A stretch of DNA of 41,875 bases, from positions 1 through 41,875 of IMG/VR virus record IMGVR_UViG_3300044533_000991, one strand, 5' to 3'. This DNA comes from a virus. Below are positions 1 through 41,875 of this stretch, one piece after another. The translations under genes and the position numbers were made by a program. How positions within the stretch are numbered: position 1 is the first letter of the stretch; each line of letters starts with the position of its first letter. The notes below the pieces were generated by a model that was not told the origin of the DNA, ran no database searches, and was given only the letters and a program-made list of their open reading frames with translations.

Positions 1-1504
1 CCCTCATCCGCCTCGGTCGTCTCCAATCCTCGGGCAAATACAACGCCTCTGACATCTCCGCCCTCAGCGGCCCCACCTTCACCGCCCCCGTCCTGCGCCA
101 ACTGGAATCCACACTCGGCCTCGTCCTCTCCATCTCCGACCGGGGATTCTACGAATCCGCCTTCCGCGCCAGCCTCGACACCCGCATGAAAGCTGCCGCC
201 GCAAATGGCACGCCCATGCTCGCGCCCGATACCGACATGGTGACAGCCGCCCGCATGGATGCTGGCCGCGCAATATACCAAGACCCCAATGTCGCCAGCC
301 GCACGCTCAGCATGTTCCGCCGCGGTTTCAATTTCAATCAACGCTGGGGCATTGGCTCCCTCCTGATGAAATTCACCCAAGTCCCCGGCTCGATCCTCAC
401 CCGCGCCGTGGAATTTTCCCCGCTTGGATTCATCAACACCGCCTACCAAAGCCTCGCGCCGATGCTCTCCAGCTCCCGCGAGTTCGACCAGAAAGCCTTC
501 ACCGATTCCTTCTCCCGCGCCCTCGTCGGCACCACCGGCCTCGTCGCCACCGGCTACTGGCTCGCCCACCTCGGCATCATCTCCGCTGGTGGAGACGCCA
601 AGGATGAAGACAAGCGAAACCTCAACCGCGCCACCGGATGGGGAGCCTACAAACTCAATGTCGATGCGCTCAAACGCGCCCTCATGACCGGCAACTTCTG
701 GACCCCGCAGAAACAACAGCGCGACGACATGGTGATCGGCTACGATTGGGCACAGCCCCTCTCCATCGGCGTCGCCATGGGGGCCTACTCCCGAGAGAAT
801 CAAGAAGCCATCAAGCAAGACATCCTCGCAGGCAAGAAGCAAAGCCTCGCCGCCACCGGCCTCAACTGGCTCGCCTACGCAGGCGGAGCCGCCACCGGAG
901 CCATGAACTCCCTCGTCGAGCAGCCCCTCCTCACTGGACTTAATCAATTCGCCCGCGATGTGGGCTACGACAACATCCCCGGCGCTCTCCTTAAAACCGC
1001 CGCCGAAGCGCCTGGCACCTTCATCCCCACCGCAGCCCGGCAATGGATGCAACTCACCGACAACGCCGCCCGCGAAACCCGCGACAGCTCCCCGGCTCGC
1101 CAGTTTATCAACGAACTCAAAGCCCAACTCCCCGGACAAAGCCAAACCCTCCCGCCGAAATACGACATCGCCGGTCAACCCGTCGAGCGATGGGCCAAGG
1201 ACAGCAACACGCTCTTCAATGTCCTCTTCAACCCCTCGATGGTGAGCTACATCAAAGGCAGCCCCGCGCTCACCGAGATGAGCCAGGTCTACAAATACAC
1301 CGCCGAGACCGGAGCCGTCCCCAGCCAGGTCAAGCCGGAGTTCACCCTCGAAGGCGTCAAGGTCCGCCTCACCTCCGAAGAGATCAGTGCAATGCAGAAG
1401 GACATGGGAGCCCTCAGCATCGCCGCGCTGGAGAAGTTCGTCCTCTCCGATCCCCGCTACGACAAAGCCACATGGGACGCCAAAGCCCGCGCCATGACCC
1501 GCGC
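1..1504 (+). repeat. Left copy of a diverged 1.5-kb terminal duplication
   Basis: These bases align with 40372-41875 at a constant offset of 40,371 and no net indel (for example ATG at 186 against 40557). Differences are scattered and mostly synonymous, with small clusters of amino-acid changes such as SMFRRGF against GGLRRVL. The copy is coding throughout. Confidence 0.9.
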
Positions 1505-1649
1505 TTTGGAGAAAGCCGCCACCGCCGCGAAATACCGCATCCTCTTGTCTCGCCCCGACCTCAAGACCCGCGCCAAACAGGAATACGACGCCCTCCAAGC
1601 CACCCGCGCCGCCACCCAATCCGACATGCTCGCCCCTGTCGGGCCGTGA
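1..1649 (+). CDS. Giant virion-associated protein, C-terminal part (5' end outside window)
   Basis: The frame is open from base 3, so the gene begins before the window. The visible 548 residues match the last part of the >=1773-residue protein at 36555-41875, with about 96% identical residues by eye, and supply its likely C-terminus. They contain a segment rich in R, W, F and P (NQRWGIGSLLMKFTQVPGS) followed by a hydrophobic stretch (LVGTTGLVATGYWLAHLGII) that could touch a membrane. Very large proteins of this kind at the end of late operons are often internal virion or DNA-ejection proteins or 'large polyvalent proteins'; that role is inferred, and I see no catalytic motif. The gene ends three bases before the convergent integrase stop, so the two transcripts face each other. 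Confidence 0.8.
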   Translation, partial: LIRLGRLQSSGKYNASDISALSGPTFTAPVLRQLESTLGLVLSISDRGFYESAFRASLDTRMKAAAANGTPMLAPDTDMVTAARMDAGRAIYQDPNVASRTLSMFRRGFNFNQRWGIGSLLMKFTQVPGSILTRAVEFSPLGFINTAYQSLAPMLSSSREFDQKAFTDSFSRALVGTTGLVATGYWLAHLGIISAGGDAKDEDKRNLNRATGWGAYKLNVDALKRALMTGNFWTPQKQQRDDMVIGYDWAQPLSIGVAMGAYSRENQEAIKQDILAGKKQSLAATGLNWLAYAGGAATGAMNSLVEQPLLTGLNQFARDVGYDNIPGALLKTAAEAPGTFIPTAARQWMQLTDNAARETRDSSPARQFINELKAQLPGQSQTLPPKYDIAGQPVERWAKDSNTLFNVLFNPSMVSYIKGSPALTEMSQVYKYTAETGAVPSQVKPEFTLEGVKVRLTSEEISAMQKDMGALSIAALEKFVLSDPRYDKATWDAKARAMTRALEKAATAAKYRILLSRPDLKTRAKQEYDALQATRAATQSDMLAPVGP

Positions 1650-1652
1650 TCC

Positions 1653-2804
1653 TCACAACGGGTCGGGCTCCGTAATCAAATCATGGTAGTGCGCCCATGT
1701 GGTCTGGAACGATCCATGCCGCAGCATCCTGCTCGCCACCTCCAAGCCGCTTCGCATCGCAATCTCCGCGCCAAATTGTCCCCGCAGCGCATAGCTCACC
1801 TTGTGCCCAGGCCGGTTCACTAGAAACTTCCTCGCCCAATCATTGATCGTCCGCTGATACAAATCCTCCGCATCCGTCTGGTGCTTGCGCGGAATCACAA
1901 AATCTTCCGACTCTGGAAATGCTCCGCGCAACTGCTCCATCAATTCCCGCCGCACCGGCACCACCCCGTCGCGGCCCTTGGGAACATAGTAGGAGCCATC
2001 CGATAGTTTTCTTTTCACAAACTCCAACACAGGCCCCTTCGTCCCCTCGCGAACCCAATCCCAGCGCAGCTCCATCGTCTCGTTGTTCCTCAAACCGCAC
2101 CACCGCATCAACGCAAAGACCGCCCAAATTTTTCGATCCTCTTCTTTCTCGCTCGTCCGCAAAATTTCCGCCGCCGCTTCCATGGCCACAAGCTGCTTCG
2201 GGTCGATCACTCGAAACGGCTCCGCCTTGCCAGCCTCCGCCCCGCCCCGCCGCCGAGTCGAAAACGCCACCGCTCGAAACCCCGCCACATCGGGCAAATG
2301 CAAATCCTCGTAATAGTGCATCACTCCTGGAGCAAACATCGACTTGATCGAATTCACATCCGAACGAATCCCCGCCGCCGCCCGCCCCGCCGCCACTTGT
2401 TTCTCCACCCATTTCCGAAACCGATCCGCCCTCAAAACCTCATTGATCCGGCGACCTCCCGCCGCCTCGGTCTCAAACTCCTCGCGCACATACCGCTCAA
2501 ACCTCCCCGCGACTGCCCGCGCCGACTTCGGCCCCTTCTCCTCCCATTTTTCCGCCACCTCTTGCACGGTAGCGAACCCCTGCCGCCTCGACACCTCCTC
2601 TTGGGTCTTCGTGTCACCCGTCTTGATGGCCTCCGCCAAACGCTTCGCCACCTTCAAAGCTGTCGGCTTGTCCGATTTCGTCCTGACATCGGTGGACCGC
2701 AGATACCGCCTGCCCCGATACTGGCAGCGATAATACCAAACATGCCGGGAATCGTCCCAAGTGACCGAAACCTCCCCCCATTTCCGTTGTGATTTTTCTT
2801 TCAT
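1653..2804 (-). CDS. int: Tyrosine recombinase / phage integrase
   Basis: This enzyme would integrate and excise the phage at the tRNA-derived site lying 120 bases upstream of its start. The C-terminal catalytic domain shows box I (WCGLRNNETMELRW, catalytic Arg) and box II (YALRGQFGAEI, then MLRHGSF), ending in the nucleophile Tyr of TTWAHYHDL. The His of the usual HxxR motif reads as Tyr (YALR), which is atypical. The N-terminus has an SAM-like core-binding region (FATVQEVAEKWEEKG). I chose the ATG at 2804 (MKEKSQRKWGEV) because GGAG lies about 11 bases upstream; a GTG at 2828 would add eight residues. At 383 residues the length is normal for the family. The gene is convergent with the giant virion gene and lies next to the attachment core, as in many temperate phages. 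Confidence 0.93.
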   Translation of the reverse strand: MKEKSQRKWGEVSVTWDDSRHVWYYRCQYRGRRYLRSTDVRTKSDKPTALKVAKRLAEAIKTGDTKTQEEVSRRQGFATVQEVAEKWEEKGPKSARAVAGRFERYVREEFETEAAGGRRINEVLRADRFRKWVEKQVAAGRAAAGIRSDVNSIKSMFAPGVMHYYEDLHLPDVAGFRAVAFSTRRRGGAEAGKAEPFRVIDPKQLVAMEAAAEILRTSEKEEDRKIWAVFALMRWCGLRNNETMELRWDWVREGTKGPVLEFVKRKLSDGSYYVPKGRDGVVPVRRELMEQLRGAFPESEDFVIPRKHQTDAEDLYQRTINDWARKFLVNRPGHKVSYALRGQFGAEIAMRSGLEVASRMLRHGSFQTTWAHYHDLITEPDPL

Positions 2805-2832
2805 AAAAGTGGCCACTCCGCATGCCACTTTT
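2805..2832. promoter_or_regulatory. Perfect 9-bp inverted repeat just upstream of int
   Basis: AAAAGTGGC (2805-2813) and GCCACTTTT (2824-2832) are exact inverse copies separated by ten bases. The first arm abuts the chosen integrase ATG. Such a palindrome could be an operator for integrase control, an arm-type or excisionase site, or a hairpin masking the ribosome binding region. Only the symmetry is seen; the function is inferred. Confidence 0.5.
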
Positions 2833-3151
2833 CACTAAACCACAACCAAACCAATTTTCCACATTTAACAGAACGACCAGTGTAAAACCCTCTAAATGAA
2901 CCCTCCGATCAACAATCAGGAAGTGCGCCCCCCGGGACTCGAACCCGGAACCAATTGATTAAGAGACCGGCGTTCTTTATTTGAAAATGAATATCTTATC
3001 AAAGACGCCTGCCGCTTTGCATGTCGGTTAGATAGGATTTGCTGGCTCTTTTCCGTCCACCAGAGCGGGTGGAAATTCTCGGTCTTCGGTTGCCAGCTTT
3101 TCATCGGTCGTCAATGGAATGTCGAGCTGGTCGATGAACTTGGCAAGGGCT
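2833..3151. other. Gene-free attachment region between int and the lysogeny operon
   Basis: This stretch holds the tRNA-derived attachment core (2924-2965) and AT-rich flanks such as 2971-3003, the usual look of an attP with integrase and bending-protein sites. A small hairpin (TCCACC 3056-3061, GGTGGA 3068-3073) lies downstream of the minus-strand lipoprotein gene but has no U-run. I see no convincing gene here. Confidence 0.55.
2924..2965 (-). other. attP-like core: 3' half of a tRNA-Lys(CTT) gene
   Basis: On the minus strand this reads as the 3' half of a tRNA: anticodon loop CTCTTAA (anticodon CTT), stem strand TCAAT, variable loop TGGTT, T arm CCGGG-TTCGAGT-CCCGG, acceptor strand GGGGCGC and discriminator A, with no encoded CCA. 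The bases upstream of the loop (CCGGT) cannot pair with TCAAT and no 5' half follows, so it is not a functional tRNA. Tyrosine integrases commonly cross over in a tRNA anticodon loop, and the phage copy restores the tRNA 3' end. Phage genes lie on both sides, so this is attP or a tandem junction, not a simple phage-host boundary. Confidence 0.85.
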
Positions 3152-3607
3152 TCAAGGGCCGACGCGCTTTTGGGTGAGTTTTCGGTCGGGGCCATATGTG
3201 TTTCTCAAATAATCGAGGGCAGCAAGATGCCCGCTGGAATGGAGCGCGGGGCTGACGATTCCGATGTTTTGCGGGATGGGTTCGTTGCTGCCGAACATTT
3301 CCCAGTTCATGGAGCCGTCGGGCCAGCGGGCGCGGAATTTCTGGCTCATGCGTCCGTTGTAGGGCCAGCGGGGATAGGTGTTCGGATAGGGCTTTTGCGG
3401 GGTGACTTTGATGGTGACGGGGGCCGCGCCGAGGACATTGCCGTTCCAATCCACAATGCCGCCTGCGGGGCTGGTGTGAATGGTGATCTCGACGGGGGCA
3501 ATGACAGCTTGCGCGGGCCGTGTGATAGGCTCTGGCTTGGGGCTGGTGCAACTTGCCAGCATGGCCGCTAGAGCTAGGAAATAGGCGGGTCGGATGAGGT
3601 TCTTCAT
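3152..3607 (-). CDS. Lipoprotein with PEGA-like segment, lysogeny operon
   Basis: The 151-residue product starts with a lipoprotein signal peptide: Lys near the start, a hydrophobic run and lipobox LASC at residues 17-20. It should be exported, lipidated and anchored in the outer or cytoplasmic membrane. Residues 45-70 (SPAGGIVDWNGNVLGAAP) resemble a PEGA-type beta module. The gene overlaps the upstream membrane-protein gene by ATGA, so the two are translationally coupled and probably share the promoter of the RHH regulator. Membrane proteins expressed with a repressor in a lysogen often exclude superinfecting phages or change the host surface; that role is inferred from position. Its enzymatic function, if any, is unknown. 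Confidence 0.8.
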   Translation of the reverse strand: MKNLIRPAYFLALAAMLASCTSPKPEPITRPAQAVIAPVEITIHTSPAGGIVDWNGNVLGAAPVTIKVTPQKPYPNTYPRWPYNGRMSQKFRARWPDGSMNWEMFGSNEPIPQNIGIVSPALHSSGHLAALDYLRNTYGPDRKLTQKRVGP

Positions 3608-3924
3608 TCTTCGTAGAATTTTTGAATTTTCGGATCAGAAAGCCTTTTTTCTATTGCAACGCGGTCTCCTCGTTTCCAATCCCAAATAAGTTCGGTAAGT
3701 TCCCGCTTGGCCATGGCGTTTTTAACGCGTGGCGGGGTTGCGGGATTCACAAACGCAACAACCGCACACATGGAAAGCAAAACGAGACAGGCAATAATTT
3801 TGGTGGGTTTGGTTTTGAAAATCTCTCGGGCGATATGGTAGCAGCCCACCCAGCAAGCGGCGGCCATCGCAAGCAGGCAAAGGGCGTAGGGGATTCCCCA
3901 AAATTCGCTATTCAAAAGGTTCAT
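3604..3924 (-). CDS. Small membrane protein, lysogeny operon
   Basis: The product has two hydrophobic segments, near residues 8-27 (WGIPYALCLLAMAAACWVG) and 41-58 (IIACLVLLSMCAVVAF). A charged C-terminal tail of about 45 residues (KRELTELIWDWKRGDR) follows and is probably cytoplasmic. I chose the ATG at 3924 because AGGA lies ten bases upstream; an ATG at 3948 would add eight residues (MDPSGIAA). It sits between the RHH regulator gene and the lipoprotein gene on the minus strand, overlapping the latter by four bases. With the lipoprotein it may form a two-component envelope function such as superinfection exclusion. I recognise no family. Confidence 0.7.
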   Translation of the reverse strand: MNLLNSEFWGIPYALCLLAMAAACWVGCYHIAREIFKTKPTKIIACLVLLSMCAVVAFVNPATPPRVKNAMAKRELTELIWDWKRGDRVAIEKRLSDPKIQKFYEE

Positions 3925-3952
3925 TGCCGCGATTCCTGATGGGTCCATTTTT

Positions 3953-4342
3953 TTAGCTCGATGATTTCCGCCGCTTGGCTTGGTAGCGGATCGGGGTTTT
4001 CGCTGTTTTCAACCCACCAACGGATTTGTCGGATGGATCGTGGATCGAGTCCCCATGGGCCTCGGCGGGTGTTGTCTTGTCGTTCAAGTGAACGCGAGAT
4101 AAGGGCGCATGATTGGGAAATAATTTTTCCTTCAAGTAGGTTTCGAGGTCGAGCATGTCGGCCTCGGTGAGGGAGCGGTTGCCGTTCGCTCGGTAGGTGC
4201 GGACGAACCATTCGCAAGCCTGCTCGACGACATTGTTGCGGGTGATGTTGAGGCCGGTATTCGCGGCGATTTCGTCGAGCAATGCAATGACCTCCTCGGG
4301 CAGTCGGATCGAGAAATTGCGTTTGGTTTTTTCCTGTTTCAC
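3953..4342 (-). CDS. Ribbon-helix-helix transcriptional regulator, candidate lysogeny repressor
   Basis: The N-terminal part has the ribbon-helix-helix pattern of CopG/Arc-like regulators: a beta strand KRNFSIRLPEEV, helix ALLDEIAANTG and helix TRNNVVEQACEWFVRTYR. These proteins bind DNA as dimers through the strand pair. A basic, poorly conserved tail follows. I placed the start at a GTG at 4342, a few residues before the strand as is usual; an upstream GTG at 4462 would overlap the divergent gene by 39 bases. The gene heads a minus-strand operon with membrane and lipoprotein genes and faces a second RHH gene across an AT-rich gap with repeated motifs. That arrangement suggests it is the maintenance repressor, which is an inference. 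Confidence 0.75.
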   Translation of the reverse strand: MKQEKTKRNFSIRLPEEVIALLDEIAANTGLNITRNNVVEQACEWFVRTYRANGNRSLTEADMLDLETYLKEKLFPNHAPLSRVHLNDKTTPAEAHGDSIHDPSDKSVGGLKTAKTPIRYQAKRRKSSS

Positions 4343-4345
4343 AGG

Positions 4346-4423
4346 TTGCAATGTAACACGATTAAATTTTTCGCAATTTTTTTGTTGCTGGTTCGGTAAA
4401 TTTGTAACATGAATTAACCCGCA
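4346..4423. promoter_or_regulatory. Divergent promoter/operator region with paired TGTAACA repeats
   Basis: This AT-rich gap separates the leftward RHH regulator from the rightward RHH gene. It contains TGTAACACGATTAA (4352-4365) and TGTAACATGAATTAA (4403-4417), direct repeats 51 bases apart, roughly five helical turns. One lies by each gene start. A TTGTTG / TAACAT pair with a 17-base spacer (4382-4410) could serve the rightward promoter, though it would leave a very short leader. A palindrome CCTGTTTCACAGG (4333-4345) overlaps the leftward start. Confidence 0.5.
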
Positions 4424-4570
4424 ATGAAAACGATCAGCATTCGATTGCCAGCAGAACTCCACCGGGAAATCGCCCGGATGGCCGATGAACAGGGCCTCAA
4501 GCCCGGACAGGTGATTCGCTCACTCCTCCTCCGCATGGTAAAATCCAAACGCCAGGAGGTGCCGGTATGA
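4424..4570 (+). CDS. 48-residue ribbon-helix-helix protein, first gene of early operon
   Basis: The ATG at 4424 opens a 48-residue frame starting MKTISIRLPAELHREIARMA, a classic CopG/Arc-type strand-helix, then a second helix GQVIRSLLLRMVKSK. It is a compact, almost minimal RHH dimeric DNA-binding domain. It is the first gene of the rightward operon and faces the larger RHH regulator. By analogy with Cro-like proteins it may bind the same region and favour lytic growth; only the fold and position are visible. Its stop overlaps the next start in ATGA. Confidence 0.72.
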   Translation: MKTISIRLPAELHREIARMADEQGLKPGQVIRSLLLRMVKSKRQEVPV

Positions 4571-4725
4571 GGCCGCCGAGAAAGTTTCTTTGGTATGTCG
4601 AGGGCTTGAATGCTCTCCGGCACAAAGTGGGCGATTATTTTTGGGCCTACACATCCGGCGAGGCGAGGCAGGAGTGGAGCCTGCGTTTCGGCGCAATCCC
4701 GAACCACTGGAGGCTCGAGAAATGA
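4567..4725 (+). CDS. Hypothetical small basic protein
   Basis: This 52-residue frame (MRPPRKFLWYVEGLNALRHK) overlaps both neighbours by ATGA junctions, which is the main evidence that it is translated. It is rich in aromatic and basic residues and has no membrane segment or recognisable motif. Function unknown. Confidence 0.5.
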   Translation: MRPPRKFLWYVEGLNALRHKVGDYFWAYTSGEARQEWSLRFGAIPNHWRLEK

Positions 4726-4829
4726 CCCACGCGGATTTTTTGAGGTTGGCGGGCTATGCCTGGGATTTTGTGTGGGCGATCAGCCCGGCGGTTTTTTTGG
4801 CGGCGCTGACTTGGAGGGTGGTCCGATGA
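4722..4829 (+). CDS. Single-pass membrane micro-protein
   Basis: The 35-residue frame begins at an ATG overlapping the previous stop and ends overlapping the next start. Residues 14-34 (DFVWAISPAVFLAALTWRVV) form one membrane-spanning helix. No family is recognised. It could be a small membrane modulator, but translation is supported only by the tight overlaps and the hydrophobic helix. Confidence 0.45.
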   Translation: MTHADFLRLAGYAWDFVWAISPAVFLAALTWRVVR

Positions 4830-5056
4830 TCGAGAAGCACTATTCGCTGCGCGAGCTTGGGCGGGTGCTTGGCATCAGCCATGTGACTTTGAGCCATCGC
4901 GTGGAGGAGGGTGATCTCCGAGCGGTGCGGATCGGGAAGAGGGTGCTGATCCCTGAGTCGGCGGCCTCGGATTGGCTGAATCGCCATACGGTGAATGCCG
5001 CCGCAGGGGTGCGTCGTGGCCGTGGGTCTGCCCCGCTGGCTGCTTCTTTTTCTTAA
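4826..5056 (+). CDS. Excisionase/MerR-like helix-turn-helix DNA-binding protein
   Basis: The 76-residue product has the winged-helix pattern of the excisionase family: YSLRELGRVLGISHVTLSHR (helix-turn-helix), then EEGDLRAVRIGKRVLIPESA (wing) and SDWLNRH. Such proteins either direct excision together with the integrase or act as regulators. It lies in the early operon, not beside int, but the int/att block is only 2 kb away. It is followed by a basic Ala/Arg/Ser tail. A second HTH of the same type occurs at 14800-14952. Excisionase is the leading idea; a regulator is equally possible. Confidence 0.65.
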   Translation: MIEKHYSLRELGRVLGISHVTLSHRVEEGDLRAVRIGKRVLIPESAASDWLNRHTVNAAAGVRRGRGSAPLAASFS

Positions 5057-5074
5057 CCGCCGCGCCTTTTTTTT

Positions 5075-5779
5075 GTGACCACTGAGGGAAACACCCCATT
5101 GACGCCGGACGCGCCGCCTTTTTTTTGTGCCGATTTTTCGGATGGGGTGAATGCCCCATTGGCAACGGAGATCGACTTGGAGGGCTTGGGAGAGTTGCGG
5201 GCCGAGGTGGCCTTCCCTCTTCGCTCGAATCGCTACATGAAGCAATTCCATGCCGCGAAGGCTGACGACAAGCGGAGCCGCCGTGGGATTAAGCGACTGG
5301 TGAGGCCGGAGAACGCTGCCGCGCTTGCCGAGTATTTGCCGGAGCCGGGGGAATGCACCCATGCGGTGGTGCGTGGGGATTTCGTGATGGCGGAAATCAT
5401 TCCGTTGCTTTTGGGGAATCGAGTTGCCGACTTGGTGGGGATTTCGACTCTGGGGATGAGCCGGGAGAACGCTGTGAAGCTGGCCGAGATGCTGGCCGCG
5501 GGCAAGGTGCGCCGCCTTTTTTTGCTGGTGAGCCATTATTTTTCCCAAGTCGATAAGACGGGAACCTATCGGGAGGTGAAGGGGCTACTCGGGGATGCTG
5601 TGGTGGTGGCCCGCACTCATGCGAAGGTGATCCTAGTCTCTGCCGCGCCGTCTTTTTTTGTGGTGGAGGGATCGGCCAACCTTCGTTCGAGCGACAACAT
5701 CGAGCAGTTCGCCATCTGGAATGATGAGGAGCTACTGAATTGGCATCTGGAATGGATGCAGGAGGTGCAAGGTGCCTGA
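5075..5779 (+). CDS. Phospholipase D-like (HKD-type) protein
   Basis: The 234-residue product carries HAK at residues 182-184 followed by GSAN at 199-202 (FVVEGSANLRSSDN), the spacing and sequence of one half of a PLD/HKD active site. PLD-superfamily proteins include nucleases and phosphatidyl hydrolases that usually pair two such motifs, so a single copy suggests a homodimer. The Asp expected after the HxK motif is not evident. The start is a GTG at 5075, which overlaps no neighbour; the end overlaps the next gene by eight bases. Several T7-T8 tracts occur within the coding frame. A nuclease role in early phage DNA metabolism is plausible but unproven. Confidence 0.65.
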   Translation: MTTEGNTPLTPDAPPFFCADFSDGVNAPLATEIDLEGLGELRAEVAFPLRSNRYMKQFHAAKADDKRSRRGIKRLVRPENAAALAEYLPEPGECTHAVVRGDFVMAEIIPLLLGNRVADLVGISTLGMSRENAVKLAEMLAAGKVRRLFLLVSHYFSQVDKTGTYREVKGLLGDAVVVARTHAKVILVSAAPSFFVVEGSANLRSSDNIEQFAIWNDEELLNWHLEWMQEVQGA

Positions 5780-6785
5780 GCCTTCCAACCTCAACGCGGA
5801 GATCGCGGCCAAGGTGCTCGAAGCGAATGTGCGGAACATCGTGGAGAAGGTGAAGGCCGGTGGAACGCTGAACGCCACGGAGCGGGCCATGATGGAGCAG
5901 GCCGCGACAAAGGCCGCGACGCCATTGCAGGAATCCGAAGCCGCCCTCTCCGCCGCGCCTTTTTTATTTTCTGAAGACGAAATCGGGTTTGAGAAGCTGG
6001 AAGCCACGGGAGAGTTCACAGGGGAACGCTTGCTGGCTCGCCGCCCCGAGGTTTATCGGGCCGTGGTCCGCATGGCTGCCGAGGGACAGAGCATTTCGGC
6101 TACGGCCCGGGCGCTCTCGGTGAGCCGGAACACGGTCGCCGCCGTGAGGGAGCGTGAAGGAATTTCCATAGAGCAGGAGAAAAAGGAGTTACTGAGGGAT
6201 GTTCGCCGGGCGGCTCGTCTCTCGGTGGAGAGAGCTATCGAGCTAGTGCCTTCGATCAACAGCGCCAAAGATGCCGCCATCGTCGCCGCCGTGATGGTGG
6301 ACAAGATGCAGTTGTTGTCTGGTGAGGCCACAAGCCGAGTCGAGAAGGTAGAAGTCAACCAGGACAAGCTCTCCGAAATGCTGGCTGCCTTGCCGGTCCT
6401 CGAAGCCGAGGTGGTGGATACCGGTTTACAGCCGAGCGAGTCCAGCCAAATGCCGCCCGCTGCCTCTGCCCCCGGCCTGCCCTCCCCCTTGGTTCAAGGC
6501 GCACAAAATGCGGATAGTGAAAGCGGATTGCATATTGAAGAATGCGCTGCTGTCCCGATCCGAGAAGTCGATAGTTGTAAGCCATTCAGCATCAAGACAG
6601 GTCAATTATCCACTCCGGTGATTAGTGGAAGTTATGACCTAGATAACGCCGACCAGGGGGGGGAGGGGGTCGAGAATTTTGAGGCCCCCCCATTGGATAG
6701 CACTGGTTTGGGTTCACAGAAAATTTTTGACAAAGGGGTCTCTGATGCCCCGCAGGACGCTTCGGATTCATCCACCCTACCATGA
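5772..6785 (+). CDS. Helix-turn-helix protein of the early region (337 residues)
   Basis: This protein starts with GTG inside the end of the PLD-like gene. Its middle contains a clear HTH (EGQSISATARALSVSRNTVA) followed by a charged helix (EREGISIEQEKKELLRD). The C-terminal third is a Pro/Ser/Asp-rich, probably disordered tail. HTH proteins with this layout act as transcription regulators or as small terminase subunits that recognise packaging sites. No other small-terminase candidate stands out near the large terminase at 12953, so that role is possible, but the gene lies 6 kb upstream among early genes. I cannot decide between the two. It overlaps the next gene by four bases. Confidence 0.6.
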   Translation: MPEPSNLNAEIAAKVLEANVRNIVEKVKAGGTLNATERAMMEQAATKAATPLQESEAALSAAPFLFSEDEIGFEKLEATGEFTGERLLARRPEVYRAVVRMAAEGQSISATARALSVSRNTVAAVREREGISIEQEKKELLRDVRRAARLSVERAIELVPSINSAKDAAIVAAVMVDKMQLLSGEATSRVEKVEVNQDKLSEMLAALPVLEAEVVDTGLQPSESSQMPPAASAPGLPSPLVQGAQNADSESGLHIEECAAVPIREVDSCKPFSIKTGQLSTPVISGSYDLDNADQGGEGVENFEAPPLDSTGLGSQKIFDKGVSDAPQDASDSSTLP

Positions 6786-7063
6786 GCACTAAAAAACAAA
6801 AAAACGCCGCGCTGGAGCCGTCTCCGGCTCAGGATACGCCGCCCGCCCAGCCGGTGCCGGAGTATATCACCGCCCGCCTGCTGGGGCATGAGATCAACAA
6901 GCAGTTCCTCACGCTCTCCGTTCCCGATGGGGTGGGGGGCTTCTCGCGGGTGCGGATGCGCGTGCCGCTCCGCCTTTCGCATTGCTTCAAAAAAAACGCC
7001 GTCGTCCGTGTGCGTCGCACCGACGATCCCCTTGTTGTCGAACCTTTTCCCTCGATTTTATGA
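6782..7063 (+). CDS. Hypothetical protein, early operon
   Basis: The 93-residue product has a disordered Lys/Pro/Ala-rich start and a compact C-terminal half with beta-like character (GFSRVRMRVPLRLSHCFKK, VVRVRRTDDPLVV). ATGA overlaps join it to both neighbours, so it belongs to the operon. An A8 run lies inside the frame near 6989. I recognise no family. A small nucleic-acid-binding role would fit its basic composition but is a guess. Confidence 0.6.
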   Translation: MSTKKQKNAALEPSPAQDTPPAQPVPEYITARLLGHEINKQFLTLSVPDGVGGFSRVRMRVPLRLSHCFKKNAVVRVRRTDDPLVVEPFPSIL

Positions 7064-7206
7064 AAAAACAACCCGTTACCCTCTATTCGACCGCCTCGGA
7101 ATCAGCGGCTTTATTCCGCCGATTTCTCGAAAAACAATCCCCCCGCATCACCGCCACCGCCTTTCTGGCCGCTCTCCGAGCCTTCCGCGCAAGGAGGTCC
7201 GCATGA
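7060..7206 (+). CDS. Small basic hypothetical protein
   Basis: The 48-residue frame (MKKQPVTLYSTASESAALFR) overlaps the previous stop and the next start by four bases each. It is rich in Arg, Ala and Phe and probably helical. Its last codons contain the strong AAGGAGG that serves as ribosome binding site for the following exonuclease gene. Function unknown. Confidence 0.55.
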   Translation: MKKQPVTLYSTASESAALFRRFLEKQSPRITATAFLAALRAFRARRSA

Positions 7207-7772
7207 AGGCCCGTCTTGTCGTCATTGATACCGAGACCGGCGGCCTCGATCCCGAGCGCCACGCCCTCTTGAGCGTCGCCGCCGTGGATAGCACGGATGG
7301 TGAGGCATTTGTCGGCCTCATCCGCCCCCACGCCGATTGGATCACCGAGCCCGAGGCATTGGCCAAGAACGGCTTCACCCTCGAATTTCTCGAAAAAAAC
7401 GGACGCCCCGAGCGCGAAGTCCTCCAAGACCTCGCCCTCTGGCTGGCCCAGCGCCGGTTCAGCCTCCTTGCCGGGTGCAATGTCGCCTTCGACCGCGACT
7501 TCCTCCGCGCCGCCTTCGCCCGCCACGGCATGACCTGGCCCATGAACAAGAGCGTCGATCTGCAAGCCGCCGCGTGGCTCGCCTACGAGGCCGGGCGGCT
7601 CCCGCTCCCCGAGGGCAAGGACGGCCTGCCCCGCCTCAGCCTCGACCACATCGCCGCCGCCATGGGCTTCTCGCGCAGCAGCGACACGCACAACGCCCTC
7701 GAAGACGCCCTCATGACCACGGCCTGCCTCCGCCGCCTCATCGACCGCCTACCCCCCCCGACCATTGTATGA
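7203..7772 (+). CDS. DEDDh 3'-5' exonuclease (DnaQ-like)
   Basis: The 189-residue product is a single-domain DnaQ-family exonuclease that removes nucleotides from DNA or RNA 3' ends using two metal ions. Motif Exo I is D9-T-E11 (VVIDTETGGLD). Exo II is in GCNVAFDRDFL and Exo III in the final HNALEDAL, with the His and Asp that define the DEDDh subclass. The ATG at 7203 follows AAGGAGG by six bases, the best ribosome binding site in this operon. It sits upstream of the replication genes, so proofreading or trimming during phage replication is likely. It has no polymerase domain and would act with the host polymerase. Confidence 0.88.
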   Translation: MKARLVVIDTETGGLDPERHALLSVAAVDSTDGEAFVGLIRPHADWITEPEALAKNGFTLEFLEKNGRPEREVLQDLALWLAQRRFSLLAGCNVAFDRDFLRAAFARHGMTWPMNKSVDLQAAAWLAYEAGRLPLPEGKDGLPRLSLDHIAAAMGFSRSSDTHNALEDALMTTACLRRLIDRLPPPTIV

Positions 7773-7939
7773 AAAAAAACGGCCAGCATTTCTTAGAAAC
7801 CTACGACCGCGACGACAGCCGCGCCGGTTGGAAATTCCCATCCGGAGGGGGCAAAGACATCGACGCCGCCTGCAACCGCTGGCTCGAAAAAAACACCCCA
7901 CCCTCAAAAAAGAAAAAACGCCGCTTCGGCAACTACTGA
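7769..7939 (+). CDS. Small basic hypothetical protein
   Basis: The frame encodes 56 residues, starting at an ATG that overlaps the exonuclease stop (ATGA) and continuing with an A8 run. Its C-terminus is strongly basic (PPSKKKKRRFGNY), suggesting nucleic-acid contact. It lies directly before the replication initiator-like gene. No family recognised. Confidence 0.55.
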   Translation: MKKNGQHFLETYDRDDSRAGWKFPSGGGKDIDAACNRWLEKNTPPSKKKKRRFGNY

Positions 7940-7940
7940 C

Positions 7941-8852
7941 ATGAATGCAAAAATCGAAAGCGAAATCTGGGACGACCCCGATTTCATGGAACTCCACGAC
8001 AGCGAAAAGCTCGCCGTTTTCTGGGTTCTCACCAAAGTCAACCTTCTCGGCTATGTCGAGATCACCCCTCGCAAGCTCTCCCGCGACATCGAAGCACCTT
8101 TCGATGTCATCGAAGGAGCTTGCAAGGGGCTTCCGAGGGGCTTCGTCCGCACCGAGCGCGGTGTCTGGTGCCGCAACTATATTCGCAAGCAATTCGGTTT
8201 CGGGCAGTCGCTTGTGCGTTCTCACATGGCAAAAAGCATCCGCAAGCAAATGGAGAATGTCCCCGAAGAAGTCTGCCTTTTGATTCTGAAAGAATATCCC
8301 GAAATCTCTCCATGCCCGAAGGGGCTTGGTAGCTCCTTGGAAGCTACAAGAGAAAGAGAAGGAGAAAGAGAAGGAGAAAGAGAAGGAGAAACACTTTTGC
8401 TCGAATCCGAGACTTCCACCCCGGCAACGCCCGATCCTCTCCTGACACGAATCCGAAATCTCTTCAACCTTCGAGACTCGACACCGCTCGACACTTCCTC
8501 CCTCCGAGCTTGGGAAAAAAATAAAAAAAGCGCGGCGGCCCTCACCGAAGACGAGTGGCGCACCCTCGAATGGGCCTACCGGCAAAAAGAAGGCCCCGCC
8601 GCGCAGTTCCGCCGCAAGGACTTATCCACCCTTCTGAATAACCTCCTCGCCGAAGTCACCCGCGCCCGCGATTGGGCCGCCCGCTCCGGCCACAACCCCA
8701 CCGCCGCGCCCTCCGCCCCCGTCGAACCCGCTGGCTGGCGCGACCTTATCGAGTCCGAACACCCCGAATGCAACCTCACCACCTGGGCCGCTCTCCCCGA
8801 CAGCATGAAAGCCTGGGTGCGCGAAAAACAACGCGAACTTTCCGCAGCATAA
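7941..8852 (+). CDS. Replication initiator / replisome organiser-like protein
   Basis: The N-terminal 100 residues look like the winged-helix domain of phage replication initiators (MNAKIESEIWDDPDFMELHD, LAVFWVLTKVNLLGYVEITP). A linker with three REGE repeats and an Asp/Thr/Pro-rich stretch leads to a helical C-terminal domain (LTEDEWRTLEWAYR) that may contact the helicase. Initiators of the O/DnaD type bind the origin and recruit a DnaB-family helicase, and here a DnaB-like gene lies one small gene downstream. No iterons are obvious in the gene apart from the AG-rich repeat at 8349-8391. The call rests on N-terminal similarity and gene order; I am moderately sure. Confidence 0.6.
   Translation: MNAKIESEIWDDPDFMELHDSEKLAVFWVLTKVNLLGYVEITPRKLSRDIEAPFDVIEGACKGLPRGFVRTERGVWCRNYIRKQFGFGQSLVRSHMAKSIRKQMENVPEEVCLLILKEYPEISPCPKGLGSSLEATREREGEREGEREGETLLLESETSTPATPDPLLTRIRNLFNLRDSTPLDTSSLRAWEKNKKSAAALTEDEWRTLEWAYRQKEGPAAQFRRKDLSTLLNNLLAEVTRARDWAARSGHNPTAAPSAPVEPAGWRDLIESEHPECNLTTWAALPDSMKAWVREKQRELSAA
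8349..8391 (+). repeat. 12-bp AG-rich tandem repeat inside the initiator-like gene
   Basis: About three and a half copies of GAGAAAGAGAAG encode the REGE repeats of the linker. The length is a multiple of three, so copy-number change keeps the frame. It could be a slippage product or, being purine-rich within the initiator gene, part of an origin. Confidence 0.75.
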
Positions 8853-8868
8853 ACCAAATAAAAACAAC

Positions 8869-9195
8869 ATGATAAACTACATAGAAACCATCCAAGAACC
8901 CACCGAAGGCCCCCGTATCGTCACCCGCCATTACCCCGATTGCGTGAATGATTTCCTCCGCTGGCAAGTCGGCATCTACACCGCCCGCCCCGTCGAAGAA
9001 CCTCTCTACGAGACTATTTACGACGAGAATGGCCAACCCATCCTCACCGAGTCCGACGCCATCCAGCACCGCCTCATCGGCTACGAGACGAACCCCACCG
9101 TCTTTGTCAAAGTCTTCCACCTCCTCGGCTTCGGCGCGGATTTGAAAATCGCCACCGCCGCCGCCTCACCCAAGCTCGCCGCCCTCGCCGCCTGA
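8869..9195 (+). CDS. Hypothetical protein between initiator and helicase
   Basis: The 108-residue product is acidic, with a first half of alternating aromatic and charged residues (FLRWQVGIYTARPVEEPLYE) and a C-terminal part FVKVFHLLGFGADLKIA. Its stop overlaps the helicase start by one base (TGATG), suggesting coupled translation. The position hints at a role in replication, but I recognise no domain. Confidence 0.65.
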   Translation: MINYIETIQEPTEGPRIVTRHYPDCVNDFLRWQVGIYTARPVEEPLYETIYDENGQPILTESDAIQHRLIGYETNPTVFVKVFHLLGFGADLKIATAAASPKLAALAA

Positions 9196-10559
9196 TGAAA
9201 AACTCCCTACCCGAAAACCTCCTCGCCGAGCGAGCCGTCCTCGGAGCCGCCATCGCCGATGGCCGCCACGCCGATGCCGTGTTGGAGGTCGTGAGCCCCG
9301 ACCAGCTCACGCACCCCGCCCACCGCCTCATCCTCTCCTGCCTCGCCGCCATGCGCCAAGAGGCCCGGCCCGTCGATCTCATCCTCGTCACCACCGAGTT
9401 GGAAAAACTCGGACAGCTCGAAGAGTGCGGCGGCCATCAGGGGCTCACCGATCTCGTCCAAGACCTCGCCGTCACGGCGAACTGGCGCTACTACGCCGCC
9501 GAAGTCCTCGACATCTGGCGACGCCGCTCCATGCGCCAAGCCGCCCTCGCCATGGCCGAAGCCGCCAACGACCCCGCCCTCACCACCGACGACGCCATGG
9601 AACGCTGCGAAGTCGCCCTCTACGGCCTCCGCGAGCAATCCACCAGGGAAAACCCCGTCTCCCACTGCAAAACCGCCGTCCTCGCCGCCGTCGATCACAT
9701 CGAGAAAGTCTACGCCAACCGAGGCCAGACCGTCGGCCTCTCCACCGGCATCCACGATCTCGACCGCTCCACCGGAGGATTCCTCGGCGGGCAAATGATC
9801 ATCATCGCCGCCCGCCCCGCCTGCGGCAAATCCGCCCTCGGGATGCAATTCGCCCTCCACGCCGCCATGCAATCCGCCGTGCCCACCCTCGTCTTCTCCG
9901 TCGAAATGCCCAGCACGGAACTCATGGTCCGCGCTATCTGTTCCGAGGCAGGGGTCGATCTTCAAAATGTCCGCCACGGATTTTTCGGCACCAGCCAGCT
10001 TGCCGGAGTCGGAGCCGCCGCCGCCCGCGTCGCCCAAGCCAAACTCTACCTCGACGACACCCCCGGCCTCACCGTCGCCCAATTCCGCTCCCGCGCCCGC
10101 CGAGCCAAGACCCAGCACGGCCTCGGCCTCATCGTCGTCGATTACCTGCAATTCATGCACGGCAGCTCCAAGAGGGCAGGGGAGAGCCGCGCCCTTGAAG
10201 TCTCCGAGATCAGCAAAGCCATCAAGACCACCGCCAAAGAGTTAAACATCCCCATCATCGCCTTGGCCCAGCTGAACCGCGACGCCGACGAAGGCTCCAA
10301 GCCCAAGCTCTCGAACCTCCGCGAATCCGGCAGCATCGAGCAAGACGCCGACACCGTGCTCCTCATTCACCGCCTGGATAAAAACAAAAAACGCGACGCC
10401 GACGAAGAGCCCATGGATCACAACACCCTGCTCATCTTGGCCAAGCAAAGAAACGGCCCCACCCCAGAGATCAAGCTGAACTTCATCGGCCAGCACACCA
10501 TTTTCCGAAATGTCACCGAAAAACTCTACAGCAACAACCAAAACGAAAGGCAGAAGTAA
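9195..10559 (+). CDS. Replicative DNA helicase, DnaB family
   Basis: The 454-residue product has the two-domain DnaB layout. The helical N-terminal domain begins NLLAERAVLGAAIADG. The RecA-like motor has Walker A IIIAARPACGKSALG (Lys212), a variant of the common GRPGMGKT, Walker B GLIVVDYLQFM, and the later LAQLNRDAD and LRESGSIEQDADTV motifs. DnaB hexamers unwind the fork 5' to 3' on the lagging-strand template. The gene starts one base inside the previous stop and follows an initiator-like gene, so the phage probably loads its own helicase and relies on host primase and polymerase; no DnaC-type loader is seen. Length is close to bacterial DnaB. Confidence 0.94.
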   Translation: MKNSLPENLLAERAVLGAAIADGRHADAVLEVVSPDQLTHPAHRLILSCLAAMRQEARPVDLILVTTELEKLGQLEECGGHQGLTDLVQDLAVTANWRYYAAEVLDIWRRRSMRQAALAMAEAANDPALTTDDAMERCEVALYGLREQSTRENPVSHCKTAVLAAVDHIEKVYANRGQTVGLSTGIHDLDRSTGGFLGGQMIIIAARPACGKSALGMQFALHAAMQSAVPTLVFSVEMPSTELMVRAICSEAGVDLQNVRHGFFGTSQLAGVGAAAARVAQAKLYLDDTPGLTVAQFRSRARRAKTQHGLGLIVVDYLQFMHGSSKRAGESRALEVSEISKAIKTTAKELNIPIIALAQLNRDADEGSKPKLSNLRESGSIEQDADTVLLIHRLDKNKKRDADEEPMDHNTLLILAKQRNGPTPEIKLNFIGQHTIFRNVTEKLYSNNQNERQK

Positions 10560-10596
10560 TTTCCCTAGAACAAACAACTAAAACCAAAACAATAAA

Positions 10597-11379
10597 ATGA
10601 AAGTAGAACTACAAATAATCAATCCATCTAAAGCAGAGCAACTGCTTAAACTTAATACAATAAACAGGACAGTCAATAAAAAGCATGTTGCCACACTTGC
10701 GCGTGAAATGAAGCGTGGGCGTTGGAAATTAAACGGTGACACCATCTGCATAAGCGGAACGCGCTTAATTGACGGTCAACATAGGCTAATGGCAGTAATA
10801 GAAAGCGGTTGTGAAATTCAGACATTGATTGTTGAGGGGGTCGAAGCCGATGTATTCGACACAAAAGATGTAGGCCGCCGCCGTTCTGCTGGTGACACTC
10901 TTTCGGTTCGTGGAGAGACTGACACTAAAACACTTGCTGCTGCACTTGTTGTTGTTGACCGATACATGACCGGGCGCATGTCTAAAGTTGTTCGTTATAC
11001 AAATACCGAAGTCGAGGAGCTTTTGATAAAATATCCCGGTATTAGGTTGAGTGTAAGAAAGGCTCGGCAAACCAAAAGATTAGTAGCTAAATCTATATTG
11101 ATAGGTTGCCATTATTTATTTACGCAAAAAGATCCTGAATTTGCTGATCAATTTATTAGCGACCTTGTGACAGGGCATGACTTAAACGAATGTGATTCTG
11201 TTTATTTGCTTAGAGAGCGTTTAATGAGCAATGCCTTATCAAAATCTAAATTAGATTCAAGTTACATTATGGCTTTGATTATCAAAGCGTGGAACCACCG
11301 CCGCGATAAAAATACCATCCGGCATCTTCGCTTTATCCAAGAAGGTAAAAGTCCAGAAGCTTTCCCTATTGTCAAATAA
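10597..11379 (+). CDS. ParB/DGQHR-like domain protein, AT-rich
   Basis: The 260-residue product contains a ParB-N-like core: NTINRTVNKKHVATLAREMK, then TRLIDGQHRLMAVIESG with the DGQHR signature. Members of this fold bind or hydrolyse nucleotides (CTPase in ParB, other activities elsewhere) and many phage homologues have no known role. The C-terminal half is helical and ends in a basic segment (AWNHRRDKNTIRHLRFI). Base composition is far more AT-rich than its neighbours, with A/T-ending codons throughout, which is a clear sign of recent acquisition. It interrupts the otherwise tightly overlapped operon, having 37 and 15 bases of spacing. Start ATG at 10597; function unknown. Confidence 0.75.
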   Translation: MKVELQIINPSKAEQLLKLNTINRTVNKKHVATLAREMKRGRWKLNGDTICISGTRLIDGQHRLMAVIESGCEIQTLIVEGVEADVFDTKDVGRRRSAGDTLSVRGETDTKTLAAALVVVDRYMTGRMSKVVRYTNTEVEELLIKYPGIRLSVRKARQTKRLVAKSILIGCHYLFTQKDPEFADQFISDLVTGHDLNECDSVYLLRERLMSNALSKSKLDSSYIMALIIKAWNHRRDKNTIRHLRFIQEGKSPEAFPIVK

Positions 11380-11394
11380 CCACAAAATAACACC

Positions 11395-11637
11395 ATGACC
11401 CTCAACCACAAATCCACCCGCACGCTTACCGAGCACACCTACCGCCTCACCGACGACTCCGACCACAGCCTCGGAAACATCGTCATCACCTTCGAGAACG
11501 GCAGGTTTTTGAAATGCGACTTCCCATTTCGCGGCACCTACACCCGCGAGCAATGGGCCGTCCTCGCCGAGATCGAAGCCGAAATCCAGCGCCTCCACCT
11601 CGGCAAACAACCCATCGACCGCTTCTTCGATTTATGA
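11395..11637 (+). CDS. Hypothetical protein, 80 residues
   Basis: The small product (MTLNHKSTRTLTEHTYRLTD) is acidic and likely a mixed alpha/beta domain, with ITFENGRFLKCDFPFRGTYT followed by a helix EQWAVLAEIEAEIQRL. The gene returns to the GC-rich style of the phage after the AT-rich insert. It overlaps the next start by four bases. No family recognised. Confidence 0.6.
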   Translation: MTLNHKSTRTLTEHTYRLTDDSDHSLGNIVITFENGRFLKCDFPFRGTYTREQWAVLAEIEAEIQRLHLGKQPIDRFFDL

Positions 11638-11894
11638 GCCAATCCATCGACCCCTTGATCGCCTGTCCCGCCTGCCGCCGCGAGTGGCAGGACCACCCCG
11701 GCGTCGCGCATTGTTGCAAGCTCGCCACCGAGTTAGCCGCCAGCCTGCGCGACATCCTCACCTATGTGCGCGCCCCCGAATACTCCCGCGACATCACCGA
11801 GCAGGAAATCTTCTTCGACGCGGTGGAAAACGCCCGCCGCCTCGTCGTTAAAGCCGGGCATTTCCAAGACTATCCCCCCGAGCCCCATCCATGA
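11634..11894 (+). CDS. Hypothetical cysteine-containing protein, 86 residues
   Basis: It opens with MSQSIDPLIACPACRREWQD and HCC further on, a CxxC pair followed by HCC that could bind zinc. The rest is helical and acidic (ITEQEIFFDAVENARRLVV). ATGA overlaps at both ends place it firmly in the operon. It is one of several cysteine-rich micro-proteins here (12319, 12734). Role unknown. Confidence 0.6.
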   Translation: MSQSIDPLIACPACRREWQDHPGVAHCCKLATELAASLRDILTYVRAPEYSRDITEQEIFFDAVENARRLVVKAGHFQDYPPEPHP

Positions 11895-12322
11895 AATTGA
11901 CCACAGAGAACACAGAGGACACGGAGAGGGCTACGCCAGAGACGGACGCCAAAGTTTCCGGACACATTGGATTCTATTCGTGTGCAACGGTTCCCGCTGA
12001 ATTGTGCCGCCGCATGGAGCGCGAGCGTGACGAGGCGAGGGCCGGACGACAGGCTTACAAGCAACTTGCGGTCAAACATGCGCAAGAGCGCGACAGGGCG
12101 CGGAAGCTAGCTGAGGAATTTCACAAAGATCAGACGCGGCTACTCATGGAGCGCGACGAGGCGCGGGAGCAAGTGGCCGAACTCTCTGCGGTGGTGAAGG
12201 GACTCCGCGCCATCATGCGTCAAGAGGCTCAAGCCGCCGAAAAGAAAATCAAAGAGGCTCACGAAATCGCCTTCCGCGCCCTCATTCAGCGCGACGAAAT
12301 TTTGAAAGCTATGGCAATATGA
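11891..12322 (+). CDS. Coiled-coil protein whose N-terminus is encoded by a dispersed repeat
   Basis: The 143-residue product begins MKLTTENTEDTERATPE, which is the translation of an ACAGAGGACAC-type repeat, and continues as a long charged helix with Glu/Arg heptads (MERERDEARAGRQAYKQLAV, QVAELSAVVKGLRAIMRQEA). It resembles small phage coiled-coil proteins of unknown role. A later start is possible (the Met of RRMERERD at about residue 42), which would leave the repeat as a leader. The start given overlaps the previous stop and the end overlaps the next start. Confidence 0.6.
   Translation: MKLTTENTEDTERATPETDAKVSGHIGFYSCATVPAELCRRMERERDEARAGRQAYKQLAVKHAQERDRARKLAEEFHKDQTRLLMERDEAREQVAELSAVVKGLRAIMRQEAQAAEKKIKEAHEIAFRALIQRDEILKAMAI
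11897..11930 (+). repeat. Dispersed ACAGAGG repeat, copy 1 (forward)
   Basis: The core ACCACAGAGAACACAGAGGA continues as CACGGAGAGG. This is one of five copies in the window and the only one read as protein. Confidence 0.85.
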
Positions 12323-12558
12323 CCTGCCCCACCTGCCAAGCCGATACGCGGGTTCTTTCTTGCCGACCGGTAGGAGAGGAATTTGTGCGCCGCCGCCTGT
12401 GCGAGAACGGCCACCGGTTCAACACCTCCGAGACCCTGCGGCCCGGCCCGTTCCCCTGGCGACCAGCCAAAGTCAAGAAAACCCAAAAACCCAAGCCCAA
12501 ACCCAAGCCGCAAGCCACCCACTGGCTCGCCCGCATCGCCGCCGCCGTTTCCGCATGA
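12319..12558 (+). CDS. Stand-alone NrdR-like zinc-ribbon protein
   Basis: The first 40 residues copy the zinc ribbon of NrdR, the repressor of ribonucleotide reductase: MTCPTCQADTRVLSCRPVGE, then FVRRRLCENGHRFNTSE. NrdR has CxxC...CxxC plus a C-terminal ATP-cone; here His replaces the last Cys (CENGH) and there is no ATP-cone, only a Lys/Pro tail. A DNA-binding micro-protein that competes at NrdR boxes, raising dNTP supply during infection, would be a logical role but is inference. The gene overlaps the coiled-coil gene before it and the next start by ATGA. Confidence 0.65.
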   Translation: MTCPTCQADTRVLSCRPVGEEFVRRRLCENGHRFNTSETLRPGPFPWRPAKVKKTQKPKPKPKPQATHWLARIAAAVSA

Positions 12559-12737
12559 ACTCACTCCGCGACTACCTCACCGCCCACCGGTTCGATCCCA
12601 CCCACGCCCTGAATCTCCTGCAAGACCACGGCATCATCTCCGACGAATGCGTCACCCCCGAAGATGTCGGCGACGCCGGACGCGCCATCACCTGGTTAAG
12701 CCTCCGCGAATCCGAACTCCTCCCCGCCAAGCCATGA
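12555..12737 (+). CDS. Small hypothetical protein, 60 residues
   Basis: The frame (MNSLRDYLTAHRFDPTHALN) is acidic and probably all helical; the pattern LLQDHGIISDECV resembles a small HTH without being convincing. It overlaps its neighbours by four bases on each side. No family recognised. Confidence 0.55.
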   Translation: MNSLRDYLTAHRFDPTHALNLLQDHGIISDECVTPEDVGDAGRAITWLSLRESELLPAKP

Positions 12738-12913
12738 GCCCCTCCGCCGCTCATGCCATGTGTGGCTCCAAGACCCGCTACGCCCGCAAAGCCGATGCCG
12801 CCTATGCGCGGCATTATCGGCTCTACCGGGATACCCGCCGGAATAAACCCGATTTCCTGCGCATCTACCATTGCCCCGTCTGCAACGGCTGGCACCTCAC
12901 CCGCAAACCCTAA
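12734..12913 (+). CDS. Small zinc-finger-like protein, 59 residues
   Basis: The product is basic and ends with YHCPVCNGWHLTRKP, a CPxC plus H arrangement common in short phage proteins of unknown role. An earlier Cys (HAMCGSKTRYARK) could complete a metal site. It is the last gene before the terminase and is followed by a dispersed repeat. It could be an HNH-like remnant, but the catalytic pattern is missing. Confidence 0.6.
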   Translation: MSPSAAHAMCGSKTRYARKADAAYARHYRLYRDTRRNKPDFLRIYHCPVCNGWHLTRKP

Positions 12914-12950
12914 CTCCTCCTCCGTGCTCTCCGTGTCCTCCGTGGTTAAA
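12914..12950 (-). repeat. Dispersed ACAGAGG repeat, copy 2 (reverse)
   Basis: Read on the minus strand this is TTAACCACGGAGGACACGG continuing to AGAGCACGGAGG. It fills the whole gap between the zinc-finger gene and the terminase. Confidence 0.85.
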
Positions 12951-12952
12951 TC

Positions 12953-14662
12953 ATGATCCCGCAAACCCCCAACCCCGTCATTCCTCCCATCGAAGTCGAA
13001 GGCCGCCGCGCCGATGGCAGCTTCGTCGTCCGCTACCGAGGCCAAAAGCTCGCCGCCACCGAGGCCCAACTGCTGGCCATCCACCGCGAGCGCGAGGAGC
13101 AGATCGCCCGCATGGTCGAAGACCCGTGGCGCTACGGCTGGCTGAACCCCGCCTGGCAGCGAGCCGATTCCGCCTATGCCGACCTCCGCGAGAAATTCCC
13201 CAAAGGCGTCACCGAGCTCCTCATCCTCGGCGGCAACCGCTCCGGCAAGTCCCGCTACTTCGCCCGCCGCGCCATGCAGCACCTCGTCGAAAAGCCCGGC
13301 GCGAAAGTCTGGTGCCTCCAATCGACCGAAGCCGCCAGCATTCAAAACCAGCAGCCCTACTTGTGGGAGTATTTGCCGAAAGAGTGGAAACCCAGCGCCA
13401 GCGGCAAACTCAAAAAAGGTGCCGTCGCCAACATCACCTACTCCCAGAAAGGCGGCTTCACCGAAAACAGCTTCGTCCTGCCGAATGGCTCCCAATGCTG
13501 GTTCAAGTTCTACTCGATGGATGTCACTAGTATAGAAGGGGCTGAGCTAAATTTCTGTTGGGCAGACGAGCTAGTGACCCCTGACTGGTTGGAAGCCCTT
13601 CGTTTTAGGCTACTTACGCGAGACGGTGAACTCGGCATCGGCTTCACGCCGGTGGAAGGCTACACAACGACGGTCAAAGAATACCTCGACGGCGCGAAAA
13701 CCTTAGAGGAATGCCCCGCCCCGCTCCTGCCCCGCTACCGCGACGGCCACCTCCTCGGCGTCGAGACCGTCCCCCGCGTCCAGCAATGCACCCGCGAGAA
13801 AGCCCGCGTCGTGTATTTCCACACTGCCGACAACCCCTTCGGCAACCCCGAGGCCATGGAGACCGAACTGCGCGGCAGCAACCGCGAGCGAATCTTGATG
13901 CGTGCCTACGGCGTCCCCACCAAAGCGCGGCTCTCCATGTTCCCGAAATTCCGCGAGAATGTGCATGTCGTCCCTCACGACAAAGTTCCCAAGGAGGGAA
14001 CCGTCTTCCATTTCGTCGATCCCGGCGAAGGGAAAGCGTGGGCCATGTTGTGGATTCGATTTACTCCAGACAACCGTTGTTGGATTTACCGCGAATGGCC
14101 AAACCAACTGGAATACATCGAAGGTGTCGGATACCCCGGCCCGTGGGCTGAGGCTGATGGCAAGCTCGAAGATGGCCGCCCTGGCCCCGCCCAAAAAGCC
14201 TGCTGCTGGTTTGGATTCAAAGAATACAAAGCCGTCATCGAGGCTGCCGAGAAAGCCGACGACATCGCCAAAGTCGAAGAACGCTGGATGGATTCTCGCT
14301 ACGGCAACACCCCCACCATGACTGAAGAAGGCGTGCGCACGCTCATCGAGCAATGCGAAGACCGTATGGGCCTACATTTCAAAGCCACCTCCGGCAAAGC
14401 CATCACTGAAGGCGTCGGCATCATCAACGATTGGCTCGCCTTCGACGAGGAGCGTCCCCTTGGGTCCGATAACTCCCCGAGACTCTACATCAGCGAGCGT
14501 TGCCAAAATCTCATCTACTCCCTCAAAACTTGGACTGGCAAAGACGGAAAGCACGGCGCAACCAAAGACTGGATTGATGTTCTCCGCTACATCGTCCTCG
14601 CCAAAGATGTCGAATATGTGGACCCGGATTCCCTCCGCACCCGAGGAGGCGGCTGCTATTAA
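12953..14662 (+). CDS. terL: Terminase large subunit
   Basis: The 569-residue product is the packaging ATPase-nuclease that docks on the portal, pumps DNA into the capsid and cuts concatemers. Walker A is ILGGNRSGKSRYFARRA (Lys99), Walker B is ELNFCWADE, and a coupling motif region follows (GIGFTPVEGYTT). The C-terminal RNase H-like nuclease has Asp candidates in HFVDPGEGKAWA and WMDSRYGNT. Length is typical. The gene starts three bases after a dispersed repeat. A short patch around 13525-13640 uses A/T-ending codons unlike the rest of the gene, suggesting a recombination tract around Walker B. No certain small subunit lies next to it. Confidence 0.93.
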   Translation: MIPQTPNPVIPPIEVEGRRADGSFVVRYRGQKLAATEAQLLAIHREREEQIARMVEDPWRYGWLNPAWQRADSAYADLREKFPKGVTELLILGGNRSGKSRYFARRAMQHLVEKPGAKVWCLQSTEAASIQNQQPYLWEYLPKEWKPSASGKLKKGAVANITYSQKGGFTENSFVLPNGSQCWFKFYSMDVTSIEGAELNFCWADELVTPDWLEALRFRLLTRDGELGIGFTPVEGYTTTVKEYLDGAKTLEECPAPLLPRYRDGHLLGVETVPRVQQCTREKARVVYFHTADNPFGNPEAMETELRGSNRERILMRAYGVPTKARLSMFPKFRENVHVVPHDKVPKEGTVFHFVDPGEGKAWAMLWIRFTPDNRCWIYREWPNQLEYIEGVGYPGPWAEADGKLEDGRPGPAQKACCWFGFKEYKAVIEAAEKADDIAKVEERWMDSRYGNTPTMTEEGVRTLIEQCEDRMGLHFKATSGKAITEGVGIINDWLAFDEERPLGSDNSPRLYISERCQNLIYSLKTWTGKDGKHGATKDWIDVLRYIVLAKDVEYVDPDSLRTRGGGCY

Positions 14663-14799
14663 AAACACATCAGAACCACAAACCCCCACGCAGCCCCATT
14701 CCAAGCCATTCTCCAGACACATCACATTTTCTCCGTGTCCTCTGTGTCCTCTGTGGTCAATCCCCTCCCTTGACCTCCCCCCGTAAAATCTCCCTAAGC
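14663..14799. other. Gap after terL with repeat and TTGACC box
   Basis: The gap holds dispersed repeat copy 3 and a TTGACC box at 14770 followed by TAAAAT eight bases later. A spacer this short is unlike a standard sigma-70 promoter. I see no gene. Confidence 0.4.
14730..14762 (-). repeat. Dispersed ACAGAGG repeat, copy 3 (reverse)
   Basis: On the minus strand it reads TTGACCACAGAGGACACAGA then GGACACGGAG. It has the same orientation as copy 4 at 15604-15637; together they bracket a three-gene cassette. Confidence 0.85.
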
Positions 14800-14952
14800 A
14801 TGAAACTACTCCGCCGCCGCGATGTCATGGCCCGTCTGGGCGTTTCCGCAAAGCAAATCACCAAACTCATCGACTCCGGCATTCTCCGCCCGATCTGCAA
14901 ACGCGGATGTCGCGCCTGGTATCGCGCCGCCGACCTCGAAAAACTCGCATGA
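14800..14952 (+). CDS. Excisionase/MerR-type HTH micro-protein
   Basis: The 50-residue product is a bare winged helix: MKLLRRRDVMARLGVSAKQI (HTH), KLIDSGILRPICK, then RAWYRAADLEKLA. It resembles excisionase-family DNA-binding domains and the protein at 4826-5056. It lies between terminase and scaffold, inside a cassette bracketed by two dispersed repeats, an odd place for an excisionase. A DNA-recognition role in packaging (small-terminase-like) or regulation is possible. It overlaps the next gene by four bases. I chose the ATG at 14800. Confidence 0.6.
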   Translation: MKLLRRRDVMARLGVSAKQITKLIDSGILRPICKRGCRAWYRAADLEKLA

Positions 14953-15203
14953 GCACCAAACGCACCGACAACCACGGCAGCCTGAGCCGCAACAAGAAAA
15001 AGGAAAAGGAAACGCACCCCACGCACAAAGGCTCCTGCACCATCGAAGGCCGCGAGTATTGGATCAGCGCGTATGTGAACGAAAGCCGCGACAGCGGAGA
15101 AAAGTATTTCAAACTCTACTTCGAGCAGAAGAAGCCCCGCGAGGAATCCGCCGCCGAACCGCATTCCGCCTCGCTCCCCGAGTCTCCAGACATTCCCTTT
15201 TGA
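14949..15203 (+). CDS. Hypothetical protein with beta-rich core, 84 residues
   Basis: A Lys-rich start (SLSRNKKKEKETHP) leads into a beta-like core (GREYWISAYVNESRDSGEKY, FKLYFEQKK) and an acidic tail ending SPDIPF. The short acidic Asp-x-Pro-Phe tail recalls the tails of single-stranded DNA-binding proteins that recruit partners, but no OB-fold motif is clear. It overlaps the preceding HTH gene by ATGA. Function unknown. Confidence 0.55.
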   Translation: MSTKRTDNHGSLSRNKKKEKETHPTHKGSCTIEGREYWISAYVNESRDSGEKYFKLYFEQKKPREESAAEPHSASLPESPDIPF

Positions 15204-15205
15204 GC

Positions 15206-15457
15206 ATGACTGCTGAGGAACAATCCGCCGCCTGGTGCGTGCCGCCCGAGGAAATCTGGTTCCGCGCCGTGCTCCTCAAAATCACCGACGCCATCGAGGA
15301 CGCCGCCGAGATCACCTGTATGCCACAGACCGCGCAGAACCCCGGCCTCCTCGCCCATAGCGCCGGTGGGTTGGAAGCCCTCCGCACCCTCCGCGAAGAA
15401 ATCGAGCGCACCCGCTCCGAGGCTTTCCAAAACAAATTTCGACAGGCAGACGCATAA
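15206..15457 (+). CDS. Hypothetical helical protein, 83 residues
   Basis: The product (MTAEEQSAAWCVPPEEIWFR) is largely helical and acidic, ending in a basic helix (EEIERTRSEAFQNKFRQ). It is the last gene of the three-gene cassette between terminase and scaffold. No domain is recognised. Confidence 0.55.
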   Translation: MTAEEQSAAWCVPPEEIWFRAVLLKITDAIEDAAEITCMPQTAQNPGLLAHSAGGLEALRTLREEIERTRSEAFQNKFRQADA

Positions 15458-15603
15458 CACGGATGGCACCGTATGGTGCGCATCGAGGTCGGGAGGCATA
15501 TTGCCGAGTCACCGATCCGCCGCATGGCGGGGTAGGCGGCGCAACCTTGGAAACCCGGCGTTTGAAAAGGGAGCGCGCACCCGTCCCTGTCTTCTTCCCC
15601 CTC

Positions 15604-15637
15604 CTCTCCGTGCCCTCTGTGTCCTCTGTGGTTAATC
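15604..15637 (-). repeat. Dispersed ACAGAGG repeat, copy 4 (reverse)
   Basis: On the minus strand it reads TTAACCACAGAGGACACAGA followed by GGGCACGGAG. Confidence 0.85.
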
Positions 15638-15658
15638 TTTTCTGCAATCTTTTTAGCC

Positions 15659-15698
15659 CCCGTTAGCACCCATTAGCTCCCGTTAGCGCCCATTACGC
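15659..15698. repeat. Four 10-bp tandem units, alternating CCCGTTAGC / CCCATTAGC
   Basis: The units are CCCGTTAGCA, CCCATTAGCT, CCCGTTAGCG and CCCATTACGC, in exact 10-bp phase, or two 20-bp higher-order copies. Repeats on one helical face often bind a protein cooperatively; a packaging or transcription site is possible. Confidence 0.8.
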
Positions 15699-15842
15699 CA
15701 GCACCCCCTTCCGCTCCCCGTATTTCGCAGGCATTTCCTTTCGCAAGCGAGGGCTGAACTGCTCGCCGCGAACTCCGTGGAAACCGTGCGGAGCCGCATA
15801 AAACCTCAGTTCTGACACCGCGACTTGGACGCACCACAAACC

Positions 15843-16898
15843 ATGGACCAGACAGAATCAGCATTCAGCATCGGCGAAGTCATCGACCAGTTGGGCATCA
15901 CACTCCCGACCGTAGATGAGACTACTCCGGCGGCCCCCGAGGCCGACCAGGAAGCAATCGCGGATGAGAGCCCTGACAATACAACCGAAGAAACCGAGAC
16001 CGAAGATTCCCCCGAAGATTCGTCCGATTCGTCTGATCCCTCCGACGAAGCAGACGAAGCAGACGAAGAGCCCGAGGAAACCGACGACGCCACCGACGAC
16101 GAAGACCCCGACGAGGAGACCGTAGAGGCCGAGCCCGCCGCCGTGAGGAAACTCACCAAGCGCGTGGACAAGCTCACCGCCCGCGCCAAAAGCGCCGAGG
16201 AGCAAGCCACCACCCTCCAAGCCGAACTCGCCGCCGCCCGGGATGCGCTCACAAAAGCCCAGCCCATCGTGGTGCAAGACGCCAGCGACCCCCTCGCCGA
16301 TGTCACCACCGCCGAAATCCTCGAAAGCCGCCTCGCCGCCGCCAACACCGTCCTCGACAATGTGCCCGACCTCATTGCCAAGGCCGACATGGAAGGCGAA
16401 GTGGAAGTGCCGATGGGAGACGGCAGCACCCGCAAGTTCACGAAGCAAGAGCTTCAAGAGCGCCTGCGAGTCGCCCGCCAAATCCTCAAAGCCGAGCCCG
16501 CCCGCCGGAACTACCTCGCCCAGCGCGAGACCTTCCAGCAAGAAGCCCGGCAAGTTTATCCCGAGCTTTTCCAAGACGACTCCCCGGCCCGCAAGATGAT
16601 GCTCACCACGCTCCAGGCGTATCCCGGCATCGCCAAGCTCCCGAATCTCGAACTCATCATCGGCGACGCCATTCGCGGCCAATCGTTACGCTTCCAGCAA
16701 GCCGAGGCCATGGCCAAAAAATCCGCAGCGGCCAAGCCAAAAGCTCCCGCCGCTCCCGCGAAACCCGCCGTCGCTCCCAAGGTTGTCAGCCCCTCCGCCG
16801 CCCCCAAAACCAAAACCAAAGCCGACCCGCTCGAAGTGTTGAAGAAGTCAGGAAACCGTGATGCCGCCGAGAATTTCGTCGCCTCACTTTTCAACTAA
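15843..16898 (+). CDS. Putative capsid scaffolding protein
   Basis: The 351-residue product has a very acidic, Glu/Asp/Thr/Ser-rich N-terminal 100 residues, a coiled coil (VRKLTKRVDKLTARAKSAEE), a helical middle and a Lys/Ala/Pro-rich tail ending in FVASLFN. Such elongated, charged proteins directly before the major capsid gene are usually scaffolds, which guide procapsid assembly and then leave. I chose the ATG at 15843; a TTG six codons upstream is also open. Homology is not visible, so the call rests on composition and position. Confidence 0.7.
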   Translation: MDQTESAFSIGEVIDQLGITLPTVDETTPAAPEADQEAIADESPDNTTEETETEDSPEDSSDSSDPSDEADEADEEPEETDDATDDEDPDEETVEAEPAAVRKLTKRVDKLTARAKSAEEQATTLQAELAAARDALTKAQPIVVQDASDPLADVTTAEILESRLAAANTVLDNVPDLIAKADMEGEVEVPMGDGSTRKFTKQELQERLRVARQILKAEPARRNYLAQRETFQQEARQVYPELFQDDSPARKMMLTTLQAYPGIAKLPNLELIIGDAIRGQSLRFQQAEAMAKKSAAAKPKAPAAPAKPAVAPKVVSPSAAPKTKTKADPLEVLKKSGNRDAAENFVASLFN

Positions 16899-16934
16899 CC
16901 CAACCCAAAAACTCAAACCCCCAAAACTAACCCT

Positions 16935-17945
16935 ATGCCAGCTACCCCCATCACCACAGTCAAAGGCCAACGCGAGGATCTTTCCGACGCGATGGTCCTC
17001 ATCGAACCCGGCGACACACCTTTGTTCAGCCTCTGCAAGAAATCAAAAGAGCCTACGAATGTTTTATTTTCCTGGCCCGCCGACCGCTACAACGACCCGC
17101 AAACCGCTGGCGTCCTCGCCAACGATGATGTCACCAGCTTCGACGACCAGCACGCGAACCGCGAACTCCTCTCGGGCCGCATCCAAAAAGTCCGCCGCAG
17201 CTTCCAGGTCGATGATCTCGTGGAGCAAGTCTCTGATTTGGCTGGAGTTGGCAAAAAGCAGGCTTTCAACAAAGCCGCCGCCAAAGCCCTCGTCGAACTC
17301 AAAGTGGACATCGAAGCCATCATGGGCTCCGACAACGACAGCCAGGTTCAATCCGGCGCAGCCCCCTACAAAACCCGTGGCATCGGCGAATGGATCAAAG
17401 CCACCGCGCAGGCCGATTTAGCCACCGCCGTTCCCGCCGCGTTCCGCACCCCTGCCGCGTCGATCAACACCACTGCCACTGCTTCTCTCACCGAGAGCAA
17501 TGTCATTGATGTCTTGGAGAGCATCTTCAAGGTCCGTCGCGCTCGTCGCAACTACGACCTCGTTTGCGGCACCAGCCTCAAGCGTGCGTTCACCAACTTC
17601 ATCCGCACCACAGCGGGCTCGACGGATGTCATGTCCTCCGTGCGCACCTTCAACAGCAATGTTTCCGACAAGAAGATCGTGAACACTATCGACCTGTATG
17701 AGGGAGATTTTGGCGTTCTCTCATTGCACGTTTCGACCTACCTCGCTCATGGCGCGGCAGCCGCCGTCTCGGCAGCCCGTGGCTATGTGCTCGACATGGA
17801 CCTCGTGTCCATCGGGTTCAATCGCAAACCAAGAATGGAAGAGCTTGAAGACCGTGGCGGTGGACGCCGTGGCTTCTGCGACGCCATCTTCGGCGTAGCG
17901 GTCAGCAACCCGCAGGTTCTCGGCAAATTTGCCGCAACGACCTAA
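16935..17945 (+). CDS. Major capsid protein (SU10/DUF5309-like HK97 fold)
   Basis: The 336-residue product begins ATPITTVKGQREDLSDAMVL and has the order typical of SU10-type capsid proteins: an N-terminal region ending GDTPLFSLCKK, RIQKVRRSFQVDDLVEQVSD, a GTRGIGEWI-like loop (APYKTRGIGEWIKA) and a C-terminal part with RKPRMEELEDRGGGRRGF. It forms the capsid shell with an HK97-type fold. It follows the scaffold gene by 36 bases and is followed by a strong hairpin, consistent with high expression. The only ACGT tetranucleotide I found in the window is in this gene (17728-17731). Confidence 0.85.
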   Translation: MPATPITTVKGQREDLSDAMVLIEPGDTPLFSLCKKSKEPTNVLFSWPADRYNDPQTAGVLANDDVTSFDDQHANRELLSGRIQKVRRSFQVDDLVEQVSDLAGVGKKQAFNKAAAKALVELKVDIEAIMGSDNDSQVQSGAAPYKTRGIGEWIKATAQADLATAVPAAFRTPAASINTTATASLTESNVIDVLESIFKVRRARRNYDLVCGTSLKRAFTNFIRTTAGSTDVMSSVRTFNSNVSDKKIVNTIDLYEGDFGVLSLHVSTYLAHGAAAAVSAARGYVLDMDLVSIGFNRKPRMEELEDRGGGRRGFCDAIFGVAVSNPQVLGKFAATT

Positions 17946-17961
17946 TTCCGCCCCCCAGCCC

Positions 17962-18016
17962 TTGCCGGTGGCCCCTCGTCTCGGGACAGGCCACCGGCAA
18001 CCGGGCTCCCCTTTTT
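17962..18016 (+). terminator. Rho-independent terminator-like hairpin after the capsid gene
   Basis: An 11-bp perfect stem, TTGCCGGTGGC (17962-17972) with GCCACCGGCAA (17990-18000), is followed eleven bases later by a run of five T. It would end or attenuate transcription after the major capsid gene and so raise capsid mRNA relative to the portal. Confidence 0.7.
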
Positions 18017-18020
18017 GAAA

Positions 18021-18368
18021 ATGGAAATCCTCAAAGAAGCCCTCAGCGACCTTCCCAGCGACCTCGCCGAAGGAGCGAAAAGCGAACTCTTCTCGCAGTG
18101 GAACTCCCGCGCCGTGCAGGCCGACGCCCGCCAGCACGCCATCGCCGCCGACCACGCCAAGCAAGACCTCCGCTCCATCGAAGGCGTGGGCGCTTTGACC
18201 CTCTCCGTTGATCCCCAAATTTATCACTTCTGGAATTGGAAAGTCCCCGGCTGCTGGCGCGACTCCGATTTCATCGCCTGGTTTAAACGCAACTTCCCGC
18301 AGTGCGTCGTGAAATGCGGCGGCACAGGGAAATTCGCCATCCTCATGCCCGGACTCCGCACCGCATGA
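18021..18368 (+). CDS. Hypothetical protein between capsid and portal
   Basis: The 115-residue product has an Asp/Glu/Ala-rich helical start (MEILKEALSDLPSDLAEGAK) and a compact C-terminal domain with WNWKVPGCWRDSDFIAWFKR and CVVKCGGTGKFAILMPG. It overlaps the portal start by four bases. A small head protein or portal accessory is plausible. An upstream TTG would add two residues; I chose the ATG. Confidence 0.6.
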   Translation: MEILKEALSDLPSDLAEGAKSELFSQWNSRAVQADARQHAIAADHAKQDLRSIEGVGALTLSVDPQIYHFWNWKVPGCWRDSDFIAWFKRNFPQCVVKCGGTGKFAILMPGLRTA

Positions 18369-20458
18369 TTAAAGACTCCGCCGAGGAAACTCGGGACACA
18401 AAGTATTGGATCGGCCAGCTCACCGAAGCAGCCACCGATGGCGGCTGGTTCTCCACCCTTCGCTCGCGGAACTACGACACCCGCATGGCCCTGTGGGACG
18501 GTCAATCCTCCGATGGCCGCAAGTGGGCCAGCAACTACGGCAAAAATGTTTTCCCCTGGGAAGGCTCCGCCGACAGCCGCATCCGCCTCGCCGATCTCGT
18601 CTGCAACCGCGAGGCCCAGCTTTGTCTCACCGCCACCTTTGCCGCCCGCCTGCAAATGATGCCGGTCGAATCCTCCGACGCTCTCTCCCGCACCGCCGCC
18701 GAGGCCGTGCTGAAGTGGATGCTCTTCACCCACTGCGCCAGCGACCTCCGGCGCGAACTCGAACTCGCCCTCAACATCCGCGCCACCTACGGCATCGCCA
18801 TCATGGGCGTGTTCTGGAAAACGACGACACGCATCGAGGAAAAATCCGTCAGCCTCGAAGACCTCATCGTCATGGCCCAAGAGCAGGGCGACCCCGCCTC
18901 GCCGCTCGCCATGCTCATCGGCGCGATCCTCGATCCGCTCCAAGAAGAGATCGCCATCGAGATGGCTGAGCAATTCGCCCCCGGCACCGGCACCGCCGAC
19001 AATGTCCGCAAGCTCCGCGAAGGCGGCACCGTCGAATACACCGAGCCCTACATTTTCGAGAGCAAGCCCGAGTGGACCGCCCTCGAACCTTTTAACGACA
19101 TCATTTTTCCCACCGCCACCTACGACCTGCAACGCGCCCCCTGGATCGCCCGCCGCGAAATGGTGACATGCGAGGAATTGGAAGAGCGAACCGTCACCGA
19201 AGGCTACCCCTACGAATTTTACGAGAAGGCCGAGAACTACAAAGGCACCAGCCTTTGGCCGATCTACGCCCACCAGAACACCAACCGCCGCGACTCCATC
19301 CTCTGGCAAGACCACCGCGACCTGGTGGAAATCTGGCATGTCTATTCCAAGGAAACCGACGAGAAGACCGGAGCCACAAAAATCATGTGCCGGGTCATGC
19401 ACCCGAATGTGGACATCTTCGCCAAAGAAGAAATCTCTCCCTACTCGCACGGCGAATATCCTTTCATCGAACTCCCCCGCGAGCGCGTCACCCGCTGCCT
19501 CATCGAAGCCCGAGGCATCCCCGAGATCGTCAGCACCATGCAGGCGGAAATCAAAACCCAGCGCGACTACCGCACCGACCGCGCCGGAATCGCCATCCTG
19601 CCGCCCATGCGCGTGCCCGCCAACCGTGGCAAGCTCGACATCATCCTCGGCCCCGCCGTGCAAATCCCCGAGCGCCGCCCCAACGAAATCGGCTGGATGC
19701 AACCCCCGCCCTTCGACCAAGGCACCATCGAGATCGAACGCGCCGTCCGCCGCGATGTGAATGAATACTTTGGCATGGCAGGCGAGGGGGTTGATCCGAA
19801 CTACACCGCCCTCGTCCAGCAGCACACGGTGGACCGCTGGCTCCGCGACTTTAAGGGCATCATTACCCAGACCTACCAGCTCATGCAGCAATACATGCTG
19901 CCCGTCCAAATCCTCCGCGTCTCCGGTGGCCAAGTCCTCCCCTTCCAAGCCGACCGCGAGAGCATCCAAGGCAAGTTCGATTTGATCGTGGATTGGGACG
20001 CCCGCAACCTCGACGCCGAAGCCCTCGGCGCAAAGCTCGACTACATCTCCAAAGCCATCGTGCCGATGGATACCGCTGGAGTCATCGACCGCGCCGGGCT
20101 TATCAAATTCATCATGAGCGCCGTCGATCCCGTTCTTGCCGAAATGCTCGTCCGCGACCCCGGCCCCGCCGCCGCCATGGAAGCCAACGAAGAGCAACTG
20201 GCCTTCACGAAAATCGCCGCAGGCACCGAACCCGAACTTCCCGCCGAAGGCCAAAACCACCAGCTCCGCGCCCAAGTCCTCCAAGGCATCATCCAGGCGA
20301 ACCCCGCCCTGCAACAGCGCATCCAGCAGGACGAGATTTTCCGCAACATGATCGAGGCGCGAATGAAGGGTTTCAACTTCCAGCTTCAACAACAGCAAAA
20401 CGCGCAAATCGGCCGCCAAGGCACCCTGCCCGCGTTGCAACAAGGAGGCGCACAATGA
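18365..20458 (+). CDS. Portal protein (head-tail connector)
   Basis: The 697-residue product has the size and layout of large podovirus-type portals: an N-terminal domain (IKDSAEETRDTKYWIGQLTE, FPWEGSADSRIRLADLVCNR), an alpha/beta clip and wing region, a helical stem near the centre (IVSTMQAEIKTQRDYRTDRA), and a Gln-rich C-terminal tail with FNFQLQQQQNAQ that could form the barrel. The portal is the dodecameric channel through which DNA is packaged and ejected. The order here, capsid before portal, is reversed from most phages. The gene ends in an AGGAGG ribosome site for the next gene. No catalytic motif is expected; the call rests on motif style, size and position. Confidence 0.75.
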   Translation: MIKDSAEETRDTKYWIGQLTEAATDGGWFSTLRSRNYDTRMALWDGQSSDGRKWASNYGKNVFPWEGSADSRIRLADLVCNREAQLCLTATFAARLQMMPVESSDALSRTAAEAVLKWMLFTHCASDLRRELELALNIRATYGIAIMGVFWKTTTRIEEKSVSLEDLIVMAQEQGDPASPLAMLIGAILDPLQEEIAIEMAEQFAPGTGTADNVRKLREGGTVEYTEPYIFESKPEWTALEPFNDIIFPTATYDLQRAPWIARREMVTCEELEERTVTEGYPYEFYEKAENYKGTSLWPIYAHQNTNRRDSILWQDHRDLVEIWHVYSKETDEKTGATKIMCRVMHPNVDIFAKEEISPYSHGEYPFIELPRERVTRCLIEARGIPEIVSTMQAEIKTQRDYRTDRAGIAILPPMRVPANRGKLDIILGPAVQIPERRPNEIGWMQPPPFDQGTIEIERAVRRDVNEYFGMAGEGVDPNYTALVQQHTVDRWLRDFKGIITQTYQLMQQYMLPVQILRVSGGQVLPFQADRESIQGKFDLIVDWDARNLDAEALGAKLDYISKAIVPMDTAGVIDRAGLIKFIMSAVDPVLAEMLVRDPGPAAAMEANEEQLAFTKIAAGTEPELPAEGQNHQLRAQVLQGIIQANPALQQRIQQDEIFRNMIEARMKGFNFQLQQQQNAQIGRQGTLPALQQGGAQ

Positions 20459-21402
20459 AAGCCACTCCCTACCGCACCGTCCGCGATGGCGTGATCTCCC
20501 GCATGGGCATCGACCCCGCGCAGCCGCTCATGGCCTCGCAGGCCACGGCGTTGGCGGAGTATTTGACCACCGCTGCCGCGACGGCTTGGACATTTTTCGA
20601 TTGGCCCGAGGTTTATTTGACCGAGGCCCGCACGCCGGTGGGCGATGGCTACGCGCCGGGGCTTTATACCTACGAGAGCGATTATGTCGGCACGACATCC
20701 TACATCGGCCGGGCCTTGCAGGGCTCGCAATTTGCGGACCCTGTGTGGCGCATCAAGCGCGTCACCACGACCGCCTCGGGCGATCTCCTGAATATCGACA
20801 CCGCCGTGGATGTCGCGTGGAACGACCGCGCCACCGCGACCTACATCGAGACCAGCGAGAATGCCCCAGCCGAGGAGTTCATCCCCTATGTGCTGCTGGT
20901 GCAAAATGGCATGAAGGTGATCGGCAATGTGCTGAAGGTTTATGACATCAAGCCCGACGAGGGCCGCGTCACGAAATCCCTCTCCTTCGTCGTCACCGAA
21001 GACCGCATCCTCATTACCGATACGGACTACATCTCCGGCCAAGTCTGGGTCGAGTTCTCGCTGCCGCAGCCCCGCTTCACAGCGACCGCTTTTAACTCCT
21101 CCACCGCTTACGCAGCGGGCGATCTCGTTTACTACAACACCACCGGCGACTGCTACGAGGCGCTGCAAGACACCACCGGCAATCTCCCGACCTCCGAGGA
21201 GTTCTGGCTGCGCCATCGCATCCCCGCGTTCTTGGCGGACTACCTCAAGTTCTACGCCCTCGCTGAGACGCTTTCCGAGGACGGCCAGATGGACAAGGCC
21301 ACCTACCAGTTCGCCCGAGCCGAAGGCATCCTGCAACAACGCATGGACGACGCCTGGCTCCGCAAAGGCGAGGTGCGCCGCTACTCCGCCAGCTTCCAAT
21401 AA
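20455..21402 (+). CDS. Head-tail adaptor / tail protein with CBM5/12-like module
   Basis: The 315-residue product is translated from an ATG with an AGGAGG seven bases upstream and overlaps the portal stop. The N-terminal part (VRDGVISRMGIDPAQPLMAS, TAWTFFDWPEV) and the C-terminal helices (FLADYLKFYALAETLSEDGQ) resemble adaptor or tail-tubular A-type proteins of podoviruses. Inserted in between is FNSSTAYAAGDLVYYNTTG followed by CYEALQDTTG and a Trp. This is the pattern of a carbohydrate-binding module family 5/12, a beta-fold that binds polysaccharides. It could help the tail base contact host glycans. The adaptor role is inferred from position after the portal. Confidence 0.65.
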   Translation: MKATPYRTVRDGVISRMGIDPAQPLMASQATALAEYLTTAAATAWTFFDWPEVYLTEARTPVGDGYAPGLYTYESDYVGTTSYIGRALQGSQFADPVWRIKRVTTTASGDLLNIDTAVDVAWNDRATATYIETSENAPAEEFIPYVLLVQNGMKVIGNVLKVYDIKPDEGRVTKSLSFVVTEDRILITDTDYISGQVWVEFSLPQPRFTATAFNSSTAYAAGDLVYYNTTGDCYEALQDTTGNLPTSEEFWLRHRIPAFLADYLKFYALAETLSEDGQMDKATYQFARAEGILQQRMDDAWLRKGEVRRYSASFQ

Positions 21403-21409
21403 CCCCCTA

Positions 21410-21438
21410 TTGACACCCCTCCCGATAATTAAATTAAC
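21410..21438 (+). promoter_or_regulatory. Weak promoter-like TTGACA box in a 39-base gap
   Basis: A perfect TTGACA (21410-21415) is followed by an AT-rich stretch (GATAATTAAATTAAC) ahead of the ATG at 21442. No -10 element at 17 bases is convincing. Similar TTGAC boxes with short spacers occur at 14770 and about 28824. Confidence 0.3.
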
Positions 21439-21441
21439 GAC

Positions 21442-21738
21442 ATGAGTAACCCCACCGTCCAGATCGCCGCCCGCAACACCGCTGGCATTGTCCAACCCGT
21501 CCAAGCCACACCAGATGGGGCTCTGCGGGTGAGCACAGGTTTTCCGACTCCCGCTTATACGAAGTATGAAAATGTTCGTTTCACCTCCCCCGCGACGAAC
21601 AACACAAGCTATGTCGATTTCACTTTCAACGGCACCTCGGTAGCCCGAATCGTAAATACCTATTTCGGAGCAAATCCTCCCACCGCCGACAACGCGGAGA
21701 TCCGCAGCGTCGAGATCAAATTCCCGCCCTACACTTAA
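21442..21738 (+). CDS. Hypothetical tail-region protein, 98 residues
   Basis: The beta-rich product (MSNPTVQIAARNTAGIVQPV, YVDFTFNGTSVARIVNTYFG) looks like a small structural or capsid-decoration domain. It is preceded by the promoter-like box and ends one base inside the next start. No family recognised. Confidence 0.6.
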   Translation: MSNPTVQIAARNTAGIVQPVQATPDGALRVSTGFPTPAYTKYENVRFTSPATNNTSYVDFTFNGTSVARIVNTYFGANPPTADNAEIRSVEIKFPPYT

Positions 21739-22004
21739 TGTCGCAGGTTTTCTTCAATCCCTTTTCCGGAGCAGCGCAGAATATCGCTATCCCGCAGCTC
21801 GACTCATCGGGCCAAATCTCCGGCGCGATGATTCCAGACGACTTCGACGATGTGCAAGCCTTCCCGACCCTCGAAGACTTTCCGAACCCCGGCGTCGTAG
21901 CCCGCATCTATTTTCCCCAAGATTCCAACATCCCCCACCGTTGGGACCCCGACACCCTTTCCTACCTCCCCATCGCCTCCGACGCGGACGGCGGTGAGTT
22001 TTAG
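21738..22004 (+). CDS. Hypothetical tail-region protein, 88 residues
   Basis: The product (MSQVFFNPFSGAAQNIAIPQ) is acidic with a FPTLEDFPNPGVVARIYFPQ segment and HRWDPDTLSYLPI, a pattern seen in short domains attached to phage fibres. It overlaps the previous gene by one base. Probably a tail-fibre accessory piece; function unknown. Confidence 0.6.
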   Translation: MSQVFFNPFSGAAQNIAIPQLDSSGQISGAMIPDDFDDVQAFPTLEDFPNPGVVARIYFPQDSNIPHRWDPDTLSYLPIASDADGGEF

Positions 22005-22043
22005 GAGAACCCCGCAGAACAACCCAAACACCCCCAAAACACC

Positions 22044-22889
22044 ATGCCAAATACCCTTCGCATCAAACGCCGCTTAACCGGTGCCTCAGGCGCTCCCTCC
22101 AGTCTTGCTGTAGGTGAGTTGGCCTATTCAAAAGTAGACAACAAACTTTGGATCGGTCTTGACGACCAAATCAAAGTCCTCGCCGGTGAAGGCCACTTCG
22201 CCACGAACGCCGACCTCGCCTCGGAAGTCTCCACGCTGAACTCCAGCATCAGCTCGGAAACCTCCCGTGCGACCGCAGCGGAAGCCGCCCTCGGCGTTCG
22301 CATTGACAATGTTCTTTCGAACACAACGCAGGGCTCGCTCGATTCGTTGACGGAGGTTGTGCAAGCCTTCGAGGCCGCCGACAGCAACCTCAACGGAGCC
22401 ATCACCAGCCTCGCCAACAGCGCTTCCAGCGCCCTTGCCGCAGAAGTTTCCCGCGCCCAAGCCGCCGAAGGCGTCATCGCTGCCGGTCTCGCTCAAGAGC
22501 TTCTTGATCGCGCCGCAGCCGACACCACCCTCCAGGGCAATATCAACACCGTTGCAGGCAATCTCTCGACCGAGACATCGGCCCGCCAAGCGGCTGACAC
22601 CACGCTCCAGTCGAATATCGACAGCGAGGCCAGCACCCGTGCTTCGGCCATCAGCGCCCTCGATAGCCGAGTGGTCGCGCTCGAAGGTGCCTCCGCCGAC
22701 GCCCGCCTCGACGAGGTGGAGTCCGACATTGCTGCCATCGAATCCGCCGCGACAGCCTTGACTGGCCGCGTCTCCAGCTTGGAGACCACCGCAGCCGGAC
22801 TCGGCACCATGTCCACGCAGAATGCCAACAATGTCGCCATCACTGGCGGCACCATCGAAGGCATCGAGCTCGACGGCGGCAGCTTCTAA
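22044..22889 (+). CDS. Coiled-coil tail fibre protein
   Basis: The 281-residue product opens with LRIKRRLTGASGAPSSLAVG and LAYSKVDNKLWIGL, the N-terminal attachment module common on phage fibres. It continues as a long Ala/Ser/Thr/Glu-rich coiled coil with repeating units (SETSRATAAEAAL, STETSARQAADTTLQ, SEASTRASAISALDSRV) and ends with a short glycine-rich tip (AITGGTIEGIELDGGSF). Such proteins form trimeric shafts. The missing globular tip suggests another protein adds the receptor-binding part. It is the first of several fibre genes. Confidence 0.75.
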   Translation: MPNTLRIKRRLTGASGAPSSLAVGELAYSKVDNKLWIGLDDQIKVLAGEGHFATNADLASEVSTLNSSISSETSRATAAEAALGVRIDNVLSNTTQGSLDSLTEVVQAFEAADSNLNGAITSLANSASSALAAEVSRAQAAEGVIAAGLAQELLDRAAADTTLQGNINTVAGNLSTETSARQAADTTLQSNIDSEASTRASAISALDSRVVALEGASADARLDEVESDIAAIESAATALTGRVSSLETTAAGLGTMSTQNANNVAITGGTIEGIELDGGSF

Positions 22890-22952
22890 TAGCTCCCTCC
22901 CCCCACAGCGGCGGGGCGGTTCCAGCCCGCGCCGCCGCCACGGGGCCACTGC

Positions 22953-22985
22953 TTAAAACTTAATTCTTAAAACTTAAAACTTCTC
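22953..22985 (+). repeat. TTAAAACTTAAAAC repeat in intergenic gap
   Basis: Three copies of CTTAAAACTTA-like units fill the gap between two fibre genes. The same motif recurs at 26602-26628, again in an intergenic gap and directly after a dispersed ACAGAGG repeat. Confidence 0.75.
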
Positions 22986-22987
22986 CA

Positions 22988-23356
22988 ATGCCCACGGTCC
23001 TTAAGCTCCTCCGCAGCACGGTAGCAGGCCGAGTCCCCACCGCCGCGCAAGTGGCCGAAGGGAGCCTCGCCCTCAACCTCTCCGACCGGCGCTTGTATTC
23101 GAAGAACCACCTCGGAGAAGTCTTCCGCCTCGCCCGCCCCCGCGACCCCAGCGACTACCTGCAACTCAGCGCCACCGACGGCACGACCCTCTACATGGGC
23201 CGCCTCGCCTGGGCCGACTACCCCGCCACCGGCCCCGCCGAGGACTCCACCGCCTGGACCATCTACCGAATCACCACCGACGCCGCAGGCGATGTGCTCT
23301 CGGAGCAATCCGCCACCGGCGCGTGGTCTTCCAAAGAATCTCTCCAATTTTCCTAA
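22988..23356 (+). CDS. Fibre-associated protein with attachment module
   Basis: The 122-residue product begins LKLLRSTVAGRVPTAAQVAE and continues GSLALNLSDRRLYSKNHLGE, the same N-terminal module as the protein at 22044 in a more canonical form. The rest is a small beta domain (TTLYMGRLAWADYPATGPAE, AWTIYRITTDAAGDV) that could cap or connect a fibre. It is a likely structural partner of the fibre genes around it. Confidence 0.7.
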   Translation: MPTVLKLLRSTVAGRVPTAAQVAEGSLALNLSDRRLYSKNHLGEVFRLARPRDPSDYLQLSATDGTTLYMGRLAWADYPATGPAEDSTAWTIYRITTDAAGDVLSEQSATGAWSSKESLQFS

Positions 23357-23376
23357 ACCTCAAACCCACCACCACC

Positions 23377-23658
23377 ATGCAAGCATCCGCACCATCCAAC
23401 ATCGACTCAAAGCAATACGACCGCTACGCCCTGAACCTCATCATCTCCGGAAGCTATGACGGAGAAGGCCATCCAGAGGCATCGGTAGTGATGAATCTCA
23501 CCCCGCTCCGCATCGAGGACGGACAAGTCGAGACCCAGCCCGCCCACGCGAAATCCATCCGCCTCGGCTCGCTCGCTCATGCTGACGAAGCCACCCTCGC
23601 CACCGTGGGCGCGATTCAAGCAGCGCTCCAACAATTCATCGTCGCGAAAGGACTCTAA
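23377..23658 (+). CDS. Hypothetical protein, fibre region, 93 residues
   Basis: The product (MQASAPSNIDSKQYDRYALN) has a small alpha/beta fold with LIISGSYDGEGHPEASVVMN and a C-terminal helix ATVGAIQAALQQFIVAKGL. I chose the ATG at 23377, which lies in the usual ACCACC leader of this phage; an upstream start would overlap the previous gene. No family recognised. Confidence 0.6.
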   Translation: MQASAPSNIDSKQYDRYALNLIISGSYDGEGHPEASVVMNLTPLRIEDGQVETQPAHAKSIRLGSLAHADEATLATVGAIQAALQQFIVAKGL

Positions 23659-23661
23659 GCC

Positions 23662-26034
23662 ATGGCCACAGCACGCGCTATCGCAAACGGCAACTGGTCC
23701 GCGACCAGCACATGGAACGGCGGCGTCCTCCCCGGCAACGGCGACACCGTTTACGCCAATGGATTTAATGTCACGATCAACCAAGACATCAACATCGGCG
23801 GAGCCAACAACCCCACCGTCAACGCCGGATCGTTCGTCTCCGGTCAATGGTATGAAGTCCTCTTCGTCGGCACCACCTCATGGACCGGCATCGGCGCGGC
23901 GTCCAATACCGCAGGCACGATATTCCTCGCCACCGGCGCAGGCACCGGCACAGGCAACGCCCGCGCTCTCGCCACGCTCACCACAGCCGCCAACACGCCC
24001 GCAGGCGCAGCGGCAGGCGGATCGTTTGCCATGTCCTCGCCCTTCGCCATCACCACCGACCTCCGCGCTGGCACCACCGCCTGCCTCAGCGTCACCGGCG
24101 CGACCGCGCTAACACTCGACGGCCTGCGCGTCGTGGGAGGAACGCTTACCTCCGCGCATGCCTGCAACTACGCAGGCACCACGACCTGCACGCTGGCCAA
24201 TGCCACATTCACAGCAGGCGGTAACGGCAGCGCCTTTAACAACGCCTCGACCGGCACGGTCAATGTGAGTTCAAGCTGCACATTCTCAGGCGGCGGCGGC
24301 GGCGCGACCGCCTTTAACAATGCATCAAACGGCACGGTCAATGTGAGTTCAAGCTGCACATTCACAGGCGGCAGCAACACCTCCTCCGCTTTTACCAACG
24401 CCGGTGCTAACGGCACAGTCAATGTCAGCGCGAGCTGCACATTCACAGGCGCCGGGTCCAGCAACCCCGCATTCACCAATGCCTCGACCGGCACGGTCAA
24501 TGTCAGCGCGAGCTGCACATTCACAGGCGGCAGCGGCACCAACGCCTTCGCGCTCAACAACGCCTTGACTGGCACGGTCATCGTCACGCAAGGCACATTC
24601 ACCGCCTCCGCATTTGCCAACGCCGTTTCGGCCACGAACACTGGAGCCGATGTCCGCTTAAGTGGCGACTTCCTCGACCACTGGAGCGGTTGGAAAGCCG
24701 TAAACAGCCCGCGCTTCCGCCTCGGCACAGCCCCCACTCTCGGCCAGACACGCTTCGCCCTCGCAGGCACAACCGACTCATATTTTTCGATGTATGGCGC
24801 AGACAACGGCTCATTCGGCAACCCCATCGCCGCCAATGTGCGATCAGGCGTCGTCTACGGAGGCGGCAACCTCACCGGCACATGCGCAGTCCCAGCCGCA
24901 GGTTCAGTGGCGCTGGGAGTCCCTGTTGATGCAGGCTTTGGCACAGCAGTCCTTACTACCGCCAATGTTCAATCCGCTCTCACCGCGCAGGGCCTTACCA
25001 CCGCCCGCGCTGGCGCTCTGGACAACCTCGACACTGCCGTCTCCTCAAGGCTCGCGCCAAGCGGCACGCTTGCAACAGTAACAACGCTTACAAATGCGCC
25101 AAGCGTGCCTACGCCGAGCCAGATCGCCTCACAGGTGAGAACGGAGCTGACAAGCGAGCTTTCCAATCTCGACGCCTCCGTGTCGAGCAGGCTGGCCGGT
25201 TCGGCATACACCGCGCCAAGCACTCCGCCGACTGCCGCAGACATCGCCTCGGCAGTTTGGGCCGCCGCAGACAAGACAGGCTACAGCCTCACCAGCGCAG
25301 AACGCTCGGCCATTGCCGCCGCCGTCGAGTCCTCCATTCTCAACGAAGGCGACGGACAAGCCGTTCTGAACGCCATCGTCGGGGCCATCGGCAACAGCAA
25401 TGTTGACCAGATCGCCCTCGTCGCCGCGATTCGAGCCGACCTTGAGCGCACCGGCGGCAAGCTCATCAACTTGGATGCCACAATCTCCAGCCGCCTCGCC
25501 GCGACAGACTACAACGCGCCGACCAGCGCCCCAACCGCTGCCTCTGTGGCAAATGCCGTGTGGGGAGCCGCCAGCCGCACCATCACCGGCGGCGTGGTTG
25601 ACACGCTCACCAACGCCCCAGCATCAGTCACGCCAAGCGACATCTGGTCGCACGCCACCCGCACGCTCACCAGCGCCAGCGGCCCGACAGCCATCGAGAT
25701 TCGCCAGGAGATCGACGGCAACTCGACCCAGCTTTCGGCGATCAAATCGAAGACCGATGCGCTGCCGAGCGATCCTGCCGACCAAAGCCTCCTTGAGGCC
25801 GCCATCGCCGGAGTCACTGCGCCTTCAGCGGCCACGGTGGCAGCAGCCGTGCGTTCCGAGCTTTCGGTCGAGTTGGCCCGAGTGGACCAAGCCGTGAGCA
25901 GCAGACTCGCTGCCTCCGAAGCCTCGAAGCTCGACGCGGTGAAAGCCAAGACCGACCTACTCCAGACCGACCGCCTCGCGCAATGCTCGACCGTGGCCAC
26001 CACCGGAGCGCAGCTCGCCGCCGCCCTCAGCTAA
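23662..26034 (+). CDS. Large beta-helical tail fibre/spike protein
   Basis: The 790-residue product has three parts. The N-terminus (NGNWSATSTWNGGVLPGNGD) looks like a beta-rich G8-type start. The middle carries about five tandem repeats (residues ~190-310) of GTVNVSSSCTFTGG followed by FNNAS, a regular beta-helix ladder of parallel strands. The C-terminal half has repeats of VRTELTSELSNLDASVSSRL with PPTAADIASAVW, trimeric coiled-coil stalks seen in many phage fibres. It probably binds or degrades surface polysaccharide, but no catalytic pair is obvious. The tip ends in coiled coil, so it may be a side fibre. Confidence 0.75.
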   Translation: MATARAIANGNWSATSTWNGGVLPGNGDTVYANGFNVTINQDINIGGANNPTVNAGSFVSGQWYEVLFVGTTSWTGIGAASNTAGTIFLATGAGTGTGNARALATLTTAANTPAGAAAGGSFAMSSPFAITTDLRAGTTACLSVTGATALTLDGLRVVGGTLTSAHACNYAGTTTCTLANATFTAGGNGSAFNNASTGTVNVSSSCTFSGGGGGATAFNNASNGTVNVSSSCTFTGGSNTSSAFTNAGANGTVNVSASCTFTGAGSSNPAFTNASTGTVNVSASCTFTGGSGTNAFALNNALTGTVIVTQGTFTASAFANAVSATNTGADVRLSGDFLDHWSGWKAVNSPRFRLGTAPTLGQTRFALAGTTDSYFSMYGADNGSFGNPIAANVRSGVVYGGGNLTGTCAVPAAGSVALGVPVDAGFGTAVLTTANVQSALTAQGLTTARAGALDNLDTAVSSRLAPSGTLATVTTLTNAPSVPTPSQIASQVRTELTSELSNLDASVSSRLAGSAYTAPSTPPTAADIASAVWAAADKTGYSLTSAERSAIAAAVESSILNEGDGQAVLNAIVGAIGNSNVDQIALVAAIRADLERTGGKLINLDATISSRLAATDYNAPTSAPTAASVANAVWGAASRTITGGVVDTLTNAPASVTPSDIWSHATRTLTSASGPTAIEIRQEIDGNSTQLSAIKSKTDALPSDPADQSLLEAAIAGVTAPSAATVAAAVRSELSVELARVDQAVSSRLAASEASKLDAVKAKTDLLQTDRLAQCSTVATTGAQLAAALS
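24237..24600 (+). repeat. Five tandem ~75-90-bp units encoding the beta-helix ladder
   Basis: Each unit contains GGCACGGTCAATGT and AGCTGCACATTC with small variations, and unit spacing differs by multiples of three. Recombination among units could change fibre length while keeping the frame. Confidence 0.8.
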
Positions 26035-26035
26035 A

Positions 26036-26227
26036 ATGCAAGACCAGCTCGCCACGCTCAAAACCGCTCTCACCGGAATCCTCGGCGCTGCCGCCGGGGT
26101 GGGCGGGGCCGCGTATAGCATGTTGCCCCACCTCGAAGCATGGACGCGCCTCGCCAGCGCCGGAATCGGCCTGCTGGCGGGGCTCATCGCCCTGCTCAAA
26201 GTCTGGCGAGACTTTCAAAAGAAATAA
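26036..26227 (+). CDS. Holin-like membrane protein, 63 residues
   Basis: Two hydrophobic stretches (residues 9-28 TALTGILGAAAGVGGAAYS; 41-56 ASAGIGLLAGLIALLKV) with a charged C-terminus (WRDFQKK) fit a small holin, which forms the membrane lesion that frees endolysin. It opens the lysis cassette, followed by a second candidate and a small lipoprotein. Either protein could be holin or antiholin. Confidence 0.6.
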   Translation: MQDQLATLKTALTGILGAAAGVGGAAYSMLPHLEAWTRLASAGIGLLAGLIALLKVWRDFQKK

Positions 26228-26243
26228 CCCCTCCCTCCCCCCT

Positions 26244-26408
26244 ATGAACAAATTCCTCTCGCACTTAAAGCAAAGATCTACCTGGGCTGGCATCGCCTCG
26301 CTCGTAGCCCTCACCGGTTGGCAAGTCAGTCCCGACCAATTTTCGGCCATCAGTGCGGTTGTCATCGCGCTCGTGGGAGCCTACGAGGTTTTCCGCGACG
26401 AGAAATGA
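26244..26408 (+). CDS. Second holin-like membrane protein, 54 residues
   Basis: The product has a hydrophobic pair, TWAGIASLVALTGWQVS and FSAISAVVIALVGAYEV, and a charged tail FRDEK, a pattern shared with several small phage holins. It overlaps the following lipoprotein start by four bases. With the preceding protein it may form a holin/antiholin pair. Confidence 0.6.
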   Translation: MNKFLSHLKQRSTWAGIASLVALTGWQVSPDQFSAISAVVIALVGAYEVFRDEK

Positions 26409-26569
26409 CCTCGCCCGCCCAGATCGCCGCCACCGGCCTGCTGCTCGGCTACATCTTTCTCTGCATCTCATTTTTGACCGGCTGCAGCACCCTCGGCGTC
26501 TCGCTCGAAACCGACTACGGCAGGTTTTCTTACACCCTCCCCGAGCTGCCCGCCCTCAAGGATAAATAA
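26405..26569 (+). CDS. Small lysis-region lipoprotein, spanin-like candidate
   Basis: The 54-residue product has a hydrophobic signal (GLLLGYIFLCISFL) and a lipobox LTGC, then about 30 residues ending in LPELPALKDK. Small outer-membrane lipoproteins next to holins are usually o-spanins, which help disrupt the outer membrane. No inner-membrane spanin partner is visible, so the role is inferred. Its presence suggests a Gram-negative-type envelope. Confidence 0.6.
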   Translation: MTSPAQIAATGLLLGYIFLCISFLTGCSTLGVSLETDYGRFSYTLPELPALKDK

Positions 26570-26600
26570 CCACAGAGGACACAGAGAGCACAGAGGGAGA
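26566..26600 (+). repeat. Dispersed ACAGAGG repeat, copy 5 (forward)
   Basis: The core is AACCACAGAGGACACAGAGA continuing to GCACAGAGGG, followed by TTAAAACTTAAAAC repeats up to the next gene. Confidence 0.85.
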
Positions 26601-26635
26601 ACTTAAAACTTAAAACTTAAAACCTAAAACTCCCC

Positions 26636-27181
26636 ATGCTCCCCCCGAGCCGTCCACAACAAGCCAAGTCGAAGACGCAAGCCCTGCTGACAAAAGCTCG
26701 CGTCGCCGATGAGGTCGCGCTAGTGGGCATTCGCGGCTACTACCGAGACACCATGGGCAAGCCGGGAGAGAACGACCGAGGCATCTATGACGACGCCATT
26801 TTCCTCGTCTCGCCAAACGCCTACGCCACCTTCAACGCCAACACCGATCCGAGCGTGAAGCGCCAAGGCATCGCCGTTTTGAAACCCGGCGTTCATCGCT
26901 ACCGCAAGGGCAAGCATGGCCTCTCAAAACCCGGCGGCGGCTACCCCGCCCTCCGCCCCGCCACGCCTGGCGAACAACTCCCCGTGACCCGCGACGAGAC
27001 AGGCGACTCGATGGGCATCGCAATCAACATTCACAAGGGCGGCACCCGCACCACCAGCAGCGAAGGCTGCCAGACGATCCACCCCAGCCAATGGCCCGCG
27101 TTCGTCGCCCTGGTCTACTCCGAGATGGACCGCGCCAATCAGAAAACCATCCCCTACCTGCTCGTCGAGGAGGAAGCATGA
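26636..27181 (+). CDS. Candidate endolysin with L,D-transpeptidase-like catalytic motif
   Basis: The 181-residue product contains NIHKGG followed after a short loop by TSSEGCQTIHPSQWPAF. The His...SxGC arrangement resembles the catalytic site of YkuD-type L,D-transpeptidases, in which Cys is the nucleophile on peptidoglycan peptides. Earlier parts (RGYYRDTMGKPGENDRGIYD, VLKPGVHRYRKGKHG) are also seen in phage cell-wall proteins of this kind. It follows two holin-like genes and a small lipoprotein, the usual place for an endolysin. No signal peptide is present, so it would depend on the holin. Motif and position agree, but the family assignment is not certain; a capsid-bound peptidoglycan enzyme is an alternative. 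Confidence 0.65.
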   Translation: MLPPSRPQQAKSKTQALLTKARVADEVALVGIRGYYRDTMGKPGENDRGIYDDAIFLVSPNAYATFNANTDPSVKRQGIAVLKPGVHRYRKGKHGLSKPGGGYPALRPATPGEQLPVTRDETGDSMGIAINIHKGGTRTTSSEGCQTIHPSQWPAFVALVYSEMDRANQKTIPYLLVEEEA

Positions 27182-27426
27182 GCCGTCTCCGCAAACCCAA
27201 AACCTCCCCACCGAAAGACCGCGAAGCCATCATGCTCCAGGTGCGCTCCTTGCTTGCCGAGCATTTCGATGTCGGCATTGCCGTGGTGAGTTGGGAGGAC
27301 GAAGGCACGACCTACTACATGGACATAAAGTATGGCAACGACTACGCAGCAAAATCTCTTTGCCGCGAAGCCGAAGACATGCTCTGGCCCTACGAGCCAG
27401 ACGAAGACGAGGAGGACGAAGAATGA
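27178..27426 (+). CDS. Acidic hypothetical protein, 82 residues
   Basis: The product has a basic start (MSRLRKPKTSPPKDREAIML), a small alpha/beta core (HFDVGIAVVSWEDEGTTYYM) and an Asp/Glu tail (PDEDEEDEE). It overlaps both the endolysin gene and the metallophosphoesterase gene by four bases. No family recognised. Confidence 0.55.
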   Translation: MSRLRKPKTSPPKDREAIMLQVRSLLAEHFDVGIAVVSWEDEGTTYYMDIKYGNDYAAKSLCREAEDMLWPYEPDEDEEDEE

Positions 27427-28409
27427 AAACCAACAAACTGCAAAACATCGTTCACGCCAGCCAAGTCACCGCCGCGCAGAACGAAGCAGCCCAAGCCCGC
27501 GCCCAGCTCGAAGCCGAGCGCCGCGCCCACGCCGAAACGATCAAGGCTCTGGAGCGTTCGCGTTTCACCAAAGCCCCGCGCAAGGTCACGCCCGCCACAT
27601 CGAAGGCCGGAACCGGCGACATCATCGAAGTCATTTTCTCCGATGTCCACGGCAACAAACACGACCCCGCCGCGATGGCTGCTTTCCTCGGTGATCTCAA
27701 ATCCCTCAACCCCGACCGACTCATCATCGGCGGCGATTTCATCGACTGCGGCGGCTTCCTCGCCGAACACCACACGCTCGGCTATGTCGCCGAGACCGAG
27801 GATTCCTACGAGGACGACATCGCCGTCAGCAATTCCCTGCTCGACCAAATCCTCGCCGCCGCCTCGCCCTCCGAATGCCACTACATCGAGGGAAACCACG
27901 AATGGCGCGTCGAGAGATGGGCTCTCACCCAACGCCTCGCTCACCACAAAGACACCGACCTGCTTCGCCGCACCTTCTGCCCCGAGCATGTCCTCCGGCT
28001 CAAAGACCGAGGCATCCGCTATTATCACCAGGGCAAAACCCACGGCGATTGCGACACGCCAGGCTGGGTCAAAATCGACAAGGCGTTTTTCGTTCACAAA
28101 ATCTCAAATGCCCGCGATGCAGCCGGACAAGCCATGGCCAAGGCCGCTGCGAATATCGTTTTCTTCGACACACACCGCGCCGCCTACAAGCCCATGCACC
28201 TCCCCGGCGTCGGCCTCATTAGCGCATGGAACCCCGGCTGCCTGTGCAAACGCCAGCCCCTCTACGCCAACACCCGCCCCACCGAGTGGACGCATGGCTA
28301 CCTCGTCCGATTCATCAGCAAAAAGACCGGCAACTTCCAGATGGTGAATGTCACCATCAACGAAGGCACCAGCTACGCCAGTCTCCTCCTCAAACCCAAG
28401 TCCGCATGA
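27423..28409 (+). CDS. Metallophosphoesterase, calcineurin-like
   Basis: The 328-residue product has a coiled-coil start (AAQNEAAQARAQLEAERRAH) and then the calcineurin-like motifs in order: FSDVHGNKHD (DxH), IIGGDFIDCGG (GDxxD), YIEGNHEWR (GNHE), YYHQGKTHGD and DTHRAA. These bind two metal ions and hydrolyse phosphomono- or diesters in nucleotides, nucleic acids or proteins. The gene lies between lysis and tail genes, overlapping both neighbours by four bases. The coiled-coil extension suggests it oligomerises or joins the virion. The substrate cannot be read from the sequence; similar phage enzymes include 2',3'-cyclic or DNA-end phosphatases. Confidence 0.8.
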   Translation: MKTNKLQNIVHASQVTAAQNEAAQARAQLEAERRAHAETIKALERSRFTKAPRKVTPATSKAGTGDIIEVIFSDVHGNKHDPAAMAAFLGDLKSLNPDRLIIGGDFIDCGGFLAEHHTLGYVAETEDSYEDDIAVSNSLLDQILAAASPSECHYIEGNHEWRVERWALTQRLAHHKDTDLLRRTFCPEHVLRLKDRGIRYYHQGKTHGDCDTPGWVKIDKAFFVHKISNARDAAGQAMAKAAANIVFFDTHRAAYKPMHLPGVGLISAWNPGCLCKRQPLYANTRPTEWTHGYLVRFISKKTGNFQMVNVTINEGTSYASLLLKPKSA

Positions 28410-28852
28410 ACAAACTCGCCGCCATCGCACTCAAGCACAAAGCCCTCAAATACGGCATCCCCGCAAACCAAGGATGGCTCACCCGCCAGCAAGCCGCCCG
28501 CCAACTCGGCTGCCCCGAGCGCAATGTCCACGACCTCCTGCGCGACGCCATAGAAGCCCGCGACATCGAGACCAAAAAATTCAGCGATTGGGACGCCGCC
28601 ACCATGCGCCCCGTGCAAGTCACCTGCTACCGCATCATCGAGCCCGGCACCCCAAAGCCCGCCAAATCCTCGCCCCAAGCCATCGCAGGCATTCCGGCCC
28701 ATTTGCTCGACCGGGTGCAAGCCGTCCTCGCCCGCCATCGCGGCAAGACCCCCAGCCAACTTGCAGACCTGATGCGATTCAAAGGCGAGCCGCGCATCAG
28801 CGCCAAAGCCATCCGCGCCCTCCTTGACAACCATCCGCACAATAAAAGGTAG
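28406..28852 (+). CDS. HTH-containing hypothetical protein
   Basis: The 148-residue product has a helix-turn-helix-like segment (WLTRQQAARQLGCPERNVHD) and a basic C-terminus with a second helical motif (TPSQLADLMRFKGEPRISAK). It could regulate late genes or bind nucleic acid with the upstream metallophosphoesterase. It ends directly before the next ATG (TAGATG). No family recognised. Confidence 0.6.
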   Translation: MNKLAAIALKHKALKYGIPANQGWLTRQQAARQLGCPERNVHDLLRDAIEARDIETKKFSDWDAATMRPVQVTCYRIIEPGTPKPAKSSPQAIAGIPAHLLDRVQAVLARHRGKTPSQLADLMRFKGEPRISAKAIRALLDNHPHNKR

Positions 28853-30754
28853 ATGCCCGATGACGCCACCATAGTCGAAGGCGATGCCGGATTCCTCGGC
28901 ATGGCCTCCCGCCTCAACCCGCTGCAACTCCAGCCGGGCATGGTCCAATACGCCGAAAACATGCGACTCGACCGAGGCGTCGCGCAGACACGCAAAGGCG
29001 CGAAGCGACTCGGCGACGGGATCGCGGCGGGCACCCAGCCAATGGTCATGCCGTTTTTGATTGATAATTCGGCCATCATCGAAACGATTTACGAGGGCGG
29101 TATCCGCGCTTCGGGAACCTTTTCCTCGCCGAATTATTTCGATGCGAGCGAATACATTGTCCTGTGCGGGCCGACCTCGGCGTTTCTTTATCGGCAAGAT
29201 GAGCCGATTGTCGAAATCCAATACCCCAACAACGGCACGGCGGCGGATGAGGTGATCGAATTGAGCGATACGGTTTCGACCGTGCAGGCTTTCAACCGAT
29301 TTTACATTCTCCGCGAGGCCGATATGAGCGTGCCGGGCTGGGATTGGCAATACACCACCGCCTCTGGCATCGCGGTCTCGGGGACAACGGCCACGGTCCA
29401 CATCACCGCTCACGGCTATGTCGCCGGGATGCGGGTGCGGATCGAGGAGGGCAGCCAAGCGGCTTTCCAAGGCCATGAGTTCGACATCCTCGCCGCGACG
29501 GCCAATGCCTTCACCATCGCCGTGCCCGCTGGCACAGCGCCCGATGTCGCCGCCGACATCGCAATCCGCCGTGTCAAGCCGCCGCTGTGGTGGGATGGTT
29601 CTTTGAGTGAGTTTGTGCGGGCCGATGCGGGAGTCCCCGCCGCAGGCGTGACCTTCAAGACCCTGCGCTCCACCGGCTGGGCCAGCTATATCGGAAACAG
29701 ACTCTGGATTCCTGATGGCCGCGATGCCGTGGCCATATCCGATGTTCTCGACCCCGACCTCTACGACCCGTTTTTCCAGAGCTTTCGCGCCAACCAGGGC
29801 TCGAACGACTACCTCGTCGCCATTCACCCATGGGTCGAAGGCCAAGCACTGGTCTTCCTGCGCAATTCGATCTGGATTGCCAATCTCACTGACACGAGCA
29901 ACGCGACCGGCACAGATTTCGCGGTGGACTCTGCCATTTCCAAGCTAACGCTCCTGACTGACGAGATCGGCTGCGTAGCCCGCCGCTCGATCCAGACGGC
30001 AGGTCAATTTGTGTTTTTCCTCTCCGATGCCGGAGTTTACCGCCTCGATACCCAGCTCGACCTCAAGCTCCGCGCCAACACCCAGCCGCTCTCGGACCCC
30101 ATCGCCGACCAGATCGACGAGATCAACAGCGACTACGCGCACCTCGCCGTAGGCCGTTGGTGGAACAACCGCTATTACCTCGCGGTCCCAATCGGCGAGA
30201 ACGCCACGGCCAACAACACCCTTTTCTTGTGGAACGCCCTGAACTCGCAATGGGAAAGCCGCGACACCTACGCAATCAACCTCGACGAGCTACTGGTCGC
30301 CACCTACTCCAGCCAACGCCGCCTCTTTGCAGCCAGCCGCGCCGGAACGCTCTTCCTGCTCGATGAGCTGGACTACGGCGACGATGTGCCTTTTTCAAAC
30401 ACCCAAGACCTCTCCACCGACATCCCCGGCTATCTCCTGACGCGCCGCTACGGATGGGGCAGCCTCAACACCAAGCGGCTCACCCGCGCCAAAGCCTCCC
30501 TCCTGCTCCCCGCCGAAGCCTCCTGCGAACTCCGCGCCATCACCACCGACTACGACGCGGATTTCCAAGTCGCCACCCTAGCCAATACCTCGGGCGAGCA
30601 AGAAGACTACACGCTCAAAGCCCCCCTCCGCACGAAGGCGACCGGCCTCGACCTCGAATACCAAACGCTCACAGGCCGCCCGACCCTGCGCCAAATCTCT
30701 GCCGAGGCTACGCGCTCGGCCTCCGACCCCACCGAAACCCGCACCACTTCCTAA
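28853..30754 (+). CDS. Large tail protein, tail-hub or stabilisation-type
   Basis: The 633-residue product is beta-rich: it starts AGFLGMASRLNPLQLQPGMV and QYAENMRLDRGVAQTRKGA, a start shared by tail proteins that plug or stabilise podovirus tails. Long strands with Gly/Asp turns suggest a propeller-like fold. It includes RTFVWD-like sections such as YYLAVPIGENATANNTLFLW and LNSQWESRDTYAI. It lies between the metallophosphoesterase block and the AT-tipped fibre gene. No enzymatic motif is visible. Its start immediately follows the previous stop. The family name is uncertain. Confidence 0.65.
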   Translation: MPDDATIVEGDAGFLGMASRLNPLQLQPGMVQYAENMRLDRGVAQTRKGAKRLGDGIAAGTQPMVMPFLIDNSAIIETIYEGGIRASGTFSSPNYFDASEYIVLCGPTSAFLYRQDEPIVEIQYPNNGTAADEVIELSDTVSTVQAFNRFYILREADMSVPGWDWQYTTASGIAVSGTTATVHITAHGYVAGMRVRIEEGSQAAFQGHEFDILAATANAFTIAVPAGTAPDVAADIAIRRVKPPLWWDGSLSEFVRADAGVPAAGVTFKTLRSTGWASYIGNRLWIPDGRDAVAISDVLDPDLYDPFFQSFRANQGSNDYLVAIHPWVEGQALVFLRNSIWIANLTDTSNATGTDFAVDSAISKLTLLTDEIGCVARRSIQTAGQFVFFLSDAGVYRLDTQLDLKLRANTQPLSDPIADQIDEINSDYAHLAVGRWWNNRYYLAVPIGENATANNTLFLWNALNSQWESRDTYAINLDELLVATYSSQRRLFAASRAGTLFLLDELDYGDDVPFSNTQDLSTDIPGYLLTRRYGWGSLNTKRLTRAKASLLLPAEASCELRAITTDYDADFQVATLANTSGEQEDYTLKAPLRTKATGLDLEYQTLTGRPTLRQISAEATRSASDPTETRTTS

Positions 30755-30755
30755 C

Positions 30756-32186
30756 ATGGCTACTCTTTCCAAAGGCAAAACCTTCGTAAACGGCGAACTC
30801 GTCACCCCCGAGAAAATCCACCAACTCGTCGATTCGGCCACTATCGCCAACATCACCAACGCCGACATCGCCGCCGGTGCGGCCATCGCTGACACGAAAC
30901 TTGCCACCATTTCCACGGCAAACAAAGTCGCGCAATCTGCCGTAACCAATCTCACCACCGACCTGGCTGGGAAAGCGGCGTCCATACACCAGCACGCTAT
31001 TTCGGATACCACTGGCTTACAGACGGCGCTCGACGGCAAAGCGGCTGCAAGCCACAACCACGACGACCGTTACTACACAGAGTCGGAGATGAATACTCTG
31101 TTGGCAGGCAAGCAAGCGTCTGGAAGCTATGCACCTGCCAGCGGCATCGCGCCAAGTTCCATCACGGGAACGGCAGTCATCACGACAGACTCCCGTCTAT
31201 CGGATGCCAGGACTCCGACCTCGCATACACACGACGACCGCTACTACACCGAGACGGAGATCGACACAAAACTCTCGGGCCTGCCTGTTTCTGGCCACAC
31301 GCATGATGACCGCTACTACACCGAGACAGAGATGAATACTTTGTTGGCAGGCAAGCAAGTGGCTGGGAGCTATGCGCCTGCCAGCGGCATCGCGCCAAGC
31401 GCCATCACCGGCACGGCAGTTATCACGACTGACTCGCGCCTGTCCGATGCGAGGACACCGACCACGCACACGCACGACGCTTCCAACATTACCAGCGGCA
31501 CGCTTTCTAACGCCCGCACCACGGCTACCAGCGAAAACTCAGCCAACGCTATCGTCGCCAGGAATGGGAATGGCGATTTTAGTGCTCAAACAATAAATTC
31601 CTCAGTTGTAAATACAAGCACTCTCAATGTGACTAATCCCTCTGGAAACGCAGCAATAGAAGTCGGGGGGAATGGGTATGCTTTTATTGATTTGAAAGTC
31701 CCAAATTCAGACGATAACGACCTTCGCATAGGAACAACTGGAAATGGCGGATACCTTGAAACAAGCAACAATGGAAATATCATCCTCAATCCCGGAACCG
31801 GAAGTGTTGGAATTGCAACAGGAACTCCTGAAGCAAGGCTTCATGTTGTTAGAGGAGCAAACATTTGGGGTTCAGCGCAATTTGCAGGCTCACAAGAAAC
31901 TAGTTTTTTCCATAATGGAGCTGATGAGCATACATACATTCGTGGAGGAAGATCTGCTTCACATGTTTATATAAACGATGTAAATCCTGATGGATATACA
32001 TTCATTGGGTCCGGAGGGTTAGGGATACACACAGCCCCGTCTCATGGAAGAAAACTACAGATCAATGGCAGAGTAGGCTTTCAAAACCTTCCAACTTTTG
32101 CAAATAATTCGACAGCAATATCTGGCGGACTAACTATTGATGATGTGTATAAAACCGCAACTGGCGAGCTTCGTGTTGTTGTCTAA
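30756..32186 (+). CDS. Tail fibre with repeated shaft and AT-rich C-terminal tip
   Basis: The 476-residue product begins ATLSKGKTFVNGELVTPEKI, a typical fibre attachment start, then has a shaft with near-identical repeats around residues 103-240. Their core is HDDRYYTETEMNTLLAGKQ, then YAPASGIAP and TDSRLSDARTP. From about 31560 the DNA becomes AT-rich and the protein changes to an Asn/Gly/Ser-rich tip (PSGNAAIEVGGNGYAFIDLK, GNGGYLETSNNGNIILNPG). Such tips recognise the host receptor and are swapped between phages. The sharp compositional break marks a recombined end. No chaperone domain is visible. Confidence 0.78.
   Translation: MATLSKGKTFVNGELVTPEKIHQLVDSATIANITNADIAAGAAIADTKLATISTANKVAQSAVTNLTTDLAGKAASIHQHAISDTTGLQTALDGKAAASHNHDDRYYTESEMNTLLAGKQASGSYAPASGIAPSSITGTAVITTDSRLSDARTPTSHTHDDRYYTETEIDTKLSGLPVSGHTHDDRYYTETEMNTLLAGKQVAGSYAPASGIAPSAITGTAVITTDSRLSDARTPTTHTHDASNITSGTLSNARTTATSENSANAIVARNGNGDFSAQTINSSVVNTSTLNVTNPSGNAAIEVGGNGYAFIDLKVPNSDDNDLRIGTTGNGGYLETSNNGNIILNPGTGSVGIATGTPEARLHVVRGANIWGSAQFAGSQETSFFHNGADEHTYIRGGRSASHVYINDVNPDGYTFIGSGGLGIHTAPSHGRKLQINGRVGFQNLPTFANNSTAISGGLTIDDVYKTATGELRVVV
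31063..31480 (+). repeat. Two long repeats encoding fibre shaft modules
   Basis: Segments starting near 31063 and 31306 share long runs such as ACTTTGTTGGCAGGCAAGCA and TATGCACCTGCCAGCGGCAT with few changes, and a partial unit starts near 31230. They encode the DDRYYTE and YAPASG modules and can recombine in frame. Confidence 0.8.
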
Positions 32187-32189
32187 ACC

Positions 32190-32588
32190 ATGACCACCGC
32201 TCCCACCATGCTCCGCCCCGAGCCCTACCACGCGAACAAGCTCGCCGTGCGCCGGTCTCCGTTGCACCGGTGGGGCGTCTTTGCCACGGCTCCCATCGCC
32301 AAGCACGAAGTGCTGGAGGAGGCCCCCTACGCCTGCGTGCCCAAGAAGCAACTTGCAAAAGCCCCGGCCTGTGAGACTTACAGCTACTACCTCGACGACG
32401 CGACCAGCATCATCGGTTTCGGCCTCGCGCCGCTCTACAATCACCACGACACCCCCAATGCCTCCCACGAGATCGACCAGGTAAACGAACTCATGCGGCA
32501 CTACGCCCTGCGCGACATCGCCCCAGGCGAAGAGATCACCCTCAACTACGGCGCAGAAAACGCCAAACACTTTTTAGAAAAGGAATAA
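32190..32588 (+). CDS. SET-domain protein (lysine methyltransferase-like)
   Basis: The 132-residue product has the full order of SET-domain motifs. The start RRSPLHRWGVFATAPIAKHE contains the GxG-like WGVFA (28-32). The SAM/substrate segment LAPLYNHHDTPNAS (79-92) matches the NHxxxPN core. The C-terminal YALRDIAPGEEITLNYG (105-121) supplies GEEIT and the catalytic Tyr120. SET proteins methylate lysines using S-adenosylmethionine; targets are histones in eukaryotes and various proteins in bacteria. No pre-SET zinc cluster is seen, and the length is near minimal. It lies between a fibre and a virion-protein gene, so it may modify virion or host proteins during late infection; the target is unknown. 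Confidence 0.85.
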   Translation: MTTAPTMLRPEPYHANKLAVRRSPLHRWGVFATAPIAKHEVLEEAPYACVPKKQLAKAPACETYSYYLDDATSIIGFGLAPLYNHHDTPNASHEIDQVNELMRHYALRDIAPGEEITLNYGAENAKHFLEKE

Positions 32589-32592
32589 TCCT

Positions 32593-34836
32593 ATGGCAAT
32601 GAACATGAGCAACAGCGGCGGCGGCGGAATGTCTGGCAATAGCGCCATGTCAACAGGGTCAACCGGGTCAGCCATGTCTGGCGGAGCGATGTCTGGCGGC
32701 GGCATGAGTGGCGACCCGCTCCGCACCGGCATGTCTGTAAACCCCCGCCGCGCCCCCCGCACGCGAGATTTTGGCAATGAGTTATCAGCCATCCGAACCG
32801 CCAGCGGCCAAATCGCCCAAGATCAAGCGAACACCATTGTCGATACCGCAGGCCGCCTCAGCGACCAAGCCATCGAAAGCACCGGCGACATCGCCCAAAG
32901 GCTCGAAGACAGCACCTACACAGCCGCCGCCAATCAAAACATCCGCGACGCCGGAACCTCTGCCGCCCAGCTCGGCCAGAGCTACAACCAAGTCGGCCAG
33001 ACTGCCGACCGCGTAGCCGCCTACAACGACCCCGCCCAAGCCCGGCTGAACCAGATGGCCATGGGGCAGCTCTACCGGCCCGACCAGATTTCCTCCCAGA
33101 ATGTCGCCGCCGACCAAGTGACCGGCTCTCGCGTTGCTAATGTGGGCCAGATGGACTACGCCCGCCTCGGCCAAGTTGCCGATGTCCAAGGCCCAGCAGG
33201 CTACACGCCTGACCAAATCCGCGCCCAACGCATCCGCGCCGCTCAAGCGGGGGCCGTAGCCGATGTCAACGCCCAGCAAATAAACGCCGCCAGCACCGGA
33301 GGCATCGAGCGTGTCGGAGGCACACAGGTATCCTCGGTGGACCCCATGCAAGCCGCTCGCATCCGCCGCACACAGGATGTCGCATCCCGCGACATCCGCG
33401 CCAGTGCCGCCGAGCGTGGCCTGATGGACGAAGCCCGAGGCAATGGCCTCTACGGGCAACTCCGCGATCAAGCCAGCAACGACCTCGCCCTCGGCCGGTC
33501 CCTCTCCGCCGAGCAAAGTCGCGACGCCATCCAATCCTCCCGCGCCGCATCCTCTGCCCGTGGCCTTGGCCTCGGCCAATCCGCGATGGCCGCCGAACTC
33601 CTCAACCGTGACCGCTTCGGCACTGCCAGGGAAAACGAACGCCGCACCTTCGCTGGCAATGTCCTTGGACAAGGCACCGCCGTCCAGCAAGCCGCCAACC
33701 AAGCCTACATGGGCCGCCAAGAAAGCAATGTCGGCCGCTCACTCCAAGCAGGGCTCGCCAACCAATCCGTCGCCGCAAATCGCGCCCTCCAGCAAGCCCA
33801 GCTCCAGCAGCAGGCCAACCTTACCACCAACCAAAACGAGCAGCAGCGAGTGCTCGCCGAGGCCGGTTACGCACAACAGGCCGGTCTTTCCAACCAAAGT
33901 TTGGGTTTCCAAAGCGCAAGTCAGGACGCTCAATTTTCCCAAGCCGCAGCCCTGGCAAACCAAGACGCCTCACTTCGAGCCGCTCTGGCAAACCAATCCG
34001 CCGGTCTTAATCTCGGCCAAACAAACGCCCAGCTCTTACAGCAAAGCCGTCTCGCCAACCAATCTGCCGGTCTCCAGGCACAGCAAGCCAACCAAGCCGC
34101 CAACGCCCGAGCCCTTGAATTTGCGCAGCAGGGCGGGCTTCAAGCCTCCTTGGCAAACCAGCAAGCCGGACTCTCCCAAGCCGCCGAGCAGGCCCGCCTG
34201 CAGCAAACCGCTATTGGCGCGTCCTACGACGCATCCCAACAACGCGCCATGGCCGATGCAGGCTACGCACAGCAGGCCAACCTCGCCAACCAATCGGCCA
34301 ACCTCAACGCCGCCCAATACAACAGCAGCCAAAACCTCGCCGCGCAGCAGGCGAACCAATCGGCCAACTACAACGCCAACTACGCGAACCAAAATTTCCT
34401 GCAAGGCGTCGCCAGCCAGAACTTCAACCAATTCCAAGGCCAGCAAAGCATGCTCGGCAGTCTCTACGGCCAGCAGGCAGGCATCGCGCAAAACCAATAC
34501 GCCAACAACCTCGGCCTCGCCCAGGCCAATGTCGCCCTCGACCCCTACCAACGCGCCCTCGGATCCAACATCCCCATCGCATCCCAGGGAAACGCCGCCA
34601 ACATGATCGGCCAAGCCTACGGCCAGACCATGAACTACGGCTCCGACCTCTTCAACACCAACACCAACATGCAGGCGTCGATCTACAACAGCTTCCAAAA
34701 CAACCAAGCCGCCCTGCGCGGTGCCGGAATCCAAGCCGGAGCCTCCCGCGATGCCGGAATGATGGGCATGTTTGGCAGTATCGGCGGCGGGGCGCTGGCA
34801 GCGGGGGGAATGATTGGGGGAGCTGTTATCATCTAA
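32593..34836 (+). CDS. Gln/Ala/Asn-rich repeat protein, putative internal virion protein
   Basis: The 747-residue product begins with a Gly/Met/Ser-rich segment (MNMSNSGGGGMSGNSAMSTG), has a helical middle (FGNELSAIRTASGQIAQD and onward) and then many ANQSAGLQAQQANQ-like repeats for about 300 residues. It ends in a glycine-rich hydrophobic segment (GSIGGGALAAGGMIGGAVII). Low-complexity amphipathic repeats with a hydrophobic end are typical of internal virion proteins that line the ejection channel. It lies in a block with the SET protein and the giant protein. No enzymatic motif is visible; the role is inferred. Confidence 0.6.
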   Translation: MAMNMSNSGGGGMSGNSAMSTGSTGSAMSGGAMSGGGMSGDPLRTGMSVNPRRAPRTRDFGNELSAIRTASGQIAQDQANTIVDTAGRLSDQAIESTGDIAQRLEDSTYTAAANQNIRDAGTSAAQLGQSYNQVGQTADRVAAYNDPAQARLNQMAMGQLYRPDQISSQNVAADQVTGSRVANVGQMDYARLGQVADVQGPAGYTPDQIRAQRIRAAQAGAVADVNAQQINAASTGGIERVGGTQVSSVDPMQAARIRRTQDVASRDIRASAAERGLMDEARGNGLYGQLRDQASNDLALGRSLSAEQSRDAIQSSRAASSARGLGLGQSAMAAELLNRDRFGTARENERRTFAGNVLGQGTAVQQAANQAYMGRQESNVGRSLQAGLANQSVAANRALQQAQLQQQANLTTNQNEQQRVLAEAGYAQQAGLSNQSLGFQSASQDAQFSQAAALANQDASLRAALANQSAGLNLGQTNAQLLQQSRLANQSAGLQAQQANQAANARALEFAQQGGLQASLANQQAGLSQAAEQARLQQTAIGASYDASQQRAMADAGYAQQANLANQSANLNAAQYNSSQNLAAQQANQSANYNANYANQNFLQGVASQNFNQFQGQQSMLGSLYGQQAGIAQNQYANNLGLAQANVALDPYQRALGSNIPIASQGNAANMIGQAYGQTMNYGSDLFNTNTNMQASIYNSFQNNQAALRGAGIQAGASRDAGMMGMFGSIGGGALAAGGMIGGAVII

Positions 34837-34838
34837 AT

Positions 34839-35912
34839 ATGCAGGAACTCATCGCCAACACCGTTGACCGCATCCACGCCTGGCACACCCGATGGCCCAA
34901 CGCCGCCGTGCTTTGGAGCGGCGGGAAGGACAGCACCGCCATGCTCCATGTGCTCCTGCACTACTGCGGCATCGACCTACCTGTCGTGCAATACCGCGAG
35001 CCCAAGCTCCGCGAGCGTTACGCCTACAGCGACCGCCTCATCAAAGAATGGGGCCTCACCATTTACGATTACCCGCCGACCCGCATGGCCATCGCCGATG
35101 GGCCTGATGTGGAAAATGGCACCATGCGTTTCGACATGCTCAAGTATTACCAATGGGGCGAGACCGCTGTCGTGATGAGCCTCGGCACCGAGCGCCCCAA
35201 GCCCAGCGAAAGATTCCTCTGCGGCGTCACCGATTTCCTGCAACGCCCCACCGGCAACTTCAACTGGCCATGGGAAGCCGTGTATATCGGAACCAAATAC
35301 GAAGACACCGACCTCATCAAAGGCCATGTCCCTCTCGCGCTCGACATCCGCAATGTCCCCGGCGGCCCCGTGAGCCTCTACCCGATGCGCGATTGGAGCG
35401 ACACGGACATCTACACCTACCTCGAAGACCACGGCGTGACGCCAGACCCCACCCGCTACATCAAGACCGAAGCCGGTTGGGTCAACAACCCCGACAAATC
35501 CCTCAACGCCGACTTCTACCCCGTCTGCTTCAACTGCGTGGACCGCCACCAAGGCCCGCATGTGGATTGCCCCAAGCTCAAAGCTCGCATCAGCAACATC
35601 AGTCACCTCGCCCCCTACGAAGACATCGTTTTCCCCGACCTCGGATTTAAGCCTATATGGAATACGACTGCCAATCCTGCGGAGCCTGCTGCTCCCACAA
35701 GCGGAGCTGGCCCGTGCTCCGCCGAGATCGCTCCGACGCCACCGGCATCCCTGCCGCCTACCTCCGCACCGACTACCCCTTGCTCAAGACCGACCCCTGC
35801 GGCCGCTGCATCGCCCTCCGTGGCGAGGTGGGCCGAGGAGTCGCCTGCGCAATTTACCAACACCGTCCGCACGCCTGCCGAGCATTTGTCCCCGGAAGCC
35901 CACTCTGCTTAG
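34839..35912 (+). CDS. PAPS reductase-like PP-loop protein with extended tail
   Basis: Residues 1-275 form a PP-loop ATPase of the PAPS reductase family, with SGGKDS at 27-32 (AAVLWSGGKDSTAMLHVLLH), YREPKLRERY, SLGTERPKPSER and a C-terminal Cys cluster (PVCFNCVDRHQGPHVDCPK). This family reduces or activates sulfate, or in relatives such as DndC supplies sulfur for DNA phosphorothioation; phage members have no agreed role. The frame continues about 84 residues further as an Ala/Pro/Thr-rich tail that entirely overlaps the YkgJ-like gene in another frame. The tail lacks domain character and looks like an overprinted extension after loss of a stop. ATG two bases after the previous stop. Confidence 0.8.
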   Translation: MQELIANTVDRIHAWHTRWPNAAVLWSGGKDSTAMLHVLLHYCGIDLPVVQYREPKLRERYAYSDRLIKEWGLTIYDYPPTRMAIADGPDVENGTMRFDMLKYYQWGETAVVMSLGTERPKPSERFLCGVTDFLQRPTGNFNWPWEAVYIGTKYEDTDLIKGHVPLALDIRNVPGGPVSLYPMRDWSDTDIYTYLEDHGVTPDPTRYIKTEAGWVNNPDKSLNADFYPVCFNCVDRHQGPHVDCPKLKARISNISHLAPYEDIVFPDLGFKPIWNTTANPAEPAAPTSGAGPCSAEIAPTPPASLPPTSAPTTPCSRPTPAAAASPSVARWAEESPAQFTNTVRTPAEHLSPEAHSA

Positions 35913-35944
35913 AAGCCCGCCAATCCCAAAACCTCCCAACCTAA
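35657..35944 (+). CDS. YkgJ-like cysteine-cluster protein
   Basis: The 95-residue product begins MEYDCQSCGACCSHKRSWPV with Cys at 5, 8, 11 and 12, then CGRCIALRGEVG and CAIYQHRPHACRAFVPG, the signature of the YkgJ family (formerly 'Fe-S or zinc-chelating cluster'). It probably binds iron or zinc. It overlaps the PAPS-reductase-like gene by 256 bases in another frame, so it must start inside that gene. Such a pair suggests joint sulfur or metal chemistry, but the reaction is unknown. Confidence 0.75.
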   Translation: MEYDCQSCGACCSHKRSWPVLRRDRSDATGIPAAYLRTDYPLLKTDPCGRCIALRGEVGRGVACAIYQHRPHACRAFVPGSPLCLEARQSQNLPT

Positions 35945-35945
35945 T

Positions 35946-36545
35946 ATGCCCTACGCCCCCACCGTCAACGACCGCTCCGGCGAAATCCTCGGACAATACA
36001 CCGCCAACGCCGCCAACACCCGCGCCCAAGGAATGCAGAACTTCGGCCAATCCATCGGCGAAGGCCTCGAATCTATGGGGTCCAGTATTGCCGGAGGCAT
36101 GACCAAAGCCCGAGAGAACGCCATCAAATACGACACTGCTGCCGGGATGCTCGACACCTACAAGGAGAACGCAGGCGCTCTCGGGCTCGACCTCAATATG
36201 CTCGGGGGCATGGAACAGAAATACGCGAAAGACCCTGATAAGCTTATCGGCGCTCTGACCGTAGTCGGCAAACTCGCCGAGAATAAATTGGATATTCAAA
36301 AAGCCGAAGCTACCTACGCCGCTCTCGGAAATGCCTATGCAGGCAAAGCCGCCGCGACTGCCGCCGCTAAGGCTAATGCTCCGATGAAGATGAACTCCGA
36401 ATCCATCCGCAGCATGGTTGCTGAGGCCAAGCAGGCTGGTTTCACCGACGACGCCATCAAGGCCAAGCTCGGGCAGCGATACGGCGATTGGGCTGTGCGC
36501 TCCGTTTACCCGCCGCAGAATCAAGGCATTTGGATGGGGCAGTAA
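35946..36545 (+). CDS. Virion-associated protein, helical, 199 residues
   Basis: The product is rich in Ala, Gly and Lys with long helices (GQYTANAANTRAQGMQNFGQ, EATYAALGNAYAGKAAATAA) and an adjacent glycine-rich hinge. It fits a small internal or ejection protein preceding the giant gene. The C-terminus is AVRSVYPPQNQGIW. It ends nine bases before the giant gene's ATG. No family recognised. Confidence 0.6.
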   Translation: MPYAPTVNDRSGEILGQYTANAANTRAQGMQNFGQSIGEGLESMGSSIAGGMTKARENAIKYDTAAGMLDTYKENAGALGLDLNMLGGMEQKYAKDPDKLIGALTVVGKLAENKLDIQKAEATYAALGNAYAGKAAATAAAKANAPMKMNSESIRSMVAEAKQAGFTDDAIKAKLGQRYGDWAVRSVYPPQNQGIWMGQ

Positions 36546-36554
36546 AATAGCCCT

Positions 36555-39500
36555 ATGGCCAATCCCCTCCTCGACGCTCTTCTTGCGGATCGCTCCGCCA
36601 GCGACCCCGCATTTCCTGATCCTGCCGCCGCACCGACGCCGGAGGCGGGTGCCCGCATGATCGACTTCGCTACGGCGCTCCCCGAAGCGGAGCCTTTGTC
36701 TGGAGACGAGATCACTTTCCCTGGCGAACAAACAGCCGCGCTTGCTCCCTTCGAGGAGGTCGATAGTGAAATGGAATCGCCCGCGACCCCGGCCACCTTG
36801 CCGAGAAATCCCTTGCTCGATTCTTTGTTTGCCGACCAGCAAGCCCAAGCCGCCACCCAGCAAGCCGTCGCCGAGGCCACCACGCCCGACGACCGCCTCC
36901 CCATCGCCACGCCCGAACTCGCCGATGCCCTGGGAGTCCTCGACTACCGCGACCCACAGGAAGGCGCACGCCGTTCCCAAGCCGCCGCCCTCGGCGAAAT
37001 CCTCGGTCTCCCCGAATACGAGAAAGTCCAACTCGGAGCCGCCCCGGTGAATGCCGACGGCACCGTCACCATCCGCCGCGCCCAAGCCGTCTCCCCCGAG
37101 GCAAATGCCGCCGCTGCCAAGCAGCTTGAAAATCTGCGCATCATGGCCGCTGGCGAGATGCTCGTCGAAGAATCCCCAAAAGAAGTCGGCACCCTCCAAG
37201 GCATAGCCAACGCCGCGCAAAATGCTTTCGACTCCGCTCGCCAAGCCCTCATGGCCACCGATGGTCTAGATGAGAACGACGCCGCGCAACTCGCCCGCAT
37301 CGAATACAACAAAGCCGCCCGCCGCGTCGCCCCAGGCTACGCCGCCTACCAGCAAGCCGAAGGTTGGGATGCCGTAAAAGCCTTTGCCAAAAATCCCTTC
37401 GAGGTCTCGGCAAATATCATCACCGAAGGACTCGCCGGAAGCTGGCCCGCCCTCGCAAGCGGCCTCGCCACCGGAGCCACCACCGCCGCCGTGGCCGGAG
37501 CCGCCGGATCGGTCGTGCCCGGTGCTGGCAATGTCATCGGTGCAGGCGGAGGCTTCACCGCAGGCATGGTCGGAGGCACAGCCGCCGGTTCCTTTGCCAC
37601 AGAATACGGCAGCAAAATCCTCGAAGAATTGCAGACCGCCGGGATGAATCCCAAAAATCCCGAGAGCATCGCCCAATTTTTCAGCAACGAAACGCTCATG
37701 GCCGAAGCCAAAGACGCCGCCCTCAAGCGAGGAGTTCCCGTCGCCGCCTTCGACGCCCTCTCCGCAGGCATCGCCGGGCGAGTCGGCTCCGTCTTCCGCG
37801 CCGCCGCCAAGACCCCTGTCCGCCTCGCCGCGACAGAAGGAGTCATCCAAGGAGGGCTCGGAGCAGGTGGAGAAATCAGCGGTTCCCTCGCCGCCGGTGA
37901 TCCAGTAAACCCCAAAGCCGTCTTCGGCGAAGTCCTCGGTGAAGTCGGCCCCGCCGCCATCGAGATCGCCGCCGGACGCGCCGCCGCCGCCAGCCAGCCC
38001 GCCCCCGTGGGAACGCCGTCGTCCCCGACGGCCCCTCCGTCATCCGCTCCCATCGCCCAGCCCGCCCCCGCCGAAGTCCCCCAAAACTTCACCCCCATTT
38101 CCTCCCCCGCGCCCAGCCAGGTATCAAATGATACCTCCGCGCCCCGCACCCTCGGCCAAGTCCGCGCCCCTCAGATCGCCATCGACCAAGCCGCCCTCGA
38201 CGAAACCTTTGGCTCGACCTTCGCCCCGCCAACCGAGGTATCGACCTTCGCCCCGCCTGCCGCAGTTAACCCACAGGTTAACCCTGCGCCCGCTTCGGTT
38301 TCCGACATTCCCCCAACGGCCTCTGCTCCCGCAGCAAGCACACTCACAGCGCCTGAACCAACAGGCTCACCCGAATTGATCGCCGGGGAGGGGGCATCTG
38401 TTTCGATGCAGCCTGAGGTAAGTGCCGCGCCAATAGTTGCTCCAAAATTGGAACGAACCTCAACTGGAATGCAAATAATTAACCAAGCTGTTGAAGGCGG
38501 GGTTAATTTATCAGAACTCAATCTGTTAGAGTCGGCAATTCAACGGTTGGATAATCCAGCGGGAACAAAAATTTCAGAAGAAACAACAGCAGAGGCTATC
38601 CAGTATCTCCAATACACTCCAGAGGGTAATTCTGTTGTAGAGCACCTTCGCACCTTAGCGGCATCTAAAAATAAACGCGATAAAGGGATAAAAATAAGAT
38701 CAACTGCAATACTAAAAAGCCTTTCTGATCTTTCCCCTTCGACCGCCGTTGAGACTACCCCCGCCGCCACCGCCCCTCGCCCGTTCTCCGACCTCATGGC
38801 AGAGAACATGAAGCGCAAAGGCGAGGCCGGATACATCGACTTCGGCGTGGTGCAGGATTTCGGCCAGAGCATCTACCAAACGGGCATGGATTTCGCCGCA
38901 TGGTCTGGACGCATGGTGCAGAAGTTTGGGGAAACCATCCGCGATGTCCTCTCTTCTCTCTGGCAAGCCGTCTCCGGCGGGCAATACCTCCCTCAAGCCC
39001 GCGAGCGTGGCAGCGTAAACATTTCTCCTGGCACTGGCCCCAAGCCCCGCAAGTTCGGCCAATCCCTCCAAGCCGCCCCTGGGGTTGCGCCCGAAGTCAA
39101 AGCCCGCCTCACCTCACTGGACTACGATCCTGTCTCGAATGCCCAAACCCTCGCCAACGCCCGCGCCCGCATCGACTCGGCAGGCAGCATCGACACCGCT
39201 TTCACCGATCTCATGGGCAAGCCCGCCATCGAAGGCTGGCAGCCCACCGCCGAGGATTACGCCACCGGCATGGAACTCATGGGGCAACTCCAAAACCGAA
39301 ACCGCCATGCCGATGCCGCCTCCATCGCCAACATGATGGCCACCCGCGCCACCGACCAAGGCCGCGCCATCCAAGCCCTCTCGATGATTGGCCGCCTCGG
39401 CCCGCAAGGCATCGAGCTATTCGCCCAGAGCCAACTCCAAGCCGCCGCCACCAAGCCCGCCAAGACCGACAAGCAGAAGGCCGATATCCAAGCCAAGATC

Positions 39501-41875
39501 ACCGAGGCCGGGCAGTTGCAAGGCGAAGTGGACAAGCTCCGCCGCGACTCCACTACCGCAGCCATCGTCGGCAATAAAGACCTCATCAAATCCTCGCTCC
39601 CCGCCGGAGTCGATGCCGTGCAGGTGAACATCGCCATCCGCGAAGCGATCCTCGGCGCACCTACGCCTCTCGCCGCTCAAGCCGCAACCTCATCCATCCT
39701 CACCGGCCAAGGTCTCTCCGACAAAGGAGCCGCCCGCATCTCCGGCAGCATCGTCCGCGACTTCCTCAAGACCACACAGGACACCCGCGCCAAAGTCCTC
39801 CAAGACCTCCTCGCCACCGCCGATTCCGACCGCCGCCTGGATAAATCCAAGCTCGGCTCCCTCATCCGCCTCAACCGCGAAGGCAAGCTCACCGATGCCA
39901 GCCTCCACGCAGGCATGGCCAAGATGCTTGGCATCCCGCATTGGAGCGCCGAGCACAGCGCCAAGGTCCGCCGCATCCTCGCCCAGCACGAGAAAGCCAC
40001 CGACCCTCGCATCAAGCTCGTCAAAGCCGCCGAAGCCCTCGATGTCGTTTACCGCGACTTCATGCCGCCGGGCTTCCTCGACAAAGTGGACACCATTCAG
40101 ACCATCGCCATGCTACTGAACCCCAAAACGGTGATCCGAAATGTAGTTGGCAACGCTCTCATGGCCGGGGCCGACCTCGCCGCCGATACCGTCTCTGTGC
40201 CGATGGATGCCTTGGTTTCCCTGGGAACCGGCGAGCGCACCCGCACCGGCCTTTCACTCGGTGAACGCCTCATGGGCCTCGGAGCCGGGGTAGGGGACAT
40301 CAAAGCAGGCTACGACTTCGCCCGCTCCGAAGGCCGTGGCCGCATCGGAAGCATCGCCGAGGGTGTCGATACCCTCGTCCGCCTCGGCCGCCTGCAATCC
40401 TCGGGCAAATACAACTCCTCCGACATCTCCGCCCTCAGCGGCCCCACCTTTACCGCCCCGGTCCTCCGCCAACTGGAATCCACTCTTGGCCTCGCCCTTT
40501 CTATCACCGACCGGGGTTTCTACGAATCCGCCTTCCGCGCCAGCCTCGACACCCGCATGAAAGCTGCCGCCGCCAGTGGCAACCCCATGCTCGCCCCTGA
40601 TACTGACATGGTGACAGCCGCCCGCATGGATGCTGGCCGCGCCATTTACCAGGACGATAACGCCGCCAGCCGCACACTGGGCGGACTCCGCCGCGTCCTT
40701 AATTTCAATCAACGCTGGGGCATCGGCTCCCTACTGATGAAATTTACCCAAGTCCCTGGCTCGATCCTCACCCGCGCCGTGGAATTTTCCCCGCTTGGAT
40801 TCATCAATACCGCCTACCAAAGCCTCGCGCCGATGCTCTCCAGCTCCCGCGAGTTCGACCAGAAAGCCTTCACCGACTCTTTCTCCCGCGCCCTCGTCGG
40901 CACCACCGGCCTCGTCGCCACCGGCTACTGGCTCGCCCACCTCGGGATCATCTCCGCTGGCAGCGACGCCAAGGACGAAGACAAGCGAAACCTCAACCGC
41001 GCCACCGGATGGGGAGCCTACAAACTCAACACCAGCGCCCTCAAACGCGCCCTCATGACCGGCAATTTCTGGACCCCGCAGAAACAGCAGCGCGACGACA
41101 TGGTAATCGGCTACGATTGGGCGCAACCCCTCTCCATCGGCGTCGCCATGGGTGCCTACTCCCGAGAGAATCAAGAGGCCATCAAGCAAGACATCCTCGC
41201 AGGCAAGAAGCAAAGCCTCGCCGCAACCGGCCTCAACTGGCTCGCCTACGCAGGCGGCGCAGCTACCGGAGCCATGAACTCCCTGGTCGAACAACCCCTC
41301 CTCACCGGCCTTAATCAATTCGCCCGCGATGTCGGCTACGACAACATCCCCGGTGCTCTCCTCAAAACCGCCGCCGACGCTCCCGGCACCTTCATCCCCA
41401 CCGCCGCCCGGCAATGGATGCAACTGACCGACAACGCCGCCCGCGAAACCCGCGACAGCTCCCCGGCTCGCCAATTCATCAACGAACTCAAAGCCCAGCT
41501 CCCCGGCCAAAGCCAAACCCTCCCGCCGAAATACGACATCGCCGGGCAACCCGTCGAGCGGTGGGCCAAGGACAGCAACACGCTCTTCAATGTCCTCTTC
41601 AACCCCTCGATGGTCTCCTACATCAAAGGCAGCCCAGCGCTCACGGAGATGAGCCAGGTTTACAAATACACCGCCGAGACCGGAGCCATCCCCAACCAGG
41701 TCAAACCGGAGTTCACCCTCGAAGGCGTCAAGGTCCGCCTCAGCTCCGAAGAGATCAGCGCCATGCAGAAAGACATGGGAGCCCTCAGCATCGCCGCGCT
41801 GGAGAAGTTCGTCCTCTCCGATCCCCGCTACGACAAAGCCACATGGGACGCCAAAGCCCGCGCCATGACCCGCGC
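36555..41875 (+). CDS. Giant virion-associated protein (partial at 3' end)
   Basis: One uninterrupted frame from the ATG at 36555 runs off the window after at least 1773 residues; the left-end copy suggests about 1822 in all. It has an Ala/Pro/Glu-rich N-terminus, a hydrophobic Gly/Ala block (PALASGLATGATTAAVAGAA, then GNVIGAGGGFTAG) that may span membranes, a Pro/Ser/Ala linker near residue 500, and an AT-rich insert (38435-38740). Then come a conserved-looking core (FSDLMAENMKRKGEAGYIDF, WSGRMVQKFGETI), long helices, and the C-terminal part shared with the left end. Size, position and mixed domains fit an ejection or 'large polyvalent' protein. No catalytic motif is certain. Confidence 0.8.
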   Translation, partial: MANPLLDALLADRSASDPAFPDPAAAPTPEAGARMIDFATALPEAEPLSGDEITFPGEQTAALAPFEEVDSEMESPATPATLPRNPLLDSLFADQQAQAATQQAVAEATTPDDRLPIATPELADALGVLDYRDPQEGARRSQAAALGEILGLPEYEKVQLGAAPVNADGTVTIRRAQAVSPEANAAAAKQLENLRIMAAGEMLVEESPKEVGTLQGIANAAQNAFDSARQALMATDGLDENDAAQLARIEYNKAARRVAPGYAAYQQAEGWDAVKAFAKNPFEVSANIITEGLAGSWPALASGLATGATTAAVAGAAGSVVPGAGNVIGAGGGFTAGMVGGTAAGSFATEYGSKILEELQTAGMNPKNPESIAQFFSNETLMAEAKDAALKRGVPVAAFDALSAGIAGRVGSVFRAAAKTPVRLAATEGVIQGGLGAGGEISGSLAAGDPVNPKAVFGEVLGEVGPAAIEIAAGRAAAASQPAPVGTPSSPTAPPSSAPIAQPAPAEVPQNFTPISSPAPSQVSNDTSAPRTLGQVRAPQIAIDQAALDETFGSTFAPPTEVSTFAPPAAVNPQVNPAPASVSDIPPTASAPAASTLTAPEPTGSPELIAGEGASVSMQPEVSAAPIVAPKLERTSTGMQIINQAVEGGVNLSELNLLESAIQRLDNPAGTKISEETTAEAIQYLQYTPEGNSVVEHLRTLAASKNKRDKGIKIRSTAILKSLSDLSPSTAVETTPAATAPRPFSDLMAENMKRKGEAGYIDFGVVQDFGQSIYQTGMDFAAWSGRMVQKFGETIRDVLSSLWQAVSGGQYLPQARERGSVNISPGTGPKPRKFGQSLQAAPGVAPEVKARLTSLDYDPVSNAQTLANARARIDSAGSIDTAFTDLMGKPAIEGWQPTAEDYATGMELMGQLQNRNRHADAASIANMMATRATDQGRAIQALSMIGRLGPQGIELFAQSQLQAAATKPAKTDKQKADIQAKITEAGQLQGEVDKLRRDSTTAAIVGNKDLIKSSLPAGVDAVQVNIAIREAILGAPTPLAAQAATSSILTGQGLSDKGAARISGSIVRDFLKTTQDTRAKVLQDLLATADSDRRLDKSKLGSLIRLNREGKLTDASLHAGMAKMLGIPHWSAEHSAKVRRILAQHEKATDPRIKLVKAAEALDVVYRDFMPPGFLDKVDTIQTIAMLLNPKTVIRNVVGNALMAGADLAADTVSVPMDALVSLGTGERTRTGLSLGERLMGLGAGVGDIKAGYDFARSEGRGRIGSIAEGVDTLVRLGRLQSSGKYNSSDISALSGPTFTAPVLRQLESTLGLALSITDRGFYESAFRASLDTRMKAAAASGNPMLAPDTDMVTAARMDAGRAIYQDDNAASRTLGGLRRVLNFNQRWGIGSLLMKFTQVPGSILTRAVEFSPLGFINTAYQSLAPMLSSSREFDQKAFTDSFSRALVGTTGLVATGYWLAHLGIISAGSDAKDEDKRNLNRATGWGAYKLNTSALKRALMTGNFWTPQKQQRDDMVIGYDWAQPLSIGVAMGAYSRENQEAIKQDILAGKKQSLAATGLNWLAYAGGAATGAMNSLVEQPLLTGLNQFARDVGYDNIPGALLKTAADAPGTFIPTAARQWMQLTDNAARETRDSSPARQFINELKAQLPGQSQTLPPKYDIAGQPVERWAKDSNTLFNVLFNPSMVSYIKGSPALTEMSQVYKYTAETGAIPNQVKPEFTLEGVKVRLSSEEISAMQKDMGALSIAALEKFVLSDPRYDKATWDAKARAMTR
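40372..41875 (+). repeat. Right copy of the diverged 1.5-kb duplication
   Basis: It aligns with 1-1504 without net indels. It is the in-frame 3' part of the giant gene, and the window ends before the stop that the left copy shows at 1647-1649. Confidence 0.9.

Follow-up and report, generated by a model that had tools for sequence, protein, structure and literature searches.

A minimal SET domain encoded among the virion genes of a phage raises the question of what such a methyltransferase does there, and whether its neighbours have any part in it. The window analysed here is the whole of IMG/VR virus record IMGVR_UViG_3300044533_000991 (41,875 nucleotides), in which the SET gene lies between a tail-fibre-like gene and a gene, here called c2, whose product begins with an array of methionine-serine units. 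The SET gene is intact and conserved, it is strictly paired with the array, and in the array methionine stands where relatives that lack the enzyme have lysine. This strict pairing is the main point of the locus, and it was missed in an earlier sequence-only reading of the same DNA. The pairing itself is well supported; docking of the enzyme on the array is what we infer by analogy with the lysine-to-methionine (K-to-M) traps of eukaryotes. The features concerned, with positions in the window, are:

28853..30754, plus strand: conserved structural gene, head closure Hc3-like (weak PHROG matches to virion proteins and Hc3; homologous to the head closure gene of phage C75C1)
30756..32186, plus strand: tail-fibre-like gene directly 5' of the SET gene (PTR and tail PHROGs)
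32190..32588, plus strand: minimal SET-domain protein, vSET-like, 132 aa (Pfam SET, PDB, AlphaFold, Foldseek/VIA, dN/dS)
32271..32276, plus strand: codons of W28-G29, SAM-binding GxG-type motif (HRWGVFA), invariant in 21 sequences
32379..32381, plus strand: codon of Y64, active-site Tyr, invariant and aligned to vSET Y50
32439..32444, plus strand: codons of N84-H85, NH[S/H] motif of SET domains, invariant in 21 sequences
32547..32552, plus strand: codons of Y120-G121, catalytic Tyr motif, invariant and aligned to vSET Y105
32593..34836, plus strand: c2, the partner protein (747 aa), rich in Ala and Gln and free of lysine, with a Gly-rich hydrophobic C-terminus (probable virion protein by position and composition)
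32593..32751, plus strand: small-residue Met-Ser array in the first 53 residues of c2, seven [A/G/N]-M-S units, no lysine

The open reading frame at exactly 32190-32588 is the sole SET found in the whole record. It matches Pfam SET (PF00856) with an E value of 1.1e-13 and 52 bits (cut-off 22.4) over profile positions 2-105 of 105, and the domain spans residues 28-121 of the 132-aa protein with no pre-SET or post-SET, as in the minimal vSET type. A PDB sequence search places the vSET of Paramecium bursaria chlorella virus 1 (PBCV-1) at the top (E 3.1e-13), with W28 aligned to Y16, Y64 to Y50, and Y120 to Y105. The AlphaFold2 model (mean pLDDT 86, pTM 0.77) also has vSET as its top Foldseek match (3kma, E 1.3e-9, TM by target 0.86), and VIA-align gives tied Z scores for S. 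pombe Set7 (15.1), Plasmodium PFL0690c (14.6), and vSET (14.5). The sequence-only reading had proposed a minimal SET domain with all core motifs and the catalytic Tyr, and the profile search and structure prediction that it suggested both agree with this. It had named loss of the SAM-binding and Tyr residues in homologues as grounds against the assignment; W28-G29, E44, Y64, N84-H85, and Y120-G121 are instead invariant in 21 diverse SET homologues, and the third residue of the NH motif is His in the window (NHH) and Ser in most relatives (NHS).

The frame is not a chance one, because more than 130 relatives are found in IMG/VR and close relatives show purifying selection, with a mean dN of 0.025 against a dS of 0.31 (dN/dS ~0.08, in a sample chosen by peptide identity, so that dN is somewhat underestimated). 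Judged from its sequence and its model, the gene looks real and seemingly functional, and enzyme activity is predicted. The window gene starts after TCTAAACC and has no clear ribosome-binding site, which makes translational coupling to the upstream fibre gene likely; in relatives, the SET start often overlaps the fibre stop (ATGA).

The record also encodes an SU10-type capsid gene, TerL, DnaB, and an exonuclease. The nearest named phage by capsid is C75C1 (33.7%), in which head closure Hc3 is followed by the tail fibre and a giant gene, with no SET. Positions 3-1649 of the window encode, for a second time and almost unchanged, the C-terminal end region of the giant ORF at 36555-41875. The ends of the record overlap imperfectly, as if it had been closed over strain variants, so the real genome size is probably ~40.3 kb. 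Relatives of TerL occur in 11 of 388 Verrucomicrobiota genomes and in none of 297 Acidobacteriota genomes, which by sequence makes a Verrucomicrobiota host plausible. Verrucomicrobiota prophages have TerL, a portal-like gene and, in part, the capsid and Hc3 in common with the phage; prophage copies of this SET are not evident in the 388 genomes, which give weak matches only (best E 1e-15). An integrase-like gene (tyrosine recombinase look-alike, 1653-2828, minus strand) has similar genes in Verrucomicrobiota contigs with related TerL, and with these counterparts the phage may be temperate. A PAPS-reductase-like gene at 34839-35912 lies within the late structural block and is kept in relatives with and without SET.

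Phage SET proteins were said to be little described, and database searches bear this out. Among 50,697 phage records, a single huge-phage genome (two records) matches the SET well, and there is one very weak match, the annotated SET gene of Stenotrophomonas phage Ps15. The SET has no match in PHROGs, and for the SET and its partners PHROGs, NCBIfam, and INPHARED yield no family or named phage except those given here. In the open-access literature, phage SET is known from annotation alone, and no dedicated study was found. A survey of gene neighbourhoods, as had been advised, places the gene of the relatives in the late structural block, with the order Hc3, fibre, SET, c2 constant in most of ~59 loci.

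The sequence-only reading was right about the tail fibre upstream, but its internal virion protein downstream was a guess, the 747-aa c2 having no family match in Pfam or PHROGs. The position of c2 within the late block is conserved, and from this place and its composition c2 is a probable virion protein. It had further been suggested that the SET methylates virion proteins; for the neighbour in the window this is rejected, since its 747 residues include no lysine to be methylated. Methylation of other virion proteins is possible, and so is the injected effector that was also raised, a role that fits the model favoured below. Sequence alone does not point to a host target.

The seven units of the window array are all codon-distinct (7/7), so the protein motif and not a DNA repeat is kept, and a pure DNA minisatellite is rejected for the window. 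Some other arrays (L257, L267, L031) are minisatellite-like in part, with recently copied units. Arrays of the window clade contain 17.8% Met, with Leu at 0.55%, Lys and Ile at 0.03% each, and neither Val nor Phe. Met is the only larger residue that is common in them, which would not be expected from flexibility or hydrophobicity in general. Arrays reach as many as 29 tandem units.

The SET is an accessory gene in phages with the same neighbours, and relatives without it (SET-minus) therefore provide a natural control for those that carry it (SET-plus). A scan seeded with Hc3 yielded 49 loci with SET, 17 long enough without it, and 14 that were too short, a sample seeded from SET-plus phages in which the SET-plus fraction is inflated. 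In SET-minus loci the fibre gene, or one extra small gene, is followed by a c2 homologue or by a different protein in its place, which often starts with MGKKKKSKQEAPPPP or similar. The c2 N-terminus of SET-plus phages is an array, for example MAMNMSNSGGGGGMSGGGGGAMSAAPAMSAP. AMS tripeptides number 7.4 per c2 in SET-plus phages (0.5 expected after shuffling) and 0.27 in SET-minus phages (0.22 expected), and mean c2 lysine is 0.28% versus 2.87%. The SET-minus N-terminus is usually lysine-rich (KKKKSK), whereas Met-Ser arrays are found in SET-plus phages, and in c2 of the MGKKKK type the lysine difference lies mostly in the first ~75 residues. A purge of lysine from the whole of c2 after the arrival of SET is therefore rejected. 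A general lysine purge in SET phages is rejected as well, since only c2 clearly differs; the fibre, Hc3, the PAPS-like protein, and others do not.

The Hc3 gene was used as a neutral marker for a tree of 76 contigs. On this tree, SET presence requires 9 changes, at least 6 of them forced by strongly supported branches. The array, by a score set only after the first arrays had been seen, is present in 53/53 SET-plus contigs with data and absent from 16/16 SET-minus contigs, and the independent contrasts agree in 6 of 6 cases (sign test p 0.031). A second scan, seeded with the c2 core and having many contigs in common with the Hc3 scan, finds the array in 48/48 SET-plus contigs and a KK-rich N-terminus in 9/9 SET-minus homologues; two further remote matches were uninformative. 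The c2-core tree interleaves SET-plus and SET-minus proteins, and a single clade is rejected (AU p 2.9e-5), so the core is shared, and the N-terminus changes on it together with SET. Because the SET gene lies right next to the start of c2, the two can be exchanged as a unit, and such joint transfer accounts for part of the association. Orphan arrays, which simple deletion of SET should leave behind, were not seen in either scan. Four SET-minus loci (L137, L162, L181, L182) have other small genes between fibre and c2, for example of 117-135 aa with WERARNWHDDHTTEPFESLL, and by these the slot looks like an accessory-gene hot spot.

Arrays also recur beside SET in other phages. When all ORFs of distant SET loci were scanned, 4 arrays were found in 1,260 frames, each in a gene adjoining SET, against none in 1,164 background frames. 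Further scans gave array-scoring ORFs in 19 of 36 new loci, nearly always in the gene beside SET; further SET contigs read at length contained no strong array away from SET, and one unrelated ORF at the bare array threshold. The array frame of podovirus-type loci (L257, L258, L263, L267, L268, L272) begins at most 4 bp from SET, the array gene of the L306 type lies 104 bp downstream of it, and the L340 type is another kind of array-bearing SET locus. The L306 array protein (5488-8394) has only 3 lysines in ~968 aa and is lysine-poor like the window c2.

A scan on the partner C-terminus makes the podovirus-type loci a second, unrelated family with controls, in which the array is present in 8/8 SET-plus and 0/51 SET-minus contigs. 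One contig, L366, was set aside; it starts inside an array, so that its SET would be expected beyond the contig end and the exception is only apparent. The N-terminal 70 residues of the partner contain 9.5% Met and 0% Lys in SET-plus phages versus 0.2% Met and 10.6% Lys in SET-minus phages, whose rows are diverse and not all alignable. Some SET-minus partners have a glycine-rich array that contains lysine (GGGGNKPSGGGG in L350, L352, and L355; GGGAKASAPSGGSSLPAGFSGGG in L372), and SET-plus L053 has GGAMSSGGSALPPGFSGGG at the corresponding place. NKPS or AKAS in some SET-minus phages is exchanged for AMSS in SET-plus phages. In both families Met stands where enzyme-free homologues have Lys, the exact column alignment being loose in such low-complexity sequence, and neither family shows an orphan array or an array-less SET.

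T7-like SET phages also have an array beside SET, and in T4-like SET phages it forms the C-terminus of the upstream structural protein. VrlC of four cultured Kyanoviridae is encoded by a single gene of ~2,500-2,600 aa with no array. In SET-plus L072 the VrlC family is split over two genes (PHROG 358 positions 186-1396 and 1421-2055), and between the halves lie the array, a chaperone-like end, and SET. Three T4-like phages (L308, L309, L311) are exceptions, being SET-plus with a proline-rich linker and one GGMGMS and no full array. The split structural protein 5' of SET in these three has, by eye, a stretch like an intein C-terminus (VKITVDDAHTYICEGLLSHN).

In the SET tree every array-linked SET, together with that of L308, falls into one group (support 83), and vSET sits on a long branch of unsure place. 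An early-region SET clade (L074-L081, L330) lies near DNA polymerase and integrase genes, and L333 groups with these. No Met array was found in this clade or in the SET class of the huge phage. As the array-linked SETs cluster and the other classes are array-free, a single late-gene SET lineage has spread across different phages, and the array travels with it on different partner proteins. The early-region clade may have another role. A reverse scan by DNA pattern returned Met-Gly arrays in viral contigs L415, L417, and L429 with no SET in the excerpt; the proposition that an array always implies SET is thus unsupported, and such arrays may have other uses.

Several known systems bear on how the pairing could work. 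The closest enzyme is vSET (A612L of PBCV-1), like the window SET a viral minimal SET without pre-SET or post-SET, and ~31-33% identical to it in structural alignments. It differs in that the phage has a host without histones, and the Met-array partner is a feature seen on the phage side of the comparison. Histone H3K27 specificity and a dimeric form are further marks of the vSET type. Packaging of vSET by PBCV-1 has been reported (PMC7019647). Go1-SET of the archaeon Methanosarcina mazei is reported to methylate the DNA-binding protein MC1-alpha (PMC3980110); likened here by its published activity, it is a prokaryotic SET enzyme too, but a cellular gene. Bacterial SET proteins (L083-L088) have the fold in common with the phage SET at 28-35% identity, but are chromosomal MAG genes, most of them outside the phage clade, and several end in a Cys-rich segment that the phage SET does not have. 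Of the two other phage-encoded enzymes, the SET of huge phage LR756501 (40% identity) belongs to a separate YYGxxxYW-type class without array, and that of Ps15 is ~29% identical.

The array itself resembles eukaryotic K-to-M traps. H3K9M binds and traps the Clr4 SET domain in a SAM-dependent manner (PMC5030085), and EZHIP inhibits PRC2 through M406 in disordered flanks, where M406K turns it into a substrate (PMC6513997). Like the phage array, these traps have Met where the substrate has Lys, within a disordered segment flanked by repeats (PMC6513997, PMC5030085). The eukaryotic examples usually have one Met site, whereas the phages have tandem arrays adjoining the SET gene, with binding that is putative.

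How the phage SET is bound, packaged, and delivered, and to what end, we infer as follows from sequence and predicted structure. The SET gene and the Gly/Ala/Ser-rich Met-Ser N-terminus of its neighbour would be two halves of one module, in which the array mimics the SET substrate with methionine in lysine's stead. With SAM present, Met side chains would enter the channel meant for lysine and keep the enzyme bound but not turning over, and the many units would give a virion or ejection protein docking sites for several SET molecules. Docked SET would be kept quiet during virion assembly in the producer cell, be carried by the virion into the next host and, once freed, may methylate lysines in a target that belongs to the host or to a rival phage. 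We favour docking or restraint on the array and carriage in the virion because Met at a substrate lysine traps SET enzymes and PBCV-1 packages vSET. That an active vSET-like lysine methyltransferase is docked, restrained, or packaged by a Lys-to-Met pseudosubstrate array is put forward tentatively, as possible and somewhat short of an even chance. The recurrence of the pairing beside SET in unrelated phages, the Lys/Met exchange, and the codon-distinct units count for it; the three T4-like phages without a full array, the array-free early-region clade, and the Met-Gly arrays without SET count against it. In T4-like phages the protein with the array is structural and external, a poor fit for ejection. 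A broader claim, of a mobile two-part phage system in which SET is joined by an adjacent Met array in place of a lysine tail and the array serves either as a multivalent K-to-M decoy that loads or restrains the enzyme or as a Met-methylated sulfonium substrate, is nearly an even bet.

The foremost alternative is that the SET is an ordinary accessory effector that methylates host or virion lysines, and that the array is unrelated to it, serving adhesion, flexibility, or assembly and linked to it only physically. The shared movement of SET and the adjoining array-coding end on one c2 core would be expected in that case, and the array-free early-region SETs and the Met-Gly arrays with no SET found nearby agree with it. 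It is nevertheless unlikely, as arrays accompany SET on more than one kind of partner protein and may lie to either side of the gene, and the two controlled families show each element only with the other.

Less likely still is a form of self-immunity, in which the SET methylates related virion proteins, such as those of co-infecting rivals, at their lysine-rich tails or arrays, or similar host motifs, and a lysine-free array lets the SET phage escape, with no need for the array to bind the enzyme. This accounts for the KKKKSK, NKPS, or AKAS of SET-minus phages where SET-plus phages have no lysine, and for a lysine loss limited to c2. Loss of lysine predicts neither Met specifically nor tandem expansion to 29 units, however, and some SET-plus c2 proteins retain a KK pair, as podovirus-type partners retain 6-9 lysines outside the array. 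Methylation of the array methionines to sulfonium cations, which would restore the charge given by the SET-minus lysines, explains the recurrent Met, the lysine loss at the same place, and the co-occurrence of enzyme and array, but is highly improbable, as the phage SET retains the Tyr residues that lysine-methylating SETs typically have in the active site, and no SET enzyme is known to methylate Met.

Trapping by lysine-to-methionine exchange is so far known from cancer histones and mammalian EZHIP. Should phages place tandem K-to-M arrays next to their own SET genes, the trick would be widely used outside chromatin. The array would then reveal the local sequence preferred by the SET, and the targets of phage and prokaryotic SET enzymes would become testable by a Met-to-Lys swap. 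Another possible role of the array is that of a multivalent tag by which the phage particle carries the enzyme. Even if docking fails, it would still need explaining why unrelated phages so strictly gain and lose a Met array along with a methyltransferase gene. Whether decoy or sulfonium array, it would, if true, be a new viral way to control or use a methyltransferase.
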